Shown: positions 1 to 38,408 of the stretch, piece by piece | Layout: every line of letters begins with the position of its first letter | Position numbering within the stretch: the stretch's first letter is position 1 | Virus record (IMG/VR): IMGVR_UViG_3300046012_000317 | Location: 1 to 38,408 of that record | Strand: one strand, 5' to 3' | Length of the DNA stretch: 38,408 bases | From: a virus | Translations under genes and position numbers: made by a program | The notes under the pieces: generated by a model | Told to the model about the DNA's origin: nothing | Seen by the model: only the letters and a program-made list of their open reading frames with translations | Database searches by the model: none

Positions 1-189
1 CCCCGCCGGCTGACGCCGCGTGAATGCGAACGCCTCATGGGCTGGCCCGACGATCACACGCTGGTCCCTGACGCGAAGGGCAAGCTCTTGTCCGACGCGG
101 CCCGCTACAAAGCCTGCGGCAATGGGGTCGCGTCGCGTGTGGCCGAGTGGATCGGCGAACGGCTGCGGATTGCCTTGGAGGTCGCGTGA
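1..189 (+). CDS. C5-cytosine DNA methyltransferase, C-terminal fragment
   Basis: Only the last 62 codons lie in the window. They read RRLTPRECERLMGWPDDHT followed by RYKACGNGVASRVAEWIGERL. This is the conserved end of Dcm-type C5-cytosine methyltransferases: motif IX (RxLTxRECxRLxGFPDD) and motif X (YKxxGNxV), where the second part closes the AdoMet pocket. The family transfers a methyl group from AdoMet to carbon 5 of cytosine in duplex DNA, and in phages this usually protects against host restriction. The catalytic PC motif and the target-recognition domain lie upstream and cannot be judged. The stop overlaps the GTG of the next gene, so the two are probably translated together. Confidence 0.85.
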   Translation, partial: PRRLTPRECERLMGWPDDHTLVPDAKGKLLSDAARYKACGNGVASRVAEWIGERLRIALEVA

Positions 190-611
190 CGATTAAGCGC
201 CGCACCCCTCTCCCTCGTCAGTCCCCGAAACGCGCCCGCGAACAGGGGCGGACGTTCTCCACGATTGTTGGACCCCGCCAACGGCCGAAGCGACGGAACG
301 CGAAGCGCAAACCCAGCGAGTTCGCGCGCTGCTTTGGCTCCAAGGCCCGCGTCCAGTTCGTGAAGTCCTTGCCGTGCTGCGTCACCGGCCGGCGCGGGGG
401 GATCGACAACGCGCACGTCATCCGCGACGGGTCCGAAGGCATGGGACGCCGTGGGGGGTTCGCGTGCATCGCGCCGCTCCGTCATGAGTTGCACTCGTTG
501 CTCCACACGTCCCCGGCGCGGTTCACGGAACGGTACGGGACACCGGACTTTGCGAAGGCGGCGGCGGAGACGGAGCAGCGGTGGCGGGTGGAATGTGGGG
601 AGGGGGAATGA
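186..611 (+). CDS. HNH-like phage nuclease/recombination protein candidate
   Basis: 141 residues from the GTG that overlaps the preceding stop (GTGA); an in-frame ATG at 147 would lie inside the methyltransferase. The first 50 residues are very basic (KRRTPLPRQSPKRA), suggesting nucleic-acid binding. Next comes a cysteine pair (LPCCVTG), NAHVIRDGSEGMGRRG, and a Leu-Arg-His-Glu-Leu-His segment. This order (Cys pair, AHV/R, glycine-rich turn, PLC/HxxxH) resembles the HNH-like DUF968/Rap-type proteins beside phage replication and recombination genes. The canonical second CxxC is missing (APLRHELH), so a metal site is uncertain. It ends where the helicase-methyltransferase begins (ATGA). Confidence 0.5.
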   Translation: MTIKRRTPLPRQSPKRAREQGRTFSTIVGPRQRPKRRNAKRKPSEFARCFGSKARVQFVKSLPCCVTGRRGGIDNAHVIRDGSEGMGRRGGFACIAPLRHELHSLLHTSPARFTERYGTPDFAKAAAETEQRWRVECGEGE

Positions 612-2836
612 ACCAGCCCTCGATGGATTACCCGACGTTTCTCACGGCGAAGGCCCTGGTTGATCCGCCGACCGGCATCGAGCCGCCGATCCTCAACCCG
701 TCGCTGTTCCCGTACCAGAGAGACATTACCGCGTGGGCGCTGCGCCGCGGGCGAGCCGCGATCTTTGCGGGCTGCGGACTTGGCAAGACGCTGATGCAAT
801 TGGAGTGGGCGCGGGCCGTTGCAGAGCACGCGCGCGGGCCGGTTCTCGTCCTGACGCCGCTGGCGGTCGCCCCGCAAACGATCGCGGAAGGCGAGCGGTT
901 CGGGATCATCGCGAAGTACGCCGCTGATTCCTCGCGAGTCGCGTCAAGTATCACCGTCACGAACTACGATCGGCTGGACCGCTTCGATCCGGCCGCGTTC
1001 GCCGGCATCGTCTTGGACGAGTCGAGCATCCTGAAAGCGTTTGACGGCGCGACCAGGACGCATCTCATCGATTCGTTCCGCGCCACCGCGTACCGGCTTG
1101 CCTGCACCGCGACCCCGGCGCCCAATGACTATATGGAACTCGGGAACCACGCCGAGTTCCTGGGCGTGCTCACGCGCACGGAAATGCTCGCCACCTTCTT
1201 TGTCCACGACGGCGGCGAAACGCAATCGTGGCGGCTGAAGGGGCACGCGGAGAAAGACTTCTGGACGTGGCTCTGCTCGTGGGCCGTCATGCTGCGTCAG
1301 CCGTCCGATCTGGGCTATTCGGACGAGGGGTTCATCCTGCCGGCGTGCGACGTGATACAACACACCGTCCAGTCGCCCCCGAGTGACGGGGCATTGTTCG
1401 CCTTCGAGGCGCAAACGCTACAGGAACGATTAGCCGCACGACGCGCCAGTGTCACCGAACGGGTGAAGCTCGCCGCAGACGTCGTGAACGCAACGACGCA
1501 TCCGTTTGTGGTGTGGTGCAACCTCAACGCGGAATCTGACGCGCTGGTAGACGCGATCGACGGGGCCGTGTCTGTCGAAGGCGCATTGGACGCCGCAGAG
1601 AAAGAACGCCGGCTACTCGGGTTCACGCGGGGCGCATTCCGTGTGCTGGTCACCAAGCCATCGATTGCGGGATTCGGGATGAACTGGCAGCACTGCCATC
1701 AGATGGCCTTTGTCGGCCTCTCGGATTCGTGGGAGCAGTACTACCAATCCGTGCGCCGCTGCTGGCGGTTCGGGCAGGCGCATCCGGTCACGGTCCACGT
1801 CATCACCGCGGAGTCCGAAGGTGCGGTGGTTTCCAACATCAAACGCAAAGACGCCGATGCGGAAGCGATGGCGTCCAACATGGTAGCTCACATGAAAGAC
1901 CTGTCCGCCCAAGCTGTTCACGCCGAGGGCACACGCAACACCGTCGAGTATGCGACCGACACGGCCACCGCCGACCGCTGGACACTGCACCTGGGGGATT
2001 GTGTCGATGTGCTCCGGCAGATGGAGACGGCCAGTGTGGATTTCTCGGTATTCTCTCCGCCGTTCGCTTCGCTCTATACCTATTCCGCCAGCGATCGCGA
2101 CATGGGCAACGCGCGGACGCACGCTGAGTTCTTCGAGCACTTCCGGTTCGCTGTGCGGGAATTGGTGCGCGTGCTCAAACCGGGGCGGCTGGTGTCGTTC
2201 CACTGCATGAACCTGCCGACGTCCAAAGTGCGCGACGGCGTGATCGGACTGATGGACTTTCGCGGTGATCTGATTCGACTCTTCCAAGCGGAAGGATTCA
2301 TCTACCACTCGGAAGTCTGCATCTGGAAAGACCCGGTGACTGCAATGCAGCGGACCAAGGCGCTCGGCCTGCTCCACAAGACCATTCGCAACGACTCGTC
2401 CATGAGCCGGCAGGGCATCCCCGACTATCTGGTGACGATGCGGGCACCCGGCGAGAATGCGGCCCCGATCGCGCACACGGCAGACGAGTTCCCCGTCACT
2501 CTTTGGCAGCGGTTCGCATCGCCCGTCTGGATGGACATAAATCCGTCGGATACGCTGCAATACCGCAGCGCGCGGGAGCACAACGACGAGCGGCACATCT
2601 GCCCGCTTCAACTTGACGTGATCCGCCGCGCCGTCATGCTCTGGTCGAACCCCGATGACGTGGTACTGTCGCCGTTCGCAGGCATCGGATCCGAAGGCTA
2701 CGTCGCGCTGGAAATGGGGCGCCGCTTCGTCGGGATCGAACTAAAGCCGAGCTATTTCCGACAGGCAGTGAAGAATCTGGAATCCGTCCAGTCGGCCGCC
2801 AATGGCGATCTGTTCGCGGTGGGGCAATCCGCATGA
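608..2836 (+). CDS. Helicase - DNA methyltransferase (N4-C/N6-A) fusion
   Basis: 742 residues. I chose the ATG at 608 because it overlaps the previous stop and follows a GGGAGGGGG stretch. The N-terminal half is an SF2/SNF2-like helicase: Q-like motif LFPYQRDI, Walker A GCGLGKT (K60), DESS Walker B near residue 137, motif III ACTATPAPND, and motif VI-like QSVRRCWRFGQ. The C-terminal half is a DNA amino-methyltransferase: SPPF catalytic motif IV near residue 482, then the AdoMet motif FAGIGSEGYVALEMGRRFVGIEL near 690. The order IV then I is that of beta-class enzymes. SPPF is typical of N4-cytosine enzymes such as M.PvuII, but N6-adenine cannot be excluded. The helicase may move the methylase along DNA; that is inference. 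Confidence 0.88.
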   Translation: MNQPSMDYPTFLTAKALVDPPTGIEPPILNPSLFPYQRDITAWALRRGRAAIFAGCGLGKTLMQLEWARAVAEHARGPVLVLTPLAVAPQTIAEGERFGIIAKYAADSSRVASSITVTNYDRLDRFDPAAFAGIVLDESSILKAFDGATRTHLIDSFRATAYRLACTATPAPNDYMELGNHAEFLGVLTRTEMLATFFVHDGGETQSWRLKGHAEKDFWTWLCSWAVMLRQPSDLGYSDEGFILPACDVIQHTVQSPPSDGALFAFEAQTLQERLAARRASVTERVKLAADVVNATTHPFVVWCNLNAESDALVDAIDGAVSVEGALDAAEKERRLLGFTRGAFRVLVTKPSIAGFGMNWQHCHQMAFVGLSDSWEQYYQSVRRCWRFGQAHPVTVHVITAESEGAVVSNIKRKDADAEAMASNMVAHMKDLSAQAVHAEGTRNTVEYATDTATADRWTLHLGDCVDVLRQMETASVDFSVFSPPFASLYTYSASDRDMGNARTHAEFFEHFRFAVRELVRVLKPGRLVSFHCMNLPTSKVRDGVIGLMDFRGDLIRLFQAEGFIYHSEVCIWKDPVTAMQRTKALGLLHKTIRNDSSMSRQGIPDYLVTMRAPGENAAPIAHTADEFPVTLWQRFASPVWMDINPSDTLQYRSAREHNDERHICPLQLDVIRRAVMLWSNPDDVVLSPFAGIGSEGYVALEMGRRFVGIELKPSYFRQAVKNLESVQSAANGDLFAVGQSA

Positions 2837-2880
2837 TTCCTCTCGCGCGGCAACCCCACCCAGGGAGCGCGGAATAACGC

Positions 2881-3471
2881 ATGGCTGAGCTCCACTGGTT
2901 CCCCTTCTTCGCGAAGGACTGGCTGTCGAGTCCCGCGCGCATGGCGATGAAGCCGGAGCAACGCGGCGCGTATATCGACCTGCTGGCGTTCGCGTGGGGC
3001 AACGGCACGGATGAGCCATGCCTTGACCCTGACCCCGTCGTGCTGGCCGGCCTGAGCGGCTTGGGGCGGCGGTGGGCGAAGCTCTCGCCGCTGATCCTCG
3101 ACCAGTTCGATGAGCGCGACGGGCTGCTCTACAACGCCAAGCTGTCGCAGGTCTGGCACGACTCGCAGGCCCGACACGGCCAAGCGGTCGAGCGCGGCAA
3201 GCGTAGCGCGAAAGCACGGGCAGACAAACGGCAAAGCGTTTCCAAACAGTCTCCAAACAGTTATCAGGAATCACAATCACAACCAGAACCACAGGAGAGG
3301 CTTGTGGCTCCTACGGAGCCAACAAGCACTCTCCCGGCGGTCGCGCTTGGCGCTGAGGCACCGCGCTCCGCCGTCGAGTTGCCAGTAGACCGGGATGCAC
3401 GGTCGGCAGGCTGGTCCTCGGTGCGCGACACCCTGCGGGCGATTCCCGGCCTGCGTGCGAGGCCCGCATGA
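2881..3471 (+). CDS. DUF1376 / YdaU-like replication protein
   Basis: 196 residues. The start (ELHWFPFFAKDWLSSPARMAMKPEQRGAYIDLLAFAW) matches the DUF1376 family: a short aromatic opening, then 'M..eerGAYi.LL...W' and a winged-helix-like body to about residue 100. Family members sit at the start of phage and prophage replication modules and are usually called replisome organiser or primosomal proteins. Residues 100-125 form a basic linker (RGKRSAKARADKRQ), and the rest is Gln/Pro/Ala-rich and probably disordered. A 44-base gap separates it from the helicase-methyltransferase. The stop overlaps the next ATG, so it heads a coupled chain of small genes. The family is fairly sure; its exact job in this phage is inferred. 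Confidence 0.72.
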   Translation: MAELHWFPFFAKDWLSSPARMAMKPEQRGAYIDLLAFAWGNGTDEPCLDPDPVVLAGLSGLGRRWAKLSPLILDQFDERDGLLYNAKLSQVWHDSQARHGQAVERGKRSAKARADKRQSVSKQSPNSYQESQSQPEPQERLVAPTEPTSTLPAVALGAEAPRSAVELPVDRDARSAGWSSVRDTLRAIPGLRARPA

Positions 3472-3812
3472 CGGACATCCTCGAATCCCTGGAAATCGAG
3501 TATCTGGAACGGCTGGCCCAGCGGTCCGCTGAGTGGCAGGTCAAGCACCCCGACGAAGCGAAGCTGTTGCGCGAGCAGGTCACAGCCACCTTCCGCCGAC
3601 CCGGGAAGCCGGACCCAGAGCCCGGGTCGCTCGCGTGGGAGATGGTCGAGCAGGCCGTCAACGAGGCCGTGCGCGCTCGCAAGGGTTGGCCGACCGCTCG
3701 CGCCTTCATCGCGTTGCAAGGCGGTGACGAGCTGCCGACGCCGCCACGTCCTGCCCCGCGCCCGTTGGTGACGGTGCCCGACCGCAAACGCATCGCGGCG
3801 GGTGACGCATGA
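3468..3812 (+). CDS. Hypothetical protein in the replication operon
   Basis: 114 residues, not recognised. It is predicted to be mostly helical and charged (LESLEIEYLERLAQRSAEWQVKHPDEAKLL) with a Pro/Arg-rich C-terminal tail (TPPRPAPRPL). It starts by ATGA overlap with the DUF1376 gene and ends by ATGA overlap with the zinc-knuckle gene, so all three are likely made from one message and in related amounts. A role beside the DUF1376 protein, for example as a helicase-loader-like partner, is possible from position only. No ATP-binding motif is visible. Confidence 0.6.
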   Translation: MTDILESLEIEYLERLAQRSAEWQVKHPDEAKLLREQVTATFRRPGKPDPEPGSLAWEMVEQAVNEAVRARKGWPTARAFIALQGGDELPTPPRPAPRPLVTVPDRKRIAAGDA

Positions 3813-4033
3813 CCCGACACACCGCCTGTCACTGGTGCCTGTCCCGCGCCCATCCCGTCGAACGCTGCCCGGTGAAACCGCAACCCAGACGCTCCACGAC
3901 GGACGTGAACGACGCACTGGCCGAACGGGTCCACCGCTGGCGGTTGCTGGCCGGTCAGTACCGCCGACTGTTGCGGGAAGCCTGTCTGCCGATCCCACCC
4001 GAAATCGACGCCTTCAACCCTGACCAGCCATGA
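3809..4033 (+). CDS. Small CCHC zinc-knuckle protein
   Basis: 74 residues. Positions 8-21 read CHWCLSRAHPVERC, which fits the CX2CX4HX4C zinc-knuckle spacing exactly (C8, C11, H16, C21). Zinc knuckles bind single-stranded nucleic acid in many proteins. The rest is a basic linker (KPQPRRS) and one amphipathic helix (ERVHRWRLLAGQYRRLLREA). It overlaps both neighbours by four bases. Beside a DUF1376 replication protein and an HTH protein, a single-strand nucleic-acid-binding role is plausible but inferred. An alternative ATG at 3802 in another frame gives an unrelated product and is rejected. Confidence 0.65.
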   Translation: MTRHTACHWCLSRAHPVERCPVKPQPRRSTTDVNDALAERVHRWRLLAGQYRRLLREACLPIPPEIDAFNPDQP

Positions 4034-4491
4034 ACTACAACAGCCGCACCGCTCTGACGCCTCGGATCGCCACGCTCGCCGCCCAGCGGTATGCGAAGGG
4101 CGAACCTGTGGCGCGCATCCTCCGCGATTTGCAGATCAGCAAGTCGAACTTCTACCGCGCGTTGCAGCAACAGCGGGAGCAGGTCACGCGCCCGCTGGGG
4201 TCCGTCGCGTCGTCGTTCACGTTCGACGTGCCGCCCGATCCCCGGACCCTCTACCAGATCGAGAAAGAGAAACGCGCCCACCGCGTCAGCCCCGCGATCT
4301 CAGCCGCGCAGCAGGCCCTTGAGGAACGGCTGGCCCGCGAATCCCACGACCGCAGAGGCGGACGACCGAAGGGCTCCAAGAACGGGCAGGCGTTTCAGGT
4401 CGCGTTGCAGCCCAAGGTCCGTGTGGCCGTTCCCCCGAAAGATCCTGCGGATGCGTTGTGGCAGTCGCTGGGGAGGTATGAGGGACGATGA
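4030..4491 (+). CDS. HTH DNA-binding protein with AT-hook-like segment
   Basis: 153 residues. Residues 8-45 (LTPRIATLAAQRYAKGEPVARILRDLQISKSNFYRAL) read as a resolvase/transposase-type helix-turn-helix. Residues around 115 contain GRPKGSKN, a GRP core flanked by basic residues like an AT-hook. The middle carries a charged helical stretch (LYQIEKEKRAHR). It is probably a small DNA-binding regulator or replication accessory protein. No catalytic residues of a recombinase are present, so it is not an integrase. Start and stop both overlap neighbours (ATGA). Confidence 0.6.
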   Translation: MNYNSRTALTPRIATLAAQRYAKGEPVARILRDLQISKSNFYRALQQQREQVTRPLGSVASSFTFDVPPDPRTLYQIEKEKRAHRVSPAISAAQQALEERLARESHDRRGGRPKGSKNGQAFQVALQPKVRVAVPPKDPADALWQSLGRYEGR

Positions 4492-4727
4492 GCAAGCGCA
4501 TATATCCGGGCGGCACATCGCTGCCGATCACGACCAGCGCAGTAAGCTGGCTTCTGCTGGACCATTTCCATGCGCCGGGATGGGCATACGGGGTGTTCTT
4601 CACGCTGGCAGGCATCGTCTGGCTTGCCGCCCTCGTCGCGCTCGGGAAGATCCTCTTTGGCGCTACCGAGATCCTCTCGGCCAATGATGTCGAACAACGG
4701 TTGCAGAGACTGGAGAGGCGCTCGTGA
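4488..4727 (+). CDS. Small membrane protein
   Basis: 79 residues. A clear hydrophobic helix spans about residues 31-55 (YGVFFTLAGIVWLAALVALG), and a weaker one (TTSAVSWLLLDHF) precedes it, so there are one or two membrane passes. The cytoplasmic-type tail is charged and heptad-like (ANDVEQRLQRLERRS), suggesting oligomerisation. It could be a small inner-membrane accessory or holin-like protein, but it is far from the lysis genes near 34-35 kb and its role is unknown. It overlaps its neighbours by four bases (ATGA, GTGA). Confidence 0.6.
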   Translation: MSKRIYPGGTSLPITTSAVSWLLLDHFHAPGWAYGVFFTLAGIVWLAALVALGKILFGATEILSANDVEQRLQRLERRS

Positions 4728-4918
4728 CCCTTCTCGCCTTGGGGATCTTCGCGTACCTCGTCATCGGCGTGCTGGTGTTCGTGGGGCTGGGCGCAAGGAG
4801 GCCGCGTGACCGCCGCAACGCGAAAAGTCGTGTCAACCCCCCAACGCAATCGCGCGAGGATCGCGTCAGACGCGAAAACGCCTCTGAAAACGACCGATCC
4901 GGAAAACCCGAAAATTAA
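4724..4918 (+). CDS. Small single-TM protein with basic tail
   Basis: 64 residues from a GTG that overlaps the preceding stop. Residues 2-23 (TLLALGIFAYLVIGVLVFVGL) form one transmembrane helix, followed directly by a strongly basic, Asn/Arg/Ser-rich tail that is probably cytoplasmic and disordered. With the preceding gene it makes a pair of tiny membrane proteins. Function unknown. The last 15 codons run into a locally AT-rich stretch with several short A-runs that precede the next gene. Confidence 0.5.
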   Translation: MTLLALGIFAYLVIGVLVFVGLGARRPRDRRNAKSRVNPPTQSREDRVRRENASENDRSGKPEN

Positions 4919-4919
4919 A

Positions 4920-4948
4920 TTGTTATGTGGAAGTACTCATTTCACATT
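4920..4948 (+). promoter_or_regulatory. Weak sigma70-like promoter candidate
   Basis: TTGTTA (4920-4925), a 17-base spacer, then CACATT (4943-4948). The boxes are imperfect (4/6 and 3/6), but they lie in the most AT-rich stretch of the early region, downstream of A-runs at 4875, 4887, 4903 and 4911 that could act as an UP element. The next gene, unlike its neighbours, starts after a gap and has a strong ribosome site. Confidence 0.25.
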
Positions 4949-4967
4949 CCAAACGGAGGGTTTTGAT

Positions 4968-5243
4968 ATGCGCGATTGGGGAGAGCGGCACGGACAGAAT
5001 GTGAAGAAGTTGGTGGCTGCGATTCGCCGCGCGGCCGATGAGCACGGAACGCCAAACGGGTTCTACCCACGTGAGCTCTGGCTTGACTACGGTGCGCCGC
5101 ACCAACTCATCATCGGCCAGATGATGCGGAACACGTACGTAAGGAATATCGTCGAGCAGCAGGTGGGTCTCGGACCGGTCGAGTATCACACGACCACGCA
5201 AGGCGTTCGGCGAATCAGCATTGGCGAGGAGGCGACATCATGA
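4968..5243 (+). CDS. Hypothetical protein with strong ribosome site
   Basis: 91 residues, unrecognised. The frame is open back to a GTG at 4806, but I place the start at ATG 4968 because GGAGGG lies 7-8 bases before it and the upstream codons are AT-rich and protein-unlike. The product is soluble and mixed alpha/beta (GERHGQNVKKLVAAIRRAADEHG, LWLDYGAPHQLIIGQMMRNTY). There is no signal, TM or cysteine motif. It is the first gene of a new coupled set (ATGA with 5240), perhaps served by the weak promoter just upstream. Confidence 0.6.
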   Translation: MRDWGERHGQNVKKLVAAIRRAADEHGTPNGFYPRELWLDYGAPHQLIIGQMMRNTYVRNIVEQQVGLGPVEYHTTTQGVRRISIGEEATS

Positions 5244-5497
5244 GCCGCCGCCGAAGCTTCTCCGCAGACAACCCGCGCCCGTATCGGTGCGGCGCGTTCG
5301 GCACCACGACCGGCCGTCAGTGCATGCTCCACTCTGACCACGGCGGCCCGCATGTCCTTGAGACGGTGTGCTCTGCGGAGATCGGAGTCGATGGCCGCGT
5401 TGGCTGCGACTGCATGAAGGGAATGCCAGAGCTCAAGGCCGACCTCGCGGTTTGCCATGGTCGGCTGGTGGACCTGATCGAACAATCCCGCCGATGA
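5240..5497 (+). CDS. Small Cys/His-rich protein
   Basis: 85 residues. The segment CGAFGTTTGRQCMLHSDHGGPH (residues 17-38) has the layout C-x10-C-x2-H-x2-H-x3-H and resembles short putative metal-binding motifs (CxxxxxxxC.L..GH.GPH) common in small phage proteins. A second cluster (CSAEIGVDGRVGCDC) follows. It is probably a small zinc-binding protein of unknown function. It overlaps both neighbours by four bases. Confidence 0.55.
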   Translation: MSRRRSFSADNPRPYRCGAFGTTTGRQCMLHSDHGGPHVLETVCSAEIGVDGRVGCDCMKGMPELKADLAVCHGRLVDLIEQSRR

Positions 5498-5874
5498 CCG
5501 CTCCCCGCTCCCGCGTCGTTCCCTCGGTTCAGGTCCAGCCGCCCGACCTCTACGCCGACATGAACGGCACCGAACGCGACTATGCGATCACCCTCGAAGC
5601 CCGCTACCGGAACGGCGAGATCGCTGCATGGCGCTTCGAGAAGGTGACGCTCAAGCTGGCCGACGACACCAGGTACACGCCGGACTTCTGGGTGGTGTAT
5701 CCGACCGGCCGCGTCGAGTTCATCGAAGTCAAAGGGTTCTGGCGTGATGATGCGCGCGTGAAGATCCGCGTGGCAGCGGCGCAGTTCCCAGAGTTCGCCT
5801 TTCACGCCGCGCGGAAGGATCGCGGCGGTTGGCAGATCGAATCGTTTTCGCCCGTCCCCACCACCGGAGGCTGA
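5494..5874 (+). CDS. DUF1064-type PD-(D/E)XK nuclease candidate
   Basis: 126 residues from the ATG that overlaps the preceding stop. The pattern TERDYAITLEARYRNGEIAAWRFEKVTLKLA, then YTPDF (P63, D64) and FIEVKGF (E78, K80), is that of the phage DUF1064 family. The spacing PD...ExK is the catalytic core of PD-(D/E)XK nucleases, so a DNA endonuclease or Holliday-junction role is likely. E26 or E35 may supply the extra acidic residue. Neighbours are small zinc and replication proteins, consistent with DNA metabolism. Family confidence is high; activity is inferred from the motif. Confidence 0.72.
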   Translation: MTAPRSRVVPSVQVQPPDLYADMNGTERDYAITLEARYRNGEIAAWRFEKVTLKLADDTRYTPDFWVVYPTGRVEFIEVKGFWRDDARVKIRVAAAQFPEFAFHAARKDRGGWQIESFSPVPTTGG

Positions 5875-5881
5875 CCCGAAC

Positions 5882-6286
5882 ATGAGCCAAGACATAATCG
5901 AAATCGAGCGCGGCAAGGGTCCGGGACGATGGATGCCGATACTACTCGATGAGATGAGCGAAGCGCCAACATTTCGTGCGCTGATCTGGTGCCCCGTCTG
6001 CGGAAGGCCGCTTTCCTTACAACGCGGTCACCGAATCGCAGCCGATGGACAGGTTACGCCATCCGTGGGGCATCCCGAGTCATACCCGCCGTGTCCGTGG
6101 CACGTGAGCCCGCGACTGGTGGGATGGGAAAGCCCGCCGGACCCGCCACCGCGTGCGCTCGTGTCGTGCGACAGTTGCGGCAAGGAGACCCGCGCTGTTG
6201 GCGGCTGGATAGTGCCGTCGCTTGGCCTGATGACGTGTCCTGAATGCTTCAAAATCGCCTTCCCACCGGAGAGCACGAATGTCTGA
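5882..6286 (+). CDS. Double zinc-ribbon protein
   Basis: 134 residues. The first metal-site candidate is CPVCGRPLSLQRGH near residue 37 with CPWH near residue 71. The second is CDSCGKE near 96 with CPEC near 118. Two CxxC pairs separated by about 20 residues in the C-terminal half suggest a rubredoxin-like zinc ribbon. Function is unknown; such small ribbon proteins can bind host RNA polymerase or nucleases. It starts seven bases after the nuclease candidate and its end overlaps the start of the MazG fusion by eight bases. Confidence 0.6.
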   Translation: MSQDIIEIERGKGPGRWMPILLDEMSEAPTFRALIWCPVCGRPLSLQRGHRIAADGQVTPSVGHPESYPPCPWHVSPRLVGWESPPDPPPRALVSCDSCGKETRAVGGWIVPSLGLMTCPECFKIAFPPESTNV

Positions 6287-7625
6287 CAAACCCAATGCCC
6301 TGCCGTCCTCGGCGTCGGAAGGGACCGGAACACCGATCCTGCCCTGCCCATTTTGCGGCAAAGAGGCACATATCCTTGGCCCCGTCAGCTTCGACACGTA
6401 CGACGCAGTTTGTGGCAGTCTGACGCATCCTCTCGTGTTCATGCGCGGACCCCTCGACGTCGTTGTCGCGGCATGGAACCGCCGCGCGCTCCCCTCACCA
6501 GAATCGGCAGGAGCGTCAATGAGCATTCGCGAAATGCAGCGGATCAACGCTGAGCGGTCCAAGCGTTGGATGGGTACGAGCGTTGGATGGACGGTCCTCG
6601 AAGTCGCGGGCGAACTGGCTGGCGAAGTCGGAGAGCTCGCGAACGTCTGCAAGAAGCTCCGGCGCTCCCAGATGGGCGTGCCGGGCAACAAGGTCAGCGA
6701 TGCCGAGCTACTGAAACAGGCCACGAGCGAAGCGGCGGACGTGTTCATCGTGCTGATGCTCACCGCCTCGAAGCTCGGCATCGACCTTGAGCGCGCCGTG
6801 TGTGACACGTTCAACGCGAAGTCCGAGCAAATGGGATTCCCGGAGCGCATGCCACTGCGCGTGCCACCCGTCGCTTCCTCTGGTAAGGTGCCGCCGACGT
6901 GCAACGACTGCGGCGGCGAGTTAGAACTCGGCGGCTCGTTCACGCATTGCCGACACTGCGTGCGACTTCGCCACATCGAACATCTGCTTAACCAGGTTGC
7001 TCCCTCTCCTGAGGGCTGCGAAACCTCATCCCGCTTCCGGCCAGCTCACAACACCGTTCACGTCTCTCCCTCAGTCGGTGAAGCAAAGACAGCGGAACCG
7101 ACAATCGTTGACCGCGCACTGAGACGGATCGACCGGTGGGCCGACGAAACGGAGGCGGGCAGGCCGTGGATGATGGATGGTCACGAAGCCGCCGCGCTTG
7201 CCGTAGCTCTTCACGCCGAGCGAGCCGCCTCCGATCTCCTCCGACAGAAGAACGCGGAAACGCTGAAGGCACTGGATCGAGCTGAGGGCGAACGCGACGA
7301 GGCACACAAGGAACGGGCCAAGGTTGAGGCCGAACGGACGACGCTGGCTGTCCGGATGTACGACTGCGCAGTGGAAAACGGTCTGCTGGATAGCAGCCGG
7401 GCCGATTCACCTTCGATTCTGGTTTGCGAAGCCCTGACAGCTTCGCGCTCCGAGTGTGCCGCGTTGCGCGCTCAGCGGGACTCCGCACTCTCCTCACTCA
7501 AGGCAGTACGGGATGAGATCGAGAGACCGCTCACGCCGCCACTGACTATCTACTCGCTGAGCCTGCACATCGCCGACCTGCTGGCCATCCTCGACCGGGC
7601 CATCGCCCAACAGGAGGGAGCATGA
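6279..7625 (+). CDS. Lar-like zinc domain - MazG - coiled-coil fusion
   Basis: 448 residues with three parts. Residues 20-75 (CPFCGKEAH ... MRGPLDVVVAAWNRRA) match the Lar restriction-alleviation fold, although the second CxxC is reduced to one Cys. Residues 81-195 are MazG-like: MSIREMQRINAERSKRW, then EVAGELAGEVGELANVCKK and EAADVF, the ExxE...ExxD metal ligands of all-alpha NTP pyrophosphohydrolases that remove or sense dNTP and alarmone-type nucleotides. A CxxC...CxxC ribbon follows near 208-227. The C-terminus is a long charged coiled coil (residues 305-360, rich in Glu/Lys/Arg). An ATG at 6519 (M81) has its own AGGAG, so a shorter MazG form may also be made. Confidence 0.72.
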   Translation: MSDKPNALPSSASEGTGTPILPCPFCGKEAHILGPVSFDTYDAVCGSLTHPLVFMRGPLDVVVAAWNRRALPSPESAGASMSIREMQRINAERSKRWMGTSVGWTVLEVAGELAGEVGELANVCKKLRRSQMGVPGNKVSDAELLKQATSEAADVFIVLMLTASKLGIDLERAVCDTFNAKSEQMGFPERMPLRVPPVASSGKVPPTCNDCGGELELGGSFTHCRHCVRLRHIEHLLNQVAPSPEGCETSSRFRPAHNTVHVSPSVGEAKTAEPTIVDRALRRIDRWADETEAGRPWMMDGHEAAALAVALHAERAASDLLRQKNAETLKALDRAEGERDEAHKERAKVEAERTTLAVRMYDCAVENGLLDSSRADSPSILVCEALTASRSECAALRAQRDSALSSLKAVRDEIERPLTPPLTIYSLSLHIADLLAILDRAIAQQEGA

Positions 7626-8635
7626 GCGGCCGCACCGGAATCGAGTGGACGGACCGGACGTGGAACCCGGTCGTCGGCTGCACGAAGGTCAGCCAGGGCT
7701 GCAAAAACTGCTACGCAAAAACGATTCACGACATGCGGCACGCCGCGCACCTGGCCGGCAAGAAGATGGCGCCGCAGTACGCCGTGCCGTTCGAGCACGT
7801 GCAGCTCATGCCCGATCGGCTGACGTGGCCGCTCTCGCTGCGTCAGCCGTCGCGGATCTTCGTGAACAGCGTCAGCGATCTGTTTCACGAGGACGTGCCG
7901 GACGAGTTCATCGACCGTGTCTTCGCTATCATGGCGATGGCGCCAAGGCACGCGTTTCAGGTGCTCACGAAACGTCCCGAGCGGATGCTGGAGTACATCG
8001 GCGCGCCGGGATTGGTTGGTGACATCGATGGGAGATCGTGGCGCATCCGCGAAGCGGGTCACGCCTTCGGCGTCGCGATTGCGGACGATGTGAACTTCGC
8101 CCTGCCGCTTCCGAACGTATGGCTCGGCGTCAGCGTCGAGAATCAGAAAGCCGCAGAAGAACGCATTCCGCTTCTGCAACAGACGCCGGCAGCTGTCCGG
8201 TTTCTCAGCGCGGAGCCGTTGCTCGGCCCGATCGACTTCTATGGCGCCGGCAGTCGCGGTGGCGAGGACGGCGATCCGTTCGCCTTCTCCGCGTTGAGGG
8301 GAACCGATGGCGTCGAACCGCCGATCGCCGGTATCGATTGGGTCATCGTCGGTGGAGAATCTGGTTCATCGAAACAGAATCCACGGCCGATGCACCCGGA
8401 CTGGGCTCGCGGTATCCGCGATCAGTGCGTCGCCGCCGGCGTGCCGTTCCTGTTCAAGCAGTGGGGCGATTGGACGGTCTGCCCGCTGCGGCACCTCCCG
8501 GAGGACGTCGAAGAGGTGAAGCACCGCCGCGTTGGCGAGCAGTGGATGATGCGCGTCGGAAAGAAGCGCGCCGGCCGCGAGCTCGACGGCCGCACGTGGG
8601 ATGAGTACCCGTCTCCGAAGGAGAAGCTCGCATGA
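7622..8635 (+). CDS. Phage Gp37/Gp68 family (DUF5131) protein
   Basis: 337 residues. It opens with GIEWTDRTWNPVVGCTKVSQGCKNCYAK, the signature of the Gp37/Gp68 family (DUF5131), with cysteines C20, C27 and C30 in a CX6CX2C arrangement. The family also shows the conserved RIFVNSVSDLFHEDVP, VLTKRPERM, WLGVSVENQ and VIVGGESG segments, all present here. The three-Cys motif and barrel-like repeats suggest a radical-SAM-related iron-sulphur enzyme, but no reaction is established that I can name. It is full length. Start and stop overlap neighbours by four bases, placing it in the operon with the MazG fusion. Confidence 0.85.
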   Translation: MSGRTGIEWTDRTWNPVVGCTKVSQGCKNCYAKTIHDMRHAAHLAGKKMAPQYAVPFEHVQLMPDRLTWPLSLRQPSRIFVNSVSDLFHEDVPDEFIDRVFAIMAMAPRHAFQVLTKRPERMLEYIGAPGLVGDIDGRSWRIREAGHAFGVAIADDVNFALPLPNVWLGVSVENQKAAEERIPLLQQTPAAVRFLSAEPLLGPIDFYGAGSRGGEDGDPFAFSALRGTDGVEPPIAGIDWVIVGGESGSSKQNPRPMHPDWARGIRDQCVAAGVPFLFKQWGDWTVCPLRHLPEDVEEVKHRRVGEQWMMRVGKKRAGRELDGRTWDEYPSPKEKLA

Positions 8636-8727
8636 AGACGGAGACGATGGATCTCGTCCAGGTGCTCGCCGACGCGCGCTCTATTCGCGACAAAATCGCG
8701 GCGCTCCTCCCTCCTGAGCAGCCATGA
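8632..8727 (+). CDS. 31-residue coupled ORF
   Basis: A very small ORF (MKTETMDLVQVLADARSIRD, then KIAALLPPEQP). Its ATG overlaps the preceding stop (ATGA). It would fold as one amphipathic helix. It may be a real small protein or only a coupling device at the end of this operon; nothing in it allows a function to be named. It is the last gene before the promoter at 8768-8796. Confidence 0.35.
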   Translation: MKTETMDLVQVLADARSIRDKIAALLPPEQP

Positions 8728-8758
8728 CCCAGCCACCGAGCCGCCACCGCCCCAAAAG

Positions 8759-8781
8759 TCTTGCAATTTGCAAGAGTCCGC
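8759..8781 (+). promoter_or_regulatory. Operator-like dyad element, copy 1
   Basis: Contains an exact 8-base inverted repeat, TCTTGCAA and TTGCAAGA, around a single T at 8767; the arms extend to 10 bases with one mismatch (8757-8777). The right arm overlaps the -35 box of the promoter at 8768-8796, the usual place for a repressor or activator site. The 23 bases recur on the minus strand at 12743-12765 with 20 identities. Confidence 0.6.
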
Positions 8782-8796
8782 TTCTTCCCATATACT
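8768..8796 (+). promoter_or_regulatory. Sigma70-like promoter of the terS/GT4 operon
   Basis: TTGCAA (8768-8773, 4/6), a 17-base spacer, and TATACT (8791-8796, 5/6). Initiation is expected near 8803, only a few bases before the ATG at 8807, which has no good Shine-Dalgarno. The message may therefore be leaderless or nearly so. Confidence 0.6.
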
Positions 8797-8806
8797 ACCT
8801 GCTGAG

Positions 8807-9124
8807 ATGCCAAGACGCGCCAGCGCAACCAGTTTCGGCCAAAGCAAAGGCAACCGACCCGGTCGCAAAAAGGGCGACCCCACCAACGTCGGCGTCCTGC
8901 CCGCTACCTTCCGGAACCGGATGGCCCTGATCGCCTCTCGGATGCGGACCGTCAACGAGCTGGAGAAGATCCTCGAGAACCGGGACCATGCCGCCTTCAT
9001 GAAGGCCATGGAGTTCGTCACCGAACGCGGCTTCGGCAAGGTGCCGTCCGCAGTCGATGTCACCTCCAAGGGCGAGAAAGTCTCGGGCGTCGTCATCCTG
9101 CCCAGCGTCGGCGACGAGCCATGA
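8807..9124 (+). CDS. Probable terminase small subunit
   Basis: 105 residues from the ATG ten bases after the -10 box; the open frame extends back to a TTG at 8768, but that part is the promoter. The N-terminus is basic (MPRRASATSFGQSKGNRPGRKKG). The middle is helical (LPATFRNRMALIASRMRTVNELEKIL) and the end reads FMKAMEFVTERGFGKVPSAVDV, similar to the 'A.e.v.eRgyGKp.q.vdv' ending of many phage small-terminase-like proteins. The small subunit recognises the packaging site and hands DNA to the large subunit. Here the glycosyltransferase cassette separates it from the large subunit, which is unusual. A plain DNA-binding protein is the alternative. Confidence 0.5.
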   Translation: MPRRASATSFGQSKGNRPGRKKGDPTNVGVLPATFRNRMALIASRMRTVNELEKILENRDHAAFMKAMEFVTERGFGKVPSAVDVTSKGEKVSGVVILPSVGDEP

Positions 9125-10356
9125 CAGACCGTCCCTTCATTGCGTTGGGCTGGACCCCGGGTGCCCTAACCGGATGGGGTCAGTTCGGGGCACACTTCGC
9201 CCGTACGGTCTCGGAGGCCGGGTATCGCGTCGTTCTCCCTGGTGGGCTGGATCCGGCGGGGGTGCTGCCGTTGGACCGCCCGCTGCTCGCCTCACTGGTA
9301 GGTCCGGTCCCGACCGATGGCGCCCCCGGAGTGGTCTGCATGGCGATCGGGAACGCGCTCGAGGCTAAGCCAGAGGGGTTGCCGGCCTCGGTCCGGTGCG
9401 TGGGAATCATCTTCTGCGAGGACATAGGCGCATTCGATGAGGCTGGGGTCGCACGGCTCAATGCCTACGACCTGATCGTGGCCGGGAGCCGGTGGACCGA
9501 GCGGGTGCTGCGGGAGAAGGGGGTTGAGCGGGTGGTCTTGGCCCATCAGGGCTATGATGGGCGGGTGTTCTTCCCATGGACTGGCGCTATAGTGTCGCGC
9601 GAAGTCTCGGAAAACGCGGGAAAGTACGGCGATGCGCACGACAGCATGGCGACACCGAGCCGCCCCCGCGTCTTTTCCGGCGGCAAGCTCGAGTTCCGCA
9701 AGGGGCAGGACATTGTGGTCGAAGCGTTCCGACGCTTCCGTCAGACCCCCGAAGGCCGGGACGCACAACTCGTTGTGGCGTGGGACAACCAGTGGCCGCA
9801 GACCATGGACGGCATCTGGCTCTCGGACTACGTGAAGGGCGTCCCCACAGTGCGGAACGGGCGGTGCGAGGTCGGGCCGTGGTTGGTCGCGAACGGGTTG
9901 CCGGCGGACGCGGTGATCGACTGCGGCCGGCTGACGCCCCCCGAGGCCGCGCACGTGCTCAGGTCGTGTACAGCGGGAGTGTTCCCTAACCGGGCAGAGT
10001 CCGGGACCAATCTGGTGCTGGTGGAGGCGCTGGCGAGTGGGCTGCCGTGCATCATGGCCGGCCGTCATGGTCAGCTTGACGCTTCCCATGCGTTCGCGCC
10101 TGTGCCGCCGTGGCTACTAGACCCCAACGGGATCGGGCTGGATGTCGTGCCGAACGGCTGTTCCCTCTACAAGTCCACGGACGGTTGGGTCGAGACGGCG
10201 CCGGACGAAATCGTCGGGGCCTTGGCGCTGGCGGCACGGGGCGGATGGGGCGGCGCGTGGAACTCCTCGTCAAGCTACGCCGACTACTGGGACTGGTCCG
10301 TCCGGGGCCCGGCGATGGCCGAGGCGATCCTTCAGGCTGAGACGGTGGCGGCGTGA
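9121..10356 (+). CDS. GT4-family glycosyltransferase
   Basis: 411 residues, GT-B fold. The N-terminal half has an opening strand-loop (IALGWTPGALTGWGQFGAHFAR) and a central YDLIVAGSRWTERVLREKGV segment. The C-terminal donor-binding half has FSGGKLEFRKGQDIVVEAFRRF and FPNRAESGTNLVLVEALASGLPCI (E293...E302), the glutamate motif of retaining GT4 enzymes. It should move a sugar from a nucleotide-sugar donor to a glycan, protein or DNA acceptor. The acceptor is unknown: host surface glycan, a virion protein or modified DNA are all possible. It overlaps the small-terminase gene and the methyltransferase gene by four bases (ATGA, GTGA), so the three should be co-expressed from the 8768 promoter. Confidence 0.85.
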   Translation: MTDRPFIALGWTPGALTGWGQFGAHFARTVSEAGYRVVLPGGLDPAGVLPLDRPLLASLVGPVPTDGAPGVVCMAIGNALEAKPEGLPASVRCVGIIFCEDIGAFDEAGVARLNAYDLIVAGSRWTERVLREKGVERVVLAHQGYDGRVFFPWTGAIVSREVSENAGKYGDAHDSMATPSRPRVFSGGKLEFRKGQDIVVEAFRRFRQTPEGRDAQLVVAWDNQWPQTMDGIWLSDYVKGVPTVRNGRCEVGPWLVANGLPADAVIDCGRLTPPEAAHVLRSCTAGVFPNRAESGTNLVLVEALASGLPCIMAGRHGQLDASHAFAPVPPWLLDPNGIGLDVVPNGCSLYKSTDGWVETAPDEIVGALALAARGGWGGAWNSSSSYADYWDWSVRGPAMAEAILQAETVAA

Positions 10357-11042
10357 GCCTCTACCGCGACAACGCCCGCCCGCCAACGCTGCCGGTCCCG
10401 GCCCCCGAGCTGCCCCGTCCGATCATCCAGTTGCCGGACGCCCCGGAGCCGTGGTCCTTCAAGACTCGGGAGCACTTCCCGGAACTGATGACCCGATGGG
10501 GGCTGACCGGCGTTGGCGTCGAGGTCGGCGTCTATCGCGGCGGCTTCTCCAACTTGATCCTGCGGGAATGGCCGGGCGTGCTGCATGTGGTTGATCCCTG
10601 GGAGTTCCAGCCGGACAAGCGGGACATGCTCAACACACCCGACTTGCCGAGCGACTACGAGCGCGCGACGACCCAGCTTCAGGACTGGATCGCGCAGGGA
10701 CGGTGCATCGTGCATCGGGGCTACTCGGTAGACGTGGCGGCGAGTTCGGCTTTCTGTCATCGATCCGATGAATGGCATGCGCTCGATTGGGTCTACGTGG
10801 ACGCGCTCCACGACTACGCGTCCTGCATCGCCGACCTGACGGCATGGGCCCCGCTCATCCGGCCCGGCGGCGCGCTCTGCGGCCACGACTATCTGGACCA
10901 CCCACCGGGCGGTCAGACGGACTTTGGGGTGGTGTCAGCGGTCCGGGACTGGTGCAAAGCCAACGACTACTCAGTCTCGGACGACGTGTTGACGACGACG
11001 CACGACGGATACCCGACCTACGTGATTCGGCTGCGCCCCTGA
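10353..11042 (+). CDS. SAM-dependent methyltransferase (Methyltransf_24 type)
   Basis: 229 residues from a GTG overlapping the previous stop. Class I AdoMet fold: motif I GVEVGVYRGGFSNLILREWPG (residues 54-74), the acidic loop VVDPWE, motif IV LDWVYVDALHDYASCIADL (residues 143-161), and IRPGGALCGHDY. The 'iDg.HdY..v..Dl..w...l.pGG...ghDy' pattern is that of small-molecule/sugar methyltransferases often found beside glycosyltransferases. It probably O-methylates a sugar or the same acceptor as the GT4 enzyme. It is not a DNA methyltransferase: no NPPY or PC motif is present. Confidence 0.82.
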   Translation: MSLYRDNARPPTLPVPAPELPRPIIQLPDAPEPWSFKTREHFPELMTRWGLTGVGVEVGVYRGGFSNLILREWPGVLHVVDPWEFQPDKRDMLNTPDLPSDYERATTQLQDWIAQGRCIVHRGYSVDVAASSAFCHRSDEWHALDWVYVDALHDYASCIADLTAWAPLIRPGGALCGHDYLDHPPGGQTDFGVVSAVRDWCKANDYSVSDDVLTTTHDGYPTYVIRLRP

Positions 11043-11329
11043 TGCCTCAGAACTTTCGCGGTGAGCATTTTGAGGTGCTATCCACTCGCAGCGCTCCTGT
11101 AACGGAAAGCCAGATAGCAGTGCAGCGCGATGCGGCGCTGGCCTCGCTCCGGGACAAGGTTAGGCGGATCCTTGCGGATCCAGAGCAACGCGCGTCCCTG
11201 TTTCGATACATTGCCGAACCTGAGACAGCACCGGCCCCCAGTCCCCCGGCGCCGGCTGTACCAGATGCGTCACGCTCGGATACCACGGCGCAAACGCCGG
11301 AGACTGGCCCCACCGCCACTCCAGATTAA
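11042..11329 (+). CDS. Hypothetical protein overlapping the TPR-GT gene
   Basis: 95 residues. It starts by one-base overlap (TGATG) with the methyltransferase. The first 60 residues are helical and charged (QIAVQRDAALASLRDKVRRIL) and the tail is Pro/Ala/Thr-rich (APAPSPPAPAVPDASRSDTT). Its last 170 bases lie opposite the 3' end of the minus-strand TPR-glycosyltransferase, so the two genes converge and overlap. The coupled start supports it, but the low-complexity tail may only reflect the opposite-strand gene. Function unknown. Confidence 0.45.
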   Translation: MPQNFRGEHFEVLSTRSAPVTESQIAVQRDAALASLRDKVRRILADPEQRASLFRYIAEPETAPAPSPPAPAVPDASRSDTTAQTPETGPTATPD

Positions 11330-12722
11330 ACCGGTGGAGGGCCAGCGTTGGCACGCCGATCGAGCCCGCAACATGTAGCCCGAGCGTATCGACGGCCACC
11401 ACCATGTCCAGCCCCGCCATCGCTTCGGCCAACCCCAGCACGTCAGGATAGACCGGACTCGGCTCGACGGACTTCCCGAGCCACGCACGCGCCACGAGGT
11501 CTGACGTGCCGGTTGGGTCGTACTGGAGCGGAACCCAGGTCACGCCGGGGATGTCGGCGAGCTGGCCCAGCAGTTCGTCCGGGATGGAGCGGAGCCGATC
11601 GACGGGGTTGCCGGACGTGCCCTTCCAGACCAGCCCGACGCGACGGGTACCTGAGTAGCCGCAGCCGGGCGGCTCCGTCGCGCTTGACCACTCCGTCATC
11701 GGCCGCGGCGCGTGCGTGAGTGGCCCCATCGGATCAGGCAGGTCGTCACCGCCCAGCAGCCCCGGCAGCGACATCAGCGGCACATGATATGTCACCGCGT
11801 GGGGGTAGGCGCCGGATCCGCGGGCCACGATCTTGAGCCCCGGCAACGACGCCTCCATCCATCGCGTCAACGCCGGCCGCGTCTCAAGCGCCACCACCGG
11901 CCACCCTCGGTCGATTGCCGCCCGCGCGTACCGGGCGAACATGACGTGATCGCCCAACCCCTGCTCGCCGTGCAGCAGCAGCGTGTCGCCTTTCCGGAAT
12001 GGCTGGCCGGTCCACGGCTTCCCCGGCAGGTCCGGCCGACCGTAGCTCGAGGCGAACGTGGGGTCGTCCCAGCGCTGGTTGAGCGCCTTCCAGCCTCGGA
12101 GGTAGTCCCCACGCCGGAGCCAGATGTAGGCTTGCGCGACTGAGGCGGACGCCTTGTTGGCGTCGAAGGCTATGGCTTTGCCCCAGCACCGTTCCGCCTC
12201 CTCGACCTGCCCCAGCGTGTAGAGGCTTGTGCCGAGGTTGCCCCAGCTCTCGACCTGAGCCCGGTCCAGCGCCAGCGCGCGCCGATACCACTCGACCGCG
12301 GCCGATGGTTCGCCGTCGTCATCCAGGAACCGCCCGACGTTGTGTGCCGCTACGGGATCCGTGGGTGCGGCTTCGTGGCAGGCGACCGTCAGCGTCAGGG
12401 CACAGTGTCGCCATAGGCCGATCTTGTCCTCCGGGGCCGGCGGGTCGGTGTAGCGGAGTGAGAAGTAGGCGCGCTGGGCCGCGTCGGACCCGAAGTAGAG
12501 CACCGCCTTGTTGGTCGGGTCGATTTCAGCACAGACTCCGAAGTGGTGCAGCGCTTGGACGAGATCGTTGGCCTTGACGGCATCCAAGGCTCGCTGGAGC
12601 GGCTTGGCGAGCTCGGGGCTGACAGGAAAGGGATTGGTCCCACCATCCGGGCTACTCGGTGCGCTTCCCGTCCGGTGTGGAAAACTCCCACGCCGCGGCC
12701 GGTTTCGCCTGCTCTGTGGCAT
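11160..12722 (-). CDS. TPR-repeat glycosyltransferase
   Basis: 520 residues on the minus strand; only two genes in the window run this way. Residues 35-230 carry TPR-like helices (AAVEWYRRALALDRAQVESWGNLG then EEAERCWGKAIAFDANKASA). Residues 230-510 are the glycosyltransferase-like domain of TPR proteins related to GT9/GT41: LLHGEQGLGDHVMFARYARA, RRVGLVWKGTSGNPVDRLRSIP, MVVAVDTLGLHVAGSIGVPT and LEWRWGQ...WYPSV, all in family order, so it is full length. It is related to heptosyl/GlcNAc transferases that modify surface glycans or proteins. I place the start at 12722, just after a promoter on the same strand; the frame stays open far upstream, antisense to the large terminase, where it is not coding. 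Confidence 0.82.
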   Translation of the reverse strand: MPQSRRNRPRRGSFPHRTGSAPSSPDGGTNPFPVSPELAKPLQRALDAVKANDLVQALHHFGVCAEIDPTNKAVLYFGSDAAQRAYFSLRYTDPPAPEDKIGLWRHCALTLTVACHEAAPTDPVAAHNVGRFLDDDGEPSAAVEWYRRALALDRAQVESWGNLGTSLYTLGQVEEAERCWGKAIAFDANKASASVAQAYIWLRRGDYLRGWKALNQRWDDPTFASSYGRPDLPGKPWTGQPFRKGDTLLLHGEQGLGDHVMFARYARAAIDRGWPVVALETRPALTRWMEASLPGLKIVARGSGAYPHAVTYHVPLMSLPGLLGGDDLPDPMGPLTHAPRPMTEWSSATEPPGCGYSGTRRVGLVWKGTSGNPVDRLRSIPDELLGQLADIPGVTWVPLQYDPTGTSDLVARAWLGKSVEPSPVYPDVLGLAEAMAGLDMVVAVDTLGLHVAGSIGVPTLALHRFNLEWRWGQSPAFAPWYPSVTHLVQPAPGDWGPVLSQVRQCIETGTRVALDPQGSA

Positions 12723-12727
12723 TCCGC

Positions 12728-12756
12728 AATATGCAGAGACCGGCGAACTCTCGCAA
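12728..12756 (-). promoter_or_regulatory. Sigma70-like promoter of the TPR-glycosyltransferase gene
   Basis: Read on the minus strand: TTGCGA (12756-12751), a 17-base spacer, CATATT (12733-12728, 4/6). Initiation would fall at about 12722-12720, which is the ATG itself, so a leaderless message is likely. The geometry matches the 8768-8796 promoter, and GAGTYCGC directly after the -35 box is shared. Confidence 0.5.
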
Positions 12757-12765
12757 ATTGCACGA
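12743..12765 (-). promoter_or_regulatory. Operator-like dyad element, copy 2
   Basis: On the minus strand this matches 8759-8781 at 20 of 23 positions, including the core GCAATTTGC. The dyad is weaker here (6 of 8 arm pairs) but again overlaps the -35 box. It lies between the divergent starts of the TPR-glycosyltransferase (12722, minus) and the large terminase (12810, plus), so a bound protein could affect both. Confidence 0.55.
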
Positions 12766-12809
12766 TTACCCCTTGTGCTCGCTCGGTTTTCTCCACATGT
12801 TGTCCACAC

Positions 12810-14369
12810 ATGGCCGCCCCAGCAGTCGCAACGACGCATGGAGGGTTGCCGGTGCTGTGGTCGGCACACCCCGGCCCGCAGACCCGGTTCTTGTCGTCCA
12901 CCGCATTTGAGGTCGGCTACGGCGGGGCGGCCGGCGGCGGCAAGACCGACGCGATCGTCTACGGCGCACTCCGGCAGACCGACCACCCGCTCTACCGAGC
13001 CATCATCTTCCGGCGAACGTTCCCGGAACTCCAAGAACTCATGGACCGCGCCGCGCTCGTCTACCCGCAGCTCGGGGCGACGTGGCACAGTCAGGAAAAG
13101 CGCTGGACGTTCCCCTCCGGCGGCAAGGTCGAGTTCGGGTACTGCGCCACCTACCAAGAAGCGCTCCAGTACCAGACGGACGAGTTCACGCACATCGCGT
13201 ACGACCAGTTGGACCAGCTCCCCGAGGAACGGATCTGGACCTACCTGTCGTCTCGTGTTCGCGCCAAGCACGAAGCACTGCGGCTCGGGATGCGCGCCTC
13301 GTTCAACCCCGGCGGCGTCGGGGGCCAGTGGATCAAGCGCCGCTTCGTGGATGTCTGCCCGTTGGATGGCTCGCCCATCACGGTCGAGACACAGACGCCG
13401 GACGGGCGCACCGTGCAGCAGACGCGGGCCTTCATCCGCGCGTCGATCAAGGACAACCCCGCGCTCCTCAAGAACGACCCGACGTATGCGGACCGGCTGG
13501 GGATGCTCTCCGAGATCGAGTACCGGCAGCTCGCGTTGGGCGACTGGGACGCGATGGGCGGGGCCTTCTACCCGGAACTGACGACGCAGGCGGATCAGGA
13601 CCGCTTGTTCGTGACGGCGGCCCAAGTGCCGCCGCTCCTCGATTGGCATGAGTACTGGGGATCGTATGACTGGGGGTTCATCCACCCGGCGACGTTCTCG
13701 CAGTACGTGCGGATCGGGGACCAGATCCTGTGCCTCGACACGACCTTCCTGCACAAGTACCAGGACGAGGATCAGGCGGCGACGATCAAGGGCACGGCCG
13801 ACCGGCGGTGTCTCCAGACGGTCTATGCGGGCCACGATGCCTTCGCGAAACGGCTGGCGCACAGCGCCGCCGCCGAGCGGGTCGCGGACGTATTCGCGCG
13901 CTACTCCATCGGGCTCGAGAAGGCGAACATCGACCGTGCGGCGGGGGCCAAGGTCCTGCGCCGGTTCTTTGCGCCAGCCAAGCCAGGCCCGATGCCCAAG
14001 GGCACCGTGTCGTTCCGCTGGGTGGACACGCCGGGGAACCGGCGCGTGGTCTCCGAGCTCGCGGCGTTGATCCCCGAGGAAACGAACCCCGATGTCCCGG
14101 CCAAGCGGGACGCGAACACGGACGGCCTTTTTGGCGACGACGGCGCGGACGGGGTCCGCTACGGTCTGGCGACCCCATCGTTCGCGCCGATCGAGCCGCG
14201 TCCGGTGTGGCACGGCGGGAACGTGGAGACCGGGGTGGACGATGGCGCCCCGTGGGAGCGTGACACCTTCCGGGTGACCAGTAACGGCGTGATCGACAAG
14301 CGGGAATACGCGTTCCGGAAGCCCGGCCCGGAGAGCGATTTCCCGGAGCGCGAGGAGAACGTCTTTTGA
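12810..14369 (+). CDS. terL: Terminase large subunit
   Basis: 519 residues from the ATG at 12810; the frame is open back to 12543, but that part is antisense to the TPR-glycosyltransferase and promoter. ATPase domain: Walker A GGAAGGGKT (K45), adenine-motif-like FRRTFPELQELMDRA, Walker B HIAYDQLDQ, coupling motif RASFNPGGVGGQWIKRRF. Nuclease domain: SYDWGFIHPATFSQYVRIGDQ with the first catalytic Asp, then YAGHDAF and a C-terminal GDDGADGVRYGL. It packages genomic DNA into the prohead and cuts it. In Walker B the usual catalytic Glu after Asp is Gln (codon CAG). No Shine-Dalgarno is visible at the start. A very weak promoter (TTGTGC, 17, CATGTT; 12773-12801) lies just upstream. Confidence 0.92.
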   Translation: MAAPAVATTHGGLPVLWSAHPGPQTRFLSSTAFEVGYGGAAGGGKTDAIVYGALRQTDHPLYRAIIFRRTFPELQELMDRAALVYPQLGATWHSQEKRWTFPSGGKVEFGYCATYQEALQYQTDEFTHIAYDQLDQLPEERIWTYLSSRVRAKHEALRLGMRASFNPGGVGGQWIKRRFVDVCPLDGSPITVETQTPDGRTVQQTRAFIRASIKDNPALLKNDPTYADRLGMLSEIEYRQLALGDWDAMGGAFYPELTTQADQDRLFVTAAQVPPLLDWHEYWGSYDWGFIHPATFSQYVRIGDQILCLDTTFLHKYQDEDQAATIKGTADRRCLQTVYAGHDAFAKRLAHSAAAERVADVFARYSIGLEKANIDRAAGAKVLRRFFAPAKPGPMPKGTVSFRWVDTPGNRRVVSELAALIPEETNPDVPAKRDANTDGLFGDDGADGVRYGLATPSFAPIEPRPVWHGGNVETGVDDGAPWERDTFRVTSNGVIDKREYAFRKPGPESDFPEREENVF

Positions 14370-14845
14370 GCGACGACTACTCCCCGCTCGGTGCGGTCCG
14401 CCGCGTGACGCGGTCGATGAATCGCGCCATCAAAGACGTCCCGCCGTCAGCGACCGACAGTACCGCTTCGGAACGCCCGCTCACTCTGACGACCATGTCG
14501 GGGCCGTCCCCGTGTGCCGTACTGCTTCGGTCGTTCACGGAGGGCGGCCCGGTGCCGGACGACTTCGAGGGGCTCCCCAAGACGGCCGAGGCGCTCAAGT
14601 CGCACGTCCGCTCCGATGGCGCGGTCTACTTGGGCGCATTCGAGGTGCAGGGCGACAAAGACTCGGTGGTGCTGATGTACGGCCCGTCGAACTTGACGGA
14701 GACGCGGGCCGAAGCGATCGCGAACATGGAGCGACTGGCGCTCACGAACCGCCATGCGGCGTGGGCGTTGGGGCCGTTCGCGCGACAGCAAACCGGTCCC
14801 GCGCAGTCGGGCGTGAGACCCAGAGCACCCAAGGGGGCCGCGTGA
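14366..14845 (+). CDS. Hypothetical protein after terL
   Basis: 159 residues from a TTG that overlaps the terL stop (TTGA), with GAGGAG eight bases upstream making the unusual start credible. The N-terminus is basic and helical (LGAVRRVTRSMNRAIKDV). The middle has alternating strands (AVYLGAFEVQGDKDSVVLMYGP) and ends in a helix and a Gln/Pro-rich tail. I do not recognise a family. Its place between the large terminase and the tailspike suggests a virion or assembly role. Confidence 0.6.
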   Translation: MSDDYSPLGAVRRVTRSMNRAIKDVPPSATDSTASERPLTLTTMSGPSPCAVLLRSFTEGGPVPDDFEGLPKTAEALKSHVRSDGAVYLGAFEVQGDKDSVVLMYGPSNLTETRAEAIANMERLALTNRHAAWALGPFARQQTGPAQSGVRPRAPKGAA

Positions 14846-16728
14846 ATGTCCGATCTCTTGTCCTCGGCCTGCTGATGGCGATCAACTGGGTGACCCCCAA
14901 CGGCGCCAAAGGCGACGGAATTGCCGATGACACCGCCCCGCTCCAGCGTGCGCTTGACCAAGCGGCGGCCATGGGTGCAACCCTGCGGCTGCCGTGCGGC
15001 ACCTTCCGGATCACAGCGCCGCTGACCCTGCTCACCCCAATCAGCAATCTGACCATCGTGGGCGAAGGGGCGGCCACCGTCATCGACGCTACCGACTTAG
15101 CGGACACGGAAATCGCGCTCAAGATTCAGGGCACGGCAGTCACGCGGTTCGCAACCGTGGCGACCGACATCACGCGCGGCACTCGTATCATCGCCGGACT
15201 CAGTACCACGACGGGGCTGGTAGCCGGGGGCATGGTCCAGATCCAGACGGATCAGGTATTCAACGACGACCGGCCGTTGCAGTACACGCGGGGCGAATTG
15301 GGGATCATCGAGAGCGTCGATAGCCCGTCGCAGATCACGCTCACGTCGGCGCTCTACGACAACTACACGGCGCTGGGCTACGACCTCCGGATTGACGCGA
15401 TCACGCCGTCCACGAACCTGACGTTCTCGGACTTCACGATCCGGATGCGAGCCGGGGCGACGACGGATACGCGCGGGTTGCAGCTGCGCTACTTCCAGAC
15501 GGCGCGGATGACGAACGTGAACTTCGACGGCTGCGCGAACTTCGGCGTGAAGTTCTGGGACGGGATCGACGCCCAAGTCCAAGGCGGGTGGTTCACCGAC
15601 TCCAACGACGACTTCATCGGCTACGGCGTCTGGTTCTTCACCGTCCAGGATGCCCAGTTGATCGGCGCGCGCGGGCTGCGCTGCCGCCATCTGGTGGATG
15701 TCGGCGGGGCCGTTTCACGCAACGTCCTCGTCCAAGGCTGCATCGCGCGGAACAGCGCCTACTCGGGCGGTATCTCGTCGCATGGCGGGACCGAGTACGT
15801 CTCGTTCATCGGGAACCAGGTCTATGACTGCGTGATCGGCTACAACATCCGCGGTCGCGCCCATACGGTCATCGGGAACCTCGCCGTGCGGTGCTCCGAG
15901 CAGGGCTACTTCATCGGGGAAACCGGCGGGACGCGCACCGGGCAAGCGGGACGGCAACTGACCTTCACCGACAACAAGGCCGAGTATTGCGGGTGGGAAG
16001 GCTTCTACTGCCCGGTGGACATGGAGAACGCGACGATTCGCGGCAACACGTTCAAGGGCTGTGGGTCGGCGGGTAAGGATTCGATGCTGATCAACGGGAC
16101 GACGATCCGGAAAAGCCTCATCGCGCAGAACATCATCACCGATCCCGACGCGGCCTCCACGAACGGCATCTACATCTACGGCTACGGGGCCACGGACGGC
16201 GCGAACCAGAAAGGGCTCACGATCGAAGGCAACCAGATCTACGACGTGCCCCAGACTGGCCTGCTGTTCACCGGCAACAGCGCCACGACGGCGGCGAACC
16301 TGTCCGAGGGCATCATCGTCGCGACCAACATCATTCAGCGCAGTGGCGTCCACGCGATTCAACTCACCGGCTACTTCGGAACGTTCACCTTGGGGCCGAA
16401 CACCACGGACCCGACGACCGGCACCCAACTGGATTGGGCGAACGATGTGTTCCAGAGCAATCCGATCATCACCGGCAACTTCAGTGGGTTCAACAACGTA
16501 TCCTCGGGGCTCACGGATGCGAGCGGCGAACTGGCCGTGTCCTTTAAGGGCATCCCGAACGCGCCGTTGATCCTCGGGAGCGTGGACGCGGGCCAGTACT
16601 TCGTGGACGTGAAAAGCCGGACAACCTCAGCGGGCGTGCACATCGGCGCGGTCCTGCGAGCGACCGACGCGGCCGGGGCCACCGCCCCGATCAATACACG
16701 GATTCGGTACTCGGTTCAGCCCCGATGA
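14842..16728 (+). CDS. Tailspike: pectate-lyase-like beta-helix protein
   Basis: 628 residues from the GTG overlapping the previous stop (AGGGGG upstream); M12 at 14875 is an alternative. Residues 15-45 (WVTPNGAKGDGIADDTAPLQRALDQAA) are the start of the Pectate_lyase_3/GH28-like family. Residues 45-530 are a long run of short strands and turns (NFDGCANFGVKF, NVLVQGCIARNSAYSGGIS, TIRGNTFKGCGSAG, LTIEGNQIYDVPQTG) typical of a right-handed parallel beta-helix. The last 80 residues are a separate beta domain. Such trimeric tailspikes bind and usually depolymerise host capsule or O-antigen. The active site cannot be assigned by eye. It is the best candidate for the receptor-binding protein. Confidence 0.82.
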   Translation: MNVRSLVLGLLMAINWVTPNGAKGDGIADDTAPLQRALDQAAAMGATLRLPCGTFRITAPLTLLTPISNLTIVGEGAATVIDATDLADTEIALKIQGTAVTRFATVATDITRGTRIIAGLSTTTGLVAGGMVQIQTDQVFNDDRPLQYTRGELGIIESVDSPSQITLTSALYDNYTALGYDLRIDAITPSTNLTFSDFTIRMRAGATTDTRGLQLRYFQTARMTNVNFDGCANFGVKFWDGIDAQVQGGWFTDSNDDFIGYGVWFFTVQDAQLIGARGLRCRHLVDVGGAVSRNVLVQGCIARNSAYSGGISSHGGTEYVSFIGNQVYDCVIGYNIRGRAHTVIGNLAVRCSEQGYFIGETGGTRTGQAGRQLTFTDNKAEYCGWEGFYCPVDMENATIRGNTFKGCGSAGKDSMLINGTTIRKSLIAQNIITDPDAASTNGIYIYGYGATDGANQKGLTIEGNQIYDVPQTGLLFTGNSATTAANLSEGIIVATNIIQRSGVHAIQLTGYFGTFTLGPNTTDPTTGTQLDWANDVFQSNPIITGNFSGFNNVSSGLTDASGELAVSFKGIPNAPLILGSVDAGQYFVDVKSRTTSAGVHIGAVLRATDAAGATAPINTRIRYSVQPR

Positions 16729-16745
16729 TGCACACCACCACCACT

Positions 16746-16765
16746 CACGCCATGAGGCGTCACGT
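16746..16765 (+). repeat. Repeated hairpin element, copy A
   Basis: Twenty bases containing ACGCC-ATGA-GGCGT, a 5-bp stem with a 4-base loop. It recurs at 22997-23016 with 17/20 identity, in front of the capsid gene. The GAGG inside it is the only ribosome-site candidate for the ATG at 16766 (8-base spacing), so the hairpin could partly hide it. Confidence 0.45.
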
Positions 16766-17476
16766 ATGAGCATAACAGCCACCAACGACGCGCAGGCAGG
16801 TGCCGTCTTCCAGTCCACCATGCAGGGGCTTGGCGTGGACGTCAGCCGCCTCGGCCAACTCGCACAACTCCAGCTTGCCGTGGCGAACGCCCTGAGCGGA
16901 TCGCTGCCGGAAATCATTTCGTCCATGACGCTCGCGACTGCCGCGACGGGGGACGCGTTCTACATGACCGGCAGCGTCTCGAGCCCAGCCGGCTCGCTGC
17001 GCTACATCTCTCCCGGCGCTTCGGCCGCAAACTGGAAGATTAACGCAGCGTCCGGTGGCGGGATCGCGCTGAGTGTTAACGGCACGAACTCGTTGAACGT
17101 CACGGCGTCTACGCTCAGTCTGAGTAGCGCAGGCGCTGCGTATTCGATCGCCGGTACGACGACGGCGTTGACGGCCGATGTCGCCTCCGGTGCGATCACC
17201 ATCAAGGCAAACATCGGCACCGGCTCAGGTGCGGTCGGTGGCTTCATCTTCCAAGTCCCGGTGACCCACGGCTCGGATTCGGTCGCGCAAACGCTGACGA
17301 CTGCGCTCACGATGGGCACCGGCGGCGGTGCCCGCGTTCAGGTCTCGGTCGGCCTCGGCATCGCGAAGGCCGCGACCACGACCTCTCCGCTCTCGATCAG
17401 CGGCCTTCCGACGTCCAGCGCGGGTCTCGTGACGGGCGACGTGTACAGCAACGCCGGCATCCTCACCATCGTCTAG
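16766..17476 (+). CDS. Virion fibre-like protein
   Basis: 236 residues, rich in Ser, Ala, Gly and Thr with short beta-strand patterns. The N-terminus is helical (GLGVDVSRLGQLAQLQLAVANALSG). The C-terminus SGLPTSSAGLVTGDVYSNAG is the 'GLPtsaaGL..GdvW.n.G.L' ending seen in many phage tail/virion surface proteins. It lies between the tailspike and a run of small structural genes. It is probably a tail-fibre-like or head-decoration component; which one cannot be told. Confidence 0.6.
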   Translation: MSITATNDAQAGAVFQSTMQGLGVDVSRLGQLAQLQLAVANALSGSLPEIISSMTLATAATGDAFYMTGSVSSPAGSLRYISPGASAANWKINAASGGGIALSVNGTNSLNVTASTLSLSSAGAAYSIAGTTTALTADVASGAITIKANIGTGSGAVGGFIFQVPVTHGSDSVAQTLTTALTMGTGGGARVQVSVGLGIAKAATTTSPLSISGLPTSSAGLVTGDVYSNAGILTIV

Positions 17477-17495
17477 TCTCCCTCTTTTCCCGATC

Positions 17496-17936
17496 ATGCC
17501 CGACATCGCTCCGGTCCCGAGTCTCAAAGCCTCGCAGCTCGTCGCCCTCGACGCCGCCCTCAGCGGGATATTTCCATTGTCCCCGCCGCCGACTCCCAAG
17601 GGCCGCTACGCCCTCTCGAAAGCGGCCAAGGTCATCGGTCCGGCCCACGTGCTCTACGAGGAGCAAAAGTTGGCGCTCTTGACCAAGCACGCCCTCAAGG
17701 ACGCCGACGGGAAAGCGGTCACCAACACCGTCGGGAACACCGTGCAGTTCGACATGGGCCGTGGCTTCGGCATCACGACCCCGGCGTTCGCGGCCGAGTT
17801 CGCGGAAATGAACGACGAAGCGATCGAGCTCACCGGCTGTCGGATGATTACCCACGCCGAATTGGGCGACTGCCCCATCACCGTACAGCAGGAGACGGCC
17901 TTGCTCGGCGTGCTCCTCGAGGATGACGAACCATGA
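17496..17936 (+). CDS. Small virion/assembly protein (DUF1617-like pattern)
   Basis: 146 residues. The layout is a Leu-rich first helix (LKASQLVALDAALSGI), a Lys-rich helix ending in EEQKLALLTKHALKDADGKAV, a VQFDMG strand, and AEFAEMNDEAIELTGCRMITHAELGDCPIT. This resembles the small phage structural-region proteins of the DUF1617 type, but the match is by pattern only. Its start follows the previous stop by 19 bases with a poor ribosome site. The stop overlaps the next ATG. Confidence 0.5.
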   Translation: MPDIAPVPSLKASQLVALDAALSGIFPLSPPPTPKGRYALSKAAKVIGPAHVLYEEQKLALLTKHALKDADGKAVTNTVGNTVQFDMGRGFGITTPAFAAEFAEMNDEAIELTGCRMITHAELGDCPITVQQETALLGVLLEDDEP

Positions 17937-18256
17937 TCCGCGACAAGAAAGACCTCGATGATTTCGTGCAGCGCATGGCCGAAGGGCGCGGCAAAAGCAC
18001 CGCCGCCGCGTCCAGCAAGACCAAGACGCCACGCGCCGTCAGTCGGCCCACAGCCGGCGTCTCCTCGAACGCGCCACCGAACCCGGTGAGTACCGACAAG
18101 GGCGCCAAGCCGACCGTCGTCAAGCAGCCCAAGACCAAGATCCCCAAGCCGGCCGCCGCGACTGCGGGTGCAGGGATGGGCGCGGTCACGGCCCCAACCA
18201 AGGCCACCAAGCTCGGGCTCCCGAGCGTGGTCCACAACCACTACTACGGCAAGTGA
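17933..18256 (+). CDS. Basic, Pro/Ala/Lys-rich small protein
   Basis: 107 residues. After an acidic-basic first helix (RDKKDLDDFVQRMAEGRG) the protein is a disordered Lys/Thr/Pro/Ala stretch, ending in GLPSVVHNHYYGK. The many lysines suggest DNA or RNA contact, for example in the packaged head or as a head-associated minor protein. It is coupled to the preceding gene (ATGA). Not recognised. Confidence 0.5.
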   Translation: MIRDKKDLDDFVQRMAEGRGKSTAAASSKTKTPRAVSRPTAGVSSNAPPNPVSTDKGAKPTVVKQPKTKIPKPAAATAGAGMGAVTAPTKATKLGLPSVVHNHYYGK

Positions 18257-18285
18257 AGTAAGTCCCCCGCTGTTTCCTCACACCA

Positions 18286-18300
18286 ACGTCGTGATGACGT
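18286..18300 (+). repeat. Small intergenic hairpin
   Basis: ACGTC-GTGAT-GACGT, a 5-bp perfect stem in the 58-base gap before the gene at 18315. The loop and outer bases resemble the ACGCC-RTGA-GGCGT hairpins at 16747 and 22998, with base pairs changed on both sides of the stem. It is short and could be chance. Confidence 0.25.
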
Positions 18301-18314
18301 AGGGTCGGTCTGGT

Positions 18315-18542
18315 ATGACACGAAAAAAGACGCAGGACGCATCACCTCTCCCGGACGACGAGCCAGCCGTCGCGTCCCCGGCCCTTGTGCCGGACGCTGG
18401 CGCCCTCATTCAGAAGGACCGCGCGGGCCCGATCCGCGAGCTCCACCCCATGACCGAAGGGAAGGCCAACTTCGCGTCGATGGCGGACCGCGCCCGCGAA
18501 ACCGTCGCCCTGGCCAACGCCAGCGCTGAGGAGGCCGCGTAA
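18315..18542 (+). CDS. Hypothetical small virion-region protein
   Basis: 75 residues, mostly disordered and acidic/Pro-rich at first (QDASPLPDDEPAVASPALVP), with a helix at the end (SMADRARETVALANASAEEA). No recognisable family. An AGGG sits 10 bases before the ATG. The stop TAA shares its last A with the next ATG (TAATG), so the next gene is coupled. Confidence 0.5.
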   Translation: MTRKKTQDASPLPDDEPAVASPALVPDAGALIQKDRAGPIRELHPMTEGKANFASMADRARETVALANASAEEAA

Positions 18543-18952
18543 TGTCTGCCACCCTCCAGAACCTCAATCTCGCCGGCAACACCCCAGCGGACCGGCTCTC
18601 CTTTGGGCCACCCGACTGGACCGTCATTCACTCGGGAACTGCGGCTGCGCTCTCGGCCGGCCCGGCCGGAGCGACCAACAAGCAACACTGGCTGACGCAC
18701 GCCATCGTGTCCTTCTCGGCCGCCCCCGCCGCGGGCACGATCACCGTCAAGGACGGCACGAGCGTCATTTTCCAGGTGGAGTTCGGTGCCCACATCACGA
18801 ACGCGATTGACCTGAACTTCGAGCAGCGTCCCTTGCGCGCGACCGTGGGCGCCGCGCTCACGGTCAATGTGTCGAGTGCCGGTGGTGCGGTCGTCCAAAC
18901 GGTGAGCGCCACGGGCTTCACCGATGTCGTCGCCACGCAAACGAGCGTCTGA
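18542..18952 (+). CDS. Small beta-rich virion protein
   Basis: 136 residues with alternating strands (HAIVSFSAAPAAGTITVKDG, VIFQVEFGAHI, ALTVNVSSAGGAVVQ) and no charged clusters. It looks like a small beta-sandwich surface protein, comparable in style with the decoration-like protein at 24477, though no sequence identity is evident. Position just ahead of the portal suggests a virion component. Confidence 0.5.
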   Translation: MSATLQNLNLAGNTPADRLSFGPPDWTVIHSGTAAALSAGPAGATNKQHWLTHAIVSFSAAPAAGTITVKDGTSVIFQVEFGAHITNAIDLNFEQRPLRATVGAALTVNVSSAGGAVVQTVSATGFTDVVATQTSV

Positions 18953-18955
18953 CCG

Positions 18956-19351
18956 ATGCTCTTTCGCGTGAGCGTGCTCCTGTTCGGTGTCTGCTCTCTG
19001 GCGCTCGTAGCGCTGGGGGGCCGCGCCGTGCTGGCGCTCGCCCGCGATGTCGTGCAGCTCGCCGCGCGCAAGCTGGACCTCGAGGAACGGACGGTCGCCG
19101 TGGTCGAGGCGCGCGCGAAAGGCGCAACGCCGCCGGCCATCATCCCGCCCGATCTCTTCCGCCGCATCACCAAGTGGGCCGACCCCTCCGCGCAGGAAGC
19201 GGAGCGGAAGATCCTCTTGGATCTCTACTTCCAGTTTCAGGACCAGCCGGACCCGTGGGTGGAAGTGCGCGCGCATCTGCCGCGTGAGCCGCAGGATGCC
19301 ATGTCGTCCGATGTGTTCACGGGCGGCGGGTTCTCGGGGATCGCCTCATGA
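18956..19351 (+). CDS. Hypothetical protein with N-terminal membrane helix
   Basis: 131 residues. Residues 3-30 (FRVSVLLFGVCSLALVALGG) form a membrane helix or uncleaved signal, followed by a charged helix (ARKLDLEERTVAVVEARAKG) and a soluble acidic part (DLYFQFQDQPDPWVEVRAHL). An N-terminal helix in a gene directly before the portal (ATGA overlap) is unusual. It may be a membrane-active virion protein or a regulator of assembly. Not recognised. Confidence 0.5.
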   Translation: MLFRVSVLLFGVCSLALVALGGRAVLALARDVVQLAARKLDLEERTVAVVEARAKGATPPAIIPPDLFRRITKWADPSAQEAERKILLDLYFQFQDQPDPWVEVRAHLPREPQDAMSSDVFTGGGFSGIAS

Positions 19352-21714
19352 CGGCCCCGATGTTCGCCACGACCGTCCCCACGGGGACCGGCGCGCAAGT
19401 GACGCCCGTTGATCCCGCGTTGTTGGGCTCCGGTGCCAACGCCCAGGCGTTGCCCGAGGAGACCCAGGGACTGACGCCCGAGGCCGCGCAAGCGCTCGCC
19501 GAACAGCTCAAGCAGCTCCAGTTGGAGGACGACACCAAACGGCGCAAGGCGTTGCGCGCGATGTTCGGCCAAGGCTTCCCGCTCGCGCTCGAGCACCAGC
19601 CCACGGACAACGATTGGTACGCGTGGGTCAATGAGCGGTGGGAGAACTACCGCGCGGGCGTGTCGCAAAACATCCTCTGGGCGGAACGCAATCGCCTGTT
19701 CCGCGCCGGGCAACAGAACCTGTCGCCCTACGGATCGAACGGCGTCTGGCGCCCCGCGCCGCAGCCCAAGGATTCCGTCCGCATCGTGGACAACCGGCTC
19801 CGGCCCGCGCTCGCGTGGGCCTTGGAAGTCATTCGCGAGCAGCGGCCCGGCTGGCGCTTCCAGCCGACGAGCACCGACGCCGACCGACAGGACAAGGCGG
19901 AAGCCCAGCAGCGCGCGGTCGAGTACCAGTGGAACCGCCAGAAGAAAATCGACATCGACGCGGAGACGCTCTACTGGGCGCAGACCGATGGGGTCGCCTT
20001 CCAGATGACCTACTGGGACACCGAGGAAGGCCCGTGGGAGGAACTGGAAGCGTCCCGCGGGCCGGTGCCGATCGGCGACGTGGGAACGCGCGTCTACCGC
20101 ATCGAACAGGTGCGGGTGAGTTCCGAGGCGACCGCCAACATCGCCCCGATGCTCTGGCTGTGCCGGGACATCATGCCCAAGGCGCAAGCGATCGGGATGT
20201 TCGGGCCGGACATCGTGGATCAGGCCGACCAGCAGTTGCTCGCGCAGCAGGTCACGCAGTTGTCGAGCGTCAACCAATTCGCCTACACCCCGCTCTATCA
20301 GGACCAGAGCACGGTCGCGCGGTTCACGGTGTTCTGTGAGCGGTCCCAGTGGTTGCCGGAAGGACTGACGGTGATCGTCGTCGGCAAGAAGGTGACGTTT
20401 GGCCCCAAGCCGCTCCTCATGGGCCGCGTGCCGATGATCCGCTGCACGGACGGCTCCGAGGATCCGCAGTTCTATCCGGTCCCCAAGATGAACACGCTGA
20501 TCCCGCCGCAAATGCGGATCAATCAGTTGTGGTCCAAGTGGTACGAGTCGATCCGGAAGAACGCGGGCGGCCGCTACGCCACCAAGAACGGCGCGGTGTC
20601 GGCGGAAACGTTGATCGGCGGCGAGGTCTCGATGCTCGAGGTCCGGACGACGGGCGATATCCGCGAGTCCATCGTGCCAATCCCCGGCTTCACGGTCGGC
20701 AACGACATCAAGGAAGCGCTCGACCGCGAAATCAAGATCATCGAGGACCAGACCGGCTACAACGATCAGGCCCGCGGCCAGTTCGCGTCCGACCAGTCCG
20801 GGAAAGCCATCTTGGCGATCCGCGAACAGCTCGAACGCACGTTCGCGCCGCTCGCCGGGGCGCTGGCGTCCGCCAACACTGAGTGGGCCAAGCAGCAAAT
20901 CGGCTGGATGAAGTTCGGCTACCAGATGCCGCGCACGATCGCGGTGTTGGGGAAGAACCGCGCGGACCTCGGCGTGTCGCTGTCGTCGGTGGACATGGAC
21001 GGCGTGGTAGACATCACCGTGGACCCCGAGTCCCTGGTGCCGCAGCCCAAGGCGCTCAAGCAGTGGATGTTGGACAACGCCTTTGACCGGCAACTGATCT
21101 CCAAGGAACAGTGGCTCGAGCGGTCGCCGATCGGCGACGTGCGGGACATGCAGTCGCCGGACCAGTTGCAGTACGCGAAGGGCAAGCGGCTCGTCGAGCA
21201 AATCCGACTGCATCAGCCGCTGGAGCCGATGATCTGGCAGGACGACGAAGCGATCCAGCAGAACGTGTTGGAGCGCGATCTCTTGCTGGCGGGCGGGACG
21301 CCCCCAGACCAGATGGCGGCCGCGCAAGAGCGCTGGCAGCAACTGGCGCAACAGCAGCAGGGAAAGAAAGCCCCACCCGTCCCAACCAAGGGCAGTCCCG
21401 AAGCGAACTATGCGGAGTTTATCGCGCAGATCACGACGCAGGCGAAGATCGCTGCCGAGGCCGTGATCGCGCAGGCGATCGAAGCGGCCGATCTGGCCAA
21501 CGCCCAAGCGATCAGCGCCGCAACGATGACCGCACTACCCACCACCGCACCCGTCGTCCCCACAGCAGGGAATACCACGGCCAAGCCGCGCGCCGGCCAG
21601 CCGTTGGACCCACGCAGCGCCCCCGTGTTCTCAGGCGGCGCGGCTCCCTCTGTCCCATCCGCCCCCGGCGCGTTCGCTGCGGGCACCCCGAACGGAGTTC
21701 CGATCCATGCCTGA
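19348..21714 (+). CDS. Portal protein (P22-like)
   Basis: 788 residues. After an Ala/Gln-rich start, residues 80-560 hold portal features: NDWYAWVNERWENYRAGVSQ, SVRIVDNRLRPALAWALEVI, KAEAQQRAVEYQWNRQKK, a TDGVAFQMTYWDTEEG core, and the long helical wing/stem ending in IKEALDREIKIIEDQTGYND and KAILAIREQLERTFAPLAGAL. The C-terminal 200 residues are Gln/Ala-rich (barrel or tail-like, with a disordered Pro/Gly end). Length and layout fit the P22/podovirus portal class. Twelve copies form the DNA entry channel at the capsid vertex and dock terminase and tail. It ends with an 8-base overlap into the scaffold gene. Confidence 0.85.
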   Translation: MTAPMFATTVPTGTGAQVTPVDPALLGSGANAQALPEETQGLTPEAAQALAEQLKQLQLEDDTKRRKALRAMFGQGFPLALEHQPTDNDWYAWVNERWENYRAGVSQNILWAERNRLFRAGQQNLSPYGSNGVWRPAPQPKDSVRIVDNRLRPALAWALEVIREQRPGWRFQPTSTDADRQDKAEAQQRAVEYQWNRQKKIDIDAETLYWAQTDGVAFQMTYWDTEEGPWEELEASRGPVPIGDVGTRVYRIEQVRVSSEATANIAPMLWLCRDIMPKAQAIGMFGPDIVDQADQQLLAQQVTQLSSVNQFAYTPLYQDQSTVARFTVFCERSQWLPEGLTVIVVGKKVTFGPKPLLMGRVPMIRCTDGSEDPQFYPVPKMNTLIPPQMRINQLWSKWYESIRKNAGGRYATKNGAVSAETLIGGEVSMLEVRTTGDIRESIVPIPGFTVGNDIKEALDREIKIIEDQTGYNDQARGQFASDQSGKAILAIREQLERTFAPLAGALASANTEWAKQQIGWMKFGYQMPRTIAVLGKNRADLGVSLSSVDMDGVVDITVDPESLVPQPKALKQWMLDNAFDRQLISKEQWLERSPIGDVRDMQSPDQLQYAKGKRLVEQIRLHQPLEPMIWQDDEAIQQNVLERDLLLAGGTPPDQMAAAQERWQQLAQQQQGKKAPPVPTKGSPEANYAEFIAQITTQAKIAAEAVIAQAIEAADLANAQAISAATMTALPTTAPVVPTAGNTTAKPRAGQPLDPRSAPVFSGGAAPSVPSAPGAFAAGTPNGVPIHA

Positions 21715-22975
21715 CACCCTGACTGCTCCAGCGGCACCCGCCGCTCCGGTCGCCCCAGCCCCCGCCGCCGCACCGGTCGTCATCACGTCCGATGATGGCT
21801 CGGGCGTCCCGCGCACGATTCCCATTCCGGAACCGCACCGCAACCTGAGCGATACAGTCGCCGCACTCGCCCGCAAGACGGGCGTCGATGCGCCGGCTGC
21901 ACCGACCGACGTGCCGCAGGTCCGTTTCCAGCGTGACGCCACGACCCCAGACGCCCCCGCGACTCCCGATGCTCCTCCGGGCGAAGCCGTCGAGGCGGTC
22001 GATACGACCGCGCCCACGGTGTCCGAGGCCGGCGATATCACGCTCTCGGATGACGATGCGGACGTGACGCTCTCCGCCCAGCGGAACGCAGACGGCACCT
22101 TCAAGACCAAGCTCGACCCATCCGAAAAGCTCGACTTCACCATTCGCGACAAGGCGACGGGTGAGGTCAAAGCGTACTCCAAGACGCTGCCCGAAGTGGT
22201 GCGCTTGGCCAAGGATGGGGTGAGCCTCCAGACCAAGTTGCAGGAAGTCCAGCCCGAGGTCGAGTACTACCGCGCGAATGTCTCCAAGTGGCAGCAGCAG
22301 GTCGAAGCGGACCGCGCACAGCGGGCCGATCTCGAAACGCAGTTGCAGCAGCAGATGGACCTCAACCGCCTCCTCCTGTCTGCGGACGACGCGGTCGTGG
22401 CTCAGCATCGCGAGCAGTACCAGCAGGAGATGACGCCGGAGAAGCAGTTGGAACGGCTTCGCGCCGAACGCGCCGCAGAGATCGCGGCCCGCGAAACGGA
22501 AGCCCGAACGAAGGCGCAGGCCGAGCACAGACAGCGTGTCGCGGCCGCCGCCCAGACGTTCGCCAACGAGCGACTCGCGGGCGCCATCGCGAAAGCCGAG
22601 ACGGTGCTCGGGAAGGAGGCCGTCGTCGGTGCCGTGCATCTCTTCACATCCCATCTCCTCGTGGATGGGATGTATCCCCCCAACAAGTGGAACGAGCTGG
22701 CGGCGATTGTGAACGCCCCCAACGGCCCGTTCCAGACATGGGTCGCGGCCGAGACCGCGAAACGAGGACAGCAGGACTCGCAAGCGGCAGAGGCCCGTCA
22801 GCGCCTCGACGCCGAGCGCAAACGCGCACAGCAGGTCGTGAACGACGCCGGGCGGTCCATGACCCCCATCGGCCGAGGCGCGATCGACACCAGCGCACCC
22901 CAGAAGCCACCCGCCAAAAACAAACAGGAAGTATTGCAGCGGATGATCCACGCACCACTTCCCACAACCGGATAA
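21707..22975 (+). CDS. Scaffold protein
   Basis: 422 residues. The first 120 are Ala/Pro-rich and acidic with little structure. Residues 165-330 are strongly helical and Gln/Glu/Arg-rich (QQQVEADRAQRADLETQLQQ, ERAAEIAARETEARTKAQAE). The end is polar and Pro/Lys-containing (PKPPAKNKQEV-like). This is the usual scaffold composition, and its place exactly between portal and capsid is diagnostic. It guides prohead assembly and leaves before or during packaging. CGGAG about 10 bases before the ATG serves as ribosome site within the end of the portal gene. No protease domain is seen. Confidence 0.8.
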   Translation: MPDTLTAPAAPAAPVAPAPAAAPVVITSDDGSGVPRTIPIPEPHRNLSDTVAALARKTGVDAPAAPTDVPQVRFQRDATTPDAPATPDAPPGEAVEAVDTTAPTVSEAGDITLSDDDADVTLSAQRNADGTFKTKLDPSEKLDFTIRDKATGEVKAYSKTLPEVVRLAKDGVSLQTKLQEVQPEVEYYRANVSKWQQQVEADRAQRADLETQLQQQMDLNRLLLSADDAVVAQHREQYQQEMTPEKQLERLRAERAAEIAARETEARTKAQAEHRQRVAAAAQTFANERLAGAIAKAETVLGKEAVVGAVHLFTSHLLVDGMYPPNKWNELAAIVNAPNGPFQTWVAAETAKRGQQDSQAAEARQRLDAERKRAQQVVNDAGRSMTPIGRGAIDTSAPQKPPAKNKQEVLQRMIHAPLPTTG

Positions 22976-22996
22976 CGCACTCGAATCCATCCGAGC

Positions 22997-23016
22997 CACG
23001 CCGTGAGGCGTTGCGT
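22997..23016 (+). repeat. Repeated hairpin element, copy B
   Basis: CACGCC-GTGA-GGCGT followed by TGCGT, 17/20 identical to 16746-16765. It lies 41 bases before the chosen capsid ATG, but an in-frame TTG at 23016 follows its GAGG by 7 bases, the same geometry as copy A. A second short stem, CTCG/CGAG, lies just upstream (22980-22994). Confidence 0.45.
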
Positions 23017-23057
23017 TGGTCGGTTGTGACTTCTCTCAACGAGGAATCACAGCCAAC

Positions 23058-24395
23058 ATGGCCCAGAACACGACCTATATCACCGAGACGGAACTGACCG
23101 GTGACCTGAAGAATCTCTACACCGACATTCGTCAGGAACTCGTTCCAATCATCACCCCCCTCGTCGCGTCGATGCAGAAGATCGGCCCCGGGGGCGGTGG
23201 CCGCGTCCAGTGGGGCGGCAACAACCTGTACTTCGACGTCGTCACGCAGGCGGAAACCAACTGGTCCTTCTCCCAGACCGGTCAGTTGCCGTATTCGACC
23301 GACGCGCAAGAAGTCCAGGGCAACGTCGGCATCGCGCGCTTCTATGTCACGCGCCAGTTCGACAACCTCGCGATCGTCGGCACGCAGTCCAAGCAGGCGG
23401 CGTTCATCTCACTGCGCGAAAAGATCACGCGTGCGTTCGCGCAGGCCCTGCAACTGGGCATGGAGGAAGCGCTGAACGGCAACGGGACCGGCGTCATCGC
23501 GGTCATCGTCACCGCCTCCACTACCGTCTCGATCGCGGTCCAGTCGCCCTATGGCGTCTCGGGCGCCGGCCCGGGCGGTCTCTGGATGCTGCCCAACCGG
23601 TACATCACCGTCTACGACTCGACGGGCGTCACCAACCGCGGCACGGCACGGATCTCTGCGGTCTCGAACCAGCTCACGAGCACCACGGGTGCGGCGACCG
23701 TGACGCTTGCCACCGGCATCTCCAACATGGCGGCGACGGACATCATCGTCACCGCCAACCTGTCCGGCGACTCGCTGAACGCGACCTGCAACGGTCTCAT
23801 CAACCTCACCAACCGCGCGTCCGGCTACACGACGCTGCATGCGGTGAGCTCAGCGACCTACGGCAAGTGGATGCCGCTCCAGTTCACGGCAGGCAACCAG
23901 GTGTCGGCGGTCCCGCAGGAAATGGATATCTGGTCGCTCGCGATCAAGCTCTTCACGACCTCGGGGTTCAACGCCACGCTCAACCCCAAGGACTATCTGA
24001 TCGTCACCACGTACGGGGTGGGCAAGAGCCTCATCCAGTCCGTGCTCGGTCAGCGGACGATGCCGACCACGCCGGGCGCCAAGATCGCGCTGCCGGGCGG
24101 CTACGAGGTGGATTCCATCCTCGGCATCCCGATCGTGATGGACCCCTACTGCCCGCTCGGCACGCTCTACCTGCTCCACCTGCCGTCGCTCAACTGGGTG
24201 GACGCGATGGACTGGAGCCCGGTGCAGTATGAGAACTCGGGCGCAGTGCGCTTCGTGGACGGTGCCGACGCGTTCAACACGTCCTACAAGCAGTACTTCA
24301 ACATCATGACGCGGCAGCGGAACGCGCTCGCCTCGATCATCAGCTACACCGAGCCGACCGGCCCCGCCTACAACTGGGTGACCGCCAACTCGTAA
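23058..24395 (+). CDS. Major capsid protein
   Basis: 445 residues from ATG 23058 (GAGGAA upstream); an in-frame TTG at 23016 would add 14 residues. There is an N-arm helix (ELTGDLKNLYTDIRQELVPIITPLVASMQ), an extended loop region (GGGGRVQWGGNNLYFDVVTQ), and strands with long helical spine segments (FISLREKITRAFAQALQLGMEEALNG). The end is P/A-domain-like (GGYEVDSILGIPIVMDPYCP, VDAMDWSPVQYENSGAVRFV). Residues 155-240 are a Thr/Ala/Ser-rich beta insertion that may be a surface domain. Length, order after scaffold and composition fit an HK97-fold capsid protein, present in hundreds of copies per virion. Confidence 0.85.
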   Translation: MAQNTTYITETELTGDLKNLYTDIRQELVPIITPLVASMQKIGPGGGGRVQWGGNNLYFDVVTQAETNWSFSQTGQLPYSTDAQEVQGNVGIARFYVTRQFDNLAIVGTQSKQAAFISLREKITRAFAQALQLGMEEALNGNGTGVIAVIVTASTTVSIAVQSPYGVSGAGPGGLWMLPNRYITVYDSTGVTNRGTARISAVSNQLTSTTGAATVTLATGISNMAATDIIVTANLSGDSLNATCNGLINLTNRASGYTTLHAVSSATYGKWMPLQFTAGNQVSAVPQEMDIWSLAIKLFTTSGFNATLNPKDYLIVTTYGVGKSLIQSVLGQRTMPTTPGAKIALPGGYEVDSILGIPIVMDPYCPLGTLYLLHLPSLNWVDAMDWSPVQYENSGAVRFVDGADAFNTSYKQYFNIMTRQRNALASIISYTEPTGPAYNWVTANS

Positions 24396-24413
24396 CCGCC
24401 ACGGGATCCGCTT

Positions 24414-24443
24414 GGGGCGCATCGCACTTCGGCGGTGCGCTCC
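24414..24443 (+). promoter_or_regulatory. Strong hairpin after the capsid gene
   Basis: A 12-bp stem (two G-U pairs) with the 6-base loop ACTTCG in the 81-base gap between the capsid gene and the next. There is no following T-run, so it is not a classical terminator. It may be an attenuator or an RNA-stabilising/processing site that lets capsid message exceed the downstream message. Confidence 0.55.
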
Positions 24444-24476
24444 GGGTGGATCGACCTGTACTAGAGGACTGTTCCA

Positions 24477-24932
24477 ATGCCAAATGGTCTTGCACCGTGG
24501 CCGCACACCTGGGATCCGACGCCGGGCAATTTCGGCGCGATCTTCAACACGCTCTCGGCCGCGCTGGGATTCTCGGGGCCAACACTTGTGGGCACCGCGA
24601 CGACCAACGTGTTCGTGGGCATCCCGGCCACCAAAACCGCGTTCGTCGCGGGCGCGTCGATGCAGGGCGGGATCGCCTTCGCGGGATCCGGCGCCATCAC
24701 TGCAACGCTGTTCAAGAACTCCGCCGGGGTCGCCACGGCCCTCACGGCGGCGTACGACCTGACCGCGTCGATCTCTGGCGCAAACAGCAACGTCGATGTT
24801 CCGATCACCGCCACCAACGTCAATGCGACACTGGCGCCGGGCGATACGCTCTATTGGGCCGTCGCTGCCGCCGGGACCATCACCACGACCGGTGATCTAC
24901 GCGGCGTCGTGGAGCTGGCGCTCAGAAAGTGA
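24477..24932 (+). CDS. Decoration/head protein candidate
   Basis: 151 residues, AGAGGA eight bases before the ATG. The sequence is a small beta-sandwich by pattern: TTNVFVGIPATKTAFVAG, GIAFAGSGAITATLFKNSAG, NVDVPITATNVNATLAPGDTLYWAVAAAG. It is hydrophobic-polar alternating with many Ala/Thr/Gly. Directly after the capsid gene, this is the usual place of a decoration (cement) protein or a head-tail joining protein. I favour decoration; no sequence family was recognised. Confidence 0.5.
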   Translation: MPNGLAPWPHTWDPTPGNFGAIFNTLSAALGFSGPTLVGTATTNVFVGIPATKTAFVAGASMQGGIAFAGSGAITATLFKNSAGVATALTAAYDLTASISGANSNVDVPITATNVNATLAPGDTLYWAVAAAGTITTTGDLRGVVELALRK

Positions 24933-25462
24933 GCCTCACCGCGTCGGGCTTGGTGGTGCCGACCCGGCCCTCGTCTGGCGTCCTTGTGACGCCGGGCGGG
25001 GCGCCGATGGTGCCCGCATGGTTGCAGGAGGAAATCCACGCCGCGACCGAGGGTCGCGGGCGTGTGGAGTGGATCCAAGGGGCCCATCGTCCCTACTTCG
25101 GTCTCAAGGTCCAGTGGCCCTTGGGTGACCCGCGGTGGGAGTACGTGCGGTCGGGGCAGATGTCCGACCGCAACGCCTTTGATCTCGAGCAGATGTTCCC
25201 AGAGGACTGCTCGCCGAACGACATGGCGTCGTACGTCCGGAGCCGCTGGGGTGACCGCGCCCGGGTGGCGGACCCGGCGAAGGAAGCCGCGCGCATGGTG
25301 GACGCCGCACAGGCACACCAGGACTCGGTTCGCGAGCGGAATGTCGAGCAGGTGATCGCGGAGTCCACGGACCGCTACGCGCATGAGACGCCGCACAGCC
25401 GGAAGGTGCGTGCCGGCGCAGAGTCGGCGCACCCGATGGTCTCCGGAGGACTCAGCCGGTGA
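24929..25462 (+). CDS. Hypothetical head-region protein
   Basis: 177 residues from a GTG that overlaps the preceding stop (GTGA). After a flexible start, it carries WLQEEIHAATEGRGRVEWIQ, LKVQWPLGDPRWEYVRSGQM and an acidic/basic helical tail (AAQAHQDSVRERNVEQVIAE). It is soluble with no known motif. Its position between the decoration candidate and the adaptor suggests a minor head protein. Confidence 0.5.
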   Translation: MSLTASGLVVPTRPSSGVLVTPGGAPMVPAWLQEEIHAATEGRGRVEWIQGAHRPYFGLKVQWPLGDPRWEYVRSGQMSDRNAFDLEQMFPEDCSPNDMASYVRSRWGDRARVADPAKEAARMVDAAQAHQDSVRERNVEQVIAESTDRYAHETPHSRKVRAGAESAHPMVSGGLSR

Positions 25463-26181
25463 CGATGACGCGCGCGCAACTGACGACGATGGCGCGGCAG
25501 TTCGCGGACGCCGTCAACTCGCCTCGATGGAGTGACCCCACGATCCAGAGCCTCCTTGGTCAGCACCAGTGGAACGAGACCGGGAAGCTCTTGAACGCCT
25601 TCAATCAGTACTACATCAACGGGGGCGCGGGGGATCTCACCGTCACGCAGGACGCCAAGGGACAATTCAACTGGTCCGACCTGACGACAGGGACCGGCGA
25701 CGACGTGAAGAACGTCTACCGCGTGCTCACGCTCGGGCAACCGTCGGGCGGTGGCGCGAACGGCACCAGCGGACCGCTCTTCTACGCGAACGTCCCCTAC
25801 ACCCGATTCCCGAACCCACAGCCGTCCACGTCGTTGCCCTACGTGTGGTATCGGATCGGGAGCAAAGTGCAGATCCTGCCGGCGGTCCAAGGTCAGATCC
25901 TGCAAGCGGTCGTCAACTATCGGCCGTGCCGCGTCGAAAATCTGGCGTCGGACGACTCCGAGGTGCCGTTCCCGGACGGCTACGAGATGTTACTCGCGTA
26001 TCTGGCCGGCGCGGCGATGCTCGACTTTGGTGGCGCGGAAGCGGGAGCCGCGAACGTGCTCTTGGCGAACGCCGAAGGGCTCCGGTCCGACATGATGCTC
26101 GACTTGGGCCGGTACTCGACGCAGCCGATCTTGGCGCAGGCGTTCGATGACCCGCAAGCGTGGGGCGGAGGGGGCTACTGA
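25459..26181 (+). CDS. Head-tail adaptor candidate
   Basis: 240 residues from the GTG overlapping the previous stop; ATG 25465 is close. It starts with helices (TRAQLTTMARQFADAV, PTIQSLLGQHQWNETGKLLNAFNQYYING), has a beta middle (VKNVYRVLTL, YVWYRIGSKVQILP), and ends in VPFPDGYEMLLAYLAGAAMLDFGGAEAGAANVLLANAEGLR. The last pattern ('P..y...L....a..ll...g..e.a..l...a......') is frequent in podovirus-type adaptor proteins that sit under the portal. Order portal, capsid, adaptor, propeller fits. Assignment is by pattern and position. Confidence 0.55.
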   Translation: MTMTRAQLTTMARQFADAVNSPRWSDPTIQSLLGQHQWNETGKLLNAFNQYYINGGAGDLTVTQDAKGQFNWSDLTTGTGDDVKNVYRVLTLGQPSGGGANGTSGPLFYANVPYTRFPNPQPSTSLPYVWYRIGSKVQILPAVQGQILQAVVNYRPCRVENLASDDSEVPFPDGYEMLLAYLAGAAMLDFGGAEAGAANVLLANAEGLRSDMMLDLGRYSTQPILAQAFDDPQAWGGGGY

Positions 26182-27755
26182 TGGGCCGCGGTCCCCTGCT
26201 CCGTGTCCTGCCATCCCGCCGCGGCGCGGTGGCGCGTCGGCGCTTGGTCGATCAGCAATCGATCCTGTCCGGCGGCTTGAACATCTCGGCCGATCCGTCG
26301 CAGTTGCAGCCGAATCAGGTGCGGCGCGCGGACAATGCGCGGCTCACACAGTTCGGGGGTCTGTTGAAGCGGCTGGGATCGCAGAACATCCACGCCGCCG
26401 CGATCGGGTCCCGGAATCCCGTGCGCGAAATCTTCGCGTGGGAACAGGACGACGGCACGCAGCAACTGTTGGCCGTGAGCAACGGCCATCTCCACTATGG
26501 ATCCTACGATATCCCGATGTCGTGGACGCAGGTCGCGTCTCCGACATTCGCGAGTGCGGCGGTCTATCCGGTCGCGGCGGCGTTCCGCGACGACACCCAG
26601 CAGGTCGTCTACTTCGCGGACGGCGGCAAGCTGCTCAAGTGGGACGGCGCCACGCTCACGCGCAGCGCCACGACGCCGAATGTCTCGTTCATCTGGGTCT
26701 ACAACCAGCGCCTCTATGGCTGCGTGGGGTCAGACGCGGTGCTCTTGGCGTCGGGACTCAACAACGGCGACGATCTGGGCTACACGGCGGGCGAAGGCGT
26801 ACAGGTGCCGATCCGGACGTTTGGGGAGTCGAGCATCGTCGGCGGGGTCGCGCTCGGTGTCTCCAATCTCATCTTCCACCGGCACGGCATCTCCCGGTGG
26901 ACGGGTGTCACGCAGGACGACATCGCGGTCGATGCCGGCACGTTGGGCGTCTCGCCCGACACGGGCACGATCGTCCCCAACAGCATCGTCGCGACCGAAA
27001 CCGAGGTCTACTTCCTTTCGGACCGCGGCTTCTACGCCGTCAACTCCCAAGGGCTGCGGCGGATCTCCACAACGCTCGACCCGAACATTCTCGCGCTGTT
27101 CACAGACGCGGGGAACCTGCATGCGGTCCACAACCGCTTCTACCGCGAAGTGGAGTTCTACCTGCCCGACACGGGCTACTACGCCTTCAACTATCAGTTG
27201 CAGGCGTGGACCGGCCCGTGGAACGAGGGCTACATCGACCCGATCTCGCACTCGGCGTGCGAAGCCGTGGATACGCAGGGCAACCCGATTGTCTTGGTCG
27301 GCACGGCCGATGGGTTCGTGAAGCAGATGGACGCGCCCAATATCTACACCGACAACGTGCTGTCCGATGGCACCGTGGGAACGGCGGTCGGGATGATCTC
27401 CCAATTCCGGCGCATGTTCTTTGGCGATCCGCCCGCCGACAAGTCACTCCGCTGGCTCTACATCCTGGTCGCGCTCAACGGGTCCACGAATGCGGGGGTG
27501 GCGTGGACGACGGCCACGAGCTCGTCGTCGGCATCCCTGTCGCAGACGGGCGGCGTGATCTGGGGCTCGCCCTCGATGGTGTGGGGCTCGTTTGTCTGGG
27601 GCACCGGGGACGCACAGGAGTATCGCGTGCCGGTCTCGGGGCGCGGGTCGTACGTGGACGTGACGTTCACGGACTCGGGGACGAACACGCCGCCCTTGGT
27701 GTCTGCGCTCCGCAGCGAAGCCTTCGACTACGGGACGGCCCATGAATACAACTAA
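26181..27755 (+). CDS. Tail stabilisation / beta-propeller protein
   Basis: 524 residues from the ATG sharing one base with the preceding stop (TGATG). Residues 30-70 read SILSGGLNISADPSQLQPNQVRRADNARLTQFGGLLKRLGS, the opening shared by podovirus tail-hub 'stabilisation' proteins that begin with 'GG.n...dp..l.pnq...a.N.r....G...kR.G'. The body is a set of blade-like repeats (LLAVSNGHLHYGSYD, VVYFADGGKLLKWDGATL, VYFLSDRGFYAVNSQGLRRIS, YAFNYQLQAWTGPW) indicating a beta-propeller. It should close the DNA channel at the short tail tip. The C-terminal 90 residues are a separate beta domain. Coupled with the adaptor gene. Confidence 0.75.
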   Translation: MGRGPLLRVLPSRRGAVARRRLVDQQSILSGGLNISADPSQLQPNQVRRADNARLTQFGGLLKRLGSQNIHAAAIGSRNPVREIFAWEQDDGTQQLLAVSNGHLHYGSYDIPMSWTQVASPTFASAAVYPVAAAFRDDTQQVVYFADGGKLLKWDGATLTRSATTPNVSFIWVYNQRLYGCVGSDAVLLASGLNNGDDLGYTAGEGVQVPIRTFGESSIVGGVALGVSNLIFHRHGISRWTGVTQDDIAVDAGTLGVSPDTGTIVPNSIVATETEVYFLSDRGFYAVNSQGLRRISTTLDPNILALFTDAGNLHAVHNRFYREVEFYLPDTGYYAFNYQLQAWTGPWNEGYIDPISHSACEAVDTQGNPIVLVGTADGFVKQMDAPNIYTDNVLSDGTVGTAVGMISQFRRMFFGDPPADKSLRWLYILVALNGSTNAGVAWTTATSSSSASLSQTGGVIWGSPSMVWGSFVWGTGDAQEYRVPVSGRGSYVDVTFTDSGTNTPPLVSALRSEAFDYGTAHEYN

Positions 27756-27767
27756 GGAGGGTCGCGC

Positions 27768-28871
27768 ATGAGCGCCGGCTTGGTCTCGCAGCATCAGCAA
27801 TCATCCTTCGCGTCCCCGGTGAACGGGGCGGCGGGCGATGCGACGGTCGTCTTGGGGAACGACAACGCGACCGTCTCGACGTACAACAGTCACGACGCGG
27901 ACGCGACGATCCATCTCCAGAGTTCGACGGCGGCGGTGTTTGCGACCGTACCGGCGGGCACGGCGGGTCGGAAGTGGCTGACCTCGGACGGTCTCCGGGT
28001 GTTCTACGACACCGGGTCGGTGTGGTCTGAGATCGACTATTTGTGCCAGACGACCGGCGGAACGGTCGCCGGAGCGACGACATTTACGGACACGGTGACG
28101 ACGGGCTCCGGGTCTGGCGCTACGTTGGCGGCTGGCAGCGTCAGCGTCGGGACGGATGTCGGGTTTGCGGCGAGTCACGGCATCGTGGTTGGCAACACGC
28201 GCATCATTGCGTTCCGGGAGTCAGGAACGACGTTCGCGGTTGCAACGGGTCTCAGTTCGGTCCAATCACTCACAGTCGCGAGTGGCCAGACGTTGACGGT
28301 GAGTGGGGCCACGGTCACCGGCTTGACCGCCGCATCTGTTGGGTCGGGCACCTTCCCGGGCGTCTATACGATTACCGGAGCGGTGACGCTGAGCGCGCTC
28401 CTGACGGCGAATGCTGGGGCAACGATTGCAAGCGGCCAGACCCTGACTGTGACGGGTGCGACCGTGACCGGACTGACGGCGGCGTCCGTGGGCACGGGGA
28501 CATTCCCGGGCGTCTACACGATCACGGGTGCCGTCACGCTGTCCGCACTGCTCACGGCGAATGCCGGCGTCACGGTGGCATCGGGACAGACACTGACACT
28601 GAACGGCGCAACCCTGTCGGGAACGATCGCCGGCACACCGACGTTTTCAGGGCTGTTCACCGTGACGGCCGGGATGACGGTGGCCTCGTCCAGCGGCGTG
28701 CTCAATGTCGGCGGCATGAGTCCCGCCAACGCCAACCCGCACTACGTGGCACTGGCGAACGCGAACGCCGCGGTCGGCACGCCGAGCGGTGGCGGGTTCC
28801 TCTACGTGGAATCTGGCGCGCTCAAATTCATTGGAACGAGCGGCACGATCACGACGGTGGCGCCGCCATGA
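27768..28871 (+). CDS. Tail-fibre-like protein with 50-residue repeats
   Basis: 367 residues, with the best ribosome site in the window (AAGGAGG, seven bases before the ATG). The N-terminal 100 residues are a small beta domain (VFATVPAGTAGRKWLTSDGL, VFYDTGSVWSEIDYL). From residue 170 it contains two almost identical 50-residue units (ASGQTLTVSGATVTGLTAAS ...) and part of a third, suggesting a stacked triple-beta fibre. The C-terminus reads HYVALANANAAVGTPSGGGFLYVESGALKFIG, the common ending of phage tail proteins. It is likely a trimeric fibre or side spike. Confidence 0.7.
   Translation: MSAGLVSQHQQSSFASPVNGAAGDATVVLGNDNATVSTYNSHDADATIHLQSSTAAVFATVPAGTAGRKWLTSDGLRVFYDTGSVWSEIDYLCQTTGGTVAGATTFTDTVTTGSGSGATLAAGSVSVGTDVGFAASHGIVVGNTRIIAFRESGTTFAVATGLSSVQSLTVASGQTLTVSGATVTGLTAASVGSGTFPGVYTITGAVTLSALLTANAGATIASGQTLTVTGATVTGLTAASVGTGTFPGVYTITGAVTLSALLTANAGVTVASGQTLTLNGATLSGTIAGTPTFSGLFTVTAGMTVASSSGVLNVGGMSPANANPHYVALANANAAVGTPSGGGFLYVESGALKFIGTSGTITTVAPP
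28275..28617 (+). repeat. 150-base tandem repeat inside the fibre gene
   Basis: Units at 28275-28424 and 28425-28574, then a partial third to about 28617, with an exact period of 150 bases. Encoded proteins agree at 46 of 50 residues, yet 31 of those 46 residues use a different codon. The units are old or selected to stay different at DNA level. Confidence 0.85.
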
Positions 28872-29257
28872 CCGACACGCGATCTGCTCCCGTCTCCGAC
28901 ATCGGGGCTGGCATCGGTCACGCGGGCTCGATTGAGTCGTGGACTGCGCCGGCCGCACCGGCCGGTCCGCTCTCGTCACCACGCGAAGCGTCCATCTGGG
29001 CGCGGCTCCGGCTCCGGCACTTCACGCCCTCGGGGACCGGCGTCGGTGTCGCGGTGCCGGCAGGCTCGGTGTCGCTCGACATCGTATTCGCTCGAGCGGA
29101 ATCCAACACCGACTACGGCGTGCTCATCGTCCCCAACTGGGACACCAGCAGCTTCATCACCGACAAGACAACGACGGGGTTCACCGTGTCCTTTGGCGCG
29201 GCCCCGGGCTCTGACACGACGCTCCAGTGGGCGACTCACCGTAGCGAGGATAGCTGA
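28868..29257 (+). CDS. Small tail-surface protein
   Basis: 129 residues, ATGA overlap with the fibre gene. N-terminal 50 residues are flexible (SIESWTAPAAPAGPLSSPRE). The end, NTDYGVLIVPNWDTSSFITDKTTTGFTVSFGAAPG and LQWATHR, follows the 'Y.V.v.p.w.t....t.kt.tgFti.f..p.....l.W...R' pattern of small C-terminal domains in phage tail fibres and receptor-binding proteins. It probably attaches to or extends the preceding fibre. Confidence 0.55.
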   Translation: MTDTRSAPVSDIGAGIGHAGSIESWTAPAAPAGPLSSPREASIWARLRLRHFTPSGTGVGVAVPAGSVSLDIVFARAESNTDYGVLIVPNWDTSSFITDKTTTGFTVSFGAAPGSDTTLQWATHRSEDS

Positions 29258-30114
29258 TGCCCTACACCGGCAAAGACAACCACCCGCCCGCCTATCGGGG
29301 CGCAGACGGCCTCCAGCACGACGACTGGGTCTATGACGCCAAGACGGATCAGTGGTATATCCCGAAATCCGATGGCGGCATGGGGGTGCCCGCCGCGTCG
29401 TTCAATGCGCCGCTTCCTGGCTCGCAGCCGGGGGCCGCGTTCTCGACTCCGTCCGTTGCGGGCGCGCGTCCGAGCACGCCGATGCCCTACAGCAGCTACG
29501 CGTCAGGCGGCGATTCGCTGCCGGCGAGCGGCGGCTCTGGGGGTGGCATCGACTGGGGCAAGATTCTGAGCAACGTGGGCAGCTTCGTCGGCGATCATGC
29601 GGGCGACATCCTCAAGACGGGCGGCGCGATCGCGGAGGGCTACATGTCCTCCGCGGACCGCGCGAAGGCGCTGGCCGAGCAGCAGGCCGAGTTCCAGCAG
29701 AACTTGAATGAGCGGAAAGCGGAGTACGGTCGCACGACCGGAGACGCTGAAGCCCAGCAGGCCGTGCAGGATCAGGCGGCGCTCAACAAAGCCCCGATCG
29801 CGGACAAGGCCCAAGCGCTCATTCTCGCGCGCATGGGCCATCCCTCCACGACATTCCAGCCCCGCGACTACACCAAGGGCCTCAGCCAGTTGAACGGACA
29901 GGCGACGGGTGGCCCGCAGGACGCGATGGCGGCCGCACGTAGCGCGGCGGCCTCCTACACGCCCGGGTCTGGTGGCGTGGATACGAGCGCACTGGAAGCG
30001 ACGTTGGCCAAGCTCCGGGGTTCGTCCGGGATCGCCCCGCAGGCTCCGCCCGCGACCCCGCCGGTCGGTGGTCGCACGACGGGTTGGGTTCGCCTTCCTC
30101 CACTGACGCGCTGA
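29257..30114 (+). CDS. Internal virion protein candidate 1
   Basis: 285 residues; starts by one-base overlap (TGATG). The first 95 residues are Pro/Gly/Ser-rich (MPYTGKDNHPPAYRGADGLQ). Residues 100-190 are helical with Gln/Ala/Glu (AEGYMSSADRAKALAEQQAE, FQQNLNERKAEYGRTTGDAE). The tail is Ser/Gly/Pro-rich. Composition and position between tail genes and lysis fit the ejected internal proteins of podoviruses (the gp14-16 type of T7 or gp7/16/20 of P22 by analogy). The opening MPYTG recurs in the 32431 gene. Confidence 0.5.
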   Translation: MPYTGKDNHPPAYRGADGLQHDDWVYDAKTDQWYIPKSDGGMGVPAASFNAPLPGSQPGAAFSTPSVAGARPSTPMPYSSYASGGDSLPASGGSGGGIDWGKILSNVGSFVGDHAGDILKTGGAIAEGYMSSADRAKALAEQQAEFQQNLNERKAEYGRTTGDAEAQQAVQDQAALNKAPIADKAQALILARMGHPSTTFQPRDYTKGLSQLNGQATGGPQDAMAAARSAAASYTPGSGGVDTSALEATLAKLRGSSGIAPQAPPATPPVGGRTTGWVRLPPLTR

Positions 30115-30116
30115 CG

Positions 30117-31130
30117 ATGAAACCCTACCCGAACGACGACGAGCAGACGCCCAAGGCGGGCGCCTATGACGGGCTAACCGACTCGAATGCGACGGACCCC
30201 AACACGCCGCCGGTCCAGCCGTACACCCCGCCCACGGCCACGACATCCGACACGGCCAAGAAGCCGACGACGGGCACCGCCGACGACGCGACACCGCCGG
30301 GCGTGAGTCCGACGCCGACGTTCGCGCAGCAGCAGGCGGCGGGTCAGGCACGCCCCCCCGCTCCTGTCGCAGCGCCGACACCGCCGACGACGGACCCGTG
30401 GAACGGGTTCGGGCTGGGCGAGACTGGACCGCCGGTTGATCCGAGCGGCACGCGTCCGCTACCCGGTTTCCCGTCTGACATTGGCGGCATGACGCCGACC
30501 AACCCTCTGACGCTGACGCCCGGTGGCACGGGGACCGGCGAGACCGGGGCGCCTGTCGCTCCGGAAGGCTCGGGGCAGACCGCGACTGATTCACTGTTGC
30601 CGCTCCTGACCGGCAACGCGACGGGGACCACAACCGATCCGCTGACCACGGCCACCCGCACGGCCGCGCTCAATCAGTTGAACAGCCCCAGCCCCTACAA
30701 CGCCGACGCCGTCAAGAACGAATACGACACGCTGGCCGCGAACATCGACGACCAGTACGCCCAAGACCAGCGCGCGCAGATCAACGCCGACGCACGCCGC
30801 GGGCTCTACGGGTCGCAGGGCAAAGACTTTGAGTCCGGCCGACTCTCGGATCTGAACGTCGGGAAACGCTCGGCGAAAACGGCGCTTGCCGCTGATCTGG
30901 CCGACAAGTACGCGACGACGCTGGGGCAGTACCAGTCCAATGCCATCAACCAAGGCTCGAACGTCGCGCAGACGGGCCAGAACAACCAGTTGGCGTGGCT
31001 CAACGCGCTCATGGGCTACGGGCAGCAGGGCTTCAACAACGATCTCGCCACGGCCGACTTCAACCAGCGCGCGAACGAGAGCGACCAGGATTACGAGCTG
31101 CGGTTGCTCCAGTTGGGGTACGGCGCATGA
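30117..31130 (+). CDS. Internal virion protein candidate 2
   Basis: 337 residues from ATG 30117, two bases after the previous stop. Residues 1-180 are low-complexity Pro/Thr/Gly (PPVQPYTPPTATTSDTAKKP). Residues 185-335 are helical and Asn/Gln/Ala-rich (YDTLAANIDDQYAQDQRAQI, AINQGSNVAQTGQNNQLAWL). Such composition is typical of ejection proteins or tail-needle-like accessory proteins. No catalytic motif is seen. Confidence 0.5.
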   Translation: MKPYPNDDEQTPKAGAYDGLTDSNATDPNTPPVQPYTPPTATTSDTAKKPTTGTADDATPPGVSPTPTFAQQQAAGQARPPAPVAAPTPPTTDPWNGFGLGETGPPVDPSGTRPLPGFPSDIGGMTPTNPLTLTPGGTGTGETGAPVAPEGSGQTATDSLLPLLTGNATGTTTDPLTTATRTAALNQLNSPSPYNADAVKNEYDTLAANIDDQYAQDQRAQINADARRGLYGSQGKDFESGRLSDLNVGKRSAKTALAADLADKYATTLGQYQSNAINQGSNVAQTGQNNQLAWLNALMGYGQQGFNNDLATADFNQRANESDQDYELRLLQLGYGA

Positions 31131-32434
31131 ACGACGCGATCCGGGCACTGATTGCGGGACTCGGCGCGGGCGCGACCTCATTGGGCACGTCCATCGGGGC
31201 GCGCGACGAGGCAAAGCGTGCGGACGCGATCCGTCAGGCGGCGGCCGACAAGGCGTTCCAGCAGCTCTTGGCGAGCAAGGACTACGAGGCGTCGATCGCG
31301 CCCCCGACGACGCGCGTCGTGGAGGACGGGATGGACCCGGTCACCAATGCGCCGCGCGAGAAGTACCAGCAATTCAACCGCACGACGCAGCAGTGGGAGG
31401 ACGCGGTCGATACGACGCCGACGCCGAGCGCGCCACCTGCCCCACCGCAAGCGGGGATGCACCCAGCGATTGCGGCATTGGCGGGGAAGATGGTGCCGGA
31501 CCGGGTGCCGCCGATCACGAGCGCGATTCCCGGCAATCCAGCAGCTCCGGCACCGCCAACTTCCAGCGCACCCGTCGTTCAGCCGGACCGCCCGACACCG
31601 CGTGTGTTGCGCCCGCCGCCCAAGGCGGCGCCTGCGGGCCGTCGCGTCAAGGTGGTGCAGCCAGACGGCTCAGTGATCTTCGTGGACCCAGAGGCCCCGC
31701 CGCCGGGCCTGAAAGAACGCGCCGCGATCGCTGCGCCGCAGTTGCAGGAAGTGACCGACGCGAGCGGTCAGAAGCACCTTGAGCCCAAGGTCGCGGGTTT
31801 GGTCACGGCCCCGCCGGCCGATTCCGCCAAGGCCAAGCAGACGCCGGCCCTCCTGATCGCGACGATGAACCGCTTGGGGCTCTCAGAGGGGGACATCTCG
31901 TCAGCAATCAACGAGATGGAAGCGTTCGAGAACGATCCGACGAAGCGCGCGAAACTGACCGCGTACCAGCAGGCGCTCGCCGCGACCGCCAACACGCACC
32001 AGAGCAACGAAGGCAAGGGCGGCGTGCTCGATGTCGTGTCGAAGGGCGCGGGCTCTTTGGTCTCCGGCATGGCGCAGAAGGCGGTCGATCCGGACATCCG
32101 GACCTATCTCCGGAACAGTCAGATCGTCGGTACGGCCGCCACGGAAATCCTGCCCCGCCCCAATCAGGCGCTTTTGGGCATTGAGTCCGGACTGTCGGGC
32201 ATCGACGTGGGGTGGAACCCGCAACTGTTGGCGGGCGTGCAGGATCGTCGGCGCCGGATGCGGGACATGCTCCATGCCTCGCTCATGTCTACGCCGCTCG
32301 GACAGGCGGCCACCAAAGGCGCTCCATCCGCGAAAACTCCGCCGACCAAAGCACAGCAACTGTGGGACGCGGCCGTCGCGAAGCACGGTGAGGCGACGGT
32401 GCTCAAAGAGTTCGGTCCGAGGCCCCCGTCATGA
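31127..32434 (+). CDS. Internal virion protein candidate 3
   Basis: 435 residues from ATG 31127, overlapping the previous stop (ATGA). It begins with a short hydrophobic helix (IRALIAGLGAGATSLGTSIG) that could insert into a membrane, then charged helix, a long Pro/Ala-rich linker (residues 95-190), and helical segments to the end (LWDAAVAKHGEATVLKEFG). It fits a membrane-active ejection protein, with no enzyme motif visible. Confidence 0.5.
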   Translation: MNDAIRALIAGLGAGATSLGTSIGARDEAKRADAIRQAAADKAFQQLLASKDYEASIAPPTTRVVEDGMDPVTNAPREKYQQFNRTTQQWEDAVDTTPTPSAPPAPPQAGMHPAIAALAGKMVPDRVPPITSAIPGNPAAPAPPTSSAPVVQPDRPTPRVLRPPPKAAPAGRRVKVVQPDGSVIFVDPEAPPPGLKERAAIAAPQLQEVTDASGQKHLEPKVAGLVTAPPADSAKAKQTPALLIATMNRLGLSEGDISSAINEMEAFENDPTKRAKLTAYQQALAATANTHQSNEGKGGVLDVVSKGAGSLVSGMAQKAVDPDIRTYLRNSQIVGTAATEILPRPNQALLGIESGLSGIDVGWNPQLLAGVQDRRRRMRDMLHASLMSTPLGQAATKGAPSAKTPPTKAQQLWDAAVAKHGEATVLKEFGPRPPS

Positions 32435-34050
32435 CGATGCTGATGCCCTACACCGGACCCGGTGACGACGACGATCCGCTCGAGCAGCTTAAGCGGATCA
32501 AGGCGGCCGAGGACGCGGATCCGCTCGCGCAACTCAAGCGACTGCATCCGACGCCGACCTCACACAAGGGTGTTCCGTTTGTCGATGCCAAGCCCGAGTC
32601 CGCCCCCGGTGTGGGCACGAAGGTGCTCGGGACGCTCTCCGCCCTCGACGCCGATATCCCGGGCGCCGAAGCGGCGCAGGCCGGCATTCGTGCCCTCATT
32701 CGCCAGCAGCCCTATCGTGAGGCCCTGTCAGATATCAAGGGCGGCGAAGAAACCGCGCCTGCCGCCGCGCGCATTCCGGCCCGGATCGCGGGCGGTACGG
32801 TGGCGGCGATGACGCTCCCGGGGTCAGCTGCGATGCAGGGGGCGCGCTACGGGATTCTCAACGCCCTGGGCTCGTCCGATCCGGACCAAGGCGTCAACAG
32901 TCGCTTGCATCACGCGGCGATCGAGGGACTGATCGGGGCGGCGACGGGCAAGGTTACAGATGCCGCGGTGACGGCTGGCCGCGGCGCGTTCGCGAAGTCG
33001 CTGGGCCGTGCCGCGCTGGACCGGAAGGCCGCAACCGAAGCCGCCGACCGTGCCGCCTATGGGGTTGCTGAGGCGGAAGCCGCGCTGCATCCGGGTCCGA
33101 CTCCGCGCGCCGTGACCGATGCGCTGGCTATGCCGGAGATCGCGCCCTACGTGAAGGTGATCCGGACGTCACCCAGCATGGCCGGGGCGGACGACGCGAA
33201 GGTGCTGCGCGAAGCCTACAAGCTGATGTCCGAGCGACAGGGGATGTTGGAAGGACGGATCAACGGCAAGGATTTCAAGGCCGGGACTTCGCTCGAGCAG
33301 CAGGACTTGGGAGTCGCCAAGCGACGGCTTTTGGGGGCGGCGGAAACACCGGAAACGCGCGTGACCCCGGAAGTCACCCGACAGGTGCCTGCGGAGACAC
33401 GAACCGTGGCGCCCTTTGAGACGGCGGAATCTCCGCGCCCGTCTCTGCGCGAAGCCATTGACGCGTTCCAGCGCCGGCAGGGGGCCGTGGCTGCCCGCGA
33501 GGCCCAGCCCGGCGAAACGGTGGCGCAGCGATTGGCGCGGGAAGCGCTGGAGCGGCGCGGTGCTGAGCAAGAAGCCGGGGCGATCTCGGGGAGCCGCCGG
33601 ACGGAACCGCTCCAATTGGAGATTGCCCCAGAGTTCACGGAAACCGTCGTGCCGGAGCAGGTGGCTGCGATCGATCCGCTCATGCCGTCGTTCCGCGGCG
33701 CCGTGCAGCAACACGCGGCCGCGATGGGCCGGCGCGATGCCTTCCGCACGGCCGCCGACGCGACCAAGCGCATCATCAAGAACTCCGACATGGCCGCGCG
33801 CTCGCTCGAGGGCAATAGTCCCGAAGCGTTCCCGGCCTTCCTGTCGAGACTCTCACCCGAAGAAGCGCAGGCGGCGCGGGAGGGCATCTTGGGCGTCGTC
33901 AAGAAGAAGAATGCCCCGCTCCACCCGCTCCGCACGATGACGGGCGCGGCGCGGATCACGCCGTATCTCCGACAGGTCGATGCCCAGCTCGGGACGAAAT
34001 ATCCGAGCATTCTCCGCGCACTGGGGATTTCCGCGGTGGACGGCCGATGA
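32431..34050 (+). CDS. Internal virion (ejection) protein candidate 4
   Basis: 539 residues; ATGA overlap at 32431, but ATG 32443 gives the MPYTG start shared with the 29257 gene and is a good alternative. Two copies of D-P-L-x-Q-L-K-R (residues 15-22 and 30-37) form a short repeat. Residues 75-175 include Gly/Ala-rich, weakly hydrophobic stretches (IAGGTVAAMTLPGSAAMQGA). The rest is helical with Arg/Glu/Ala heptads (EAIDAFQRRQGAVAAREAQP). It is the last gene before the lysis block, the usual place of the largest ejection protein in P22-like phages. No transglycosylase motif is evident by eye. Confidence 0.55.
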   Translation: MTMLMPYTGPGDDDDPLEQLKRIKAAEDADPLAQLKRLHPTPTSHKGVPFVDAKPESAPGVGTKVLGTLSALDADIPGAEAAQAGIRALIRQQPYREALSDIKGGEETAPAAARIPARIAGGTVAAMTLPGSAAMQGARYGILNALGSSDPDQGVNSRLHHAAIEGLIGAATGKVTDAAVTAGRGAFAKSLGRAALDRKAATEAADRAAYGVAEAEAALHPGPTPRAVTDALAMPEIAPYVKVIRTSPSMAGADDAKVLREAYKLMSERQGMLEGRINGKDFKAGTSLEQQDLGVAKRRLLGAAETPETRVTPEVTRQVPAETRTVAPFETAESPRPSLREAIDAFQRRQGAVAAREAQPGETVAQRLAREALERRGAEQEAGAISGSRRTEPLQLEIAPEFTETVVPEQVAAIDPLMPSFRGAVQQHAAAMGRRDAFRTAADATKRIIKNSDMAARSLEGNSPEAFPAFLSRLSPEEAQAAREGILGVVKKKNAPLHPLRTMTGAARITPYLRQVDAQLGTKYPSILRALGISAVDGR

Positions 34051-34361
34051 CCCCCGAACGCAAGCGGACATGGAAGGGCCGCGCGCTGACCGCGACGGCA
34101 CTCATCAGTGCGGTCGTCGTCGTCGCAGGGGCAATCAGCCCGATCATCCGGCCGGTCGCGCGCGCGGCCATCGTGTCCACGGTCGAACCGGAGTTCGTGC
34201 ATCAGCGGCTCTATGATTCCGTCCGCATCGTCCAGCAAGGGACGCGCGCGCTCGACTCCCTGAGCCATGACCAGGAGATCCGGGAAATCAACGCACGCCT
34301 CGCGGGCATCGACTCCGGCGTCCGGTGTCTTCGCCATCCCAAACGCGGATACTGCCAGTGA
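34047..34361 (+). CDS. One-TM lysis-accessory protein
   Basis: 104 residues: a short basic N-terminus (TPERKRTWKGR), one membrane helix at residues 13-36 (LTATALISAVVVVAGAISPI), then a periplasm-side helical part with two cysteines at the end (CLRHPKRGYC). Size, N-in topology and position before the endolysin resemble an i-spanin or small holin/antiholin, but no heptad-rich spanin core is clear. It is joined to its neighbours by four-base overlaps. Confidence 0.5.
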   Translation: MTPERKRTWKGRALTATALISAVVVVAGAISPIIRPVARAAIVSTVEPEFVHQRLYDSVRIVQQGTRALDSLSHDQEIREINARLAGIDSGVRCLRHPKRGYCQ

Positions 34362-34822
34362 GCGTCGGACCCCGCGTGTATCAGCCCGACGCGATTGCGC
34401 GGCAGTTCGGCTTCATTCGCGAGACGCTGGGGCCGAACCGTGGGGTGTGGGTCGAAGCCTTCCAGCGGATCGGGGATGGTAAGCCCGGTGACTCATGGTG
34501 CGCCGATTTCGTGTCGGGCGTGCTCTGGATCGCGTACCAGGGACCGCCTCCGGTGCCCCGGACGGGATCGTGTGACGTGATGTGGGCGATCGCGAAGCAG
34601 TATGAGACGACGGTGCCGGTCGCGGGGGATTTGTTCTTCCGGATTCACGCGAACGGGGACGCGCACCATGTGGGCATCGTGACAGCGACCGGCCCACTCC
34701 GGGGCATCGCTGGCAACACCAGTCCCGATGGGACGAGCTCGAACGGTACGGGCGTGTTCGAGCATCCGCTGACGCTGGACGCGGAAACGCATTTCGCCCG
34801 CCTTCCTCTGGAGATTTCATGA
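34358..34822 (+). CDS. Endolysin candidate (CHAP/NlpC-P60-like)
   Basis: 154 residues from the GTG overlapping the previous stop; an ATG at 34325 would add 11 residues. A Cys-His peptidase pattern is visible: GDSWCADFVSGVLWIAYQ (C48 nucleophile), VPVAGDLFFRIHANGDAHHVGIVTAT (H104), then IAGNTSPDG (polar third residue). This is the order of CHAP/NlpC-P60 amidases that cut peptide bonds in peptidoglycan. There is no signal peptide, so a holin is needed for release, and a holin-like gene follows directly (ATGA). Confidence 0.72.
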   Translation: MSVGPRVYQPDAIARQFGFIRETLGPNRGVWVEAFQRIGDGKPGDSWCADFVSGVLWIAYQGPPPVPRTGSCDVMWAIAKQYETTVPVAGDLFFRIHANGDAHHVGIVTATGPLRGIAGNTSPDGTSSNGTGVFEHPLTLDAETHFARLPLEIS

Positions 34823-35154
34823 AAGAGTTTCTGACCACCCGCGCGCTTGGCCTCCTGCTGCCGCTGATCGTCGGCCCGCTGGCCTACCTCCTCACCAAGC
34901 TGCTCAAGGATTCCGTGACGGCGATCGACAAGGCCCCGCCCTACGTCAAGCAGGCCATCGTCGTCGCGTTGTCGTTCGCGCTGGCGGGCGCGGTCAAGTA
35001 CTTCGGCAGCCTCTTGCCGGGCGTCTGCGTGTTGGGGGATGACCCCATGAGCTGCCTGTCCGCGTTGACGAACCCAGACGCGATGAAGGTGCTGGTGTCG
35101 GCACTGGTGGCGTTCGCGATCCATGCCGGGCAGAAAGCGCAGGACGCGAAGTAG
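34819..35154 (+). CDS. Holin-like protein
   Basis: 111 residues with three hydrophobic helices at about 9-29 (LGLLLPLIVGPLAYLLTKLL), 42-66 (VKQAIVVALSFALAGAVKYFG) and 88-106 (MKVLVSALVAFAIHAG), and a short Lys/Gln tail. Three membrane spans, small size and coupling to the endolysin gene match a class I holin. The loop between helices 2 and 3 has two cysteines (VCVLGDDPMSC). It ends directly at the convergent lipoprotein gene, with no bases between the two stops. Confidence 0.68.
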   Translation: MKEFLTTRALGLLLPLIVGPLAYLLTKLLKDSVTAIDKAPPYVKQAIVVALSFALAGAVKYFGSLLPGVCVLGDDPMSCLSALTNPDAMKVLVSALVAFAIHAGQKAQDAK

Positions 35155-35463
35155 TCAGGGGCGCGTGGGGGCGAGCGGCGTATCCTCGCCCACCACGCAG
35201 CCCGAGTGCTGATGCGAGACCGGCGACTGGAAGCACGTCTCATGGTCCGCGATCAACCAGACGCATTCCCGGATGGCCGACTCGCCGCGACTCCGGATCT
35301 GCACCACCCCTACGGTATCGCCCGCGTAGAAGCAGAGCGGGTTCCGTGTCGGGGCGTCGATGGCGGGCCCGCAGGCCAGCGCTGTCGCGAGCCCCGTGAG
35401 TGCCGTGAGCCGCACCACTCCCTTCCCCGACCGTGCAAGGCGTTCCCCAAACCCCTCGGGCAT
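35155..35463 (-). CDS. Minus-strand lipoprotein/secreted protein candidate
   Basis: 102 residues. It has a basic N-terminus (ERLARSGKG), a hydrophobic stretch VVRLTALTGLATALAC, and a cysteine at residue 31 in a lipobox-like context (ALAC; -3 is Ala rather than the usual Leu). The exported part has four further cysteines, even in number, fitting disulphides outside the cytoplasm. It runs opposite to all late genes, back-to-back with the HTH gene. Roles such as an o-spanin-like or superinfection-exclusion lipoprotein are possible; no family recognised. The plus-strand ORF here is protein-unlike. Confidence 0.55.
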   Translation of the reverse strand: MPEGFGERLARSGKGVVRLTALTGLATALACGPAIDAPTRNPLCFYAGDTVGVVQIRSRGESAIRECVWLIADHETCFQSPVSHQHSGCVVGEDTPLAPTRP

Positions 35464-35499
35464 CAGGACTTACCCATGTGGGTGAAATGTGGAAAAGAA

Positions 35500-35530
35500 A
35501 AGTCTTGACTTGGCCGCTGGAATATATACT
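35500..35530 (+). promoter_or_regulatory. Promoter and dyad of the HTH gene
   Basis: The dyad AAGTC-TT-GACTT (35500-35511) overlaps -35 TTGACT (35505-35510). The -10 is TATACT (35525-35530, 14-base spacer) or TACTAT (35527-35532, 16-base spacer). The bases AAAAGTCTTG are also found at 8754-8763. The GTG at 35540 follows within ten bases. Confidence 0.5.
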
Positions 35531-35539
35531 ATTCCCGCC

Positions 35540-35773
35540 GTGACACATTCCCCGAATAACCGTAAGCATCCGCCGACGCGGGCGCGAGAGGCGACGAAGC
35601 GCCGGTTTCTGGCGGCGCTGCGGATCGCTGGCATGACCATGAGTCAGTGGGCAGCAGGACAGAACGTCACGCAGGGCTACGTCTCGAACGTACTGGCTGG
35701 GCGGCACATTAGCCATCGCCTCGATGCGGAGATCGCGGCTTTCTCGGACAAGCACCTCCGCAATGTCGCGTAG
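35540..35773 (+). CDS. Cro/C1-type HTH regulator
   Basis: 77 residues from GTG 35540; an upstream in-frame GTG (35489) would put the promoter inside the gene. The N-terminal 20 residues are basic (NNRKHPPTRAREATKRR). Residues 23-70 read FLAALRIAGMTMSQWAAGQNVTQGYVSNVLAGRHISHRLDAEIAAF, a clear lambda-repressor-like HTH with 'S..Wa...gv...yvs.vl.Gr..s..l...I..f'. No dimerisation or cleavage domain is present, so it resembles Cro or a small activator. The AAGTCTTGACTT dyad over its own -35 box suggests self-control. It could also act at the related sites near 8.76 and 12.75 kb; that is inference. Confidence 0.75.
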   Translation: MTHSPNNRKHPPTRAREATKRRFLAALRIAGMTMSQWAAGQNVTQGYVSNVLAGRHISHRLDAEIAAFSDKHLRNVA

Positions 35774-35798
35774 CGATACGCGCGGACGGGCGGCCTAG

Positions 35799-36023
35799 GT
35801 GTCGGGGCTCGCCGCGCTGGGCCTCGGGCTGGTCTTGGCGGCGCTGGTGGGGTGGGTGATCCGACAGGACCGGATCGAGGAGGATGGATCACCCGAGCAG
35901 GTCGCACGGGAGCGGATGGCGACGGACCCGAAGTATCGGAAGCGGCAGCGGAGTTGGGTGAGCGAACTGCGGGACGTGATGCGGCAGGGGGAAATCCAAC
36001 GAGTGAGGAGGCGGTCCAAGTGA
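35799..36023 (+). CDS. Small one-TM protein
   Basis: 74 residues from a GTG. An N-terminal membrane helix (GLAALGLGLVLAALVGWVI) is followed by a charged, basic cytoplasmic helix (KYRKRQRSWVSELRDVMRQG). Its ribosome site is poor. The stop overlaps the GTG of the next gene. Not recognised; it is likely an early, host-membrane-associated small protein. Confidence 0.45.
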   Translation: MSGLAALGLGLVLAALVGWVIRQDRIEEDGSPEQVARERMATDPKYRKRQRSWVSELRDVMRQGEIQRVRRRSK

Positions 36024-36229
36024 GCAAAAGGGGTCGGGTTGTCAGCGCAGAGGAGGGGCACGAACTCGCTACCACAGCGATCGGGGTGCGGCCCGTCGAC
36101 AAGAACTGCTTCCGCTTCGCCCTGCCGGATGGCCGCGAGCTTCAGTACGAAGTGGAGTCAGTCGAGACGGGATACTGCGATACCTGCGCGGGGCACGATA
36201 CCGAGATCACATGGACGCTTTTCGGCTGA
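36020..36229 (+). CDS. Small hypothetical protein with CxxC
   Basis: 69 residues from the GTG overlapping the preceding stop (GTGA). Pattern: FRFALPDGRELQYEVESVETGYCDTCAGHDTEITWTLFG. A short beta meander with one CDTC pair and a nearby His could bind one metal ion with help from a partner or dimer. No known family. Coupling to the upstream one-TM gene is the main support. Confidence 0.5.
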   Translation: MSKRGRVVSAEEGHELATTAIGVRPVDKNCFRFALPDGRELQYEVESVETGYCDTCAGHDTEITWTLFG

Positions 36230-36305
36230 GCGAAGGGGGACGCACCGGGGGGTGCGGGTAGGGAGCCAGTATCGGACGCGAACGGGTCAGGAACCCGAGA
36301 GCAGG

Positions 36306-36464
36306 ATGACAGGCGGTTCGAGGCCGCCGACTGGCAATAGGGCTATGCGTGGGGCATCCGAAAGGACTCCCGCTCGGACGATACCCGAGACACGACGCTA
36401 CGGCCCGACTGGTAATGCGAAGGGAAGCACTTCACCGAATCACCGGAGCGCGACGAACCAATGA
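36306..36464 (+). CDS. Small Gly/Arg/Thr-rich ORF
   Basis: 52 residues starting MTGGSRPPTGNRAMRGASER and continuing RYGPTGNAKGSTSPNHRS. The frame stays open upstream to 36039, overlapping the 36020 gene, so the start is uncertain; I chose the ATG preceded by GAGAGCAGG. The stop overlaps the next gene's ATG (ATGA), which supports reality. It is basic, without aliphatic core, and probably disordered. Function unknown. The 76 bases before it (36230-36305) hold nothing I recognise. Confidence 0.4.
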   Translation: MTGGSRPPTGNRAMRGASERTPARTIPETRRYGPTGNAKGSTSPNHRSATNQ

Positions 36465-36892
36465 GCGACACAACCTGTTCGACCTGCCACACCGCAACCG
36501 GCGCGCTCGACACCGAGACGATGGATGAGGGTCGGCGGTGCCAATTCGGCTGTGGACGGCCCGTGGACGAGGACACGGGCATCTGCCCGTCCTGCCACGA
36601 GCACTCTCTGAATGTGTGGGAATGCCCCGCTTGTTCGACGGAGTACGGTTGCTGGCGCGGTCGGTGGGCGCTGGTGACGACTGACTGCAAATGCGATGGC
36701 GACCGCGACTGCCCGGACTGTCACCCCGAGTGCCCCGACTGTCGAGGACGCGGCTACTTCGGCTGGTCCTCCTCGGGGTTTACCTGCGACACCTGCAAAG
36801 GCATGGGCACGCTGGGCTGGACGGACGATCAGATCCAGGATGCCGCCGAAAACCGGCAGATCGCGTCCGACCGTCGCCACATGGAGGGCTGA
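36461..36892 (+). CDS. Multi-zinc protein with DnaJ-type CxxCxGxG repeats
   Basis: 143 residues with about 20 cysteines. The first half has CSTC, CQFGCGRPVDEDTGICPSCHEHS and CPAC pairs. The second half has CDCPDCHPECPDCRGRGYFGW-like and CDTCKGMGTLGW units, i.e. CxxCxGxG twice, the signature of the DnaJ central zinc domain, but no J domain. It is likely a zinc-binding adaptor or chaperone-like protein. Part of the first half repeats in the next gene (CxFGCxRPVDxDTGxCPSCxEHS), showing an internal duplication in this region. Confidence 0.6.
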   Translation: MSDTTCSTCHTATGALDTETMDEGRRCQFGCGRPVDEDTGICPSCHEHSLNVWECPACSTEYGCWRGRWALVTTDCKCDGDRDCPDCHPECPDCRGRGYFGWSSSGFTCDTCKGMGTLGWTDDQIQDAAENRQIASDRRHMEG

Positions 36893-36896
36893 CGCG

Positions 36897-37181
36897 ATGA
36901 CACAGCGCTTTGATCCCGCCGACTTCCGCGCAGGCGAACTCGCCTCGGCGACTCATGCCGTCACCGCGCATTGCGTGGGTTGTCAGGACGCACACGGCCA
37001 GCCCGATCAGCAGAAGATCGCGGCGATGGAGGGCGCGGGCTGCGTGTTCGGATGCCCGCGTCCGGTGGACTCGGATACCGGCGTCTGCCCGTCGTGCCGC
37101 GAACACTCGGCGAACGCCGTCGAGTGCGAGGACTGCGGGACGCGCTACGAGGACTGGTCCGGCCAATGGGAGGCGGCATGA
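36897..37181 (+). CDS. Zinc protein, paralogue of the preceding gene
   Basis: 94 residues from ATG 36897. After an acidic-helical N-terminus (FRAGELASATHAVTAHCVGC) it carries CVFGCPRPVDSDTGVCPSCREHSANAVECEDCGTRYEDW. This aligns well with residues 27-65 of the preceding protein, so the two genes share a duplicated four-Cys/His metal module. No DnaJ-type repeats here. It precedes a small coiled protein and the ERF gene, and its stop overlaps the next ATG. Confidence 0.6.
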   Translation: MTQRFDPADFRAGELASATHAVTAHCVGCQDAHGQPDQQKIAAMEGAGCVFGCPRPVDSDTGVCPSCREHSANAVECEDCGTRYEDWSGQWEAA

Positions 37182-37408
37182 GCCCCAGAGACGCGCACTT
37201 GGCGCTGGTCGAGTCGGACAACTTCGGCGACGAATCACCGAGCCTCGAGGCGGTCCAGCCCAACGGGGAATCGGAGTTGGCGTTTCGCCTTCGGCTGTCG
37301 GTGCGACTGGTGCAGCTCGACAAGCGGATGGACGGACTGGAAGCGCTGATGAACAAGATCACGACGCGGTGGGCCACGCTGGGCCTGCCCGCTCTTTCCA
37401 AGGACTGA
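37178..37408 (+). CDS. Small helical protein before erf
   Basis: 76 residues from the ATG overlapping the previous stop. The C-terminal half is one long amphipathic helix with heptad spacing (LRLSVRLVQLDKRMDGLEAL) and probably dimerises or binds a partner. No DNA-binding motif is seen. Its position four bases before the ERF gene suggests an accessory recombination or replication role, from context only. Confidence 0.5.
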   Translation: MSPRDAHLALVESDNFGDESPSLEAVQPNGESELAFRLRLSVRLVQLDKRMDGLEALMNKITTRWATLGLPALSKD

Positions 37409-37412
37409 CCCG

Positions 37413-38120
37413 ATGAAACACTCCGACTCAATCGCGAACCTCTGCGCCGCGCTGGTCAAGGCGCAGGCGGATCTCAAAGCGGTGGGCAAGGATTCCGTCA
37501 ACCCGCACTTCCGGTCCAAGTTCGCGTCCCTGGATTCGATCATCGACATGGTGCGGCCCGCGCTCGCGAAGCATGGTCTGGCCGTGCTGCAAGGCGCGAC
37601 GGTGCCCGAGAGCAACGCCGAGGGCGTCCTGACGGGCTTCACCGTCGAGACGATGCTGGTCCATGCGTCGGGCGAGTGGCTGACGAACGGTGCGGTCCTG
37701 CCGATGACGAAAGCGGACCCGCAGGGCGCGGGCGCGGCGCTGACGTATGGCCGGCGCTACTCGCTCGCGGCGCTCCTGTTGATCTCGACGGACGAGGACG
37801 ACGACGGCAACCACGCCAGCGTCCCGACGACGCGAGGCACGGAGTCACGGCCCGCCGGCCCGCACCCCAAGGCCGTCGAGGCGCGCAACAACGCGAACCG
37901 CAACGGGAATCCCGCCGACAAGCTGATGCCGTTCGGGAAGAAGAAGGGCACGCGGCTCGGCGACTTGGAGGACGGGGAACTGGAGCGGACCATCGAGTGG
38001 TGCAACAGCCGCGAGACGCCGGAGAAGTTCGCGGACCTCGTGGAAGCGATCGGGCAGGTGCTGGACGACCGGCTGGTGGCGGCGTCTCTCGCGGACAAGC
38101 CGGACGATTTGCCTTTTTAG
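37413..38120 (+). CDS. erf: ERF-family single-strand annealing protein with SSB-like tail
   Basis: 235 residues. Residues 5-125 match the ERF family: LCAALVKAQADLKAVGKDSVNPHFRSKFASLDSIIDMVRPAL, VETMLVHASGEWL and QGAGAALTYGRRYSLAALL. ERF proteins form rings and anneal complementary single strands, helping phage recombination and genome circularisation. A basic linker leads to MPFGKKKGTRLGDLEDGELE (residues 172-191), an 'FGK.KG..l.dl' module seen at the ends of some phage exonuclease and ERF proteins. The last eight residues, DKPDDLPF, closely resemble the acidic C-terminal tip of bacterial SSB (DDDLPF/DDDIPF), which recruits repair and replication proteins. Confidence 0.88.
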   Translation: MKHSDSIANLCAALVKAQADLKAVGKDSVNPHFRSKFASLDSIIDMVRPALAKHGLAVLQGATVPESNAEGVLTGFTVETMLVHASGEWLTNGAVLPMTKADPQGAGAALTYGRRYSLAALLLISTDEDDDGNHASVPTTRGTESRPAGPHPKAVEARNNANRNGNPADKLMPFGKKKGTRLGDLEDGELERTIEWCNSRETPEKFADLVEAIGQVLDDRLVAASLADKPDDLPF

Positions 38121-38127
38121 CGATTTC

Positions 38128-38214
38128 AGGGTCCGGGGTGCCGCGACCGCACATCGGCGGTCCGAATAGCTAGTACGGTGAAAACACAAACAACGCTGTT
38201 CCACCCCGGACCTT
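38128..38214. repeat. Nested inverted repeats before the last gene
   Basis: The outer arms, GGTCCGGGGTG (38130-38140) and CACCCCGGACC (38202-38212), are exact reverse complements (11 bp, extendable by a G-U and an A-T). Inside lies a perfect 6-bp hairpin, GACCGC-ACATCG-GCGGTC (38145-38162), then an A-rich stretch. It could end transcription of the erf operon, control the next gene, or be a replication/cleavage site. No T-run follows either stem. Confidence 0.55.
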
Positions 38215-38265
38215 CCTTCCTCTGTTCCGTTGTTCCCATCCTCTCTCACCACAGTGATTCCCACC

Positions 38266-38408
38266 ATGCTCATCGTCACCGGCAAGCACAAACTCGAAGC
38301 GATCCTGCGCCAACTCTGGGAAGATGCCGTCACCAAAGTCAGCGAAGAGTTGCAGGGCATCCGCACGCTCAGCGATCTCGCCGCGAAGGTGAAGGAACTG
38401 CGCGGGCA
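38266..38408 (+). CDS. Partial gene cut by the window end
   Basis: 47 complete codons from ATG 38266, reading MLIVTGKHKLEAILRQLWED and then helical, charged sequence (AVTKVSEELQGIRTLSDLAA). Too short to identify. It follows 145 gene-free bases that hold the nested inverted repeats, so it probably begins a new transcription unit. A replication or recombination role would fit its place after the ERF gene but is not shown by the sequence. Confidence 0.45.
   Translation, partial: MLIVTGKHKLEAILRQLWEDAVTKVSEELQGIRTLSDLAAKVKELRG

Follow-up and report, generated by a model that had tools for sequence, protein, structure and literature searches.

A phage annealing protein of the ERF family carries at its extreme C-terminus a tip of the type known from bacterial SSB (SSB-Ct), and this tip is probably a docking site for other proteins. 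That it stands in for the tip of a phage SSB, and thereby recruits tip-binding proteins to annealase-coated DNA, is given slightly better than an even chance. The known ways in which phage annealases reach single-stranded DNA and pass it to other enzymes involve binding of the SSB tail; an annealase carrying the tail itself would reverse that logic. The window examined here, meaning the whole stretch of DNA analysed, is a phage contig of 38,408 bases from IMG/VR, classed as linear and with 66% G+C.

The erf gene (37413–38120, + strand) encodes 235 amino acids, and 288 bases separate its stop codon from the contig end. An earlier note, made from the sequence by a model, had taken the product for an ERF protein. 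This is borne out: the Pfam profile PF04404 matches residues 13–139 with E 3.7e-25 (89 bits, against a cut-off of 25), and PHROG 2324, the Erf-like annealing protein, matches with E 1.6e-44. The assignment of this open reading frame (ORF) to the ERF-family annealing proteins is sound on these profile matches; annealing of single-stranded DNA and formation of rings or filaments are predicted. The same note had read the end of the product as DKPDDLPF, and the last codons (GAC AAG CCG GAC GAT TTG CCT TTT TAG) confirm this as the true C-terminus. Its further claim that the tail resembles an SSB tip also holds, as the terminal Phe with its free carboxyl, the preceding Pro and the upstream acids (D228, D231 and D232) are all present. 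Among ORFs of at least 40 residues in the window, erf is the only one with an acidic ending in PF. The window also has two adjacent cysteine-rich genes (36461–36892 and 36897–37181), which are diverged duplicates with 52% identity over 66 aa. The first has DnaJ-like CxxCxGxG repeats, and neither has a Pfam match.

Elsewhere in the window, a single 751-aa gene (581–2836) encodes an SF2 helicase fused to an N6/N4 DNA methyltransferase, and a further gene (7622–8635) belongs to DUF5131 (phage Gp37/Gp68 type; E 8e-95). A Glycosyltransferase gene and a Methyltransf_24 gene are adjacent at 9121–11042. Downstream of this pair is a terminase-like ORF (12543–14369), so assigned from sequence only.

The architecture of the ERF protein was examined in an AlphaFold model built with 41 relatives. 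The annealing core (aa 1–130; 37413–37802, + strand) is predicted to have a Rad52-like annealase fold, with pLDDT values of 90–98 in aa 1–120 (at least 90 over blocks of this range). Among solved structures, its best match is the phage ERF protein Gp77 (PDB 9y6u; E 2.4e-9; 48 chains in two entries). Second come human RAD52 chains, whose E-value of 4e-3 is weak on its own. The core is followed by a flexible linker (aa 131–180; 37803–37952, + strand), which is disordered in the model (pLDDT 48–60), and by a small helical C-terminal domain (aa 181–227; 37953–38093, + strand; alignment A4) with a pLDDT of about 85 (84–89) and helices at 187–199 and 203–227. The motif MPFGKKKG..L.DL precedes this domain. 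The tip itself comprises aa 228–235 (38094–38117, + strand). Although residues 131–180 are disordered, the last helix ends at 227, only eight residues before the C-terminus. These eight residues are of low confidence, and the model neither shows nor excludes a contact made by them. Fusion to an SSB was considered as the source of the tip and is ruled out: searches of the ERF protein with PF00436 and phrog_44 gave no match to an OB-fold SSB domain, and the C-terminal domain is helical instead.

Searches of IMG/VR with the window protein and its relatives yielded a clade of nine members, namely the window and L002, L197, L003, L344, L345, L346, L347 and L348, with core identities of about 50–63% among the members compared. 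All nine end in -LPF; the endings are PDDLPF, DEDLPF, DDDLPF, KDDLPF, MDGSLPF (in two members), PGSLPF and GGSLPF (in two members; the ends of L347 and L348 agree), and LPF is encoded by differing codons. In an alignment of six clade sequences, mean pairwise identity is 62% for residues 1–135 and drops to 27% for residues 136–232, where only four columns are invariant, and to 22% for residues 200–232. For residues 233–235 it is 100%, i.e. L233, P234 and F235 are invariant. On this comparison, the tip at the extreme C-terminus is shown to be under selection. A functionless ending that arose by chance, or as a low-complexity acidic stretch, would fit the absence of the tip from most ERFs and the general frequency of acidic ends, but such an origin is very unlikely when LPF is invariant against a 22%-identical background, is written in non-identical codons, and recurs above background in the ERF family.

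The domain preceding the tip differs within the clade. It is of the helical type in the window, L003 and the L344 group, and zinc-ribbon-like (CPKC...C....C) in L002 and L197, the latter being read from the sequence with weak Pfam support. The C-terminal domain has been exchanged while the tip survived, and this survival of LPF is the strongest evidence that the tip is functional.

The recognition of SSB-Ct follows published rules. In SSB partners, the terminal Phe is buried and its carboxyl group held, and the Pro and the acids upstream are read as well; without Phe or Pro, binding is weakened or abolished, and the spacer sequence is unimportant (PMC10164576). In the clade, Leu-Pro-Phe stays at the end and the spacer varies, which matches these rules, and the tip is probably a docking site of this type. 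In the L344–L348 subgroup, the acids beside LPF are lost (GSLPF), a change that would weaken a classical SSB-Ct. This subgroup also bears on the possibility of self-regulation, by which the acidic tip would fold onto the protein's own DNA-binding groove, or into the SSB-Ct pocket of a neighbouring subunit, and so tune DNA binding or ring assembly. SSB tails do make weak contacts with the DNA site of the same protein (PMC5928155), and Redβ has a site for the SSB tail (PMC7496540), so that binding of an annealase to its own tip is conceivable. However, LPF with its free Phe carboxyl is retained while the acids vary, a pattern more readily explained by a pocket than by electrostatic mimicry of DNA, and self-regulation is considered quite unlikely.

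Beyond the clade, the picture changes. A survey of the C-termini of ERF homologues, proposed in the earlier note as a check, upheld the tip within the window's clade, where it is universal; most of the ERF family has unrelated tails, which the note had named as counting against its reading. The family was sampled as 190 ERF clusters at 70% identity and compared with the 2,631 non-ERF proteins from the same loci that have 150 aa or more. A terminal PF with an acidic residue among the final ten occurs in 14 of the 190 clusters and in 29 of the 2,631 other proteins; in its strict form, the tip is found in 10 and 24, respectively (p 5e-5). Acidic tips ending in PF are hence about 6–7 times commoner in ERF clusters than in the comparison proteins. 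The family-wide frequency of about 5–7% is inflated, with 7% as an upper estimate, since the ERF loci were gathered partly with tip-bearing queries. SSBs and replication proteins account for many of the non-ERF carriers in these loci. In L070, an ORF of 734 aa that lies close to erf (8252–10450) also ends in an SSB-type tip, KDDDDIPF, and the set of tip carriers scanned with it includes DNA primase/helicase families.

No ERF with a tip was seen among about 50 from bacterial genomes and named phages. Family searches of about 600 genomes of the Pseudomonadota and Planctomycetota groups recovered some 30 ERFs, none of them tipped, and alignment A1, when run against bacterial genomes, recovered two loci only. 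On a tree of ERF cores, parsimony requires 11 changes (gains or losses) of the tip, at least five of which are forced by supported branches. Rarity among clusters together with repeated change on the tree marks the SSB-type tip as a recurrent minority trait of the ERF family. It is not generally required by ERFs, since many ERFs without a tip have no tipped gene beside them either. Other tipped ERFs end in IPF, VPF or PPF, which bears on a possible role of the tip in degradation. In Streptococcus mutans, LPF at the C-terminus is enough to make a protein a substrate of ClpXP, but it goes unrecognised in E. coli, S. gordonii and S. sanguinis (PMC5143411); given this and the variety of ERF endings, a degron is extremely improbable.

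In almost 80% of Firmicutes phages with erf, ssb adjoins it (PMC8093625). In ordinary ERF phages (Pq0, 42E, LL5, 8P and others), the tip sits on this adjacent SSB. For the comparison of neighbourhoods, genes were re-called by a codon-position GC score, as greedy calls had picked shadow ORFs in GC-rich contigs. Of 131 tipless ERFs, 53 have a separate tip-bearing gene at most 3 kb downstream, and of 11 tipped ERFs none has (Fisher p 0.007; p 0.05 with a stricter definition of the tip). Paired comparisons on the tree gave too few informative pairs for significance, with none opposite in direction; with phylogeny controlled, the mutual exclusion of ERF tip and neighbour tip is not significant.

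Canonical SSBs (PF00436 or phrog_44) were sought as well. None is encoded in the window, although the contig ends 288 bp past erf and an SSB beyond this point is possible. Whole-record searches of 19 other records with tipped ERFs (G598, G599, G600 and 16 more, some of them fragments) found no canonical SSB, whereas 13 of 39 records with tipless ERFs contain one. The only three tipped-ERF records with an SSB are L306, L307 and L308, the records of L004, L008 and L009. In these phages, the SSB (PF00436) has a basic, tipless end (SSSRPRRDF), while the ERF ends QDDVPF...ESGPF, i.e. with DDVPF and a terminal GPF. A tip hidden by a frameshift in the SSB of L306 is ruled out, as the downstream frames were checked and hold none. 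L018, a relative of these three, shows the reverse: its SSB ends SDDVPF and its ERF QDDVL. In L017, both proteins carry the tip, with the copy on ERF not terminal. These patterns, all from one lineage, suggest that the tip can shift between SSB and ERF.

The idea of the earlier note that the recombinase may take over host SSB partners is supported in part, namely as regards the motif and its selection. Tipped ERFs in phages that lack a tipped SSB suggest a replacement of the phage SSB tip, rather than an additional device for taking over host proteins. A possible course of events, as other annealases behave, is as follows. ERF probably forms rings or filaments on single-stranded DNA; if rings form, each would display many tips at once. 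Proteins with an SSB-Ct pocket would then gather on DNA coated with the annealase, much as SSB recruits them to the DNA that it covers. Candidates in the host are RecO, RecG, PriA, RecQ, ExoI, RecJ and the chi subunit of Pol III; on the phage side, an exonuclease or a replisome protein may be considered. Host enzymes would be the simplest partners, and the chance that they are the main ones is put at even. The phage could then do without a dedicated SSB adaptor, and repair and restart enzymes would stay on phage recombination intermediates after ERF has displaced the host SSB.

The tip might instead dock a phage-encoded partner, as the tail of T7 gp2.5 does, and not the SSB partners of the host; candidates would be the products of the exonuclease and 3'-5' exonuclease genes next to erf, or a replisome protein. 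In G598, a close relative, erf has a 3'-5' exonuclease-like gene on one side and, following it, a PHROG 284 exonuclease gene, and on Redβ the sites for its exonuclease and for the SSB tail overlap in part (PMC7496540). In G600, however, the tip is the same but other genes stand right after erf, and for exactly this motif host SSB partners have one pocket type in common; a phage-encoded partner is judged unlikely.

The docking tip may, more tentatively, be mobile as a module, passing in phages from ssb to the annealase gene or back. Lineages would lose the SSB, or only the tip on it, and acquire the tip on ERF instead, which would then be the central point of recruitment for repair and restart enzymes of the host, possibly evading defences that sense phage SSBs. 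This wider proposal is speculative and has the odds against it. In excerpts of the paper on the Hna/SSB defence, no link to the C-terminal tip was found. If the docking reading of the tip is true, it would offer a simple handle for recombineering annealases that depend less on a matching SSB.

Among known systems, the closest are the ERF annealing proteins themselves (P22 Erf type and Gp77, PDB 9y6u), whose core the window protein shares by profile, by sequence (E 2e-44 in a profile match to Gp77) and by predicted fold. The ERFs of named phages differ in their ends: none of the 17 that were read has an SSB-type tip, which sits on the neighbouring SSB if one is present. No report of such a tip on an ERF was found in the open-access papers searched. 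With bacterial SSB-Ct, the window protein has in common an acidic stretch followed by Leu/Ile-Pro-Phe at the extreme end. In SSB this is borne on a long disordered linker, whereas in the clade it follows a helical or zinc-ribbon-like segment and no OB fold. Gp2.5 of phage T7 binds single-stranded DNA, anneals it, and has an acidic tail ending in Phe; the window ERF has such a tail too and is predicted to anneal. Gp2.5 is, however, an OB-fold SSB, and its tail works with phage replisome proteins. DdrB of Deinococcus radiodurans, a pentameric protein of another family than ERF, is likewise an annealing protein with an SSB-like end. Its reported C-terminal motif is dispensable for radioresistance (PMC3834827), which by analogy is a warning against over-reading the ERF tip. 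Other annealases use the tip in trans. Redβ uses the SSB tail in this manner (PMC7496540), and the stimulation of Sak4 annealing depends on the tip of SSB-HK620 (PMC5928155). In the latter system the SSB-type tip is found on a separate phage SSB, whereas the window ERF bears it itself.
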